Positions 1-50,707 of a stretch of DNA of 50,707 nt are shown here, piece by piece. The position numbers and the translations under genes were made by a program. Within the stretch, counting starts at the first letter, position 1, and the number at the start of each line of letters is the position of its first letter. The notes under the pieces were generated by a model. It worked only from the letters and a program-made list of their open reading frames with translations. It had not been told where the DNA came from and made no database searches. The stretch is from Methanohalophilus euhalobius. GTDB taxonomy: Archaea; Halobacteriota; Methanosarcinia; Methanosarcinales; Methanosarcinaceae. The stretch is taken from assembly GCF_900215215.1 (NCBI RefSeq), contig NZ_OBDR01000012.1:1-50707 (forward strand), written 5' to 3'.

Positions 1-2180
1 TCAAATCCAGGGATTCCTGGTTCTTCAGTTTCGTTGGTTGCTGGTTCCTCAGGCTCGGTTGGCTCGGTTGGCTCGGTTGGCTCGGTTGGCTCGGTTGGCT
101 CGGTTGGCTCAGTTACGTTCTCAGTTTCGTTGTCCTTTGGCTCGGTTGGCTCGGTTGGCTCGGTTGGCTCGGTTGGCTCGGTTGGCTCGGTTGGCTCAGT
201 TACGTTCTCAGTTTCGTTGTCCTTTGGCTCGGTTGGCTCGGTTGGCTCGGTTGGCTCGGTTGGCTCAGCTGGTTCTTCGCCTTCGATGGTGACTTCCTTG
301 TACAGATAGTACCTCAGTGTGTCACTGCCAGATTCAACATCAGCCGTCCTGAAGGCAAGACCTTCAGCAATTTCCTCTGTATCATCTTCATCAAGGGTCA
401 TGGAATTATCATTCCACATCATAATTCCATAAACATCATTACCGAGATTACCTGCTGTCTGAACTTCGAGCTCGCCAAATGTGTCGTCATCTTCGATTTC
501 AACAACATTCATATAGTCAATCATCCAGACACCCTCAATTACAGCGAGGCTGTCGACCTGACCCTGGAAGACATCAGTGACGCGTACTCTGAGAACTTCA
601 ACATCGTCCTCACCGGCAACGTCTTCTTCATAACTCCAGGTTGCAGAGCCAGTTTCTCCTGTAAGATCAACTACCTGATCCTCTACAAACTCTCCATCCT
701 TGCTAAGCTCCATCCAGACCTTGTCACCCTCAACATCGATCTGCTGTGCGGTCAACTCATAACCGTAACCAATATCATATGATGAATATGATGAACCGGT
801 TCTGAGAGTTACCTCGTCATCATTGTCCAGGATAAGTTTGGCGAGAAGGTCAGGTGTGTCGTTCTTGAGTGGAACATATGCTTCGGCAAAGAGACCAATA
901 ACTGGATACGTTTGGCGGATATCGTCCCCATCTGTATCTTTGTCATTGTAATCGATCTCAAAGCCGGTTTCTGTGATGTTGGCATAGTAAATCAACTCTG
1001 TATCATTAATTTTTGAACTGGTTTGGTCGAATGTACCTGATTTATCTATGATCAAAGATTCACTTGTAAGATTGTCATCAAGGTCATAGTAGAATCCAGC
1101 AAAGTTTGCATAAGTCCAGTTTCCTGGCTCATCTTCAAAGACCTCTCCTCTGATTTCATATGTACCTGGTTCGGTGTATTCTTTCATGAGGTAGAATCTC
1201 ATTGGGCCACCAGATTCAACATCAGCCGTCTTGAAGGAAAGACCTTCAGCGATTTCCTCGGTGTCATCTTCATCAAGGGTCATGGAATTATCATTCCACA
1301 TCATGATACCTTGATCATCGAAACCTTCGATATTACCTGTTGTCTGAACTTCGAGTTCGCCAAATGTGTCGTCATCTTCGATTTCAACAACATTCATATA
1401 GTCAATCATCCAGACACCCTCAACTACAGCGAGGCTGTCGACCTGGCCCTGGAAGACATCAGTGACGCGTACTCTGAGAACTTCAACATCATCCTCACCG
1501 GCAACGTCTTCTTCATAACTCCAGATTGCATAGTTCTTATCTGTAAGATCAACTACCTGATCCTCCACAAACTCTCCATCCTTGCTAAGCTCCATCCAGA
1601 CCTTGTCACCTTCAACATCGATCTGCTGTGCGGTCAACTCATAACCGTGACCAAGATCATATGATGTACCCGTTCTGAGAGTTACCTCGTCATCATTGTC
1701 CTGGATAAGTTTGGCGAGAAGGTCAGGTGTGGTGTTCTTGAGTGGAACATATTCCTCGGCAAAGAGACCAATAACTGGATACTGGGTGCGGATTTCGTCC
1801 CCATCTGTATCTATTTCAGTTTCATTGTATGCGTACTCATAGTCGGTCATGTTGATAACGGAATAATAAACAAGTCCACCTTCTGGTATCTTGTCACCGC
1901 TCAAAGGATCAGCATCATTAGTACCTTCCTTTCCGTTATTGTATATCCTGAGATATTCGGATTCGAGTCCGTCATCAAGATCGTAGTAGAAACCTGCAAA
2001 ATTCGTTGCATTCATTTCAATGTAATTTGATGATCCGCTATAGCTCTCTACTATAGATTCCACATCAGAACCGTTATAGACTGGTCCCCTGACCTCCACA
2101 GTATCTGCAGCGCTTGCTACGCCAGCAAATACTGTCAAGACCATAAGGGCAGCCATTAAAGTTGCTGTTAGTCTTTTCAT
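1..2180 (-). CDS. S-layer protein, tandem Methanosarcinales S-layer domains (3' end cut by window edge)
   Basis: Main cell-envelope surface protein. Starts at ATG 2180 behind a strong GGAGGAG Shine-Dalgarno. Residues 1-24 are a signal peptide (MKRLTATLMAAL... ending GVASA|AD). Two homologous S-layer domains follow, roughly residues 28-330 and 335-610; each carries the repeated segments VPLKN.TPDLLAKLI, YELTAQQIDVEGDKVW and VTDVFQGQVDSLAV. Then comes a stalk of PTE tripeptides broken by two copies of KDNETENVTEP, each with two N-glycosylation sequons (NET, NVT). The last residues visible are EEPGIPGF, which looks like the start of a PGF-CTERM archaeosortase tail, so about 25 residues are missing beyond the edge. 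Very acidic composition fits a halophilic or marine methanogen. The family call is firm; whether this is the major S-layer protein or a paralog cannot be seen here. Confidence 0.93.
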   Translation of the reverse strand, partial: MKRLTATLMAALMVLTVFAGVASAADTVEVRGPVYNGSDVESIVESYSGSSNYIEMNATNFAGFYYDLDDGLESEYLRIYNNGKEGTNDADPLSGDKIPEGGLVYYSVINMTDYEYAYNETEIDTDGDEIRTQYPVIGLFAEEYVPLKNTTPDLLAKLIQDNDDEVTLRTGTSYDLGHGYELTAQQIDVEGDKVWMELSKDGEFVEDQVVDLTDKNYAIWSYEEDVAGEDDVEVLRVRVTDVFQGQVDSLAVVEGVWMIDYMNVVEIEDDDTFGELEVQTTGNIEGFDDQGIMMWNDNSMTLDEDDTEEIAEGLSFKTADVESGGPMRFYLMKEYTEPGTYEIRGEVFEDEPGNWTYANFAGFYYDLDDNLTSESLIIDKSGTFDQTSSKINDTELIYYANITETGFEIDYNDKDTDGDDIRQTYPVIGLFAEAYVPLKNDTPDLLAKLILDNDDEVTLRTGSSYSSYDIGYGYELTAQQIDVEGDKVWMELSKDGEFVEDQVVDLTGETGSATWSYEEDVAGEDDVEVLRVRVTDVFQGQVDSLAVIEGVWMIDYMNVVEIEDDDTFGELEVQTAGNLGNDVYGIMMWNDNSMTLDEDDTEEIAEGLAFRTADVESGSDTLRYYLYKEVTIEGEEPAEPTEPTEPTEPTEPKDNETENVTEPTEPTEPTEPTEPTEPTEPKDNETENVTEPTEPTEPTEPTEPTEPTEPEEPATNETEEPGIPGF
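52..261 (-). repeat. 9-bp tandem repeats encoding the PTE stalk
   Basis: On the plus strand the 9-mer GGCTCGGTT occurs six times (52-105), six times (139-192) and four times (226-261). The blocks are separated by two identical 33-bp linkers (106-138 and 193-225). Translated on the minus strand this gives (PTE)n and KDNETENVTEP. Copy number is likely to vary by slippage. Confidence 0.95.
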
Positions 2181-2807
2181 AATTCTCCTCCGTTAGTTAA
2201 TTTATAGATATATGGTCAAGGTAAAGAGTGATTGATCAACAATAAAACGTACACATGTACGTTAAATCAACCTTTCATCGGTGAACATTACGCTCATTGA
2301 CGAAAGGAAACTCATCACCCTCTTGATCCCGTCATATTGGTTTGCAACCCTCTAATAAGAAAATTGCTTATTAAATCTTTTGTGGTCTCCAGGGTCAAAA
2401 AACGCTCTTTTTACTGGTAAATATCGATGTATTTCACGGCATATGCCGAATAAATTTCGTCCGAATTAATAAAGGGACCATTGAAAATACAGCTGATACT
2501 TGGCATATTGTCGACTTCCATATTTTTCGCATACACTCCCGGCCATGAGTTGCCCGGGGGCAAAGAGCCGGATACATTCGACATAGTATCAATGGTCTTA
2601 ATCCTTTATCAGTTTGACCCCCAGATAGGGTAATGACGTACATTACCTATTTATATTAATCCATATCAATACTTTTTATACGAATATACGAAAACACTGA
2701 TAAATCGTAAACCCGATTCCAGTAAAGTGAATGAGTGCTCATAAATAATTGCTATACATGAATTCATCAGGGGTACTACCCGACTTACACGAAAAAGGCG
2801 ATGCTAA
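2181..2807. other. Intergenic region between the divergent S-layer and KaiC-like genes
   Basis: 627 bp without a convincing gene. It holds the S-layer 5' leader and ribosome binding site (2183-2192), an 18-bp palindrome at 2246-2263 (separate entry), the palindrome TTGATCAA at 2232-2239, and a plausible box A (CTTTTTATACG) near 2670-2682 for the rightward gene. A 69-codon minus-strand reading frame at 2434-2643 has no recognisable features and was not called. Confidence 0.6.
2246..2263. promoter_or_regulatory. 18-bp palindrome upstream of the S-layer gene
   Basis: AACGTACA-CA-TGTACGTT: perfect 8-bp arms around a 2-bp centre, 66 bp upstream of the S-layer start codon. It could be a regulator-binding site, or a short hairpin if inside the transcript. 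No TATA box can be placed with certainty relative to it. Confidence 0.5.
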
Positions 2808-3581
2808 ATGTTTACAGGTGCAGAGAATATTTCCACTGAAGACGAAGGAAACAGGGTTAAGACCGGCATTCCCGGCTTTGACGAATTGTGCGGGGGAGGC
2901 CTTGTACGTGACAGGAGTTATCTGGTATCCGGCACCTCAGGAGCCGGCAAATCCATATTCTCAACCCAGTACATCTACAACGGGATCACCCAGTACGGGG
3001 AAAACGGGATAATCGTGGCCACAGAGGAGCGGCCCGAACAGATCCGTGAGAACATGATGCACTTTGGCTGGGACCTGCAGGCCTTAGAAGAAGAGAACAA
3101 ACTCGCAATAGTCGATGCCTGTTCGACAAAGATCGGAATCCCTTCGCAGGAAAAATATGTGGACGTGCGTCCCTTCGACATTCGCTCAATGATGGACCAG
3201 ATCATCGCCACACAGGAAGAGATCGATGCCAAAAGGGCCCTGATAGATTCAACGACATCCATCAGTTTCTATCTGCATGAAGCCGCCCGGATACGTGTGG
3301 AATTACTCAAACTCAGCACCACCCTTGAAATAATCGGTCTGACATCCCTGATGACCTGTGAAGTAATCGACGAGAAACAGCCCTCCAGATTCGGTGTGGA
3401 AAACTTCGTCACCGATGGTACATTCTCCCTCTACTACGACATGCATGACAATGTCCGCACCCGCAGTGTCGAGGTCTACAAGATGCGCGGCTCAGACCAC
3501 AGTAAAAAGGTCCACCCCTATGAAATCACAAAAGAAGGCTTCGTGATCCATCCCCACGAAGAAGTCTATACCCCCTTCTAA
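2808..3581 (+). CDS. KaiC-like RecA-superfamily ATPase (single domain)
   Basis: 257-residue single KaiC domain protein. Residues 18-32 carry the usual opening KTGIPGFDELCGGGL. Walker A is GTSGAGKS (about 43-50), and a Walker B-like strand AKRALIDST lies near residue 145. Archaeal single-domain KaiC proteins are ATP-dependent signalling or regulatory ATPases (some act with gas-vesicle, motility or redox-sensing partners); none of them is a proven clock protein. It has its own promoter region, is divergent from the S-layer gene, and has no kaiB or histidine kinase nearby. The specific role is unknown. Confidence 0.85.
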   Translation: MFTGAENISTEDEGNRVKTGIPGFDELCGGGLVRDRSYLVSGTSGAGKSIFSTQYIYNGITQYGENGIIVATEERPEQIRENMMHFGWDLQALEEENKLAIVDACSTKIGIPSQEKYVDVRPFDIRSMMDQIIATQEEIDAKRALIDSTTSISFYLHEAARIRVELLKLSTTLEIIGLTSLMTCEVIDEKQPSRFGVENFVTDGTFSLYYDMHDNVRTRSVEVYKMRGSDHSKKVHPYEITKEGFVIHPHEEVYTPF

Positions 3582-3604
3582 GCCCGGCCCCTAAGATCGG
3601 GCTA
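3582..3604 (+). terminator. Hairpin after the KaiC-like gene
   Basis: AGCCCG and CGGGCT form a 6-bp GC-rich stem immediately after the stop codon, followed by ACATTTCCCCGTTTT. It lies between two convergent genes and may end transcription; the U-tract is weak. Confidence 0.4.
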
Positions 3605-3691
3605 CATTTCCCCGTTTTCATATTGGATACACCTGTATACTACAGGGTTGCGTCCAGACTGTAGTCATGGCGCTTAAGGATCTCCACCTGC

Positions 3692-6352
3692 TTACCCGTA
3701 ATTCTTCCTGAACAGCAACCCCTTCAAAACTTCCACAAATCCCAGTGTAACTGCCGCAAAGCCAAGAGGCAACAACCAGTCCTGCAAAGCAAGCGGCACA
3801 AGGTCAAATACATCAGCCAGGAAAGGCACATACATAACCAGCAGTGTCAGGAGCAACGTGCTCAAAACGCCTGCAATGATCAATTTATTCCTGAAACCGG
3901 TTTTCAGCACAGACATCTCAAGGGAGCGGAAAGCAAACGGCACAAACATGATCATACTCACCACCGTAGCAAACGTGATTGTGCGTGCCCGCTCCAGATC
4001 TGCGGTCGGGTCTGCAAGCAAAAAGGAAGCAAAACAGGCAAGTCCCATCACCCCGGCCACAGAACCCACAAGTACAAGTTTCCTGCCGGCCAGGATTCCT
4101 TCACCCACAGGCCGGGGTCTGCGGTGCATCACTTCCTCCCGTGCAGGATCAAGGCCCAGCGCAATTGAAGGCATAATCTCGCCGAACATATTGATAAACA
4201 GGATCTGCAGGGCAAGCAGGGGAACCAGTTCATAGCCCAGCAGGGAAATCCCCAGCATAATCAGTATAATCTCATTGAAATTGCGTGAAACAAGGTAACT
4301 TGTAAATTTCTCTATATTATCATAAATGGTCCTGCCCCTCTTGACAGCCTCCACAATAGTAGCAAAATTATCATCCTGCAGCACCATATCACTGGATTGG
4401 CGGGCCACATCCGTGCCCTTAAGCCCCATCGACACACCGATATCAGCTCTTTTAAGCGCAGGAGCATCATTCACCCCGTCCCCGGTCATGGCAACAACAT
4501 GTCCCTCTGCCTGCAGGGCTTTAACGATCCTCAATTTCTGCTCTGGCATAACCCTGGCATACACATGGATGTGATCCGCAATCTTTGCAAAGGCTTCATC
4601 ACTCAAACCGGCCAGTTCGTCTCCCGTAATCGCCCCGTCAGCCAGTATACCATCGGGATCTGAAATATTATCAGGCTGCTCTACAGGAATTCCCAGTTTG
4701 TCAGAGATAGCCAGTGCGGTTTTTACATTGTCCCCGGTAATCATCACCACTTTGATACCCGCCTGATGACACAAACCGATAGCCTCGGTAACACCTTCCC
4801 TTACCGGATCGGTCATTGCCATCAGTCCCAGGAAGGTCATCCCCTCTTCCAGATCAGTTTCATCCCACTTATCCCCCACATCCTTGCGGGCAATTGCAAT
4901 CACCCTGTAGGCTCCGGAGGCAAGCCTGCCGTTTTCTTCCAGAATGGTCTTCCTGATGGTCTGGTCAAGCTGCACCCGCTCATTATCTTTAAGAATGTGA
5001 TCACAACGCTCCAGCACAACCTCCACAGCCCCTTTGGTAAAGGAGATCGATCCCTGATTTTCCCGGTGAACTGTAGTCATCATTTTTCTATCAGAAGTGA
5101 AAAGGATCTCATGCAACCTTTCATGCTCCCCCGCAAACCCCTCCTTGCGGATACCCGCCTTTGAGGCAGCCGCCAGCAGGGCAAGTTCTGTGGGATCTCC
5201 CACCACATCCTCTGAATTGTCGTTTTGGTTCAGGGATGCATTGTTGCAAAGGGTTGCCCCCTTCAACAGCAATTCCAGTGTGGAATCTTTGGGATTGAAA
5301 CTATTCCCCTCAAGCACAAATTCCCCTTCATCTCCATAACCCGAACCCGTAACCTCAAACAAACCTTCCATGGTCCAAATCTTTTCAACCGTCATCTCAT
5401 TACGGGTCAGGGTCCCGGTCTTATCCGTACATATCACCGAGGTCGAGCCCAGGGTTTCTACCGCAAGCATCTTGCGTATGATGGCATTTTTGGCAGCCAT
5501 GCGGCGCATCCCGTAGGCCAGCGTAATAGTCAGGGTCAGAGGAAGGCCTTCGGGCACCGCGGCCACTGCCAGTGCCAGGGCAATGATCAGCATCTCCTCG
5601 ACAGGAGCCCCCGCAAAAATACCCAGCCCCAGAGCCATCCCCGATGCCAGCAAGGCCACAACTGCCAGTTTTTTGGAAAATGCCGAGATCTCCCTTTGCA
5701 GGGGAGTAACTTCCTTTTCAGGTTGAATCAGGGAAGCGATTGACCCCAGTTCCGTATCCATACCCGTGGCCATCACCACAGCCCTGCATTTACCTCTGAC
5801 AACCTGAGTTCCGGCATAAAGAGGCTCATTCAAGTTTTTCTCCACAGGCAAACTTTCCCCGGTCAATGCCGATTCATCCACCTTAAGTTCCTGCAATTCA
5901 AAGACACAGGCATCTGCAGGTATACTGTCACCAGCTTCCAGTACCAGAATATCGCCTGTAACAACTTCCCTTGTGGCAATCTGGCGCAGGGTACCTTCAC
6001 GTAAAACAGTGGTCTTTGGCCGCACAATCCCCTTGAGGGATTCCATGGCCTTTTCAGCCCTGTATTCCTGCACAAAACCCAGTAAGATTACAAAAATAAT
6101 AAGCCCTAAAATCACCCAGAAATTTACCACTTCATCTATATACAGGGAAATCAGGGCCGCTGCAGCCAGCACCCATACAATAACATTACCCATCTGGCCA
6201 ATGAAGATCTTAAACGGAGTGGTTTTTTCCGTCTCTTCCAACTCATTATACCCTTGCCTCTGGAGTTTGGCAGAAACTTCAGCTCTTCCAAGCCCTTCAG
6301 AATCTGCGATATTCTCGGGCAATTGCATACAACCCTGCTCTGATAATTTCAT
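3692..6352 (-). CDS. P-type cation-transporting ATPase (P2 / Ca2+-ATPase-like)
   Basis: 886 residues, full length for the SERCA/PMR-like P2 class. An N-terminal cation-ATPase domain (about 1-75) is followed by TM1-2, the actuator loop with DESALTGESLPVEK, TM4 AVPEGLPLTLT, the phosphorylation site D310 in CTDKTGTLT, the nucleotide domain, the hinge MTGDGVNDAPALKRADIG, and a C-terminal membrane domain. TM4 PEGLP is the Ca2+-type motif. In TM6, where SERCA has NLVTDGLPATALG, this protein reads NMFGEIMPSIALG, so the canonical Asp is Glu. Substrate could be Ca2+, Mn2+ or Na+; I would not choose. ATG at 6352 has an upstream GCAGGTT. Confidence 0.9.
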   Translation of the reverse strand: MKLSEQGCMQLPENIADSEGLGRAEVSAKLQRQGYNELEETEKTTPFKIFIGQMGNVIVWVLAAAALISLYIDEVVNFWVILGLIIFVILLGFVQEYRAEKAMESLKGIVRPKTTVLREGTLRQIATREVVTGDILVLEAGDSIPADACVFELQELKVDESALTGESLPVEKNLNEPLYAGTQVVRGKCRAVVMATGMDTELGSIASLIQPEKEVTPLQREISAFSKKLAVVALLASGMALGLGIFAGAPVEEMLIIALALAVAAVPEGLPLTLTITLAYGMRRMAAKNAIIRKMLAVETLGSTSVICTDKTGTLTRNEMTVEKIWTMEGLFEVTGSGYGDEGEFVLEGNSFNPKDSTLELLLKGATLCNNASLNQNDNSEDVVGDPTELALLAAASKAGIRKEGFAGEHERLHEILFTSDRKMMTTVHRENQGSISFTKGAVEVVLERCDHILKDNERVQLDQTIRKTILEENGRLASGAYRVIAIARKDVGDKWDETDLEEGMTFLGLMAMTDPVREGVTEAIGLCHQAGIKVVMITGDNVKTALAISDKLGIPVEQPDNISDPDGILADGAITGDELAGLSDEAFAKIADHIHVYARVMPEQKLRIVKALQAEGHVVAMTGDGVNDAPALKRADIGVSMGLKGTDVARQSSDMVLQDDNFATIVEAVKRGRTIYDNIEKFTSYLVSRNFNEIILIMLGISLLGYELVPLLALQILFINMFGEIMPSIALGLDPAREEVMHRRPRPVGEGILAGRKLVLVGSVAGVMGLACFASFLLADPTADLERARTITFATVVSMIMFVPFAFRSLEMSVLKTGFRNKLIIAGVLSTLLLTLLVMYVPFLADVFDLVPLALQDWLLPLGFAAVTLGFVEVLKGLLFRKNYG

Positions 6353-6427
6353 AACCTGCCAGCTCCCCGCTTAACTTTGAAATATACTATATTAAATCTT
6401 TATTGCAGTCATAAATGCAGGCAAAAG

Positions 6428-7600
6428 TCAGCCTGAAGCAGAATTCTTGTTCTCCTTGTCCTTTTGTATAGCAAATTTAAGCAATATTGGTGCAACAAAG
6501 ATAGAAACAGCAGCCAACAATACAACTGCCGAAAATATTTCCTCTCCTATTATGCCCATCTCCCTGCCAATAGAAATCGTCACAAGAGTAACCTCTGCCC
6601 TGGGCATAACTCCTGCGCCGAATATAAGACTTTCATAAAAATTAAAGCCAACCGTTTTAGCACCTACAAAACCACCTACAAGTTTACCCAATAAACCAAA
6701 AACCACAATCAATACAGTAAAAATACCTGCAGCTCCCAGAGACGTTGGATCAACAGACATTCCTATATCTACAAAAAAAACCGGTGTAAGCATACCATAC
6801 GCCAGTCCCGAAACCTTACTTTGCACATCTTCGATTTTGGCAACGGATATATTTGAAAGCAGTACACCCCCCACAAAAGCACCGATAACGGCATGTAATC
6901 CCATCGCTTCTGCAAAATAGGCAGCAAACAGTGCAATCAATATTACAGTAGCAAATATGGATTCTCTTGAATGCATTTTTCTTACATATCCAAAAAGACG
7001 GGAAAAGACATAATGGGAAAGAAGAAACATTACACCAATGAATACAACCAGCTTGCCTATCATTGTCAAAAATTGCATGGATGAAGGAATTGCATTATGC
7101 TGCGCCATGGTACTAACAATAGATACCAGGAAAATGCTGATAATATCATCAAAGATCGCTGAACTTAACATCATTGACCCGGCTTTACTGGATAAATAAT
7201 TCATATCCAATAATGTTTTTACAGTAACTCCTATACTCGTCGGGCTGAAAGCCACTGCCAGAACAAGACTTTCCAGATTTCCCAGGCCAAAAAGATATCC
7301 CAGTCCAAAACCAGATATAAAAGCTATCAATATCTGGAAAACTGTCGCAACGATCGCCTTTTTAGAAGATGCTTTCAAATCCTCAATATGAACTTCTTTA
7401 TAACCTGCAATAAATAAAAGAAAAATGACACCCAGCTCTGCAACAGAAGAAATTGTATCAGTATTTTCCAGAACCGTCATCCCGAGGAATATACCTGCCA
7501 AAATTTCCCCCAGTATACCCGGCATCCCGGCTCTTTCAGAAACCTCGGATAGCACTCTGGCAGATAGCAAAATAATGAGGATCTGGAATAAAAACTCCAT
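6428..7600 (-). CDS. CPA2-family monovalent cation/H+ antiporter (Kef/NapA type)
   Basis: 390 residues, about 12 predicted membrane helices and no C-terminal TrkA domain. Conserved CPA2 features include PGILGEILAGIFLG in helix 2, VLAVAFSPTSIGV in the helix-4 region, AVIGAFVGGVLLSN and a final cluster FGAGVMPRAEVTLV. The acidic pair of electrogenic Na+/H+ antiporters is not evident in SPTSIG, which suggests an electroneutral K+(Na+)/H+ exchanger (inference). It lies 3 bp downstream of the CBS-domain gene on the same strand and is probably co-transcribed with it, so that protein is a candidate regulatory partner. Confidence 0.88.
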   Translation of the reverse strand: MEFLFQILIILLSARVLSEVSERAGMPGILGEILAGIFLGMTVLENTDTISSVAELGVIFLLFIAGYKEVHIEDLKASSKKAIVATVFQILIAFISGFGLGYLFGLGNLESLVLAVAFSPTSIGVTVKTLLDMNYLSSKAGSMMLSSAIFDDIISIFLVSIVSTMAQHNAIPSSMQFLTMIGKLVVFIGVMFLLSHYVFSRLFGYVRKMHSRESIFATVILIALFAAYFAEAMGLHAVIGAFVGGVLLSNISVAKIEDVQSKVSGLAYGMLTPVFFVDIGMSVDPTSLGAAGIFTVLIVVFGLLGKLVGGFVGAKTVGFNFYESLIFGAGVMPRAEVTLVTISIGREMGIIGEEIFSAVVLLAAVSIFVAPILLKFAIQKDKENKNSASG

Positions 7601-7603
7601 CTG

Positions 7604-8077
7604 TTAACCCCTTATACTGTAGATTGCCTTTATAACATCCGGTTTGCATATTATGCCCACAAGTTTATCGTTATCGACCACACAGAAACGGTCCACCTTG
7701 TGTTTTAGCATTATTTCTGCTACTTCACATAGGTCCATCTCGGGGGGTATGGTGACTGGATGAGGGATCATAATCCCCCTGGCAGATTCACTGAGGGATT
7801 TCACTGCCATAAGATGGGTATGATCAAGCCTGGAAACGCGATGGGTAAGTAATAACTGCAGGATAATATTCTGGTCAATTATACCCAGGAAACTACCATT
7901 TTTCTCCACCACAGGATAGGTATGGAACTGGTTTTCATTAAATACTTCAAGTACCCTTTCCACAGAGTCGTCTCCCTTTATGGTGACAGGCCGGGTTCTC
8001 ATAATATCCTTCACAAAGATCCGGCTGCACTTCTCATCAAGGTCTGAATATCCTTCTTCAGTAGATAAACGATTCAT
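7604..8077 (-). CDS. CBS-domain pair protein
   Basis: Two CBS motifs: the first around VKDIMRTRPVTIKGDDSVE, the second around ARGIMIPHPVTIPPE with CVVDNDKLVGIICKPDVI. CBS pairs bind adenine nucleotides and gate partner transporters or enzymes. I place the start at ATG 8077, which has GGAAGGGA about 9 bases upstream; the frame is open to an ATG at 8149 (24 residues longer) but that one has no ribosome site. The next gene, a cation/H+ antiporter, starts 3 bp downstream. That spacing suggests nucleotide sensing of ion exchange. Confidence 0.8.
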   Translation of the reverse strand: MNRLSTEEGYSDLDEKCSRIFVKDIMRTRPVTIKGDDSVERVLEVFNENQFHTYPVVEKNGSFLGIIDQNIILQLLLTHRVSRLDHTHLMAVKSLSESARGIMIPHPVTIPPEMDLCEVAEIMLKHKVDRFCVVDNDKLVGIICKPDVIKAIYSIRG

Positions 8078-8152
8078 ATCAAGTTCCCTTCCAGAAAACA
8101 CACCTATCCAATGACAATATATTTCTTTTTCTACAAAGACATTATCCAAATA

Positions 8153-9460
8153 TCAATTCTCATTCAGGACCCTGACATTCAGGGCTATGCCACTTCTTTC
8201 AATATATTCATTGATCCTTTGCATTGAATGGGGAATCATGCCACCACTGGTCAGTATCATACATCTTTTCCCGCACAGTGCCATCAGGATGGTGCGATCG
8301 ATAACTCCGGTTGCTATATCGACACATATCGAATAATCCTCGGCAAGTAACTTGCTCTTTTTACCCATGGCCCCCACAATATCTATTTCCTCTTTTTCCA
8401 TGTAACCTTCAAAATCAGCCGGATCGAACCTATCCATATCGTAGATCAGGATACCGCCGGCCTTTATTCCATGTCTGGTAAGTTCCACGATAGCCTTATT
8501 GTTCTCATGGATGTGTAAAACCCTGGCGTTAACCGCTTCATAAGGACAGTGCAGGGCATACTCTCCATGCAGTACCCCCAGATTCAATATGTCGCCTTCC
8601 CGGGTTTCAGGAGGCACCTCCACCCACATCAGTTCCGGAGGTTTCAGGGAATCCACTATTTCAGGAACCGTTTTGGGCTGCCTGTTGCCATGAGCAAGCC
8701 CGCGCCTTTCAATCTCCTTATATATATCAAAGGTCATCGGCCGTTTCAGGTGGGCCTGTCGCAGCAGTTCATCATCCTGGAATGCTTCATCCGGAGTACC
8801 TTCCCCGATAACCTCCCCGTCCACCATGAAGAAAACATAATCCGCCCAGCTGTAGGCCAGATCAACATCATGGGTGGAAATGATCAAACTGGTACCCATA
8901 TGATTGAGTTCGTGCAGTACATCCAGAAGTTCATCAGCGCCTACCGGATCCAGGCTTGCCAGGGGTTCATCCAGTATGATAGCCTGGGGGTCCATAGCCA
9001 CAATCCCCGCAATAGCAACCCTCTTTTTCTGGCCGCCACTCAAATGATGCGGAGGTTTATCCTTAAGTCCGCTCAGGCCGAAATATTCCAGGGTTCCGTT
9101 TACTTTTTTTTCAATCTCTGCCTTGCTGTAGCCAAGATTGACCGGCCCAAACGCCACATCCTGGTAGACGGTAGGTGCAAATACCTGATCATCGGAATTC
9201 TGGAAAACAATACCAATGTTTTTTCTTATTTCCCTCAAGGATGCCTGATCGTAGGCCAGTTCCTTGCCATCATAAAATATCCTGCCCTCAGCAGGCTTGA
9301 GAGTACCGTTAAGTAACAAAAATAGGGTGGATTTACCCGAGCCATTTTTTCCTACAAAAGCAATTCTTTTGCCCTTCTTTAACTTTATGTCTACACCTTT
9401 AACAGCTGTAGTCCCGTCAGGATAGGAATATTTCAGTCCGCGTGTTTCAAGTATTACCAT
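8153..9460 (-). CDS. cbiO: Cobalt ECF transporter ATPase CbiO with long C-terminal extension
   Basis: 435 residues. Residues 1-240 form the ABC ATPase of the ECF cobalt transporter: Walker [10 protein letters not shown] (about 35-43), signature LSGGQ (139-143), Walker B IILDEP (about 160-165), then the switch His in STHDVDLAY. CbiO is normally about 270-280 residues; here roughly 160 extra residues follow, containing [19 protein letters not shown] and a late [18 protein letters not shown] stretch. The extension looks like a soluble alpha/beta domain that I do not recognise. The start overlaps cbiQ by 7 bp, so transport subunits M, N, Q and O are translationally linked. Confidence 0.93.
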
Positions 9461-10245
9461 AAACTAACCTCCAGCATACCATTAGAAACGTACCATACCC
9501 CCACGATTGCAACCATGTACCCCAGACTCAATGCAACTTCTGAGAAATTAACCGGTCTTTTCTCTTCAAAAATCATCATTTTCCCGTCATAACAGCGGGC
9601 ATTCATTGCCACAAACGTTTTTTCTCCCTGCTCCCAGGACCTCAAAAAGAGAGTCGAACAGAGCATGGCCATTGAATGCAGGGATGTCCTCAGATCATGA
9701 TAACCCAGCCTTACTGTCTGGGCATGCTTGATGCACCACGCAACATCCAGAAACACAAAGATGTACCTGTACATCATCATTGACAGTTCGATGAAAGAAT
9801 CCGGCAGGCGTGTTTTTTTCAGGACTGAGAAAAGCTCCACCATGGGAGTTGTCAGTGCGAGGAAGAACAGGCAGCACATTCCTCCCAGAGTCCTAGAAAA
9901 TACCAAAAAAGCCATTGACAATCCACCGGTATTCACACCCAGATGATAGTCCAGCACATTGAAACCAAAAAGTTCAGGCCCACTGCCAAAAAAGAAGGCG
10001 ATAATGATTATACTAAACACAACGAAAACTGCAGGACCCATCAGGAGCTTCAGGTAGAATTTCGGAGGGACCCTGCCAAAAATAAGCGTTGCCAGCGACA
10101 TACAGATAGCTATAGAAAAAGGCACAAGCGGAGATTGAGAGGATATACCCATAAGAATTCCAAAGCCAACCACCCCAATTTTCAGCCAGTTATTGGTATA
10201 ACGCAGGGGGCTGAGCAGTGCATAATCATCAAGCATCTTGGTCAT
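9454..10245 (-). CDS. cbiQ: Cobalt ECF transporter transmembrane subunit CbiQ
   Basis: Integral membrane T-component that couples CbiO ATPase to the CbiM substrate subunit. About six hydrophobic segments. The CbiQ coupling region with Ala-Arg-x-Gly-like signatures is seen near the end as [15 protein letters not shown] and [11 protein letters not shown]. The start is uncertain: the frame opens at 10278 (MHYNSHTEIF...), but [18 protein letters not shown] at 10245 matches how family members begin; a third option is ATG 10236. Last 7 bp overlap cbiO. Confidence 0.88.
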
Positions 10246-10339
10246 AATAAAGATTTCCGTATGTGAATTGTAGTGCACAAAATTGATTTTTAGGTATTAA
10301 TATATGTCGTCAAAAAAAGGAAAGGAGGTAAAAAGCAAA

Positions 10340-10633
10340 TCAGTCAGAGCGACCTTTACCCTTATAGTAACCAAAGAAGTATCCTATCACAACTGCACCG
10401 ATAGCTGCCTGCAGTGCGAACAGGAGACTTTCAGTTTCCCCGCCTGGAGGCTCGAATCCAATGTTACCGATCCAGGGCTCATAACCACCCGTTACATCAG
10501 TGATCACTTCCTCGGCAGCACCGTCTACACCCCCGAACTCAGAACCCGGGTTTGCAGCCATCCCGTAGAAAAAGGATGCCACAAAGAGTACAGTTATCAC
10601 AGCAAATATTATCTCACCTTTGCCGATCTTCAT
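10340..10633 (-). CDS. cbiN: Cobalt ECF transporter small subunit CbiN
   Basis: 97 residues with two membrane helices (residues 8-27 and 67-87) joined by an acidic extracytoplasmic loop containing GSEFGGVDGAAEEVI and GYEPWIGNIGFEPPGGE. This is the CbiN architecture; CbiN loads Co2+ into CbiM. It overlaps the end of cbiM by 4 bp and sits in the order M-N-Q-O usual for cobalt transporters. Confidence 0.93.
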   Translation of the reverse strand: MKIGKGEIIFAVITVLFVASFFYGMAANPGSEFGGVDGAAEEVITDVTGGYEPWIGNIGFEPPGGETESLLFALQAAIGAVVIGYFFGYYKGKGRSD

Positions 10634-11325
10634 GCAGAAATCCCCCTGAGCTTGTTAACAGTTTCCTGAGAGATTACTTTCAATTCCACAAGGGCATCAC
10701 TCTTGACCTGTATAATGTACTTGAATATCAATGCAGTCAAAGCACCTTCCATGATCGCCAGTGGAACCTGGGTTGTGGCAAATATCACCAAAAAACCCTG
10801 AAGGAGCCCTATAAATCCGCCAGCCTGTGACGAGAATGCCAGGGCAAGCTGGGTGGAAGTTACCACATAGGTAATCCAATCCGCAAAGGTAGCCGCAAGG
10901 AAAACCACCACATAGAAATTGATATTGGCCTTCATACCTGCTTTATAGATCAAATATGCAGCTAGCGGACCAATAATACCCATTGATGCCACATTTGCCC
11001 CCAGGGTTGTCAATCCGCCATGGGCCAGGAAAAGAGCCTGATACAACAGTACGATTACCCCCAGTACCGCTGTGACTGCCGGGCCAAACATTATAGCGGC
11101 CATTCCCGTTCCCGTGGGATGCGACGAACTACCCGTAACAGAGGGTAACTTCAGGGAGGACAGGACGAATATGAACGCCCCTGCTACTGCAAGCAAAGGT
11201 AAAAGATCACGTCTTTCAGAGACCAGTTTGTTGAGGCGATACATACCAAACATTATAACCGGAATAGAGAATACAAACCACAATTGCCACCAGGGGGAGG
11301 GCAAAAATCCTTCCATAATATGCAT
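10630..11325 (-). CDS. cbiM: Cobalt ECF transporter substrate-binding subunit CbiM
   Basis: 231 residues. The N-terminus MHIMEGFLP is the invariant CbiM/NikM start whose Met1 amine and His2 bind the metal. Seven predicted helices; SSHPTGTGMAAIMFGP supplies further conserved metal-site His. ATG 11325 has AGGAGTGA upstream. First gene of a likely cbiMNQO operon that supplies cobalt for corrinoids, which a methylotrophic methanogen needs in quantity. Confidence 0.95.
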   Translation of the reverse strand: MHIMEGFLPSPWWQLWFVFSIPVIMFGMYRLNKLVSERRDLLPLLAVAGAFIFVLSSLKLPSVTGSSSHPTGTGMAAIMFGPAVTAVLGVIVLLYQALFLAHGGLTTLGANVASMGIIGPLAAYLIYKAGMKANINFYVVVFLAATFADWITYVVTSTQLALAFSSQAGGFIGLLQGFLVIFATTQVPLAIMEGALTALIFKYIIQVKSDALVELKVISQETVNKLRGISA

Positions 11326-11363
11326 ACTATATCACTCCTATTTGCAACAGATTACAAGTAAAC

Positions 11364-11420
11364 TTAACTAAACAACACGTTAGTTGATATATTCCATAGA
11401 GAATTTATTGTATAAATATA
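11364..11420 (-). promoter_or_regulatory. cbiM promoter with inverted repeat at the presumed start site
   Basis: The box A TATATTTATA lies at 11411-11420 on the minus strand. About 25-45 bases downstream is an inverted repeat, TTAACTAA-8 bp-TTAGTTGA (11364-11371 and 11380-11387, 7 of 8 bases matching). It covers the expected transcription start, a position suited to a repressor. The regulator is unknown. Confidence 0.55.
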
Positions 11421-11520
11421 TTGTTGTTTAATAAATCAAACTTGATTACAAGACAAAATAAAGGTCTACCAGGTAGTTAAATTTTTAAAACAATAAAAAT
11501 AAAACAAAATTGCTGGATTG

Positions 11521-12102
11521 TCATCTGACAACAAGCAGACAGTGAAGAGCCGATTGAGCCATGGGGGGATTGTCAACAGTGCCCTCAATTATACTTTCCT
11601 CAGGATAACCCAGTTTTTCACAGACGTATATTCTGGCCTGCACTCCCATTTCTCCTAGAATCTCGGCAACTTTCACTGACCCGAAAGTCTCGGCAGGAAG
11701 CAGGAGGACATTCTTCCCCAGTTTGATTTCAGTAACAAAAGCCTCTCTTGCAGGACTGGGATCCCTGCCATGAGCGGTAATCACCGCCAGACCGTTCATA
11801 TTCGTTTTTGTCCTGGCACAGGCAACCTGCATCGAGGATATACCCGGAATTATACTGTCCCCTTCCCCGGCAAACTTGCCCAGACCGGAAAACATGGGAT
11901 CTCCGGTGGAAAGCACTACAGCATCTTCGCCCAGCAGGTGCAGGTTCTTGTAATCCTTTATCTTCTTTGCTTCTCCCTTTATATAGAGACCCGCGAGCTC
12001 AAGAGATCGCGGAGAACCATACACCTCACCTGCAGTTTCGATTATCTCGATGGCCTGTTCCGTGAGCATTCCGGGCCCCACTCCCACACCCACAACTATC
12101 AT
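11521..12102 (-). CDS. cbiE: Cobalt-precorrin-7 (C5)-methyltransferase CbiE
   Basis: 193 residues, one tetrapyrrole (corrin) methylase domain that methylates C5 of the corrin ring using SAM. N-terminal glycine-rich [11 protein letters not shown] and the second motif [14 protein letters not shown] are diagnostic. There is no CbiT domain, so this is the stand-alone CbiE form (about 190-200 residues). The stop/start overlap with cbiD (4 bp) indicates translational coupling. Confidence 0.9.
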
Positions 12103-13124
12103 TTCTTTTCCCCGCTGTCCATAAGCACAGTACCGTCACGCTCAACGATCACAACACGGGCACCCTTTGCCTTTTCCACGGTTTTTTCAAAGGCCCTGCG
12201 CAGATGCTGCCCTTCAGGTTCCATTTCCACCATTTCGGCAACCGTAGCAAAACCCGTATCCACAAGTACATCCGGGTCACCCCATTTTATGATAAGTCCG
12301 GGCAGGCCACAGATTATGACATCTCCTGTGGCAGCCTCGAGTGCTTCGGAAATGCGGCTGCCTGCAAGTACAACAGTGTAATCGGGAAACAGCATTGTGG
12401 AATAACGAATACCTATGCGGCCGGTTGTGAGGACAACTTTATCGGAACACCGAATCAGATCACCTTTCATTTCCCCGAGATGGTCATTCCAGGGTTCTAC
12501 AAACCCCGTGGTACCCAGAATGGAAATACCTTCCTCCACACCTATAGTGGAATTTAGGGTCTGTCGTGCTATTTCTTCTCCCCTGGGTAGGGATATTTCC
12601 ACTTCCGCACCCTTAAGACCCAGTTGTTCAACAGCTTCAAAAACGGCCATCTTAATTTGCTGCAGGGGTTTGGGATTGATAGCAGGGTGGCCTTTTTTAG
12701 CCTGCAGGCCCCCGCGTGTTACTGTACCTATCCCCTCACCGGCATTAATTATAATTGAATCTGCTTCACGGGCATTCCCTACAAACTCAAGCCCCCGGGT
12801 AATATCGGACTCGTGGTCATTATTAACCTTGACCACCATCGCATAACCCCTGTCCATTTCTTTCACATCAATATAGGCACGCAGGCCCACAGGAGTTGGT
12901 ATTGAAACGATCTTAACCTGCTCTTGCAGGGAAAGCACAGCTGCTTTGGCAGCCGCAGCCGCGGTTGTCCCGGTGGTATACCCTCTCTTGAGGACGGAAC
13001 CATCACTTAAAACTACGAGCCTTCCGTTCTTTATGCCCTCCACGAGTTCCTCACGTGGCATGGCTGCCTTGTCAAGCCACTCTTCGGGAATTTTGGATTT
13101 ATTCACAGGATCGATCATTGTCAT
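12099..13124 (-). CDS. cbiD: Cobalt-precorrin-5B (C1)-methyltransferase CbiD
   Basis: 341 residues, usual length for CbiD. Motif [18 protein letters not shown] near residues 65-82 is the family signature, followed by [15 protein letters not shown] and [14 protein letters not shown]. Methylates C1 during anaerobic corrin synthesis. Two starts are close: ATG 13124 (4 bases after GGAG) and ATG 13118 (10 bases after GGAG); the second has better spacing. Confidence 0.93.
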
Positions 13125-13155
13125 TTACTCCATCTGAAAAGTTATAAAATTAGCG

Positions 13156-14955
13156 TCATACACCCGTGCGCTTGAACAGCTTATCCAGTTCTGCTTTGCC
13201 CAGGGTTATCATTGTGGGCCGCCCATGGGGACATGTATATGGATTCTCCGTCTTTTCAAGCTGGTCCAGCAAATTTTGCATCTGTTCCATATTACAGGGC
13301 GCCCCTGCCTTAATGGCACTCCTGCAGGCCATTGTCTTGCATAACATATCTTCCATGCCCTTCTTCTCCTTTACCCTGCCCTGAGCAAAGAGGTCGGCCA
13401 GTAGATCGTACACGACCGAAGGGTCCTCGATTTTTCCCAGCACAGTGGGAACGGTTGTTATCACATAGGTCTGCGTACCGAATTCTGACAGGGAAAATCC
13501 CAGGTCTTCCAGATAGGGAATGTATTCTTCGAGTAACACTTTTTCCCTGGTGGTCAGATCAACTGTCACAGGAGAGATCAGTTCCTGCCAGTCGTGTTTT
13601 ACGTTCCTGGATATCTGTTCATACATTATCCGTTCATGTGCAGCATGCTGGTCTATCAGCAAAAGTCCCTCATCGGTCTCAGCCACTATATAGAGGTCAT
13701 TGACCTGCCCCAGGATACGTGCCTCTGACACACCCGATCCCACCCTTTCAGGTTGAGCTTTTTCTTCTGCCAGGGCCCTTTCTGAGCTTTTGAGTCGGCG
13801 CTGGGTATCTCTGGCAGGGGCAGTGTAATTTGAGGTGTTTTCCCGGATAACAGGAGATTCAGAAGAGATAGGTTCCTTTGGAGTTGGTTTTTCAGGAGAT
13901 GCCAGGGATGACTGCATGGTCTTGGTGCGGGACGGCTTTACTTCGGGTACCAGTTTCTCCTGTTTCAGCGCCTGCTCAACAGCCGCCGTGATGCCATCCA
14001 TTATTTCATTCTCCCTGCTCAGCCTGACATAACGTTTTGCCGGATGGACATTGACATCCACCTCTTCCAGATTAATCCTCACGTTAAGTACCGCGGCAGG
14101 ATAGCGACCTTTGGGCAGCATGGTATAATATCCAAGTCTCACAGCATTACTGATAGCAGGGGACAATATATTCCTTTTATTAACGAAAAAATAATTCATC
14201 TCACGGTTGCTGCGATAATATCCCGGTTTTGAGATATATCCCCACAGAGATAACAGGTCATCCTTGTATTCCAGAGGTATCAACTGTCTTGCAACATCTG
14301 CTCCCAGCACCTGTACCATCCTGTCGAATAGTCCACCTTGCCCACAACGCAGGACCACTTTGCCCTCATTTAGCAAAGTAAAGGCAACCCCGGGGTTACC
14401 AAGCGCCTGCCTGGTCACGGTATCAGTTATATGGGAAAGTTCGGTCCTTTTGCTCTTGAGATACTTGCGCCGGGCCGGTGTATTATAGAACAGGTCCCGT
14501 ACCTCTACACGTGTACCCACCGAAGATCCGGTCTCTGTTACCTCCCCAACTAAACCTCCTTCCACCCCGATTTTTACAGCCGAAAGACAATCTGCGGTTC
14601 TGCTGATAAGTTCTACTCTGGAAACCGCCGCAATAGAGGAGAGCGCCTCGCCCCTGAAACCCAGGGTAATTATCCTGTGCAGGTCATCCTTGCTTTCGAT
14701 CTTGCTTGTAGAATGCTTGGAAAAGGCCAGCGGAGCTTCGTCCCGGCCTATCCCTCTGCCATCATCTATCACGGTGATGTTTTTTGATCCGGCCCCCTCT
14801 ATTTCCACTCGAATATCCGATGCTCCTGCGTCCAGAGAGTTATCTATCAACTCCTTGACCACAGAGGCGGGTCTTTCTATGACCTCTCCTGCAGCGATCT
14901 GGTTGATTGTGGCCTCATCAAGTAAATGGATATGCTCCGGCTTTTCCATAATCAA
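13156..14955 (-). CDS. mutL: DNA mismatch repair protein MutL
   Basis: 599 residues. GHKL ATPase domain at the N-terminus with IAAGEVIERPASVVKELIDN, DDGRGI, and GFRGEALSSIA; then the transducer domain, a charged linker (about 345-400), and a C-terminal dimerisation domain containing DQHAAHERIMYE, the metal-binding endonuclease motif DQHA(x)2E(x)4E. Late ACRSAIKAG and CPHGRP motifs are also present. It is therefore of the latent nicking-endonuclease type used by organisms without MutH. Start overlaps the mutS stop by 4 bp. MutSL in Methanosarcinaceae is regarded as bacterial in origin. Confidence 0.95.
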   Translation of the reverse strand: MIMEKPEHIHLLDEATINQIAAGEVIERPASVVKELIDNSLDAGASDIRVEIEGAGSKNITVIDDGRGIGRDEAPLAFSKHSTSKIESKDDLHRIITLGFRGEALSSIAAVSRVELISRTADCLSAVKIGVEGGLVGEVTETGSSVGTRVEVRDLFYNTPARRKYLKSKRTELSHITDTVTRQALGNPGVAFTLLNEGKVVLRCGQGGLFDRMVQVLGADVARQLIPLEYKDDLLSLWGYISKPGYYRSNREMNYFFVNKRNILSPAISNAVRLGYYTMLPKGRYPAAVLNVRINLEEVDVNVHPAKRYVRLSRENEIMDGITAAVEQALKQEKLVPEVKPSRTKTMQSSLASPEKPTPKEPISSESPVIRENTSNYTAPARDTQRRLKSSERALAEEKAQPERVGSGVSEARILGQVNDLYIVAETDEGLLLIDQHAAHERIMYEQISRNVKHDWQELISPVTVDLTTREKVLLEEYIPYLEDLGFSLSEFGTQTYVITTVPTVLGKIEDPSVVYDLLADLFAQGRVKEKKGMEDMLCKTMACRSAIKAGAPCNMEQMQNLLDQLEKTENPYTCPHGRPTMITLGKAELDKLFKRTGV

Positions 14956-17597
14956 CTCTCCTTCAGTTTTTTCTGTATAGCATGCAGCCTGTTCAACGCT
15001 TCCATTGGAGTGAGGTTATTGATATCCAGGTCCCTTATTTCCTCTGCAACCGGATCAAAATCCTTCTCCCCACTATTTTCCGGATCTACCAGCAAAAGCT
15101 GGGTATACTTGGCACCACTCTTGCGTTTTCTGAAACCTTCACTTTCCCTGCTGATCACACTCTCACTTTCAATATCTTCCAGGATCGACTGCGCCCTTTT
15201 AGTCACCTTATGGGGAACTCCTGCAAGCCTGGCCACATGGATACCATAACTTTTGTCAGTGGCACCGGGTACAATCTTGCGTAAAAACACCAGATCATCT
15301 CCGTCCTCCTTGACTGCTATATGATAATTCTTAACCCTCTTGAGCGATTCAGCGATCTCGGTCAGCTGGTGATAATGGGTAGCAAAAAGGGAGCGTACGC
15401 CCTGGCGGGCCTTGTTATGGATATACTCCACAACGGCCTTGGCTATGCTGTAACCGTCATAGGTACTGGTCCCCCTGCCGATCTCATCCAGCAGCACCAA
15501 GCTTTTCGGAGTGGAATTATTCAGGATATTGGCAAGTTCCACCATTTCCACCATGAAAGTACTCTGTCCGCTTGCCAGGTCATCAAAGGCCCCCACACGG
15601 GTGAATATCCTGTCCACGATGCCCACCGATGCATGGGTAGCAGGTACAAAGGATCCCGCCTGGGCCATTATGACAATCAGGGCAACCTGTCTCATGTAGG
15701 TGGATTTACCCGCCATATTGGGCCCCGTTATAAGAAGGAACTGCTCGTCAGAACAATCCATTTCCACATCATTGGGAACAAATCCTCCATCCACCGAGTT
15801 TTCCACAACAGGATGCCTGCCTTCCCGTATCAGTATCCTGCAGTCATCGGTTATGGAAGGACGCACATAATTATTGTTCACCGCAACCTCTGCCAGGGAG
15901 GCCAAAACGTCCAGCTCTCCCAGCAATACTGCCATCTCCTGCAACTGTTTCGAATGATTTGCTACCACCGAGATTACTTCATTGAACAGTTCATATTCCA
16001 GTGCCACCCTTTTCTCATCGGCAGACAGGATTTTACCTTCCCAATCCTTGAGCTGTGGGGTGTAAAAACGCTCGGCATTGGTCATGGTCTGTTTGCGGAT
16101 GTAATCATCGGGTACCTGAGAAATATTGGGCTTGGTAACCTCCAGATAATAACCTATCACCTTGTTGTAGCCTACCTTGAGGGATTTGATCCCGGTCCTG
16201 TCCCTCTCCTTCTGCTGGAATGAGGCTATCCAGGATTTGGCATTACTGGAAGTTTCCTTCAGTTCATCCAGTTCCTCACTGTAACCGGGTTTGATCAAAC
16301 CGCCCTCACGCACGGACAGGGGTGGCTCCTCCACAATAGCCCGCTCGATCAGGTCAGTGAGAGTATCGATTTCCCTGAAATCTTCCATCCCCTGTACTAT
16401 CCGGGCAAGCATTGCCTTATGCTCCCCCTTCAGGGTTTCCAGGAGAGAGGGCACAGATTGCAGGGATTTTTTGAGAGCAACAAGGTCCCTGGCATTGGAA
16501 TTGCCATAAACTACCCTGCCCACCAGTCTCTCCACATCCTTTACATAGGAGAGATGGGAGCGCACATCAAATCTCAACAGGGTGTTATCAGACAATTCTT
16601 CCACGGCATCCAGCCGTTTATTTATAAGGGAGACATCAAGCAGGGGCTTGAGGATCCATTTTTGAAGCAGACGGCTTCCCATTGGCGTTTTGGTCTCATC
16701 CAGTACCTGGAGAAGAGTAGTATCCTTTCCTTCTCCCCGGACATTTCTCACAACCTCCAGATTACGCAGTGTAATGGAATCCAGTATCATGAATTCGGAG
16801 GATGAATAGGTATGGAGGGACTGGACATGATTTAATTCACGCATCTGGGTTTCCAGGGCATATTCCAGAGCACAGCTGGCCGCCATTTTTGCATAGGTAA
16901 GACCCGCACAACCCATGCCTTCCAATGTGGAGACACCCAGATGTTCACATAGATGCCTATCCGCATAGTCCGGGTCTGTGGAAGCAGCATCAAATTCATT
17001 GGTGGAAAGCTTCAACTCTGCCAATCTGCTTTGTAATTCCTCATTTTCCCTTAATTGGGGAAGGACAATACATTCGGCAGGTCGCATCCTTGCCACTTCT
17101 CCCGCAATCCCATCAAAGGGAGGTTGGTCATTGATCTGGGTGGTCAGGAATTCTCCTGTGGATACATCCAAAAAAGCCACACCAAAATCCCGGTCCCTGC
17201 CGGCAATCGCCATCAGGTAATTGTTCGACGGATCGGAAAGCATGGAAGAATCGATTACTGTACCGGGGGTGACCACCCTTACCACCCCCCTTTTGACAAC
17301 TCCTTTAGCGTTTTTGGGATCTTCCAGCTGCTCACATACTGCTACCTTGTAGCCTTTCCTGACCAGCCTGGGAAGATAGTTATCCACCGCATGATAGGGA
17401 ATTCCTGCCAGAGGCATTTTTTCCCCCTCTTTTCCCTTACCGCGGGTGGTGAGAGTTATGTCAAGTTCATGTGCGATGGTCTTTGCATCCTCCCCGAAGG
17501 ATTCATAGAAATCCCCCATACGGAAGAATATCAGGGAATCGGGATGTTGCTCCTTGGCAGCATAATACTGTTGCATCGCAGGTGTAATCTTGCTCAT
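14952..17597 (-). CDS. mutS: DNA mismatch repair protein MutS
   Basis: About 881 residues. The mismatch-binding domain shows SLIFFRMGDFYESFGEDA (Phe-x-Glu motif region); domains II-IV follow, then the ABC-type ATPase with Walker A ITGPNMAGKSTYMRQ, signature STFMVEM, and LLDEIGRGTST. Start taken at ATG 17597 (MSKITPAMQQYY), as in MutS1 proteins; a TTG at 17615 would add six residues. Forms an operon with mutL. Confidence 0.96.
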   Translation of the reverse strand: MSKITPAMQQYYAAKEQHPDSLIFFRMGDFYESFGEDAKTIAHELDITLTTRGKGKEGEKMPLAGIPYHAVDNYLPRLVRKGYKVAVCEQLEDPKNAKGVVKRGVVRVVTPGTVIDSSMLSDPSNNYLMAIAGRDRDFGVAFLDVSTGEFLTTQINDQPPFDGIAGEVARMRPAECIVLPQLRENEELQSRLAELKLSTNEFDAASTDPDYADRHLCEHLGVSTLEGMGCAGLTYAKMAASCALEYALETQMRELNHVQSLHTYSSSEFMILDSITLRNLEVVRNVRGEGKDTTLLQVLDETKTPMGSRLLQKWILKPLLDVSLINKRLDAVEELSDNTLLRFDVRSHLSYVKDVERLVGRVVYGNSNARDLVALKKSLQSVPSLLETLKGEHKAMLARIVQGMEDFREIDTLTDLIERAIVEEPPLSVREGGLIKPGYSEELDELKETSSNAKSWIASFQQKERDRTGIKSLKVGYNKVIGYYLEVTKPNISQVPDDYIRKQTMTNAERFYTPQLKDWEGKILSADEKRVALEYELFNEVISVVANHSKQLQEMAVLLGELDVLASLAEVAVNNNYVRPSITDDCRILIREGRHPVVENSVDGGFVPNDVEMDCSDEQFLLITGPNMAGKSTYMRQVALIVIMAQAGSFVPATHASVGIVDRIFTRVGAFDDLASGQSTFMVEMVELANILNNSTPKSLVLLDEIGRGTSTYDGYSIAKAVVEYIHNKARQGVRSLFATHYHQLTEIAESLKRVKNYHIAVKEDGDDLVFLRKIVPGATDKSYGIHVARLAGVPHKVTKRAQSILEDIESESVISRESEGFRKRKSGAKYTQLLLVDPENSGEKDFDPVAEEIRDLDINNLTPMEALNRLHAIQKKLKES

Positions 17598-17634
17598 TGG
17601 TAATCTATCCGGCAAACGTGTAATTCTTGGTCTA

Positions 17635-18420
17635 TTACACTATAAGCCTCTTTTTCATAAGGTTTATTGACAGCAGGAAAACCAGCAGGGTTGCTCCAAA
17701 CATCCAGGCAATGTTCAACAGCAGGGAAGCCTCTATAATTCCACTCATCAGTGACCTGACAACAATCACTATATGTGCCAGGGGCAGGATTGCCAGTGAT
17801 ATGTACTGTACCGTTTCCGGGAGCAGGGATAGCGGGAAAAAGGTACCGCTGAACAGGAACATGGGGGTTATCAGCAGGATGGAAGGGTAGGTCAGGGAAT
17901 TGATATTGGGAGTGATTGCCGTAAAACACATGGCAATACAGGAAAACATCAATCCTGCCAGAAAGGCAAAGGGGATTACCAGCAGGGAATGCGGATAGAC
18001 AGCCAGGCCAAAAATTGACAGGATAGGCAGGATAATACTGGCATTGATCACACCCCGCGTCGCTCCCCAAAATAGTTCCCCGGCTATGACTTCATCTATG
18101 TTCAGGGGAGTTGCAATAATGGCATCAAAGGTTTTCTGGTAATACATTCGCACATAGGAGCCAAAGGTACATTCATAAAAAGCGGCAAACATTATGGAAA
18201 CCGATATCAGAGCAGGAGCAATGAACTTTGTATAGGGTACACCTTCGATTTCATTGATGTAATTACCCAATCCAAATCCCAATGCAAACAAATACAGGGT
18301 GGGTTCCACCAGTGGGGGGAGGAAGTTCACCGTCAAAGTGGCCATGAACACATCCCGGTTGCGCATCCAGACTTTCAGGACACGCGGGGTAATATCCGGC
18401 AGGGCAAAATACGACATCAT
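17635..18420 (-). CDS. ABC-2 type transporter permease
   Basis: 261 residues, six predicted helices, with the ABC-2 family block FGLGNYINEIEGVPYTKFIAP and the late segment FLFSGTFFPLSLLPETVQYI. Exporter permease of the DrrB/NodJ class. The gene overlaps the upstream ATPase gene by 4 bp. The exported substrate is unknown. Confidence 0.88.
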   Translation of the reverse strand: MMSYFALPDITPRVLKVWMRNRDVFMATLTVNFLPPLVEPTLYLFALGFGLGNYINEIEGVPYTKFIAPALISVSIMFAAFYECTFGSYVRMYYQKTFDAIIATPLNIDEVIAGELFWGATRGVINASIILPILSIFGLAVYPHSLLVIPFAFLAGLMFSCIAMCFTAITPNINSLTYPSILLITPMFLFSGTFFPLSLLPETVQYISLAILPLAHIVIVVRSLMSGIIEASLLLNIAWMFGATLLVFLLSINLMKKRLIV

Positions 18421-19325
18421 TCCCGCAACTTCCTCCCTGTAAGTTTAAGGAACACGTCCTCCAGTGTTGCAGCCCTTGCAGTAATCTTACCCAGCCTGCA
18501 TTCACTAAAAAGATGTTCAGTAATGTCATGAGGATCATTGGTATATATCTGGACCATATCTCCGGTTTTTTCATACCTTGCATTGCTGTTTTCAAGACAG
18601 GCTATCACTTCAGGGGTATTTTCAGCTTCTACTATATCCGTACCGATATGCTCCCTTATTATCGATGAAGGGCTGCCTTCCACAAGAATATTGCCATAAT
18701 CCATTATAACCAGCCTGTCACACAGCTGGGCGGCCTCTTCCAGATAATGGGTGGTCATTACAATGGTAACTCCTTGTTTTTTGAGACTGCGCAGTTTATC
18801 CCACATCACATGCCTGGACTGGGGGTCCAGGCCCACTGTGGGTTCATCCAGAATCAGTAACCGGGGTTCATTCACAAGCGCCCTGGCAAGAACAAGTCGC
18901 CTTTTCATACCCCCTGACAGAGAATCGGTCATTGTATCCTTTTTTTCATTTAGCTGCACAAAATCCAGCAACTCATCAATTTTTTGTTCGGCTTTTCTTT
19001 TGGGGATATCAAAGTAACGTGAATATACATAGAGATTCTTGTAAACGGAAAAATCGATGTCCAGATTGTTTTCCTGAGGTACAACTCCCATTAAATTTTT
19101 AATTTTGCGCTGGTCACGTGTTACATCCATATCGAAGACTTTGAGACTGCCTCCGCCGGGAGGAGATACACATTGTATAATCCGCATTGCAGTAGTCTTG
19201 CCGGCTCCGTTGGGTCCCAGAAAACCGAACAGTTCACCTTTATTTACCTCAAAACTGACATCATCAACAGCCACAAAGCTTCCAAATTTCTTGTGTAAAT
19301 TTTTCGCAACGATTACAGGTTCAAT
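18417..19325 (-). CDS. ABC-2 exporter ATP-binding protein (5' end uncertain)
   Basis: DrrA/CcmA-type ATPase: Walker A GPNGAGKTT, signature LSGGMKRRLVLARAL, Walker B LLILDEPTVGLDP. A conventional start (GTG 19274) would drop a clearly coding N-terminus: the frame continues upstream as EPVIVAKNLHKKFGSF, which is the normal beginning of this family. In that frame the only initiator-like codon is ATT at 19325 before a TGA. An ATG at 19347 reads MDDVVMA then runs out of frame at GCCTATTGA; one extra T there would explain it. So either ATT initiation or a 1-base frameshift (biological or sequencing error). Confidence 0.8.
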   Translation of the reverse strand: MEPVIVAKNLHKKFGSFVAVDDVSFEVNKGELFGFLGPNGAGKTTAMRIIQCVSPPGGGSLKVFDMDVTRDQRKIKNLMGVVPQENNLDIDFSVYKNLYVYSRYFDIPKRKAEQKIDELLDFVQLNEKKDTMTDSLSGGMKRRLVLARALVNEPRLLILDEPTVGLDPQSRHVMWDKLRSLKKQGVTIVMTTHYLEEAAQLCDRLVIMDYGNILVEGSPSSIIREHIGTDIVEAENTPEVIACLENSNARYEKTGDMVQIYTNDPHDITEHLFSECRLGKITARAATLEDVFLKLTGRKLRE

Positions 19326-19376
19326 AGGCCATCACCACATCATCCATAATAAACTGAAATAGGGTTTATTAATATT

Positions 19377-20813
19377 TCATTTTTTCCAGAAAGCAAAAGT
19401 CAGCATTACCATCACTGTAAATACTTCCAATCTGCCAATCCACATATTCAAAACAAGCAATAATTTACCCATAAACGGCAACAGGTCATAATTTGCCATC
19501 GGTCCGAAAAGATTGAAAGCCGGCCCAATGTTACCCAGTGTTGCTATGGATGCACTCAATGAACTGAACACATCCATTCCCATCATCGAAAGCAGACCCG
19601 AGCTTACGAAAAAAATGATGAAATAAATTATAACAAAAGATACAATGGAATGCATTACATCATCAGGTACTGCTTTTCCATTGAAACGAATAATACGCAC
19701 AGCTTTAGGGTGAACAGCTTTGAAAAGCTCCCTGTTTGCATACCTTAAAAGAAGAAGGATACGCACAATCTTAATTCCGCCTCCGGTTGAGCCGGCACAT
19801 CCCCCAAAAAACATCACTATAAACAAAAGCATCCTGCCTGAATCTGGCCATTGGTTAAAGTCAGCACTTGCATAACCCGTAGATGTCAAAATAGATAGTA
19901 CCTGAAATACAGAATACCTGAAAGAATTACCCAGATCATAGATACGGTCCTTAAAAAGAAGAAGTGTAAGAATTGTGGTTGCAATTACAATAATCAATGT
20001 ATAAAATTTGAATTCGTCATCTTTTAAAAGACTGCCTTTATCCACATAGAACATTCTGTAATGCAGTGCAAAATTTGCACCTGCAAGGAATATAAAGAAG
20101 CATATTATACCTTCCACAACCGGATTATCAAAAGCAGCTATACCGGCTGCATAAGGTGAAAAACCCCCACATGCCATGGTAGTAAAAGTGTGAGTGACAG
20201 AGTCATACAGGTTTAGTCCGGCAAGGTAGAGTGCTACACATTCTACAACAGAAATAGCCACATATACCATCCAGAGAATTTTTGCAGTCTCTCTGATACG
20301 TGGGCGTAGTTTGTCCTCCTGCGGGCCAGGTACTTCAGCCCTGAACATCTGCCTTCCGGCAACACCCAATTTTGGAAGAATGGCTATAAACAGCATAATT
20401 ATACCCATTCCACCAAGCCACTGGGTCATAGACCTCCAGAATAAAAGACCTCTACTATGACTTTCAATATTCACCATCACCGTAGCTCCGGTAGTAGTAA
20501 AACCGGACATGGATTCAAAAAAAGCATTGATTGGAGTCATTCCTTCAAGAACAAAGGGTATTGCACCGAAAATTGCTGCTGCAAGCCATCCAAAAGCAAC
20601 AATCATAAAACTTTCTTTAAGTTCCCAGTCTTCTTTTGCAGGCTCTATCCTGAAAGCAAAAACCGTACCTGCTATCATTGTTATAGTAAAAGCTATAGCG
20701 AATGTCTGGGGGGATTCACCATAATACATACCTACAAAAAGAGGTATGAGCATCAATAATCCAAGAAGCCATAGTAAAGTTCCCAGAACGCCCATTACAA
20801 CTTTGAAATTCAT
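19377..20813 (-). CDS. trkH: Trk potassium uptake membrane subunit TrkH
   Basis: 478 residues with the four-repeat K+ channel-like fold. The first filter loop is SMSGFTTTGATVM; others are TTMACGGFSPYAAG, LTSTGYASADF and ATLGNIGPAFN, all with the conserved filter Gly. Works with TrkA, encoded 9 bp upstream, and takes up K+ as an osmolyte. It ends with a short basic tail and no cytoplasmic domain. Confidence 0.94.
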   Translation of the reverse strand: MNFKVVMGVLGTLLWLLGLLMLIPLFVGMYYGESPQTFAIAFTITMIAGTVFAFRIEPAKEDWELKESFMIVAFGWLAAAIFGAIPFVLEGMTPINAFFESMSGFTTTGATVMVNIESHSRGLLFWRSMTQWLGGMGIIMLFIAILPKLGVAGRQMFRAEVPGPQEDKLRPRIRETAKILWMVYVAISVVECVALYLAGLNLYDSVTHTFTTMACGGFSPYAAGIAAFDNPVVEGIICFFIFLAGANFALHYRMFYVDKGSLLKDDEFKFYTLIIVIATTILTLLLFKDRIYDLGNSFRYSVFQVLSILTSTGYASADFNQWPDSGRMLLFIVMFFGGCAGSTGGGIKIVRILLLLRYANRELFKAVHPKAVRIIRFNGKAVPDDVMHSIVSFVIIYFIIFFVSSGLLSMMGMDVFSSLSASIATLGNIGPAFNLFGPMANYDLLPFMGKLLLVLNMWIGRLEVFTVMVMLTFAFWKK

Positions 20814-20822
20814 GCAAGCACC

Positions 20823-22151
20823 TTATTTGAACAGTTTTTCTACATCTGGAAGTACAGAAGGTATAGAAAACACAAGAATATGATCTCCTTCTTTTACTTT
20901 ATAATTTCCACGGGGAACAATAGTTGAGTTGTCATTGATAACCATACTTGCAATTGAACCCTCCGGGAAGTTCACATTTTTGAGAAGTTTGTCGTTTATT
21001 TTTGATTTTTTAGAAACTGTGTACTCCACAATTTCAGCCTTATCTCCTTCAATGGTTGTCAGAGCCTCTATTCCTGTACCCATTGTGAGTTTGAGCACTT
21101 CATTAATCGTTGCTTCCCTGGGACTTACAGCACGATCTACCCCAACCATTTCAAATAAAGGTACATAATCAAAATGATCTGCTCTTACTATCACCTTCTT
21201 TGTACCCATTTGTTTGGCCAAAAGAGAGCAGAGCAAATTTTTTTCATCATTGTCTGTAACAGATATTACCACATCCATTTCCCCCACACCCTCCTCTTTG
21301 AGGAGACTAAGATCAGTACCATCACCCCAAAGTACAAGAGTTTTTTTGAGGGTATCAGCTACCATTTCAGATCGGTATCTATCTTTTTCTATTATCTTTA
21401 TTTTCATATCAGTCGTTTCAAGCAACTGAGCCAGATAAAGTCCAACGATTCCGCCACCAATAATCATAGCAGTATTTTTTTTGATCTTTCCAAAAAAGGA
21501 AGATATATCTTTCATTGCAGATTTTTCACCGATAATTACAACGTGATCTTCTGCACGGATAATGTCGTCACCATGGGGAATAATAATTTGCGAACCCCTG
21601 AAAAGGGCACTCACAATACAGCAGTCAAATAAGCCAATATCACGGATGTGTTTATCTACGAGATGACTGTCTTCTTTGACAACAAATTCCATCATTTTTA
21701 TTTTTCCATCGTCAAATGACTCCGAATCAATCGCAGAAGGTATAGAAAGAATATCAGCAATTTCAGATGCAAGCGCGAGTTCAGGGCATATCATTACATC
21801 GATACCAACCTGGGTACGTTTGGCTATTGGCCTGTCTATGTAATCAGGATTACTGACTCGTGCCATGGTTTTAAAGGTATTACTGGATTGCTTTATCAAT
21901 TTAGTTGCCATACAGGCGACAATATTTATCTCATCATCACCTGTTAAAGCCAGAAGAAGATCGGCATCGATCAAAACTTTTTCAAGAATTGTAGCGTTTG
22001 CACCATTTCCCTTGATTACCTGTACGTCAAGTTCATCCGCTCTCTGGCAGGCATCTTCATCTTCATCAATGACAACAATATCATTTTCCAGATACAATGA
22101 TTTTGCTATATGGTAGCCAACTTCCCCTGCACCTATAATGACAATTTTCAT
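20823..22151 (-). CDS. trkA: Trk potassium uptake regulatory subunit TrkA
   Basis: 442 residues with two RCK halves, each an NAD-binding Rossmann domain (MKIVIIGAGEVGYHIA at 1-16 and MIIGGGIVGLYLA near 235) followed by a TrkA-C domain. Cytosolic gating ring of the TrkH channel. First gene of the trkA-trkH pair. Confidence 0.95.
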   Translation of the reverse strand: MKIVIIGAGEVGYHIAKSLYLENDIVVIDEDEDACQRADELDVQVIKGNGANATILEKVLIDADLLLALTGDDEINIVACMATKLIKQSSNTFKTMARVSNPDYIDRPIAKRTQVGIDVMICPELALASEIADILSIPSAIDSESFDDGKIKMMEFVVKEDSHLVDKHIRDIGLFDCCIVSALFRGSQIIIPHGDDIIRAEDHVVIIGEKSAMKDISSFFGKIKKNTAMIIGGGIVGLYLAQLLETTDMKIKIIEKDRYRSEMVADTLKKTLVLWGDGTDLSLLKEEGVGEMDVVISVTDNDEKNLLCSLLAKQMGTKKVIVRADHFDYVPLFEMVGVDRAVSPREATINEVLKLTMGTGIEALTTIEGDKAEIVEYTVSKKSKINDKLLKNVNFPEGSIASMVINDNSTIVPRGNYKVKEGDHILVFSIPSVLPDVEKLFK

Positions 22152-22288
22152 CCATATTCCCCATAAAATTATACTATATAAAACAAATTCATAATCCTAC
22201 TATTAAGATCACTCATATTAATCTTTGTTAGTTTACCATCCTTCCTGTGTGTTAATATAGGGAAAATGAACAAAGCCACAGAAATATC

Positions 22289-22302
22289 ATTTAAAAAAAA
22301 GC
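22289..22302 (-). terminator. U-rich terminator of tRNA-Pro
   Basis: Just after the tRNA 3' end on the minus strand is GGCTTTTTTTTAAATG, an oligo-T tract of the kind that ends archaeal tRNA transcripts. Confidence 0.6.
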
Positions 22303-22309
22303 CGATGTA

Positions 22310-22387
22310 TGGTGGGACCGCGGAGATTTGAACTCCAGTCGCAAGACCCCCAGCCTTGCAGGATGGACCAGGCTACCCTACGGTCCC
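22310..22387 (-). tRNA. tRNA-Pro (anticodon GGG)
   Basis: Cloverleaf on the minus strand: acceptor GGGACCG/CGGTCCC, D arm with GGGTAGCCTGGTCC, anticodon stem CAAGG/TCTTG closing the 7-base loop CTGGGGG (anticodon GGG), T arm CTGGAGTTCAAATCTCCGC. The 3' CCA is encoded (22310-22312). No intron. Confidence 0.96.
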
Positions 22388-22421
22388 ACGGGGATTGGTT
22401 CTAATAGGAACTTTCCCTATA

Positions 22422-23150
22422 TCACTTTTTCTGCCGGGCTACCCATTCCTTATAGACCTTTGTGATCTGGGCACCTTCCAGGAAAACACATCCATGCAAC
22501 TGGGCATAGGTCCTGGCATCCTCTTTTGAAAGGGCTTTGCCGTTGGTATCATCGAGCATTTCACAGACTACCATAACAGGGGTTATACCGGCCATCTGTG
22601 CAAGAGCAACCGACAGCTCGGTCTGGCCCCGGCGGTTTTCCACAAGTCCTTCAGCTGCCCGTAGCAATGCAACATGACCCGGTGCACGGAAATCGTCTCC
22701 AAAAACAACGGCTTCCCCGTTTCTACCCTTTTCAGAAATCTCAGCCAGCTTGTTTATGGTCAGGGCCCGGTCATTATCCGGAATACCCGTACGGGTGTCC
22801 CTGTGATTGACCCAGATGGAAAAGGATGAACGACTATCATACGCCAGGTCACCGGCCTGCTCCACGATATTACCAATTGCAGGCCATCTGCCTGCCCCTT
22901 CTGCCAGCAAATCTGCCATGAAAGGCAAACCCAGCGTAGTACAGACCTCATCGGCCAGGGCAGTACAGATCAGACCACCACCATCGCGACGCATCCAGCG
23001 TACATCATCAGGAGTAATAGCCGAAGCCGCAATCACAAAATCCGTCTCTCCTTCCCGGCTGTCCGAATCAAATATAAATACCATTTCTCCCCGCTCAACC
23101 GCCTCAACGCCCTTTTTAACTTCGGGATCTGAAAATTTAAAATTGTCCAT
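22422..23150 (-). CDS. ribB: 3,4-dihydroxy-2-butanone 4-phosphate synthase
   Basis: About 242 residues. Converts ribulose 5-phosphate to the four-carbon precursor of riboflavin. Shows DSDSREGETDFV (acidic Mg2+ site, R-E-x-E), RRDGGGLIC, and FRAPGHVALLRA. The later motif, commonly GHTE, reads RRGQTELS here. Start set at ATG 23150, which has an ideal GGAGGT seven bases upstream; the frame extends slightly further without a better start. Sits directly after the riboflavin kinase gene, so the two form a flavin operon. Confidence 0.92.
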   Translation of the reverse strand: MDNFKFSDPEVKKGVEAVERGEMVFIFDSDSREGETDFVIAASAITPDDVRWMRRDGGGLICTALADEVCTTLGLPFMADLLAEGAGRWPAIGNIVEQAGDLAYDSRSSFSIWVNHRDTRTGIPDNDRALTINKLAEISEKGRNGEAVVFGDDFRAPGHVALLRAAEGLVENRRGQTELSVALAQMAGITPVMVVCEMLDDTNGKALSKEDARTYAQLHGCVFLEGAQITKVYKEWVARQKK

Positions 23151-23165
23151 AATAGATACCTCCAA

Positions 23166-23828
23166 TCAATAATCAACAGTAACCTCAACCTCATCTCCGT
23201 CCTTCAAATCAAGCTCATCACGCAATTTCACGGGAGAGATTATCTCCAGCAGATCAACCGGATAATGGGTCCTGTCGGGAACCACAACTGCTGCCTCAAA
23301 ACCCTCAACTTTCACACAGAAACAATGACATGCACCGAAAGTACGCTCCCCGCTTGTGAAACCGGAGATAGGAATCACAGCACTTTCTGCAAGTTTATCC
23401 CTGAACTTCAGGCTAAGGTCATCCAGATGCACATTGAGAGTTCCCGGGTAAGGGGCAAAACCGAGTTTGTCCCCGAACTGGCGCTGGTAGCCTTCCTGGC
23501 CAATATAGTAGTGACCCTCACCAAGCCCGCTTACAATATATCCCCGCAGCTGAATCGGGTTTTTCTCAACGGTTTCGGTGAATATATGCCTGTAATCCTC
23601 GTATTCTTTTTTTAGCAATTGCCGGCCAGCAGCTGAGAGCAGCACTTCCTGTCCGCCAGGCACAATACGCCTCTCAATATAGCCTTCATCTTCCAGGGAT
23701 TTGAGAATCCTGGCCGAAGTCTTGGAGCTGGTCGCCATGTATTCGGCAAACTCAGCTGAGGATAGTTTAACCGGATGATTCAGCCCGCCCAGGAGGCCCA
23801 GTTCTTTCAGTGCTGGAATTAGATGCAT
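23166..23828 (-). CDS. ribK: CTP-dependent riboflavin kinase / transcriptional regulator (RbkR type)
   Basis: 220 residues. Residues 1-90 form a winged helix-turn-helix (LSSAEFAEYMATSSKTSARI, then wing EGYIERRIVPGGQEVLL). Residues 95-220 form the archaeal CTP-dependent riboflavin kinase domain (GLGEGHYYIG, LGFAPYPGTLNVHLD, VVVPDRTHYP). The fusion is the known RbkR architecture, in which the kinase also represses riboflavin genes. Start ATG 23828 has GGAG upstream. Its position ahead of ribB and the inverted repeats upstream (separate entry) support autoregulation. Confidence 0.9.
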   Translation of the reverse strand: MHLIPALKELGLLGGLNHPVKLSSAEFAEYMATSSKTSARILKSLEDEGYIERRIVPGGQEVLLSAAGRQLLKKEYEDYRHIFTETVEKNPIQLRGYIVSGLGEGHYYIGQEGYQRQFGDKLGFAPYPGTLNVHLDDLSLKFRDKLAESAVIPISGFTSGERTFGACHCFCVKVEGFEAAVVVPDRTHYPVDLLEIISPVKLRDELDLKDGDEVEVTVDY

Positions 23829-23841
23829 GTGAAATACTCCA

Positions 23842-23863
23842 TCTCAAAATTGAGACGTATCTC
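23842..23863. promoter_or_regulatory. Candidate RbkR operator upstream of ribK-ribB
   Basis: Two overlapping inverted repeats: TCTCAA-AA-TTGAGA (23842-23855) and GAGA-CGTA-TCTC (23852-23863), followed by a further TCTCATATCT-like half. They start 14 bp upstream of the ribK start codon, inside its leader or promoter. The adjacent gene encodes a wHTH-riboflavin kinase, so autoregulation is likely (inference). Confidence 0.5.
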
Positions 23864-23988
23864 ATATCTGGCTTATCGTTAATAAATGTTCGCCTGGCAA
23901 CAGAGTAAATTATAACCATCGGGAAAACCATGAGAAGTTAGGGATATGCATCGCTAAAGCAAAAATCGTAGAACAGACAAAAGGAAAT

Positions 23989-24073
23989 ATGCCTTTAAAA
24001 ATATCCGGGTTGTGCTTTTCAGGGACATGACCTGGATGCTGCCTACTGTAAAAGTTGCGGAGGAAAGACTTGA
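23989..24073 (+). pseudogene. Small zinc-ribbon-like ORF, apparently frameshifted in an A-run
   Basis: Removing one A from the AAAAA run near 23997-24001 makes a continuous 27-codon frame from ATG 23989 to TGA 24071-24073. It would read MPLKYPGC, then AFQGHDLDAAYC, then KSCGGKT. The C..C-x2-C pattern looks like a mini zinc or metal-binding protein. As written, the ATG frame stops early. It lies immediately before the CopB-type ATPase gene, whose GAGGAGG ribosome site begins at its stop codon. It could be a real metal-binding peptide, a recent pseudogene, or a sequencing error. Confidence 0.4.
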
Positions 24074-24085
24074 GGAGGAATAAAA

Positions 24086-26062
24086 ATGGAACATGGAGAT
24101 AATAATGGACATTCGCATCATGCAATGATGCTTGAAGATTTCAGGAAACGCTTTTTCGTATCTGTAGTTCTTACATTACCGGTTTTATTCCTGTCACCTA
24201 TAATTCGACAGGGGTTGGAAAGTGCAGGAGTGAGCCTGCCGACAATTGAAGGTGCTTCTTATCTGCTCTTTGCCTTTTCCACACTGATCTTTTTCTACGG
24301 TGGCAAGCCCTTCCTTACCGGCCTGCTGGATGAACTCAGATCCCGCCAGCCCGGCATGATGACATTGATTGCCGTTGCCATAAGCGTGGCCTATATTTAC
24401 AGCAGCCTTGTGGTATTCGGTCTGGCAGGCAAATTCTTTTTCTGGGAACTGGCAACCCTTATCGACATCATGCTCCTGGGCCACTGGATCGAGATGAGAT
24501 CTGTGATGGGAGCCTCCATGGCTCTTGAGGAACTGGCAAAACTCATGCCTTCCCAGGCCCACCGTATAGGAGAAGATGGTGAGACCGAGGATGTAGCTCT
24601 TAAGGATTTACAAAACGGGGACAGGTTACTGGTCAAACCCGGGGAAAAACTTCCCGCAGACGGCAGGGTGGCAAAAGGGCAGTCCTCAGTCAATGAAGCA
24701 ATGCTGTCCGGGGAAACCACTCCTGTATCCAAAGAAAAAGATGATGAAGTGATTGGAGGTTCCATCAACGGGGAAGGGTCCCTGGAGATTATTATCGAAA
24801 AGACCGGTTCCGATTCTTTCCTTTCGCAGGTAATTGAGCTTGTAAAACAGGCCCAAGAAAGTCGCTCCCGTGCCCAGGACCTGGCCAACCGGGCCGCCAT
24901 GTGGCTGACTGTCATAGCCTTAAGTGCAGGTGCAATAACACTGTTTGCCTGGGTTAATCTGGCAGGCTATGATTTCGCCTTTTCCCTGGAAAGAGCGGTT
25001 ACAGTAATGGTAATCACATGTCCCCATGCCCTTGGCCTGGCAATTCCCCTTGTGATTGCAGTATCCTCTGCACTGGCCGCCAACAACGGCCTGCTGATCA
25101 AGGACAGGGCGGCTTTTGAGAAGGCATATGAGGTCGATGCAGTGGTTTTTGACAAGACGGGAACCCTGACTGAAGGAAAATTCGGGGTCACCGACATAAT
25201 TCCCTTTGAAAATGTATCAGAAGAAGAAATCCTGAAACTGGCTGCTTCAGTAGAAGCTGAATCAGAACATTCCATAGCCCGGGGTATTGTGGAATCAGCA
25301 GAGGAAAAATATCCCATTAAGGATTTCAACAGCATCCCCGGCAAAGGAGCGTATGCAACAGTTGAAGACAGGCAAATCACAGTTGCAAGTGGCTCCTATA
25401 TAGCTGACCAGGGGTTCGAACCTGACGCAGCTGAAACAGAGGGGTTAACAGCTCAGGGTAAGACGGTTGTTTTTGTGGTTGAGGAAGAAAAGCTAATAGG
25501 TGCCATAGCCCTCGCAGACATTATACGTCCTGAATCAAAACAGGCTATTGCAACCCTTAAAGAGCGGGGCATACGCTGCATGATGCTTACGGGAGATAAT
25601 GATAATGTAGCCCGCTGGGTAGCAGAAAGTATAGGTCTTGATGAGTATTTCGCTGAAGTGCTTCCACAGGAAAAAGAAGGGAAGATAAAGGAAATCCAGG
25701 GTCGCGGACTGCGTGTAGCAATGACTGGTGATGGTGTGAATGATGCGCCAGCCCTGGCACGTGCAGACCTGGGTGTGGCAATCGGGGCCGGAACTGATGT
25801 GGCAGTGGAGACGGCAGATATTGTGCTGGTACGCAGCAATCCCCTTGATATGATAACTGTCCTGGACCTCTCGGCAAAAACCTATGGGAAAATGAAGCAG
25901 AACCTGTTCTGGGCCACAGGTTACAATGCCATTGCCATCCCACTTGCAGCAGGGGTGCTGGCGGGACAGGGAATCCTGCTGTCTCCGGCTGTAGGAGCGG
26001 TACTTATGTCGCTGAGTACGGTTATAGTTGCAGTCAATGCAAAATTCCTCACCCTTGAATGA
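24086..26062 (+). CDS. Copper-transporting P1B-ATPase, CopB type
   Basis: 658 residues. The N-terminus is short and His-rich (MEHGDNNGHSHHAMM) in place of CxxC metal-binding domains. The transmembrane metal site is C312-P313-H314 (MVITCPHALGLAIP), the CPH motif of the P1B-3/CopB group, usually linked to Cu(II)/Cu(I) or Ag(I) export. Actuator loop ends SGETTPVSKEKDD; phosphorylation site D356 in FDKTGTLTEG; SEHSIARGIV carries the signature His; hinge MTGDGVNDAPALARADLG. Strong GAGGAGG ribosome site. It probably detoxifies copper; a small metal-binding ORF precedes it. Confidence 0.93.
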   Translation: MEHGDNNGHSHHAMMLEDFRKRFFVSVVLTLPVLFLSPIIRQGLESAGVSLPTIEGASYLLFAFSTLIFFYGGKPFLTGLLDELRSRQPGMMTLIAVAISVAYIYSSLVVFGLAGKFFFWELATLIDIMLLGHWIEMRSVMGASMALEELAKLMPSQAHRIGEDGETEDVALKDLQNGDRLLVKPGEKLPADGRVAKGQSSVNEAMLSGETTPVSKEKDDEVIGGSINGEGSLEIIIEKTGSDSFLSQVIELVKQAQESRSRAQDLANRAAMWLTVIALSAGAITLFAWVNLAGYDFAFSLERAVTVMVITCPHALGLAIPLVIAVSSALAANNGLLIKDRAAFEKAYEVDAVVFDKTGTLTEGKFGVTDIIPFENVSEEEILKLAASVEAESEHSIARGIVESAEEKYPIKDFNSIPGKGAYATVEDRQITVASGSYIADQGFEPDAAETEGLTAQGKTVVFVVEEEKLIGAIALADIIRPESKQAIATLKERGIRCMMLTGDNDNVARWVAESIGLDEYFAEVLPQEKEGKIKEIQGRGLRVAMTGDGVNDAPALARADLGVAIGAGTDVAVETADIVLVRSNPLDMITVLDLSAKTYGKMKQNLFWATGYNAIAIPLAAGVLAGQGILLSPAVGAVLMSLSTVIVAVNAKFLTLE

Positions 26063-26141
26063 GACAAAAAGCAATGTCGAAGACTATTTGTACTGCAAAC
26101 AGTATCTCCCTTGTACCCTTAATTAAAGAGCAGGTGTCATT

Positions 26142-27035
26142 ATGGAAATTAACGGAGTAGAAATCGAAGATACTTTTGCAGAAGCATTCCCGATAAAGAT
26201 CGGTAGAGTACTGATTACAGCTGTGAATGAAAAATGGGCAAGGGTAGCTGCACAGGAAGCTACAGGTTTTGGTACCTCTGTCATCATGTGTCCCGCAGAA
26301 GGCGGTATCGAAAGGGTTGCCAGTCCTGATGAAACCCCTGATGGAAGACCTGGTGTTTACATCCAGCTCTGCACCTTTGGCTACAAATCCCTGGAAGAAC
26401 AGCTCCTGGAAAGACTGGGCCAGTGTGTATTGACCGCTCCCACAACAGCAATGTTCAATGGTCTGCCGGATGCTGAAAAACAGTTTGACACAGGTTTCAA
26501 GCTCAAATTCTTCGCAGACGGTACCGAATCCGAAACCGAGGTCGATGGCAGGAAAGCCTACAAGATTCCAATGATGGAAGGCGACTTCATCACCGAACAC
26601 TCCATGGGTGGAGTAAAAGGTGTAGCAGGCGGCAATTTTTTTATATTAGGAGACTGCCAGATGAGCGCTCTCAATGCCGCAGAAGCAGCAGTTGAAGCCA
26701 TAGAAAAGGTCGAAGGTTCCATTACTCCATTCCCCGGCGGTATAGTGGCCAGTGGCTCCAAACCAGGTGCCAACAAGTACACTTTCCTCAAGGCAACAGC
26801 AAACGAAAAATTCTGCCCCTCCATCAGGGACCAGATCGAGGATACCCAGATCCCCGAAGATGTGGGAGCAGTTTACGAGATCGTTATCAACGGTATCAGT
26901 GAAGAAGCAATTTCCAGCGCAATGTCAGCCGGTATAAAGGCATCCGTAAAGGTGCCTGGTATCAAGAAGATCTCCGCAGGCAACTACGGCGGAAACCTTG
27001 GCCCCTACAAATTCAATCTCCATGACCTCGTATGA
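26142..27035 (+). CDS. ftr: Formylmethanofuran:tetrahydromethanopterin N-formyltransferase
   Basis: 297 residues, the usual Ftr length. Begins MEINGVEIEDTFAEAFPIK and contains MCPAEGGIERVASPDETPDGRPGV and FPGGIVASGSKPGANKYTFL, typical of methanogen Ftr. The cytosolic enzyme transfers the formyl group between methanofuran and H4MPT/H4SPT; in methylotrophic growth it runs in the oxidative direction to CO2. Start has AGGTG upstream. Monocistronic, ended by a T-rich stretch. Confidence 0.97.
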   Translation: MEINGVEIEDTFAEAFPIKIGRVLITAVNEKWARVAAQEATGFGTSVIMCPAEGGIERVASPDETPDGRPGVYIQLCTFGYKSLEEQLLERLGQCVLTAPTTAMFNGLPDAEKQFDTGFKLKFFADGTESETEVDGRKAYKIPMMEGDFITEHSMGGVKGVAGGNFFILGDCQMSALNAAEAAVEAIEKVEGSITPFPGGIVASGSKPGANKYTFLKATANEKFCPSIRDQIEDTQIPEDVGAVYEIVINGISEEAISSAMSAGIKASVKVPGIKKISAGNYGGNLGPYKFNLHDLV

Positions 27036-27060
27036 GCCGGGGTCCTCTTTTTTTCTTTTT
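27036..27060 (+). terminator. T-rich terminator after ftr
   Basis: CCGGGGTCCTCTTTTTTTCTTTTTT directly after the ftr stop can be split as a GC-rich CCGGGGTCC and two T-runs. Such T-rich tracts terminate transcription in Euryarchaeota. Confidence 0.55.
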
Positions 27061-27071
27061 TGGATCCGGTA

Positions 27072-27560
27072 ATGATGTTTGAAAATGAGCCTTCTGAGTG
27101 TATCGATTCACGTGCATTGAAATCCTGGTTTGTAAGCGGACTCTTGCTAGGTATTGTCGCCTTTTCGATTCCATTAGCATACATTTTTCTGATAAGTCCT
27201 GCATGGGATTTACCTCGAGAATGGGGCTGGATAGGTATAGCACTGGTTACAGTATACACATTATGGTCAGCAATAATTGCACCACAACTCAGGATACGTT
27301 TCTGGCGCTATGAAATAAGAGAAAATGAAGTAGATATCCAGAACGGTATTTTCATCATCAAAAGGACCCTTATCCCTATGGTCAGGATTCAGCATGTTGA
27401 TACTGAACACGGTCCTGTGATGAGATTCTTCGGGCTGGCAACATTAAGGATCTCCACAGCTGCTACAGACCATTATATTCCCGCTCTATCAAGGGAAAAA
27501 GCTGCAGAGCTCATGGGAGAAATAGCAGCTCTTGCAAAAGTAAGTGATGAAGATGTCTGA
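27072..27560 (+). CDS. Bacterial PH-domain (bPH2/DUF304) membrane protein, YdbS-like
   Basis: 162 residues. Two membrane helices (about 20-45 and 55-80) precede one bacterial PH-like domain (IRFWRYEIRENEVDIQNG, then PMVRIQHVDTEHGPVMRFFGLATLRI). Membrane-bound regulatory protein of unknown target. Start set at ATG 27072; the frame also contains TTG 27060 and ATG 27075. It overlaps the next gene by 8-17 bp, so the two are co-translated, as ydbS-ydbT are in bacteria. Confidence 0.82.
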   Translation: MMFENEPSECIDSRALKSWFVSGLLLGIVAFSIPLAYIFLISPAWDLPREWGWIGIALVTVYTLWSAIIAPQLRIRFWRYEIRENEVDIQNGIFIIKRTLIPMVRIQHVDTEHGPVMRFFGLATLRISTAATDHYIPALSREKAAELMGEIAALAKVSDEDV

Positions 27561-28989
27561 ATATAAGCGCCAGCATCCCGTCATGATAATCCTGGAGACG
27601 TTCAAAAGCATAATATATGCAATACCACCGGTGTTCTTCTTTGCATTATCCCTAAGGGATGAATTGAGCAGTGTGGACATTCCTTTACTGGCTGCTATCG
27701 CTTTGATCGCCACCCTTACGTATTCTACAGCAAAATGGTATTTTTTCACCTATCAGTATGAAAACGGCTACCTGCACATAAGAAAGGGATTGCTGTTTAA
27801 AAAAGAGAGATCAATCAAGAGAGAAAGAGTCCAGACGGTTAATGTAATCACAAATTTTATACAAAAACTCCTGGGTGTCACGAGTTTACATGTCAAAACA
27901 GCCGGCAGTACAGAAGCAGAACTATCACTCACTGCTGTAACCCTGCAGGAAAGCCAGAACATAAAGACCTATTTAGAAAACCATGCAACAAACGAATCCG
28001 GCAAAAATAATACAGAAGAATCAGAAACCGGGAATTCAAAAGTAGATACTGTAAATACTTACAATGTCCCACTACGGAACCTGCTTCTGGCAGGAGCCAC
28101 TTCAGGAAGGTTCATGTTACTTTTTTCCCTTATAGCGGCTGCATTATCCCAGCTTTATCCATATATTCCTGAAAGTTATATGGGACTCATTCTTGAGCAG
28201 GTAATTCCCCGGAACAATATCAATATCAGTCTACTCCTGATACTAATATTTGGATTATTGCTGCTTTCATGGATCATATCAACCCTGGTCTTTGCAGTCC
28301 AATACTCCAATTTTACCCTGCAACGCCAGGAAGATGACATCCGGATATCCTACGGCCTTATTGAACAGAAGGAATACAACCTGAATATGAAACGAATCCA
28401 GGCTCTGTCTGTAAAGGATAGTTTGCTGCGACAGCCCCTTAACCTGTGTTCGATCTATGCAGAAGTTGCCGGAGGCAGCTCTGAAAAACAGGATTACGTG
28501 ACTACATTATATCCCCTGCTGAATTTAAGGGAACTGTCAAGATTCATGGACAACATGTTCCCTGAATATATTATTCCTGAAAATATGCATCCTCTGCCAT
28601 TAAGGTCAAGGAAACGCTATATTATACGCTTACTGGTTCCGGCTATTGTTATTGTTTTATTGCTCCAGCTGGTTCCCTACGGATGGGTCTCCCTGCTAGT
28701 CCTGCCCCCTACCTTCCTATTGGGGCTTTCCCGCTACAATACAGGAGGAACTGCCATCCTGGAAAAACAATTAACGCTCAGATTCCGCAATATCCACCGC
28801 TATCATGTATTCGTATTGAGAGACCATATCCAGACTATGCAGATAAGTTCCAACCCTTTCCAGCGCATGAGTGACTTGGACACAATCGGGATTTCCGTAT
28901 TATCATCAAGAGGCGGAAACCGATTTGCACTCGCTGATGTTGACAGAGAGGAAAGTGGGAAAATCTGGAACTGGTTTTCCCGCAACTAA
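27544..28989 (+). CDS. Multi-bPH2-domain membrane protein, YdbT-like
   Basis: About 480 residues with pairs of membrane helices alternating with bPH2 domains (first FTYQYENGYLHIRKGLLF / RERVQTVNVI; second YSNFTLQRQEDDIRISYGLI / MKRIQALSV; third FRNIHRYHVFVLRDHIQTMQ). This is the YdbT architecture, paired with the YdbS-like gene it overlaps. Start could be GTG 27544, ATG 27547 or ATG 27553. Its last 86 bp are duplicated perfectly at 31497-31582. Confidence 0.82.
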   Translation: MMKMSEYKRQHPVMIILETFKSIIYAIPPVFFFALSLRDELSSVDIPLLAAIALIATLTYSTAKWYFFTYQYENGYLHIRKGLLFKKERSIKRERVQTVNVITNFIQKLLGVTSLHVKTAGSTEAELSLTAVTLQESQNIKTYLENHATNESGKNNTEESETGNSKVDTVNTYNVPLRNLLLAGATSGRFMLLFSLIAAALSQLYPYIPESYMGLILEQVIPRNNINISLLLILIFGLLLLSWIISTLVFAVQYSNFTLQRQEDDIRISYGLIEQKEYNLNMKRIQALSVKDSLLRQPLNLCSIYAEVAGGSSEKQDYVTTLYPLLNLRELSRFMDNMFPEYIIPENMHPLPLRSRKRYIIRLLVPAIVIVLLLQLVPYGWVSLLVLPPTFLLGLSRYNTGGTAILEKQLTLRFRNIHRYHVFVLRDHIQTMQISSNPFQRMSDLDTIGISVLSSRGGNRFALADVDREESGKIWNWFSRN

Positions 28990-28990
28990 A
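28905..28990 (+). repeat. 86-bp perfect direct repeat, copy 1 (3' end of the YdbT-like gene)
   Basis: Starts ATCAAGAGGCGGAAACCG and ends CCCGCAACTAAA, covering the last 28 codons and stop of the PH-domain gene. Identical base for base to 31497-31582 as far as I can read. Confidence 0.95.
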
Positions 28991-29108
28991 CACGATCCAC
29001 ATTAGAGACCCAGCAGGGATAATCCCAACGAGAAGCAGCTGCTTATCAGCTCCAGTGGAACCATTCCTGAAAAAGTTATTCTTACATGCATATACGAAGC
29101 GATGGAAG

Positions 29109-29531
29109 TTACATTGAACCAACAATTTTGTCAATTGTTGTAATATCAAGGGGTAAATCAATGACATCATAGTAAACTTCATCAACTTGCATAATTTTAG
29201 AATCTACAATAACTATATTTGAGATTTTACTGGAACCACTGTAAAATTTTATTGAATAACGATACCCGAACATAGGCTCTTGATTACCTTTTTCTTCCAA
29301 TGAATACCTATCAAGTTGACTGATTAATTTTTCTATTTTTACTCTATCATTTGTTGTACTCAAATCTCCACTCATTCCATTCCTGACGGAAACTTTTGTG
29401 ATTATATGCTGATCGATATCTGTCAGTTCAGTGACTTTTTTTTCTTCAGTTTGATTTGATATACAACCAGAATAAATTACTGTGCTGCACAGGATTAAAC
29501 ATAAAATTAAACTGTTCATTATTTTGCTCAT
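29109..29531 (-). CDS. Predicted secreted lipoprotein, function unknown
   Basis: 140 residues. N-terminal MSKIMNSLILCLILCSTVIYS followed by GC is a lipoprotein signal with lipobox-like YSGC, so the mature protein starts at Cys22 and is lipid-anchored. The mature part is soluble and mixed alpha/beta with YRYSIKFYSGSSKISNIVIV. I do not recognise the family. Start at ATG 29531 has GGGGATTT upstream. It follows the secreted peptidase-like gene on the same strand, beyond a strong terminator, inside the segment bounded by the 86-bp repeats. Confidence 0.7.
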   Translation of the reverse strand: MSKIMNSLILCLILCSTVIYSGCISNQTEEKKVTELTDIDQHIITKVSVRNGMSGDLSTTNDRVKIEKLISQLDRYSLEEKGNQEPMFGYRYSIKFYSGSSKISNIVIVDSKIMQVDEVYYDVIDLPLDITTIDKIVGSM

Positions 29532-29540
29532 TTTAAATCC

Positions 29541-29579
29541 CCAAAAATAAAAAAGAAAATATTCTAATAGAATATTTTC
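29541..29579 (-). terminator. Intrinsic-type terminator of the peptidase-like gene
   Basis: On the minus strand GAAAATATTC-TATTA-GAATATTTTC (perfect 10-bp stem, 29555-29579) is followed by TTTTTTATTTTT, just after the stop at 29587. A textbook hairpin plus U-tract, unusually bacterial-looking for an archaeon. Confidence 0.8.
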
Positions 29580-29586
29580 AGGAAAA

Positions 29587-30603
29587 TTATTCGATCCACA
29601 CTTGGTTAATAAGATAGTCACCAACAAGAACATTGATATTGTTATCTCCCCACCCATTATTGACCACGATATACGGTTGCGGAACAACATATGGGACATC
29701 CTGTACAAAGTATCCATGTGCTATTATCCAATGGTCATCAAAAGTTGGATGATTATTAGTCGAAACATCGACAGGTTTATCGTCATCTATGAGAGACATT
29801 AATTTACTGTAATCGAAAGCAATTGCGTAAGCACTGTACTCATTAGCAAGATTTCTATCTTCAATATAACTGTTCAATCCATTCCTTAATTGCCATGCAT
29901 ACGTCCCACTATTATCAATATAACCATTGGTTATAAAATCTAGCAAATCATTCTGATTTTCATAACCGGAGGCTACAAAATCATTATCAAGGTAATCATC
30001 CAAATAAATTAAATTGATTCCAGCAGCAATTGGACCACAATAAATATTGTTGTCTTCCCAAGTCCTTAATGAATGGCTCAAAATACCACTTGCACCCGAA
30101 AGTAATTGAACATTAGAAGTTTCCATAAATATCTTCTTCAATTCAGAGAGTCTCTTAGATTTATTCACCCTTTCCTTTTTGTAAATGTAAGCAGTTTTGA
30201 TTCTTTCACTTTTTAGTTCTCCTTCAACATAAGCAAGGGGTCCATTGTAGTAATAGTTTTTATTTTTGTCAACAAATGGATTTTCGCTTGTCATTGAATA
30301 TTCAGGCACAGATAAATCGTTTACATTAATAATGATGTAACCTTCATTATTTACCGAAAAAGCAACAGCTTCAACATTACCTTCCAGATTCTTCAATGGA
30401 ATTGAAGAAGTCAATTCTGCAGAATAGCCCATTTTTTCTAGGAATAATTTACCATATTCTTTTTCAATACTGAAATCAATATTTTCAGCCTTTACTCCCA
30501 CATTTTCATTTGCTTGAGCACTCACCGTAGGCACAAATGCCATGCTCACCAGCAACATTGCAGTTAGTATTATACCCACTCCAGATTTTGCATTTATTTG
30601 CAT
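29587..30603 (-). CDS. Secreted papain-fold (C39-like) cysteine peptidase homolog
   Basis: 338 residues. Signal peptide 1-30 ends AMLLVSMAFVPTVSAQ, nearly identical to those at 31867 and 46965. Residues 45-150 resemble a pro-domain (VAFSVNNEGYIIINVN). The catalytic domain carries C189 in NNIYCGPIAAGINLIYL, H296 in DDHWIIAHGY and N315 in YIVVNNGWGDN, a Cys-His-Asn triad in the order of C39/C10-type peptidases. It could cleave peptides outside the cell, or be a surface protein using the same fold. ATG 30603 has CAGGAG upstream. Transcribed from its own promoter through a two-hairpin leader. Confidence 0.78.
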   Translation of the reverse strand: MQINAKSGVGIILTAMLLVSMAFVPTVSAQANENVGVKAENIDFSIEKEYGKLFLEKMGYSAELTSSIPLKNLEGNVEAVAFSVNNEGYIIINVNDLSVPEYSMTSENPFVDKNKNYYYNGPLAYVEGELKSERIKTAYIYKKERVNKSKRLSELKKIFMETSNVQLLSGASGILSHSLRTWEDNNIYCGPIAAGINLIYLDDYLDNDFVASGYENQNDLLDFITNGYIDNSGTYAWQLRNGLNSYIEDRNLANEYSAYAIAFDYSKLMSLIDDDKPVDVSTNNHPTFDDHWIIAHGYFVQDVPYVVPQPYIVVNNGWGDNNINVLVGDYLINQVWIE

Positions 30604-30780
30604 TTATTTTATCTCCTGATTTATTCAGTTCAGGAGGCAAAGCCATGCTTATATAGCGTAAAAAACAAACCTAGCTTTGCCTCAGGGCACTGGGGTTCAG
30701 CCATCACTGCTAGGTCAAACTGAACCCCAAAATATCTTCACGATATTCTAAAAGAGAGTTTTTTTATTACTATAAATATT
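30604..30780 (-). promoter_or_regulatory. Two-hairpin 5' leader (copy B) and promoter of the peptidase-like gene
   Basis: The box A ATATTTATAG lies near 30771-30780 on the minus strand. Hairpin 1: TGGGGTTCAG/CTGAACCCCA, arms 30720-30729 and 30691-30700. Hairpin 2: GAGGCAAAGC/GCTTTGCCTC, arms 30674-30683 and 30634-30643, ending just upstream of the CAGGAG ribosome site. Both stems are perfect 10-mers. Same layout as at 31735, 46838 and (partly) 48711. Confidence 0.75.
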
Positions 30781-30832
30781 TTATGACCATATCATCAAAC
30801 TGAAGGTGAACAAAATTAAAAATAGAGAAGAT

Positions 30833-31432
30833 ATGCAGGATTACCTGAGAGTGACTGAAATAATCGACTGGAACCACCCAGAGGTACTAAAAAGGCAAAG
30901 GAGCTTGCAGCTGATCATACTAGATTCGGTTGAAATATCCAGACACTGTTTTGAATGGGTGCGGGATGAAATACTGCACAACAATGATTACAAAATGAAT
31001 CCTGTTACCTTAAAAGCCTCAGAAGTTCTGGAACACGGTACAGGTTACTGCTATGCTAAAAGCCACCTGATGGCAGCCTTTTTGAGGGCAAACTCCATTC
31101 CTTGTGGAATTTGTTATCAGCGTTTGAGCAGGGATGATAACGGGGAACCGTTCTGTCTTCACACTCTTAATGCCGTATATCTTCCTTCCGGTGGATGGTA
31201 TCGCATTGATGCAAGGGGTAATAAAGAAGGAGTTGATGCCTGATTAACACCCCCTGAAGAACAACTGGCCTTTGGGATAAAATTCGAAGAGGAGGCAGAT
31301 CTGCCTGAAATCTGTCCAGACCCGCTTCCTGTTATCGTTGAGGTGTTGAAAAAATACACCAGCTATGACGATGTTGCCGAAAATCTGCCAGATATACAGC
31401 TAATACAAAAAAAAGGAATGTTGATGATTTGA
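30833..31432 (+). pseudogene. Transglutaminase-like protein gene with an in-frame TGA
   Basis: The frame from ATG 30833 (or GTG 30806) stops at TGA 31241-31243, yet the same frame continues as family-like sequence (LTPPEEQLAFGIKFEEEADL ...) to TGA 31430-31432. The transglutaminase triad is present before the stop: Cys in GTGYCYAKSH, His in CLHTLNAVYL, Asp in WYRIDARGN. A CGA-to-TGA change between GVDA and LTPP explains the lesion. These proteins are papain-fold cysteine enzymes, often of unknown substrate. The shortened product (about 136 residues) keeps the whole triad, so partial activity cannot be excluded. Confidence 0.75.
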
Positions 31433-31496
31433 AATTCTTACAATCCAAACCTTATCATCAAATTGTTAAAACAGATGCTCACAAGCACAAGTTCCT

Positions 31497-31582
31497 ATCA
31501 AGAGGCGGAAACCGATTTGCACTCGCTGATGTTGACAGAGAGGAAAGTGGGAAAATCTGGAACTGGTTTTCCCGCAACTAAA
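31497..31582 (+). repeat. 86-bp perfect direct repeat, copy 2 (orphan gene tail)
   Basis: Identical to 28905-28990, the end of the YdbT-like gene, including its stop codon, but here fused to unrelated sequence behind the broken transglutaminase gene. Flanks differ on both sides of both copies. Confidence 0.95.
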
Positions 31583-31700
31583 GTTACCTATAATATTGGT
31601 AATATACCGGGACCACAGTTCCTGTTCAAATGAAGGGATTCTACAGAGATTTATCTTTTAGATGAATATTAACCCAAGTGATGAATCTTCATTATGATTA

Positions 31701-31866
31701 TTAATTTATAGAATACTGTACATAAGAAGTTGCAATGTGGGGCTCACTTGAACCTTGTAAGAACCGTTGAGTCCCACATGTACGCTCAAAGGCATCGCTA
31801 AGTTTGCTGTTTATACTACATAAGCGTAGCTTTGCCTCTGGAGTAAACAAACGAGGTAAACAAAGA
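31701..31866 (+). promoter_or_regulatory. Two-hairpin 5' leader (copy C) and promoter
   Basis: Box A TTAATTTATA at 31701-31710; expected start near 31731-31735 (CAATGTGG). Hairpin 1: ATGTGGGGCTCA/TGAGTCCCACAT (31735-31746 and 31768-31779, one G-U pair). Hairpin 2: AGGCA/TGCCT (31790-31794 and 31833-31837) with outer CTC/GAG pairs. The ribosome site GAGGT is at 31852-31856. Copy C of the leader family. Confidence 0.72.
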
Positions 31867-32433
31867 ATGAACAAAAATAGATTAGCTGGAATGGGCCTGT
31901 TGCTTATGACATTGCTGTTAGTAAGTATGGCTTTTGTATCTTCTGTGAGTGCACAAACTGATTCATTGAGCAAAAATAATTCGATTGATAACCAGAGCCT
32001 CAATAGAAACATCGTTTTAGATGCAGATATTGATATCTATCCTGACACGTATTCTTACAACAAGTATGATTATGGAACAATTAATGTAAACATCGATAAT
32101 TATGTACTTCCTGGTGGATTTAGCAACTATTTTTTAAAAATACCAGACGGTGTCGAATATAAAGAAGTATACGATGGCAAAGAGCCAGACAACGTATATT
32201 ATCTTGGAAATGGCGAATCGACTATTATTCCAGAGTGGGGAAGTGTTAATGGACCTGCTACAGTATTATATTGGATGGACCTTCATACATTTGGATACGA
32301 TGAAAATATGAAGGTAAAAGTAAAATTCAATAGTATAGATGACTTTGAATTTTATGCCGGAGATTCTGCAACTGAAGCAATAACAGGAGCTACAGCAACT
32401 GATAATGATAGGTTTACTGTAAACGTATCTTAA
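31867..32433 (+). CDS. Secreted protein of unknown function (shared signal-peptide family)
   Basis: 188 residues. Signal peptide 1-37 ends TLLLVSMAFVSSVSAQ. The mature part (about 150 residues) is acidic, Tyr/Asp/Asn-rich and looks all-beta: VNIDNYVLPGGFSNYFLKIP, then ESTIIPEWGSVNGPATVLYW, then MKVKVKFNSIDDFEFYAGD. It resembles a secreted beta-sandwich, but I do not recognise the family. No sorting or membrane anchor, so it is probably released. Monocistronic: own promoter, structured leader and a perfect terminator. Confidence 0.75.
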   Translation: MNKNRLAGMGLLLMTLLLVSMAFVSSVSAQTDSLSKNNSIDNQSLNRNIVLDADIDIYPDTYSYNKYDYGTINVNIDNYVLPGGFSNYFLKIPDGVEYKEVYDGKEPDNVYYLGNGESTIIPEWGSVNGPATVLYWMDLHTFGYDENMKVKVKFNSIDDFEFYAGDSATEAITGATATDNDRFTVNVS

Positions 32434-32442
32434 TTGAAAAAT

Positions 32443-32492
32443 ATAGAATGGTCTAGTTTAATATGACCATTCTATATCTCTTTTTATATATT
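32443..32492 (+). terminator. Strong hairpin terminator of the secreted beta protein gene
   Basis: ATATAGAATGGTC and GACCATTCTATAT form a perfect 13-bp stem around an 11-base loop, followed by CTCTTTTTATAT. Confidence 0.85.
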
Positions 32493-32601
32493 TAGTTGAA
32501 ACACAAGATTGTCTATCCTATTTAATCTATCTAAAGTTAAACAATTTTTTATTCAAATGTTAGTAGCACAATAACCAAATATCCTATTTTTCTCTCATTA
32601 T

Positions 32602-33942
32602 TTAAATACCAAGTCTTATCATCAGGTTATTAAGGCCCGCTTCAATAATATCTCTGGGATCAAGTCCTGTTATAGTCACGACTACATATAGTGCAATTAT
32701 ACTACCGATTACACTTCCAATATTTGCAAGACCAGCTACTAATATTACCCTGAAGAAATTATTCTTCTTCATTTCACTGAAGGTTTCAAGCTTCATTATT
32801 TCCTTGAGATCATCGGTCGTGGGATGGCGCTGTTTTGCTTCCACAATACCTGCAAACCAGCCTGCAGCCATCATGGGATTCAAGGAAGTCAGCCAAGCCA
32901 CACCAAAGGATGTTGCAATCGAATAGGGGTGGCCACCTGCAATAATCGTTCCTAGAGCACTGAGTGTACCATTTATTGCAAACCACCACCCAAAAGCAAT
33001 CAATAAAAGTTCGATAGAAGTACCTGAAATGATAAGCAAAAGGAAGATAGCAAGTGCCAGAGCCACGATACCGATACCGAATACCTTCATCAAACTAAAG
33101 CGTTTCTTGGGCAGGGTTACCAGCGAGGATAACGGGGGTATGGTCCTGGGGTCGGAGAGATATTTCTCGATACCACTCCTGTGACCCGCACCCACAACAG
33201 CCACTATATTCTTACCGCCACCTGCAGCCGTTCTTGCCAGACTGCCTGCAATGTAGGCATCCCTTTCATCAATAAGTACTTCTGCAGCACTGGGGGAGGT
33301 ATGACGTAATTCCTCGATCAGGACTGTAACTGTATCCTGTTCGGTGATATTATCGATATCGATCTCATCACCGCCTCCAATTCCCAGAGCTGCAGCTATC
33401 AGGGTTCCTATCATTTTTGTTTTTTCGATCAAACCCATTTTTCCCCAGAAACGCTGGAGAGTTACCTGGATATCACGGTCTACAAGGGCAACATCCGCCC
33501 CAATTTCTTCTGCTGCTTCAATAGCAGCTAACATTTCAGCACCGGGCTGTACTCCCATTTCCTTGCCTATCCTTTTCTGGACATGGGCCAGCAGCATGTG
33601 GATCAGGAAAAAATAGACCTTGCCCTCTGCAAGCAGTTCCTTAACAGATATATCCGAGGTTTGGGTTTTACCCTTAAGGGCATCATAGCGGCCCTTACAC
33701 AGTTCAACAGCAACGACATCAGGTTGTTGGTTGTGAATTGTCTCCTTTACTTCACGGATACTTTTTTCCGAAACATGGGCCGTTCCCACCAAGCTTATCC
33801 TGGAAGGAGCAGGAGCCACATTTTCAGAAGTGGAATCTGTTGAAAAGTCGTGTTCCTGAACTTCAGAAGAGCTGGTGGTGCTTTCATAGTTATAGCTCAT
33901 GGTGTCTTGTCGGGAATCAGTAATATACGGGTCATTAGCCAT
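32602..33942 (-). CDS. TraB/PrgY-family membrane protein
   Basis: About 446 residues. After a Ser/Thr-rich 45-residue lead, the TraB domain begins ISLVGTAHVSEKSIREV and continues VVAVELCKGRYDAL, GADVALVDRDIQVTLQRFWG and VVGAGHRSGI, with the conserved GTAHVS and GxGH motifs proposed to be a metalloprotease-like site. The C-terminal 170 residues hold about five membrane helices. Homologs modulate pheromone signals (PrgY) or have unknown roles in archaea. Start: ATG 33942, or GTG 33963, which overlaps the stop of the M50 protease gene upstream. The two membrane proteins form an operon. Confidence 0.88.
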   Translation of the reverse strand: MANDPYITDSRQDTMSYNYESTTSSSEVQEHDFSTDSTSENVAPAPSRISLVGTAHVSEKSIREVKETIHNQQPDVVAVELCKGRYDALKGKTQTSDISVKELLAEGKVYFFLIHMLLAHVQKRIGKEMGVQPGAEMLAAIEAAEEIGADVALVDRDIQVTLQRFWGKMGLIEKTKMIGTLIAAALGIGGGDEIDIDNITEQDTVTVLIEELRHTSPSAAEVLIDERDAYIAGSLARTAAGGGKNIVAVVGAGHRSGIEKYLSDPRTIPPLSSLVTLPKKRFSLMKVFGIGIVALALAIFLLLIISGTSIELLLIAFGWWFAINGTLSALGTIIAGGHPYSIATSFGVAWLTSLNPMMAAGWFAGIVEAKQRHPTTDDLKEIMKLETFSEMKKNNFFRVILVAGLANIGSVIGSIIALYVVVTITGLDPRDIIEAGLNNLMIRLGI

Positions 33943-33955
33943 TAAAATCCCTGTT

Positions 33956-35056
33956 TTACTCACTTAAAAGTGTCATTGTATGCATAAGGTCTGTTCTTGA
34001 AAGGATGCCAATAATCTCTCCATCTTCCATTACCACAAGGCGGCCCACGTTATTATTGTTCAGGACCTTGAAGGCTTCAGATGCATTCTCGGCAGGTGAG
34101 ATAGTAACCACATCCCTTGTCATCACATCGGAAACGAGGGTACTTATCCTATCCACTTGCGCTACCTTATGTACATCCGTAAACGTAACAATACCTTTTA
34201 AAACATTGTGCTGGATCACCGGATAACCCATATGTTTGTGTTCAAACATGAATTGTACGAGTTCTTCTAAGTTCATCTCAGGGGATACTGAAATAACATC
34301 ACTGCTCATCACATCCTTTACCATGACATTCTCAAGGGTACGGGTAACAGCAGTGGAACGTTCCTCTCCTGAAGCTCCCATATAAATAAATACCGCAATC
34401 AACAAAAGCCAGGGATTCCAGGGATTGGAAAGAATACCCAAAAGTGCCAGCATAAAAGCAAAAAATTTCCCGACATTCGCTGCGTTACGGGTTGCCTGTA
34501 TATAATTCATATGACGGGCAAAAAATGCACGTAAAATCCTACCCCCATCCATGGGGAAAGCAGGAACCAAGTTGAATGCCCCCACTACAATATTGATGGA
34601 AGCAAGGATATAGACAAGACGATAAGGTATGGTAGTAGAATAACCTGCAACCATCATATCTACAATCAAATTCAATCCAAACAGGATACCACCAATCAAA
34701 AAACTTACAAACGGTCCTGCAAAAGCCATTTTTGCTTCCTGGTCGGGTTCACGGGGCATCTCTTCCATGGAAGATACACCACCTATCAAAAAAAGGGTGA
34801 TGTTATCTATCTTAACCCCATACTTTTTTGCAATATAGGAATGGCCCAGCTCATGCAGGAGTACACAGGTAAAAAGGAGGATTGTTGTCAAGAGAGACAG
34901 GCCGTAACCTAATAGGGCAGGCTGGACATCTGCAAATCCAAAGGGTTCGGGTACACTTGAAAAAACAAATGCAAAGAGAAACAGTACAATAAGAAAAGTG
35001 ATCTGGATCAATATAGGGATACCCATTACACTACCGATTTTGAAAGAAGTTTTCAT
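33956..35056 (-). CDS. Site-2-protease-like M50 metalloprotease with CBS pair
   Basis: 366 residues. Membrane-embedded zinc protease: HELGH in CVLLHELGHSYIAKKYG, and the third ligand in NLVPAFPMDGGRILRA. About six helices, then two CBS motifs (VKDVMSSDVISVSPEMN and VSDVMTRDVVTISPAEN). CBS nucleotide sensing probably gates intramembrane cleavage of an unknown substrate. The TraB-family gene follows with overlapping ends. Divergent from the candidate small RNA at 35135. Confidence 0.93.
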   Translation of the reverse strand: MKTSFKIGSVMGIPILIQITFLIVLFLFAFVFSSVPEPFGFADVQPALLGYGLSLLTTILLFTCVLLHELGHSYIAKKYGVKIDNITLFLIGGVSSMEEMPREPDQEAKMAFAGPFVSFLIGGILFGLNLIVDMMVAGYSTTIPYRLVYILASINIVVGAFNLVPAFPMDGGRILRAFFARHMNYIQATRNAANVGKFFAFMLALLGILSNPWNPWLLLIAVFIYMGASGEERSTAVTRTLENVMVKDVMSSDVISVSPEMNLEELVQFMFEHKHMGYPVIQHNVLKGIVTFTDVHKVAQVDRISTLVSDVMTRDVVTISPAENASEAFKVLNNNNVGRLVVMEDGEIIGILSRTDLMHTMTLLSE

Positions 35057-35134
35057 AACTGAACCTTTTTAAGTTCCTATTATTTAGTTATTTAGTTTTA
35101 GTGATGTAAATGAGTACCTGACGAATAATACTTT

Positions 35135-35285
35135 CACACCGCTTGGTTTCAAGATATATACCCCTGGAGACCTATTGGGAAATAGTCACGGATTCGATGG
35201 GCACACGCCTTTACAAGTTTCAAGGCTAGGTGCCATCGATCATCCCCTCAACCGTGATACCAAGCACCCTTTTTATTTTTTTATT
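35135..35285 (+). ncRNA. Candidate structured small RNA with terminator
   Basis: A nested fold can be drawn by hand. P1 is GCUUGGU/ACCAAGC (35141-35147 with 35259-35265). P2 is hairpin CUAUU-GGGA-AAUAG (35172-35185), a GNRA tetraloop. P3 is CACGG/CCGUG (35187-35191 with 35252-35256). P4 is CGAUGG(g)CAC/GUGCCAUCG (35195-35204 with 35230-35238, one bulged G). P5 is GCCUU/AAGGC (35207-35211 with 35222-35226). P1 is followed by CCCTTTTTATTTTTTTATTTT. The direction is chosen because of this tract. It does not match SRP RNA, RNase P or a riboswitch I know. Convergent with mfnA, divergent from the M50 gene. Confidence 0.55.
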
Positions 35286-35286
35286 T

Positions 35287-36423
35287 TCAAGATTGGTTTA
35301 CAACTGCATCCAGATCCGCAAGAAACATATCTATAATCTCATTATCCAGATGGGGCATGATAACCAATCTTAGTGCCTGCGGATTTCTCGTAAGAGAAAC
35401 ACGCCATCCAAAATCCTCGTAAAGTCTGTTTTGGATTTCAACTGGTGACTCTACATCCAGAGCCACGATATTCATCACCGGTTCTATCACCGGCTGGATT
35501 CCTATATTCCTAGCTCCTGCAACAAGCCTGTCAGTCATATCCATACATCGTTTTACGATGGCACCATAACCTTTCCTTCCAAGATGGCGCATAACTGCGT
35601 AAGTGGATACTACAGCTGCTCCACTACGGGTACCTGTGAGGGAATACTGACTGCTTACAGTAAGATAAGGGGTCTTTACCGCCAGATTGTCAAGATCAAG
35701 ACTGTGGCGCAGAAGCAATCCTCCTGAAGGAATGGTACTTAAACCCATTTTGTGGGGATCTATTGTTACAGAAGATACACCTGCGATTTCAAAATCAAAT
35801 TTATATTTAGGTTTGAGGAAAGGCAGCACAAAGCCCCCGAAAGCCGCATCTACGTGGAAAGGTAAACCCTTTTCGATAGCTATGCCAGAAAGGGTTTCAA
35901 GAGGATCTACCTGCCCGAACTCGGTAGTACCAGCTATACCCACCAATCCTACGGTATTGCTATCTATCAGGGAATTAACTGCATCCGGATCCACCTGTAA
36001 ATTGTCAGAAAGAGTCGCTCTGCGTATATCTATACCTGAAAGATCACCAACCTTATCAAAGGAAAAATGAGCTGAATCAGGAACAACAATGTTAGGATTT
36101 ACAATTGATTTATTACGATTACGCATAGCTCTTACAGCCTGGATATTTGATTCAGTACCTCCTGTACTGATATAACCACAGGCATCCGGAAGATGTAACA
36201 TATCACCCAGCATCTTTACGACCTGTTCTTCCAGTTCAAAGGTTCCCTGAAAAAGACCTGGATCTCCCATATTAGCTTCGATGAAAGTACAATGAGCATG
36301 CTATGCTATTTCATGAGGATAAGTGCACATGGAACTCAGAACTTTCCTGTAATCACTATCCCTGTTTTTTTTTTGAGATAGTTCCTTTAGGACTGAATCT
36401 CTTGTGATGCCATTGTTATACAT
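35287..36423 (-). CDS. mfnA: Tyrosine decarboxylase MfnA with in-frame amber codon (possible pyrrolysine)
   Basis: PLP-dependent L-tyrosine/L-aspartate decarboxylase, which supplies tyramine for methanofuran. Core motifs: [28 protein letters not shown], and the PLP lysine K225 in [16 protein letters not shown]. Read from the internal ATG 36270 the product is only 327 residues and lacks the family N-terminus. From ATG 36423 (AAGGATT upstream, box A near 36451-36460) the frame reads [15 protein letters not shown] ... [13 protein letters not shown], then TAG (36301-36303, codon 41), then [17 protein letters not shown], exactly the conserved MfnA N-terminus, and gives 378 codons. No other lesion is seen. 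Either UAG is decoded as pyrrolysine, or a point mutation created a pseudogene or N-truncated enzyme. Confidence 0.85.
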
Positions 36424-36512
36424 GGGAATCCTTTTCCTAGAAGAGCTTTTTAATTATAATCGTTTTGAGTTAGATTTGATTTTGAGATTTTTAAAATTTC
36501 AGGAATTGCTAG

Positions 36513-36812
36513 AGGGGCACCCCATAGTTTCTATTGGAAACATAGTTCAATTTGAAAAAAGGGATTTTTGTAAAACAAAGTTTTATATACTAAAACCTCT
36601 CTACTTACACTGCTATATTTTTTCAACATATTAAAAATATGTATTTCATATTTTTTCCTTATCTCCAGTTGAAACCATAGGGTCTCTCCCCTTTATAAAC
36701 TTTCCAAGCGAAACAAAGGGGGTCTACCTTTTTTGTCGTTTAAACATTTCTAATATCAATCCAGAATATTTAATTTATTTTATAGGTGCAGTTGAAACAA
36801 AGGGGTCTTTAC
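36513..36812. other. Replication origin (oriC) with four ORB elements
   Basis: Origin-recognition-box-like repeats sharing GAAAC-N-A-GGGGTC: one on the minus strand (36513-36541; TCCAATAGAAACTATGGGGT) and three on the plus strand: 36663-36688 (CCAGTTGAAACCATAGGGTC), 36703-36728 (CAAGCGAAACAAAGGGGGTC) and 36788-36812 (CAGTTGAAACAAAGGGGTC). Between the opposed boxes, 36545-36660 is very AT-rich (TTTTATATACTAAAA, ATATTTTTT, CATATTAAAAATATG) and fits a duplex-unwinding element. It lies directly upstream of orc1/cdc6, as in most archaeal origins. Confidence 0.88.
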
Positions 36813-36982
36813 CATAACTGTTAAGAATAGATACCTATATTTCCATTAGAGTACTAACAGAGGAAAAATTACGTCCTTTTGCATATACCAAATATTGCTA
36901 AGAGGAGGTACCCGCTTTGGTTTCAATCTACTAAAAAAAACGATTATACGGTATTGGCATATTACAAATCGAAGGTGTTTGG

Positions 36983-38218
36983 ATGGATAATGGTTCACTT
37001 GATGGGTTATTTGAAGAGTTATTGGAGACAGAATCCCTTTTTAAGAATAAGGAAGTGTTGAGACCTGCGTATACACCGGAAAATCTTCCTCATCGTAGTA
37101 ACCAGATAAATAATATTGCTACGGTACTGGTATCAGCTTTGAAAGGTCATACACCTTCTAACATTCTCATTTATGGAAAAACAGGTACAGGTAAAACTGC
37201 TGTTGCTAGATATGTGGGTATTGAACTTGAAAGGAAAAGTGATCATCTCAATGTACAATGTAATGTGCTGTACATAAATTGCGAAGTAATAGATACACAG
37301 TACAGGTTACTGGCTAATCTTGCAAAACAGTTTGGTGAAGATGTCCCTATGACAGGATGGCCTACAGATCAGGTTTTTTTCCGATTTAAAGAGGCAGTGG
37401 ATTCCAGGAAACAGGTAATCATAATAATTCTTGATGAAATTGATAAACTGATCAAGAAAGGGGATGATGTCCTCTACAATCTTTCCCGGATGAATACAGA
37501 CCTTGAAAATGCCCGCGTAAGCATGATAGGTATTTCCAATGACCTGAAATTCACTGAATTTCTGGACCCACGTGTGAAAAGTTCTCTGGGAGAGGAGGAA
37601 ATCATCTTTCCACCCTATGACGCCGAACAGATAAGTGATATTCTCAGGCAGCGTGCTGCTATTGCTTATAAGGAAAACAGTATGGATGATATGGTAATTC
37701 CTCTATGTTCTGCTTTTGCGGCACAGGAACACGGGGACGCACGGCGTGCTCTTGATCTTATGAGGGTTGCCGGAGAAATAGCCGAGCGTGAGAAGAAGAA
37801 CATAATCGAGGAAGAACACGTCAGGCAGGCTCAGGAAAAGATCGAAGTGGATCGTATAGTGGAAGTTATACGTACTCTTCCTACCCAATCCAAACTCGCT
37901 CTCTATAGTGTAATGCTGCTACGTAATAATGGCCACCGTAATGTGACAACGGGTGAAGTGTATAACGTTTACAGGCAGTTATGCCGCAATGTTGATACCG
38001 ATATCCTGACTCAGAGAAGGGTTACCGATCTCATATCAGAACTTGATATGCTGGGCATCCTCAATGCTATAGTTGTGAGCAAGGGCAGGTATGGGCGTAC
38101 CAAGGAAATAGTCTTGAGTGTGCCTGTGGAAAGTACCAAGAAAGTATTGCTTGAGGATTACCGTCTCAATATGCTGGCCGATTTTAAACCAATACTGACA
38201 GCCCAGATGCATCTTTAA
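36983..38218 (+). CDS. cdc6: Orc1/Cdc6 replication initiator
   Basis: 411 residues. AAA+ ATPase: Walker A GKTGTGKT (65-72), Walker B IIIILDEIDKL (about 146-156), sensor 1 MIGISNDLKF, sensor 2 HGDARRALDLMR; then a C-terminal winged helix (TTGEVYNVYRQLCRN and TQRRVTDLISELDMLGIL) that binds ORB repeats. Start ATG 36983 has AAGGTG upstream. Sits next to the origin it is expected to bind. The AAA+ initiator-specific motif lies between sensor and Walker B, as usual. Confidence 0.95.
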   Translation: MDNGSLDGLFEELLETESLFKNKEVLRPAYTPENLPHRSNQINNIATVLVSALKGHTPSNILIYGKTGTGKTAVARYVGIELERKSDHLNVQCNVLYINCEVIDTQYRLLANLAKQFGEDVPMTGWPTDQVFFRFKEAVDSRKQVIIIILDEIDKLIKKGDDVLYNLSRMNTDLENARVSMIGISNDLKFTEFLDPRVKSSLGEEEIIFPPYDAEQISDILRQRAAIAYKENSMDDMVIPLCSAFAAQEHGDARRALDLMRVAGEIAEREKKNIIEEEHVRQAQEKIEVDRIVEVIRTLPTQSKLALYSVMLLRNNGHRNVTTGEVYNVYRQLCRNVDTDILTQRRVTDLISELDMLGILNAIVVSKGRYGRTKEIVLSVPVESTKKVLLEDYRLNMLADFKPILTAQMHL

Positions 38219-38452
38219 GGCCTGCTTCATAACCGAAAGTACTTAATACTGCTTCAACTTCATCCTTATTTGATGTCAAGTACTATCACAAACTACGATT
38301 TCCGTGTAACAGGTGTAGTAGTGGTAGTGCCGTCAGCTTGAGTGAGATAAAGAAATTATTCTGGCTCAAGTGCGCTGTTTTTTGGATTATATTATTGATG
38401 AATACATTTTGTGTCTTGTGCCGGTTTAATTTCTTTCTAAGGAGTGTTGAAA

Positions 38453-40165
38453 ATGAAAGAAATGAACGGGGCAGAAGTTTTAGTAAAAAGTCTGGAAGAC
38501 CTTGGAATCAAACATGTCTTTGGTTATACGGGTGCAGCTATCCTTCCGGTATTCCATGCCCTCCAGAAAAGTAGTATTGAGATTGTTATCAATTCAAACG
38601 AACAATCCGCAGCTTTCAGTGCAGCCGGTTATTCAAGGTCAGGAAAGGGTATTGGTGTAGCCATGGTTACTTCAGGGCCTGCTATAACAAATACCCTCAC
38701 CAGTGTTGCGGATGCCTGTGGTGACAGCATCCCCTTGCTTATATTTGCCGGCCAGGTCCCGGAGCATAAGATAGGCACGGATTCTTTCCAGCATATTAAT
38801 GTGAAAAATATTTTTGGAGATGCTGCTAAAAAAGTAATTCAACTGTCAAATAATGAAGATGTTGAATCAATGGTTAAGGATGCCTATTACTTTGCAAAAT
38901 CCGGCAAACCTGGTCCTGTAGTCATAGACTTTCCCCTGGACAAGCAGCAGAAAATGCATGGGTACCGATCAATGGATGTCACTCTATTTGAACAAAGCTA
39001 TCGTGATGACAGGCATTTGAATGAAGCACAATGCAAAGCTTTTTTCCAATTGCTGGCAAATTCTAAAAAACCCTTACTTTATTTAGGTGGGGGCCTGAAT
39101 TCCAGAAAAGCAAGTCAGGCGATAAGAGAGTTCAATGAGTATTTCAAAATACCTTCGGTTAATACCTTGATGGCAAAAGGGATTATGGATGAAAGAAATG
39201 CCCTGAATCTGGGAATGCTGGGGATGTTCGGTACACCCTATGCAAATATGATTATCCAGGAAAATGATTTCTTCTTTGCTATCGGGGTCAGATGGGATGA
39301 TCGGATTGCAGAAAAAGTAGGTTTCGGTATAGAAGCTGATATAGCCTATATAGATATAAACCCGGAAAAGATGCATCAGATAAAGATTGAACGTTTTCCT
39401 AAATTTACACTTATAGGGGATGGTGCTACAGCTCTTATGGACCTGCTGGATTATGCAAAAAAACACAATATAAAATTAGAGATTGCTCAGTGGAGACAAC
39501 GTGCCAGAGAACTTAAAAAATCTTGGCCACTGGATTATAACAGGACATCTGACCGGATACAATCTGCAGAAGTATTGGATATACTATCTGCTTGTATCGA
39601 TGAAAATGTTAAAATAACAACTGGTGTAGGCAACCATCAGATGCTTGCTGCCCAATATCTGTCCATGCAGGTACCAAACTCTTTCATGACTTCGGGCTCA
39701 TTTGGCACAATGGGATTTGCTATACCTACTGCTATTGGGGTACACTATGCAAATCCCGATCATAAGATTATTGCAATAGATGGTGACGGCAGTCTCAGAA
39801 TGAATCTGGGGGAATTGCACACCATTGTAAATTTAAGTTTACCTATCAAGATATTATTACTAAACAACAGAAGTGACGCTATGGTATTGAATCTGCAGGA
39901 TGTTGCATATGCAGGCATACGGACAGGAACTGAAAGACAGAAGGATGTTAATTTTGCAGCAATCGCACGATCTTTTGGTTTCAATTATACGGCACGGATA
40001 ACCGAAAGGGAAAAACTGGAAGGAGGAATAAAGGCCTTTTTAGATGCACAGGGTCCCTGCTTTTTGGAAATTCTTACGGACAGGGAAGAAGTACTCTATC
40101 CAAAGGTTCCTGCAGGAAGTGCTTATAAGGACATGATCTTGGGGCCATATATAAAACAGGTATAA
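38453..40165 (+). CDS. Acetolactate synthase-like thiamine-diphosphate enzyme
   Basis: 570 residues, typical of the IlvB/POX superfamily. PYR domain with the catalytic Glu in NSNEQSAAFSAAGYSR; central FAD/nucleotide-fold domain (LYLGGGLNSRKASQAIR); PP domain with the ThDP motif IDGDGSLRMNLGELHTI ending LLLNNRSDAM. Start at ATG 38453 (GGAG eight bases upstream) in preference to GTG 38444. No ilvN regulatory subunit or ilvC is adjacent, so I do not assign branched-chain synthesis; other 2-oxoacid ligases or decarboxylases are possible. Confidence 0.82.
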   Translation: MKEMNGAEVLVKSLEDLGIKHVFGYTGAAILPVFHALQKSSIEIVINSNEQSAAFSAAGYSRSGKGIGVAMVTSGPAITNTLTSVADACGDSIPLLIFAGQVPEHKIGTDSFQHINVKNIFGDAAKKVIQLSNNEDVESMVKDAYYFAKSGKPGPVVIDFPLDKQQKMHGYRSMDVTLFEQSYRDDRHLNEAQCKAFFQLLANSKKPLLYLGGGLNSRKASQAIREFNEYFKIPSVNTLMAKGIMDERNALNLGMLGMFGTPYANMIIQENDFFFAIGVRWDDRIAEKVGFGIEADIAYIDINPEKMHQIKIERFPKFTLIGDGATALMDLLDYAKKHNIKLEIAQWRQRARELKKSWPLDYNRTSDRIQSAEVLDILSACIDENVKITTGVGNHQMLAAQYLSMQVPNSFMTSGSFGTMGFAIPTAIGVHYANPDHKIIAIDGDGSLRMNLGELHTIVNLSLPIKILLLNNRSDAMVLNLQDVAYAGIRTGTERQKDVNFAAIARSFGFNYTARITEREKLEGGIKAFLDAQGPCFLEILTDREEVLYPKVPAGSAYKDMILGPYIKQV

Positions 40166-40196
40166 CCTGTCTTTCTTTTTTGAGACTCAGGACAAC

Positions 40197-40751
40197 TCAG
40201 GACAATAGTAACCTGATATGTCCAATATATGGAATCTTGTACCGGGCAACACCTATAATCCATTCTTCTTTTACGGGAGAAAGATAACTGATCTGACCCT
40301 GCTGGTCATAGTAGCTATTTGTTTTCGTATTATCCCCTTTGGTTATGTAACCTTCATGTGGAGCTTCGGGTCCCCCTTCCCACATTGGTTCGCCTTCTTC
40401 AACAAAATACATTGCTCTGTGGATTACCGGGGTCACCCCCTTCTGGCCGTAGGGTCGGTATAAGATGACATCTCCCTTTTTTCCAAATGAAATATAGTCC
40501 GCAGGTGCATCCCGGAGTGTTTCTATCTGTGTCCTGTCCATATCTTCGATAAAGATTATGTCTCCCCTGTACATGTGGGGTTCCATACTTCCCGACTCCA
40601 CTGCAACCATTGGAGTCCATAACCCGAAAAATAGCTGGGAGAGGACGCCGATAAGTGCAAGAATAACCAGTACTGATAAAGCGTCACGGATGATTCCCAC
40701 CCAAAAATTATCGCGGTTTTTAAAAGTATCAATTATTTCCCTGATATCCAT
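40197..40751 (-). CDS. Archaeal type I signal peptidase (Sec11-like)
   Basis: 184 residues. Membrane anchor at about 20-43, then catalytic Ser in VAVESGSMEPHMYRGD and the archaeal His in TPVIHRAMYFV (His replaces the bacterial Lys), then YITKGDNTKTNSYYDQ with the conserved Asp. A final hydrophobic stretch suggests a second helix. Start ATG 40751 has GGAG upstream; the frame extends to 40793 without support. It cleaves the signal peptides of secreted proteins such as those encoded at 2180, 30603, 31867 and 46965. Confidence 0.9.
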   Translation of the reverse strand: MDIREIIDTFKNRDNFWVGIIRDALSVLVILALIGVLSQLFFGLWTPMVAVESGSMEPHMYRGDIIFIEDMDRTQIETLRDAPADYISFGKKGDVILYRPYGQKGVTPVIHRAMYFVEEGEPMWEGGPEAPHEGYITKGDNTKTNSYYDQQGQISYLSPVKEEWIIGVARYKIPYIGHIRLLLS

Positions 40752-40891
40752 GAATATTTCTCCAAATTGACAAACCAAATTTGTCTGTATCAAGTTAAAC
40801 TTATTGGTTTATTTCTAGTAGAATAATGTTTACCAAAGTATTGTTATACAGGAAAATTCTTGTAACTACATTATCAATACAGAGGTCTGTA

Positions 40892-42349
40892 ATGCAAGAA
40901 ATGTCTCTTCTCTCCGATTTGCTTGAAGCAGGCTACCAGGTAAGCCCTCAGGCAGCCGAGCTTATAACTTCTCACAACAATCCTCGTGCTCTTATAAATC
41001 ACATACTGGGAAGTGTGGATGATTCTGTATTTGTAATAGATGTTGAGGACATTGATTTCACGGGATTTGAAGAAGTAAGGGAAGCAGAGATTCCATGCAA
41101 AGAATCTGTTGCAAATACAAATTCTGCAAATCCTATTTCGGTGCTTTGCGATATAACCGATTGTTCCACCTGTGTGGGGGAATACATGGAATTTGTACAG
41201 TATTTCCGCAACCGTTACAGCCGGCTGAGTGAGATGATCCGCGGCAGGGTCAATGCCAGACCCATGGAAAGCCTGAAAGGAAACAGACGTGTGCCCGGGG
41301 ATGAGATTTCCATAATCGGTATGGTATCGGAGATTAAAAATACATCCAATGGTCATCGGCTGGTACGTTTTGAAGACCCTACGGGTTCCTTCCAGGTCCT
41401 TTTCAGTATGAATGATAAGGATATTTATGAGCAATCGAACAAACTTGTCCTGGATGATGTGGTGGGAGTAAGTGGCAATCTCACCAATGACGGCAAACTC
41501 CTGATAGCCAAAAAACTTGTTTTTCCGGATCTGCCCAATATGGGTTTATCTAAAAACGGTAGCCAGGGAAAAGCTCTTTTCATTTCAGATGTGCATATAG
41601 GCAGTAATACCTTCCTGCAGGAGCAATGGGAAGATTTCATGACTTTTGTCAAGAGGCAATCGGAAAACCCGGAGCTTAACAAAATAGCACAGCAATTACG
41701 CTATATTGTGGTTGCCGGTGATATTGTAGATGGGGTGGGTATTTATCCAGGACAGGAAGAAGAACTTACCATACCGGATATTTATGATCAGTATGAGGAA
41801 GTTGCCCACTATTTTAACCAGATACCTTCTGATATCACAGTAGTTATTGGTCCTGGTAACCATGATGCTGTGCGCCAGGCCGAACCCCAGCCCACATTCC
41901 CGGAGCGTATCAGGAAAATGTTTGATCCGAGGATAAAATTCGTGGGCAATCCTGCTCTGGTGGATCTGGATGGTGTACTTGTGCTGATGTACCATGGCCG
42001 CTCAATAGATGATTTTGTGGCGAGTATACAGGGACTCTCCTACAGTGAACCGGAAAAAGCAATGCTGGAAATGGTAAAGCGTCGCCATCTATCCCCTACC
42101 TATGGCAGCAGGGTTTCTATAGCCCCGGAGAAGACTGACCATTTTGTGATTGATCACATACCCGATATACTGCATTGTGGACATGTCCATACCGTAGGGG
42201 TGAAGCAGTACAGGGGGACCCTGCTAATCAATTCAGGAACCTGGCAGGACCAGACCGAATTCCAGAAGCGGGTGAATGTGGTACCCGAACCTGCAAGGGT
42301 GCCGGTGGTTGATCTTGCCACTTTCCAGCCGACCATGCTGCAGTTTTGA
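40892..42349 (+). CDS. polB: DNA polymerase D small subunit (DP1)
   Basis: 485 residues. An N-terminal helical region (LLEAGYQVSPQAAELITSH) is followed by an acidic linker, an OB-fold (ISIIGMVSEIKNTSNGHRLV), and a calcineurin-like phosphoesterase domain with DVHIGSNTF, VVAGDIVDG, VIGPGNHDAVRQ, MYHGRSIDD and HCGHVHTVG. These are the intact metal-binding motifs of the 3'-5' exonuclease of archaeal PolD. Start at ATG 40892 with GAGGT upstream. The large subunit (DP2) is not in the window. Confidence 0.95.
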   Translation: MQEMSLLSDLLEAGYQVSPQAAELITSHNNPRALINHILGSVDDSVFVIDVEDIDFTGFEEVREAEIPCKESVANTNSANPISVLCDITDCSTCVGEYMEFVQYFRNRYSRLSEMIRGRVNARPMESLKGNRRVPGDEISIIGMVSEIKNTSNGHRLVRFEDPTGSFQVLFSMNDKDIYEQSNKLVLDDVVGVSGNLTNDGKLLIAKKLVFPDLPNMGLSKNGSQGKALFISDVHIGSNTFLQEQWEDFMTFVKRQSENPELNKIAQQLRYIVVAGDIVDGVGIYPGQEEELTIPDIYDQYEEVAHYFNQIPSDITVVIGPGNHDAVRQAEPQPTFPERIRKMFDPRIKFVGNPALVDLDGVLVLMYHGRSIDDFVASIQGLSYSEPEKAMLEMVKRRHLSPTYGSRVSIAPEKTDHFVIDHIPDILHCGHVHTVGVKQYRGTLLINSGTWQDQTEFQKRVNVVPEPARVPVVDLATFQPTMLQF

Positions 42350-42388
42350 ACGTGCATTTTATATAATGCCAGTTAAGAGTTAGTCCGG

Positions 42389-43321
42389 ATGGCTTCAGAT
42401 TTATTACCTGATATTGATACATTAATAAAAAAACAGGGATACAGACTTGCAGGATCCCATTCAGCTGTCAAAACATGTCTGTGGATGAGAAGGGCTGTGC
42501 GTGAGGAAGGAGAATGTTATAAAGCCCGTTTTTATGGGATAGCTTCCCACAGATGTTTGCAGATGACTCCTACCCTGTGCTGTAACCAGCGTTGCCTGCA
42601 CTGCTGGAGGCCGGTTGAGCTTGATGTCCCAACTCCCTCAAAATGGGATTCTCCAGTGGAAATAATGGGGTCTTCAATAGAAGGTCAGCGCAACCTCATT
42701 TCGGGTTTTGGAGGTTTTGCCTCAAGAGAATTGTGGAAACAGGCCAATGAACCCGCACATGTGGCTATCTCCCTATCCGGTGAACCCACCCTTTATCCTT
42801 ATCTTGATGAACTGATCGAAGAATTTCGCAGCAGAGGTGTGAGTACCTTTGTGGTAACCAACGGCACTGTTGTTGAAATGGTCAAACGTATTAAACCTTC
42901 CCAACTCTACATGAGCCTGGATGCTCCTGACAGGCAGACCTATCTGGAGGTTTGTTCTCCAAAGGACCCCTGCTTGTGGGATAACATAAATGAATCCCTC
43001 AGTGTCCTTAAGGATAAAGAATGCAGGACTGCTATTCGTATTACCTTAATCAAGGGTGTGAATATGTTTGATGTGAAAGGTTATGCGGACCTTATCAGAA
43101 AGGCACAGCCTGATATTATTGAAGTCAAAGCCTATATGCACCTGGGTTTTTCCAGAAACCGGCTTGAAAGGGATGCCATGCCAGATCATGAAGAAGTCTT
43201 TGATTTTGCAAATCAGCTCGGCTATGAATTGGGTTATGAAGTTACCGATCAGGTTGAAATAAGTCGTGTTGTCATGCTTTGTCGTGATGGAAAATTTATC
43301 GCTTCTAAATTACCCGTTTGA
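42389..43321 (+). CDS. taw1: tRNA 4-demethylwyosine synthase (Taw1/TYW1)
   Basis: 310 residues, radical SAM enzyme that builds the tricyclic wyosine base on N1-methylguanosine-37 of tRNA-Phe using pyruvate. The radical SAM cluster is CCNQRCLHCWRP (CxxxCxxC); a second Fe-S site of the family uses upstream Cys such as those in VKTCLWMRR and SHRCLQMTPTLC. Other motifs are ISLSGEPTLYPYLDELI and RITLIKGVNMFD. No clear ribosome site, so it may be leaderless or coupled to the polymerase gene 40 bp upstream. Confidence 0.92.
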   Translation: MASDLLPDIDTLIKKQGYRLAGSHSAVKTCLWMRRAVREEGECYKARFYGIASHRCLQMTPTLCCNQRCLHCWRPVELDVPTPSKWDSPVEIMGSSIEGQRNLISGFGGFASRELWKQANEPAHVAISLSGEPTLYPYLDELIEEFRSRGVSTFVVTNGTVVEMVKRIKPSQLYMSLDAPDRQTYLEVCSPKDPCLWDNINESLSVLKDKECRTAIRITLIKGVNMFDVKGYADLIRKAQPDIIEVKAYMHLGFSRNRLERDAMPDHEEVFDFANQLGYELGYEVTDQVEISRVVMLCRDGKFIASKLPV

Positions 43322-43336
43322 CGCACTGTCATAACT

Positions 43337-43370
43337 TATATTTATAATAATGGCTTATATGGTAAGCCTA
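43337..43370 (+). promoter_or_regulatory. Promoter of the release-factor gene
   Basis: TTATATTTATAA at 43337-43348 is a strong box A about 80 bp upstream of the prf1 start codon; initiation is expected near 43370. Confidence 0.6.
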
Positions 43371-43427
43371 GAGCATAGCGAATATCCCGACATTTTGATT
43401 AATTTTTGATTATGGAGTATCCTTACA

Positions 43428-44675
43428 ATGGCCGAACAATCTGCTCATGAAAAATATGAATTCAAGAAAAAACTTGAATCCCTCCGAAATAAAAAGGGAA
43501 GGGGTACTGAACTCATATCCCTTTACATACCGCCTGACAAACAGCTGTCCGATGTGACCTCACAGCTTAAGACTGAACACAGTCAGGCTTCCAATATAAA
43601 ATCCAAGGTCACAAGGACCAATGTACAGTCTGCGATTGATTCGCTGCTTTCCCGACTTAAATATCTCAAGATCCCGGAAAACGGTATCGTCTATTTTACC
43701 GGAGCTGTGGATGTAGGTGCGGACAAAACGAATATGGAAACCACGATCATAAAACCTCCACAACCTCTTACCATCTACAAGTATCACTGTGATTCTTCCT
43801 TTTTCCTCGAACCGCTGGAAGGTATGCTCAAGGAGGCCAAGACCTACGGTTTGCTTGTGCTTGACAGAAGGGAAGCCACAATTGGTTTACTTACAGGTAA
43901 ACATACCGAATCCTACCGAAATCTTACCTCAACGGTGCCGGGTAAACAGAGAAAAGGTGGTCAGAGTGCTCAGCGTTTCCAGCAGTTGAGGCTCATAGCT
44001 ATACATGATTTCTACAAGCGTATAGGAGATGCAGCCAGTGAGATCTTCATGACGGTTGATATGAAAGATTTTGAGGGAATATTGCTGGGTGGGCCGTCCC
44101 CAACCAAGGAAGAATTCCAATCAGGAGAATTCCTGCATCATGAGCTGCAAAAGAAAATACTGGGCCTCTTTGATGTGGCCTACACCGATGAATCAGGATT
44201 GCAGGAACTTGTCAATGCCGCAAGTGAGCGACTGCAGGACCTGGACCTGATGGTGGAAAAGAACCTGATGCAAAAGTTTTTCAGGGAACTGGTATCTGAT
44301 TCCGGAAAGGCTGCCTATGGTGAGGAAGTAGTGCGTCAGAACCTGATGATAGGGGCCGTGGAAAAACTGTTGATATCCGAGGATCTGAGGTCTGAAAGAA
44401 TTAAGGTCAGGTGCACTACCGGGGATTATGAAGACAATATAACCCGGGAAAACCAACCGGATCAGGAAAGTGTAAATGATTTTGGCAACTGTCCCAAATG
44501 TGGCTCTTCCCTGGAAGTTGTCGAAAGGATAGATATTGTGGATGAACTCTCGGAACTGAGCGATCAGATGGGAAGTGAGGTGGCTTTCATATCAACTGAT
44601 TTTGAAGAAGGTGGCCAGCTTCTCAATGCTTTTGGCGGTATTGTTGCGATATTGCGGTATAATACAGGTATGTAA
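43428..44675 (+). CDS. prf1: Peptide chain release factor aRF1
   Basis: 415 residues, eukaryote-type class I release factor for all three stop codons. Stop-codon recognition motif NIKS (56-59) and catalytic GGQ (177-179 in KRKGGQS context) are both intact; the C domain contains the zinc-like CPKCGSS. Relevant to the amber codon in mfnA: in pyrrolysine-using archaea this factor competes with tRNA-Pyl at UAG. ATG 43428 is preceded by GGAG. It probably forms an operon with argS, which starts 9 bp downstream. Confidence 0.96.
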   Translation: MAEQSAHEKYEFKKKLESLRNKKGRGTELISLYIPPDKQLSDVTSQLKTEHSQASNIKSKVTRTNVQSAIDSLLSRLKYLKIPENGIVYFTGAVDVGADKTNMETTIIKPPQPLTIYKYHCDSSFFLEPLEGMLKEAKTYGLLVLDRREATIGLLTGKHTESYRNLTSTVPGKQRKGGQSAQRFQQLRLIAIHDFYKRIGDAASEIFMTVDMKDFEGILLGGPSPTKEEFQSGEFLHHELQKKILGLFDVAYTDESGLQELVNAASERLQDLDLMVEKNLMQKFFRELVSDSGKAAYGEEVVRQNLMIGAVEKLLISEDLRSERIKVRCTTGDYEDNITRENQPDQESVNDFGNCPKCGSSLEVVERIDIVDELSELSDQMGSEVAFISTDFEEGGQLLNAFGGIVAILRYNTGM

Positions 44676-44684
44676 GGTGATCAT

Positions 44685-46388
44685 TTGTATCTTGAATTTG
44701 TTAACCAGGTAGTATCGGTACTGGAAAATGCCGTACAAAGAGCGGGTTTTGAACCGGTGGAGATAGCCCCCGAACCTTCCCAGCACGCAGATCTCTCTTC
44801 GAGGGTTGCTTTCAAGCTGGCCGCGGTTGTCAGGAAAAGTCCGGTGGAAGTAGCAAACCAGATCGTGGAAAATGTCCAGCTTCGAAAAAATTGTCTGATC
44901 GAAAGTATTGGGACTACCGGCCCCTACATCAATATCAAGGCCAGTAGAACCTATATTGACCGTACCTTTGAGACAGTCAGGAGCAAAAAGGAAGATTTTG
45001 GCGGGAATTTTTATTCAGGAAAAATATTGCTGGAACACACCTCTGCCAATCCCAATGGTCCCCTGCATGTGGGCCACATACGCAATTCCATAATAGGTGA
45101 CACTCTGACCAGGATTCTGAGAAAAACCGGCTATGATGTGGATGCCCAGTATTACGTTAATGATATGGGCAGGCAGATTGCTATAGTCTCTTGGGCCCTG
45201 GAACATTTCGAAATGGATCCCGATCTCAAATCGGATCATGCTATTGCCAATGTATATATCAAGGCCAATGCCCGGCTTGAAGATAATCCCCAGCTGGTTG
45301 AACACATCGATAATTTGATGCAGCTGGTGGAATCCGGGGATGAGGAGGTCATAAAACGCTTTGATGATGCCGTGGACCTTGCTGTAAAAGGTATCCGCAG
45401 TACCTTACTTCGTATGAATGTCCATCATGATTCTTTTGTTAATGAATCCGGTTTTGTCCGCTCGGGGGAAGTGTCGGATATTGTGGATAAAATCCGAAAA
45501 ACCGGTCGCACTTATGTGGATGATGGAGCCCTTGTGGTGGATCTTTCCGATTACGGATTTGAAAAAACCCTTGTTGTGCAGCGCAGTGATGGTACTTCCC
45601 TTTATACTACGAGAGATCTTGCCTATCATGAATGGAAAGCCAGGCAGGCAGATCGGATAATTGATATTCTGGGAGCGGATCACAAACTTATCTCAGGCCA
45701 GCTCAAAGCCACCCTCAACGCTGTCGGCTTAAAGGAGCCTGAAATTGTAATTTTTGAATTTGTATCCCTGCCCGAGGGTTCCATGAGTACCCGGAGGGGT
45801 CAGTTCATCACCGCTGATGAATTGCTGGACAAGGTTCAAGCAAGAGCCTTCGAGGAAGTTGAAAAACGCCGCCCGGAAATGTCACCTGAATTTATGAAAG
45901 AGGTGGCCGGTATGGTTGGTATCGGTGCTGTCAGGTATGATATAATCAAGGTTTCTCCGGAAAAATCCACGGTGTTTGACTGGAAAGCGGCCCTGGATTT
46001 TGAAAAACAGGGAGGCCCCTTTATACAATATTCCCATGCCCGTGCAAGCAGTATCCTCAAAAAGGCCGGCGAGGAAGGAATCTGGGATCCCGCCTCAAAG
46101 CCCAACGCTTCAGTACTGACCGATGAATCCGAGATCACCCTGATAAAACAAATTGCTTTGTTTGATAAAGTATTAAAACAGGCTGCAGACGATCTCAAAC
46201 CTCACATAATCGCTATTTATGGCAGGGATCTGGCCGATGCTTTCAACCAGTTCTACCGGTTCTCCCCTGTGCTGGGTGCCGAAACTGAAGAACTCAGGAA
46301 TGCCAGATTGGGTCTTGTGGACTGTGCCCGGATAGCGCTGGCCAATGTACTGGATACCCTGGGAATGGGCGCTCCAGAATCAATGTGA
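44685..46388 (+). CDS. argS: Arginyl-tRNA synthetase
   Basis: 567 residues, class Ia synthetase. N-terminal Add-1 domain (about 1-110), HIGH motif as HVGHIRN in NPNGPLHVGHIRNSIIGD, the KMSK region as GSMSTRRGQFIT, and a C-terminal DALR anticodon-binding domain (FDKVLKQAADDLKPH). Start is TTG 44685 with AAGGTGAT about 8 bases upstream; the next downstream ATG would cut into the Add-1 domain. Confidence 0.95.
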   Translation: MYLEFVNQVVSVLENAVQRAGFEPVEIAPEPSQHADLSSRVAFKLAAVVRKSPVEVANQIVENVQLRKNCLIESIGTTGPYINIKASRTYIDRTFETVRSKKEDFGGNFYSGKILLEHTSANPNGPLHVGHIRNSIIGDTLTRILRKTGYDVDAQYYVNDMGRQIAIVSWALEHFEMDPDLKSDHAIANVYIKANARLEDNPQLVEHIDNLMQLVESGDEEVIKRFDDAVDLAVKGIRSTLLRMNVHHDSFVNESGFVRSGEVSDIVDKIRKTGRTYVDDGALVVDLSDYGFEKTLVVQRSDGTSLYTTRDLAYHEWKARQADRIIDILGADHKLISGQLKATLNAVGLKEPEIVIFEFVSLPEGSMSTRRGQFITADELLDKVQARAFEEVEKRRPEMSPEFMKEVAGMVGIGAVRYDIIKVSPEKSTVFDWKAALDFEKQGGPFIQYSHARASSILKKAGEEGIWDPASKPNASVLTDESEITLIKQIALFDKVLKQAADDLKPHIIAIYGRDLADAFNQFYRFSPVLGAETEELRNARLGLVDCARIALANVLDTLGMGAPESM

Positions 46389-46393
46389 CACCC

Positions 46394-46663
46394 ATGTTTG
46401 TCCTCGAACAGCTGGTACTTGCCTATATTGGCCTTGCCAGTCTTTTTTCATTTGGGATAATGGGAATTGATAAGAGAAAAGCTGTAAAGGGAGCCTACCG
46501 CATATCGGAGAACTTCCTTTTCACCTGCGCCTTTGCAGGGGGCAGCGCGGGTATCCTGGCAGGCATGTACATCTTCAGGCATAAGGTTCGCCGCTGGAAG
46601 TTCAAACTGGGGATTCCTGTAATCCTTATTCTGGAACTTTATCTTTACCTGAAATTCTTTTAA
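46394..46663 (+). CDS. DUF1294 small membrane protein
   Basis: 89 residues from ATG 46394 (or 92 from GTG 46385, which overlaps the argS stop). Three hydrophobic helices with the DUF1294 signature MGIDKRKAVKGAYRISE and a basic HKVRRWKF turn. Inner-membrane protein of unknown function, apparently translated with argS. Confidence 0.8.
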   Translation: MFVLEQLVLAYIGLASLFSFGIMGIDKRKAVKGAYRISENFLFTCAFAGGSAGILAGMYIFRHKVRRWKFKLGIPVILILELYLYLKFF

Positions 46664-46761
46664 AATTAAAATCTAGAGGGTCCTTTTGTCAGCTTTCTTA
46701 ATCTGACATCTCCGCAATATTTTTTGGATAGTAGCATCCAGATCCGGAGAATCACATTATT

Positions 46762-46964
46762 ATGTGTTAGCTCAATGGGTAACACATGTATACATAATAC
46801 CAGAGTATATATAGGAGTTAGATTATTTTACAATGTGAGGTTCAACTCAACCCACCAGAGAATAGTTGAACCCCTGTATCGCCCGAAGGCATGGTAATAT
46901 TGGTTTTGAGGGTACTTAAAACTTGCTTGCTTCTGCCTCTTGGGCAAACTAAGAGGTGAATAAA
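46762..46964 (+). promoter_or_regulatory. Two-hairpin 5' leader (copy A), promoter and upstream inverted repeat
   Basis: ATGTGTTA-10 bp-TAACACAT (46762-46787, perfect 8-bp arms) precedes the box A TATATATA (46806-46813); the start is expected near 46831-46838. Hairpin 1: GGTTCAACT/AGTTGAACC (46839-46847 with 46864-46872). Hairpin 2: AGGCA/TGCCT (46887-46891 with 46934-46938), extended by CCC/GGG. The ribosome site GAGGTGA follows. Compare copies B, C and D. Confidence 0.75.
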
Positions 46965-48068
46965 ATGCAAAAGAACAACAAACTTGGATTTGGACTGCTG
47001 GTCGCAATGTTGCTGGTGAGCATGGCATTTGTGCCGGCTGTGAGTGCTCAAAGTACTGATGAAGCACTAGATGATAAGATAGTACATTCACATCAAGACA
47101 AAAAATTTGTGTGTATGGTGCAAAATTTCTCAAACCCAATTTCAATAAAAGAATTAAATGGGACAAGAGAAACAGTAATCAATAATTACAGAAAAGAGAA
47201 GGGAACTGCAAACAATTCAATAATATACTCAGTACCCCAAGTTCCGGAAGGAGGGCGCATTGTAGCATACTGTTTTAGAATTAATGATGATGGAACAACA
47301 AGTCAATATGTAGGAATTGCTGGTGATGAGAAGTCCGTGTCTAAGATTCGGGAAAGGGCAAAAACGTGGTACAATACTGAAGTCTTGGAATTTGAAAAAG
47401 CAGAAACAAATATTGATTCAGAACTCATTTCCAATAACTTAAGCCCAACTTCATCCGAAAGTGGAGCGCAATGGAGTGATCCATGCAGATTCTATGATGA
47501 TTATTATTTATCTCCCTATGGAGGAGTAACAAATAATTATGAATTATATTGTCTTTACAATGACGGTAGCAGTACAGTAGATTGGTTTGCTATTGTTCAA
47601 GAATTTGGACTTGAACCGGGCTATCGTGCATTTGCTCCATCTTCATGGAAAAACGATGTAGGTTATGCTAAACAAGAATGGTGCGATGGTAATTTAGGAA
47701 ATCCACAATTGTACAGTTATAGGCCAAACGGACCATACACAGGACAAACATCACAAAGTGTAACTATAACCGGAGGATCTGGGGGAGTTTCGGCAGGACT
47801 TACTTGGACATATACTCAACCAGATGTATCGACAGAATGCTATAGCAGTACAAATACAGACATTGCTGAATGGAAGATTACGTGTAATAGTGATACTGCT
47901 AAGACTTCTACTGTAGGTATGAACCCGGGGAGTACATGTAGTGCAAATCAACATAGTAGTGGAAACTACAAAATACTGGATGTCAAAGGTGTAGGCATAT
48001 TTAGAGAAAGTTTTCTAAGTTCTAAAATTTTGTCCACTACGTCTTCACCATACATCAGCTATAATTAA
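46965..48068 (+). CDS. Large secreted Cys-containing protein of unknown function (shared signal-peptide family)
   Basis: 367 residues from ATG 46965 (GAGGTGA upstream). Signal peptide 1-30 ends AMLLVSMAFVPAVSAQ. Two halves: about 35-150, with VPEGGRIVAYCFRINDDGT and VSKIRERAKTWYNTE; and about 160-367, beta-rich with WSDPCRFYDDYYLSPYGG, NNYELYCLYNDGSSTVDWFA, TWTYTQPDVSTECYSS and WKITCNSDTAKTS. The six or so Cys could form disulfides. I do not recognise the family. The gene has its own promoter, leader and terminator. Confidence 0.75.
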   Translation: MQKNNKLGFGLLVAMLLVSMAFVPAVSAQSTDEALDDKIVHSHQDKKFVCMVQNFSNPISIKELNGTRETVINNYRKEKGTANNSIIYSVPQVPEGGRIVAYCFRINDDGTTSQYVGIAGDEKSVSKIRERAKTWYNTEVLEFEKAETNIDSELISNNLSPTSSESGAQWSDPCRFYDDYYLSPYGGVTNNYELYCLYNDGSSTVDWFAIVQEFGLEPGYRAFAPSSWKNDVGYAKQEWCDGNLGNPQLYSYRPNGPYTGQTSQSVTITGGSGGVSAGLTWTYTQPDVSTECYSSTNTDIAEWKITCNSDTAKTSTVGMNPGSTCSANQHSSGNYKILDVKGVGIFRESFLSSKILSTTSSPYISYN

Positions 48069-48071
48069 GAA

Positions 48072-48110
48072 AATATTGCTGCCAAAAGGCAGTAATATTT
48101 CAATTTTTAG
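48072..48110 (+). terminator. Hairpin terminator after the Cys-containing secreted protein
   Basis: AATATTGCTGCC-AAAA-GGCAGTAATATT (12-bp stem, one G-U pair) followed by TCAATTTTTAG. Confidence 0.82.
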
Positions 48111-48124
48111 AAATTTGGTGGCAC

Positions 48125-48616
48125 ATGGAAAAATTGAATAGGATACTATTATTAATGCTCACAATAGCTTTCCTGTTGTTCTTTTATTATGTGATTCCTG
48201 TTGAGGTGGAAGGCGTGGTTGAAACCAAAGCGATTAACGGAAGGATGAGTGGAAATACCGGAGCTACTATTTTGTTGAACAGACAAGTTCCGGGCGAACC
48301 CTGGATACTTGTAGAGGATAAAGACTTTGAGCAGTTTTTCTCTCCAGAGGACAGGAATGTCTTCATCAACGATTCATTGCACGAACAGATGGATATGAAA
48401 TATGTCAGCATTGACTATATTGTTTCCATACAAGTGAGTTCTGATGATCCTGTCAATGATGTAAGAAAAGGGCAAACTTATGCTTACTATGCCAGCAGAG
48501 AAGATTTCAATATGGCAGAAATAGGAGATACTGTAAGATACAGGGTTTCAAGGTTTGAAGACTATAGAATTGAAGAAATACTGGAATCGTCCAATCGAAG
48601 AGGGATAGTTCGATGA
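48125..48616 (+). CDS. Membrane-anchored protein of unknown function
   Basis: 163 residues. N-terminal helix MEKLNRILLLMLTIAFLLFF anchors a mostly beta domain outside the membrane (VPGEPWILVEDKDFEQFFS, VSIDYIVSIQVSS, GDTVRYRVSRFEDYRIEE). GGTGG lies about 8 bases before the ATG. It follows the secreted Cys-protein gene, beyond the terminator. Its N-terminus resembles the 28-residue peptide at 48911, suggesting duplication. Family not recognised. Confidence 0.65.
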   Translation: MEKLNRILLLMLTIAFLLFFYYVIPVEVEGVVETKAINGRMSGNTGATILLNRQVPGEPWILVEDKDFEQFFSPEDRNVFINDSLHEQMDMKYVSIDYIVSIQVSSDDPVNDVRKGQTYAYYASREDFNMAEIGDTVRYRVSRFEDYRIEEILESSNRRGIVR

Positions 48617-48710
48617 TATGGACACAAAATGCTTATAATGCGGATCCTATGGAAGAAGATGTAGATATCAAAAAATATTGGATTTATTTAAATGAAACTT
48701 TCAGAGTAGA

Positions 48711-48861
48711 TTTGAACTCCGTATCCCCAAAGGTATGGTAATATTGGCTTTGAGAATACTTAAAGCTTGTCTGATTGTGCCTCTGGAGTAAATTGAGTGG
48801 GGATAAAGAAAGAATGAAAACATATGCAGTTAATTTTTTACATATTATTAATATATTTTAA
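48711..48861 (+). promoter_or_regulatory. Orphan leader (copy D) ending in a 15-codon ORF
   Basis: From TTGAACTCC (48712) to GGGGATAAAG this matches leader A closely (shared blocks GGTATGGTAATATTGG and TACTTAAA). Hairpin 2 is kept as AGGTA/TGCCT (48731-48735 with 48778-48782, a G-U pair replacing G-C). The 5' arm of hairpin 1 is missing. The ATG at 48814 opens only MKTYAVNFLHIINIF. Likely the remnant of a fourth secreted-protein gene. Confidence 0.6.
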
Positions 48862-48910
48862 GAAAGATTTGCATATTGGGTTTGAATAAAGATCAAAAGG
48901 ACTGGTTGAT

Positions 48911-48997
48911 ATGGAAAAGACATATAAAATTGTTATAGGCTTTATATTATTACTTCTTGTAGTTTATACTTTCTTTTTGATATTAAATTATAGATAA
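48911..48997 (+). CDS. 28-residue membrane microprotein or truncated anchor
   Basis: Reads MEKTYKIVIGFILL then LLVVYTFFLILNYR, a single hydrophobic helix after AAAAGGACT. Starts with the same MEK-basic-hydrophobic pattern as the protein at 48125. Either a real single-pass microprotein or what remains after deletion of a paralog of that gene. Confidence 0.4.
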   Translation: MEKTYKIVIGFILLLLVVYTFFLILNYR

Positions 48998-49129
48998 TGC
49001 GTATGGTGACAATAATTTATTATATCTTTGAAATGCGCATTCTCTAATTAGCACTGCTAAAAACAAAACCGTCTTTTTATATATCAAAAAATTTTCTATG
49101 ACACAGATTGTAAATCTTGAAATTATAAT

Positions 49130-50161
49130 TTATTCAAAATTATTCAGATATTTATCTCTTGCCTGTTCCATCGCCCTGATGTTAACAACCGGGGTCTCAG
49201 GTGCAAGACCGCAACCCGGAGCCAGTATATCCACCCCCTCCTCCAGGCATTTGAATGCTTCCTCCTCAACTTCTTCTGGTGTACTGTAAAGCAGGGTATT
49301 TGTCGTTGATATGTTCCCTATAAGAATGGTTCTTGAGCCGATCTGGGATTTTGCTTCAGCTACACTGACACTTTCCTCAATACTGATTCCTTCAAAACCA
49401 CAGTTTGCCAGTGAGGAGAGGATGGATGTCGTATTACCGCACATATGCATAACAACCGGTCCTTCAATGGAATGGGTAAGATGCTGATATGACGGTTTGA
49501 TAAGGGTCTCGAATAACAGACATTCGAGCGTTTCCGGCCCGGCAACCGTATCATCCAGGCAGATCACATCGGCTCCGGCTTCAAAAAGTAATTCTGCATA
49601 CCCTTCACAAATGCAGGTTGCTTTCCTGATATACATCCTGAAGATATCAGGTTTGAAAAGAGCCCACTTCAGGTAATTCTGTCCTCCTATAAGATGGTAG
49701 ACCAAAGTAGCCGGGCCTTCCATTCCTGCAATCAGCGGTACATCCGGTGCAAGGTTTTTCAACCTGCGGGTGGTTTCCAGCACCACCGTCACCCTTGCCC
49801 TGTCATAAAGATCGGCAGGAATATCGGGAGTTTCCATTTTTTCGGCAAAGGGATGGGATAGCACTTCGGGAGGCTTATTTATGGTTCCCAGGTCAACTTC
49901 ACATCCGGCCGCTTCGGCAAGGACTGTCAGGCAAAAAGGGTAGCGTATTGCTTCCAGTCCCCCGATAGTATGTGCCGCCATAGAGAGTTCCGCCATCTGA
50001 AATGCGCTGGAATGAGCCTGTGGCCAGAACGCTCCGGTAGTTTCCATCAGACCGTTTGTGGCTGTCTGGGTCACCGATAGTACAGGTATTTGTCCTTCTT
50101 TTTTTCCGGCTAGAACATTGAGTAAATTTTCTCTAAGTCCAGATTGCATTTTGCTTCCCAT
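49130..50161 (-). CDS. Methylcobamide:CoM methyltransferase (MtbA/MtaA/MtsA family)
   Basis: About 343 residues, uroporphyrinogen decarboxylase fold. Transfers methyl from a methylated corrinoid protein to coenzyme M in methylotrophic methanogenesis. Zinc ligands: His and Cys in GPVVMHMCGNT and Cys in ILAPGCGLAPETPV. The start region NLLNVLAGKKEGQIPVLSVTQTAT is typical. Start set at ATG 50161 or 50149; the open frame beyond (to 50212) belongs to the insertion-sequence end. Which substrate family it serves (methylamine, methanol, methylsulfide) cannot be read. The usual promoter region has been displaced by the IS element upstream. Confidence 0.9.
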   Translation of the reverse strand: MGSKMQSGLRENLLNVLAGKKEGQIPVLSVTQTATNGLMETTGAFWPQAHSSAFQMAELSMAAHTIGGLEAIRYPFCLTVLAEAAGCEVDLGTINKPPEVLSHPFAEKMETPDIPADLYDRARVTVVLETTRRLKNLAPDVPLIAGMEGPATLVYHLIGGQNYLKWALFKPDIFRMYIRKATCICEGYAELLFEAGADVICLDDTVAGPETLECLLFETLIKPSYQHLTHSIEGPVVMHMCGNTTSILSSLANCGFEGISIEESVSVAEAKSQIGSRTILIGNISTTNTLLYSTPEEVEEEAFKCLEEGVDILAPGCGLAPETPVVNIRAMEQARDKYLNNFE

Positions 50162-50169
50162 TCTCCTAC

Positions 50170-50290
50170 AGTCAACTACCCCTCCCTTACCGGCAAGGTG
50201 CTTGAATGTCAATTAAGCATTCGTCTGGGTGGCTGACAAGCACCCCTGAGATTCCAGGATATACCTGTAATCCCGTGTTTTGTGTTCAAT
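50170..50290 (-). ncRNA. Candidate omega-RNA/right end of the TnpB element
   Basis: The tnpB 3' end carries GGGTG...CACCC, followed by GAATG-CTTAATTGA-CATTC, a hairpin like those at IS200/IS605 right ends. Family members make a guide RNA from this interval, the guide lying just outside the element. The exact end (between about 50185 and 50195) is not determinable here. Confidence 0.35.
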
Positions 50291-50707
50291 ATTCATTGCA
50301 CCGATTAGGTCTGCATTATTCTCATAACCACATTTTTCACATCTGAAAGATAACCTGTTACGATTATTTTTTGAGATGTGGTTACACCGAATACATGTTT
50401 GAGAGGTATACGATGGGTCAACATAATGTGTAATTATACCTGCTTCTCTTGCTTTGTATTCAATGAATGTTTGTAATTGGCGGAAAGCCCAACTACTGTG
50501 ATTATGCCTTCTCTTTTTAGAAACTTTGGGAAGCGTGGAATCACGTATTCCTGATAAATCTTCCAGACCTATTACAGATACACCTTTTTCAACTGCGAAT
50601 TTCACAATTTCTTTTGAGATTGTGTGGTTTACATCTCGCATAAGACGTTTCTCTTTACCTGCAATATGTTTTAACATACGTTTTGCAGATAAAGTTCCCT
50701 TCGATTG
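50213..50707 (-). mobile_element. tnpB: IS200/IS605-family TnpB (C-terminal part; 5' end beyond window)
   Basis: RNA-guided nuclease of IS605/IS1341-type transposons. Visible: VSVIGLEDLSGIRDS (RuvC Glu), SSWAFRQLQTFIEYKAREAG, VDPSYTSQTCIRCNHISKNN and FRCEKCGYENNADLIGAMNI (zinc finger CxxC...CxxC and the last RuvC Asp). The first RuvC Asp and the N-terminus lie beyond 50707. All visible motifs are intact, so the element may be active. No tnpA is visible. Confidence 0.92.

Follow-up and report, generated by a model that had tools for sequence, protein, structure and literature searches.

Pyrrolysine in non-methyltransferase proteins

Very few pyrrolysine proteins beyond the methylamine methyltransferases are established. 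Thg1, the tRNA-His guanylyltransferase of M. acetivorans, contains an amber codon that is read as pyrrolysine and has been attributed to neutral evolution (Heinemann et al, 2009, as summarised in PMC2933860), and an amber codon in the citrate synthase of M. mahii (Mmah_0479) has been suggested to encode pyrrolysine as well (PMC3017947). For Methanohalophilus portucalensis MttB, pyrrolysine at UAG has been measured by mass spectrometry (PMC4928046). According to reviews, no RNA structure is required for the decoding of UAG as pyrrolysine (PMC2933860, PMC9499178).

Here, we analysed a window of 50,707 nucleotides (the whole stretch of DNA under study) from Methanohalophilus euhalobius. It contains mfnA (35287..36423, minus strand), the predicted gene for the L-tyrosine decarboxylase that converts tyrosine to tyramine in step 1 of methanofuran synthesis. 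Our analysis argues that this mfnA is intact and that the UAG at its codon 41 is very probably translated as pyrrolysine by tRNA-Pyl (CUA) charged by PylS.

The mfnA frame is interrupted by a single UAG

Read through, mfnA comprises 378 residues and ends in TGA; the only interruption in the translation of the minus strand is the TAG at codon 41 (36303-36301), directly after PHEIA. The read-through product matches the MfnA equivalog TIGR03812 over residues 8-374 with 522 bits (cut-off 299), and both D222, P223, H224 and K225 (the DPHK motif with the PLP-binding lysine) and H119 and H190 are invariant in 47 relatives. By sequence as well as by fold, the nearest solved structure is 3f9t, the MfnA of M. 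jannaschii (also PDB 6jy1), which has family and fold in common with our protein (TM-score 0.95, 41% identity) but carries an Arg where codon 41 aligns, and in which the pyrrolysine system plays no part. An AlphaFold2 model, in which pyrrolysine was entered as lysine, reaches a mean pLDDT of 95.8 and places codon 41 in a confidently modelled helix (residues 38-46).

The start signals that the sequence-only reading had described for mfnA hold in part. A possible ribosome site is present 5' of the start codon and is modest (AGGA, 36429..36432, minus strand; AAGA in M. mahii). A candidate TATA box, TATATAAAA (36581..36589, minus strand), is indeed seen about 160 bases upstream and is kept in six species, yet its assignment to mfnA is unproven: it lies in the gap between mfnA and the divergent cdc6 and could instead serve cdc6. 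The second intact mfnA that the same reading had named as grounds for doubt was not found, the Pfam cut-off of the decarboxylase family being passed in a genome search at the mfnA locus alone.

Distribution and age of the UAG codon

When mfnA was compared at codon 41 among sister genomes, five others were found to have the same TAG (36301..36303 here, minus strand) in an identical context, the six Methanohalophilus genomes including strain RSK, M. profundi SLHTYRO and M. mahii. A search with the read-through MfnA in 112 Methanosarcinaceae genomes gave a match in 107. An internal stop occurs in six of these matches, all from Methanohalophilus, and in none of the other 101, of which 93 cover codon 41 and eight are partial and end short of it. 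Conservation of the TAG across species excludes a fresh nonsense mutation, which had been considered initially, and a sequencing error at codon 41 is excluded because six independent genomes carry the codon.

In G002 and G005, which branch deeply within the genus, codon 41 is GCA or GCC and encodes alanine. The column is variable in other archaea, with mostly Val, Leu, Ile or Ala, and with Gln, Lys or Arg in several lineages. The gene order of divergent cdc6, mfnA and an M50-CBS protease recurs in G002, G005 and Methanococcoides, which argues for vertical descent of mfnA. Horizontal acquisition had been suspected from the 61-64% identity to G002 and G005; it was rejected on account of the shared gene order and of a comparable divergence of PylS (66-69% identity). 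The TAG would most simply trace back to a single event in the common ancestor of the six species.

In M. profundi, mfnA has an extra T in a run of T at about codon 58, approximately 17 codons past the TAG (L039 near 3045), which shifts the frame. The insertion is either an error of sequencing or a sign that mfnA is broken in this genome.

Selection on both sides of the UAG codon

Codons 1-40 (36304..36423, minus strand) encode a conserved N-terminus that is under purifying selection equal to that on the rest of mfnA. The pN/pS ratio is 0.132 for codons 2-40 (six species) versus 0.125 for codons 42-378 (five species; an earlier comparison of the downstream part had suffered from the frameshift in M. 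profundi), and the wrong frames of the 5' part give 0.64 and 1.64.

These values bear on the proposal, made in the sequence-only reading, that UAG terminates translation, which then resumes at the ATG of codon 52 (36268..36270, minus strand), resulting in a 327-residue MfnA that lacks the N-terminus. This ATG is in frame and found in all six genomes, and the longest standard open reading frame listed for the locus is 35287..36270. However, codons 2-40 are selected at the protein level in the same way as the remainder, no ribosome site is seen before the ATG, and a restart would lose the invariant Met32 and Asn51 together with the nearly invariant Ser31, Cys33, Thr34 and Pro36. Codons 42-51 (36271..36300, minus strand), which extend from the UAG to the next ATG and contain no start codon, would fall outside both products, yet they retain the family motif, with amino acid changes among the six genomes at His42 and Thr46 only. 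Because the stretch between UAG and ATG keeps the family sequence, and given the codon-level selection upstream of the ATG, we consider a restart at 36270 unlikely.

Pyrrolysine decoding machinery and identity of residue 41

A search for pylTSBCD had been proposed as a check, and the cassette proved to be complete. A tRNA-Pyl with anticodon cta (contig C7, 4310-4381) is followed by pylS, pylB, pylC and pylD, each of them above its NCBIfam cut-off. Within the 1.14 Mb read from this genome, tRNA-Pyl is the only CUA tRNA, and pylS is present in all eight Methanohalophilus genomes. No special RNA structure was found 3' of the mfnA TAG (z = +0.56). The release factor aRF1 (43428..44675, plus strand), the sole full-length gene for peptide chain release factor 1 that was detected in the genome, has the NIKS and YxCxxxF motifs and therefore exhibits no obvious loss of UAG recognition. 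It is encoded in the same window as mfnA, and the first motif reads QASNIKS in context.

The pylB gene itself ends in TAG, both here (L118 near 6748, G000:C7) and in M. mahii, and 39 further open codons overlap the start of pylC. This TAG is possibly a site of self-regulating read-through, or else a genuine UAG stop, of which there are few.

Alternatively, a suppressor or near-cognate tRNA might insert a standard amino acid at codon 41. Gln, Glu, Lys or Trp codons, mostly single-base neighbours, stand at TAG sites in sister genes, and some lineages have Gln or Lys in the codon 41 column; against this, the pyl cassette is complete, no CUA tRNA other than tRNA-Pyl occurs in the 1.14 Mb, and pyrrolysine has been measured at UAG in Methanohalophilus (PMC4928046), which makes a standard amino acid very improbable. 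Least credible is that mfnA is a pseudogene and methanofuran is made by another route: although M. profundi mfnA has an additional one-base insertion and gene decay does occur in Methanohalophilus, for instance in citrate synthase, five genomes contain an mfnA without other defect and under strong purifying selection, the genome has no second family member, and real decay, as in the citrate synthase remnants, is characterised by missing stretches and a mixture of TGA, TAG and TAA, unlike mfnA.

Under the pyrrolysine reading of codon 41 we infer pyrrolysine as residue 41 of MfnA, efficient read-through and a role for the full-length enzyme as the tyramine maker. At codon 41, tRNA-Pyl would outcompete aRF1 and pyrrolysine would be inserted; the resulting full-length MfnA would yield tyramine for methanofuran. 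Given the few UAG gene ends and the normal-looking aRF1, some termination at codon 41 is possible. From our analysis, the most likely route to this TAG is near-neutral capture, the route also suggested for Thg1 of M. acetivorans; it is the simplest account because several other lineages accommodate long residues in the codon 41 column. An ancestor common to the six species would already have used UAG mostly as a sense codon when a substitution at a variable helix position created the TAG, and pyrrolysine would have been tolerated there. Conceivably, pyrrolysine 41 even contributes a function of its own to MfnA.

UAG codons across the genus Methanohalophilus

The use of UAG was surveyed in this genome (1.14 Mb) and in M. 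mahii (1.6 Mb) with a periodic coding model, which required that the frame score best among the six on each side of a TAG. A first census of conserved read-through frames was dropped because it let in too much, its third-position test being passed also by antisense frames of real genes, and a relaxed list contains likely false entries (G000 C18:315974; 17888 and 17996 in the window; M. mahii 926798). Long coding-like open reading frames end in TAG in 12 of 783 cases in this genome (TAA 365, TGA 406) and in 19 of 1,036 cases in M. mahii (TAA 490, TGA 527). TAG thus accounts for approximately 1.5-2% of the ends of long genes in the two genomes, and several of these ends are internal, namely in mtmB, mtbB, RuBisCO and KsgA.

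In this genome, internal TAG codons are found in two mtmB genes, in mfnA, in the archaeal RuBisCO large subunit (L134:7390-8838; G000:C18:208527, plus strand; GAA in M. mahii), in an iron alcohol dehydrogenase, with the TAG inside the Fe-ADH domain (L135:4861-6036; G000:C18:225874, minus strand), in a GDP-mannose dehydratase-like epimerase and in a PPK2-like gene. In M. mahii, internal TAG codons are found in mtmB, mtbB, an acyl-CoA synthetase, citrate synthase, a CoaD-like cytidylyltransferase (L191:10753-11259, minus strand; Gly in this genome), KsgA (L230:17879-18694, minus strand; Gln in this genome), a photolyase-related protein, a PAS histidine kinase and an MFS transporter. Pfam backs the names RuBisCO, Fe-ADH, epimerase, MtbB, acyl-CoA synthetase, KsgA, photolyase-related protein and citrate synthase as well as the cytidylyltransferase fold of CoaD, and in several of the genes the Pfam domains extend across the TAG; the names MtmB, PPK2, PAS kinase and MFS are our interpretation of the sequence. 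Counterparts in sister genomes often have an ordinary codon at the TAG site (CAG, AAG, TGG or GAA).

An acetyltransferase-like gene has an internal TAG that is conserved between this genome (G000:C18:219829, plus strand) and M. mahii (935422, minus strand). Next to mfnA, it is thus a further candidate for a pyrrolysine gene of long standing outside the methyltransferases.

Because TAG ends are few and partly internal, UAG appears close to a pure sense codon in the genus; in these genomes it looks like an almost fully reassigned codon. There remain a few TAG ends that are conserved and followed by short extensions, and a small number of UAG codons, such as that of pylB, probably still end genes. 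The original suggestion that mfnA is a pyrrolysine gene is therefore supported, but not its status as a lone exception, as many genes in the genus have sense-like UAG codons.

Consequences for methanofuran supply

Methanofuran is needed in the oxidative branch of methylotrophic growth, and the pyl genes should therefore be needed even on methanol. The dependence of methanofuran supply on pyrrolysine is a logical consequence of the pyrrolysine reading and is, as such, a prediction; the dependence would extend to several other genes. We consider it quite possible, if somewhat doubtful, that UAG is in effect fully reassigned and that the pyl genes are essential for all growth, beyond growth on methylamines, via MfnA (and via CoaD, KsgA and others in single species). 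If this is true, the essentiality of pyl would lock pyrrolysine into the core proteome. Mutants of M. acetivorans that are unable to read UAG as pyrrolysine exist (Mahapatra et al, 2006, as cited in PMC4928046); unlike these, Methanohalophilus is predicted not to tolerate the loss of pyrrolysine decoding, even on methanol. As the only gene for this early methanofuran step, mfnA offers a clean way to test whether drift can make the 22nd amino acid indispensable. In addition, standard annotation may truncate or discard TAG-containing genes in Methanohalophilus.

Comparison with known pyrrolysine systems

MtmB, MtbB and MttB share organisms and decoding genes with mfnA, mtmB having a TAG in this genome and mtbB in M. 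mahii. In these methyltransferases pyrrolysine is catalytic and ancient, whereas the MfnA column is variable and is occupied by ordinary residues in other species. Citrate synthase provides weaker evidence than mfnA because, among the genomes compared, its TAG occurs in M. mahii only (G007:C1:499571-500668), where the gene is otherwise intact, the site is sense in G003, and the gene has decayed to fragments in three sisters (G000:C11:17796-18029; G001:C13; G006:C1) with mixed stop types. The TAG of M. mahii citrate synthase may reflect early decay instead of pyrrolysine.

A limited literature search for pyrrolysine together with mfnA, or with methanofuran and tyrosine decarboxylase, found no link, which is weak evidence. 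Kivenson et al. reportedly described, in Science in 2025, archaea with a 'Pyl code' that assigns every TAG codon to pyrrolysine. Like Methanohalophilus, these archaea are said to end genes with TAG very rarely and to use it as a sense codon in many genes.

With Thg1 of M. acetivorans, mfnA has in common that a non-methyltransferase gene contains an in-frame amber codon. The amber codon of Thg1 is reported to occur in M. acetivorans only, and pyrrolysine has been physically observed in it, whereas the mfnA codon is fixed in six species and its pyrrolysine is predicted. Non-methyltransferase pyrrolysine proteins are accordingly a kind already known; what would make mfnA unusual among them is that its putative pyrrolysine codon appears fixed across most of a genus and lies in a central cofactor enzyme.
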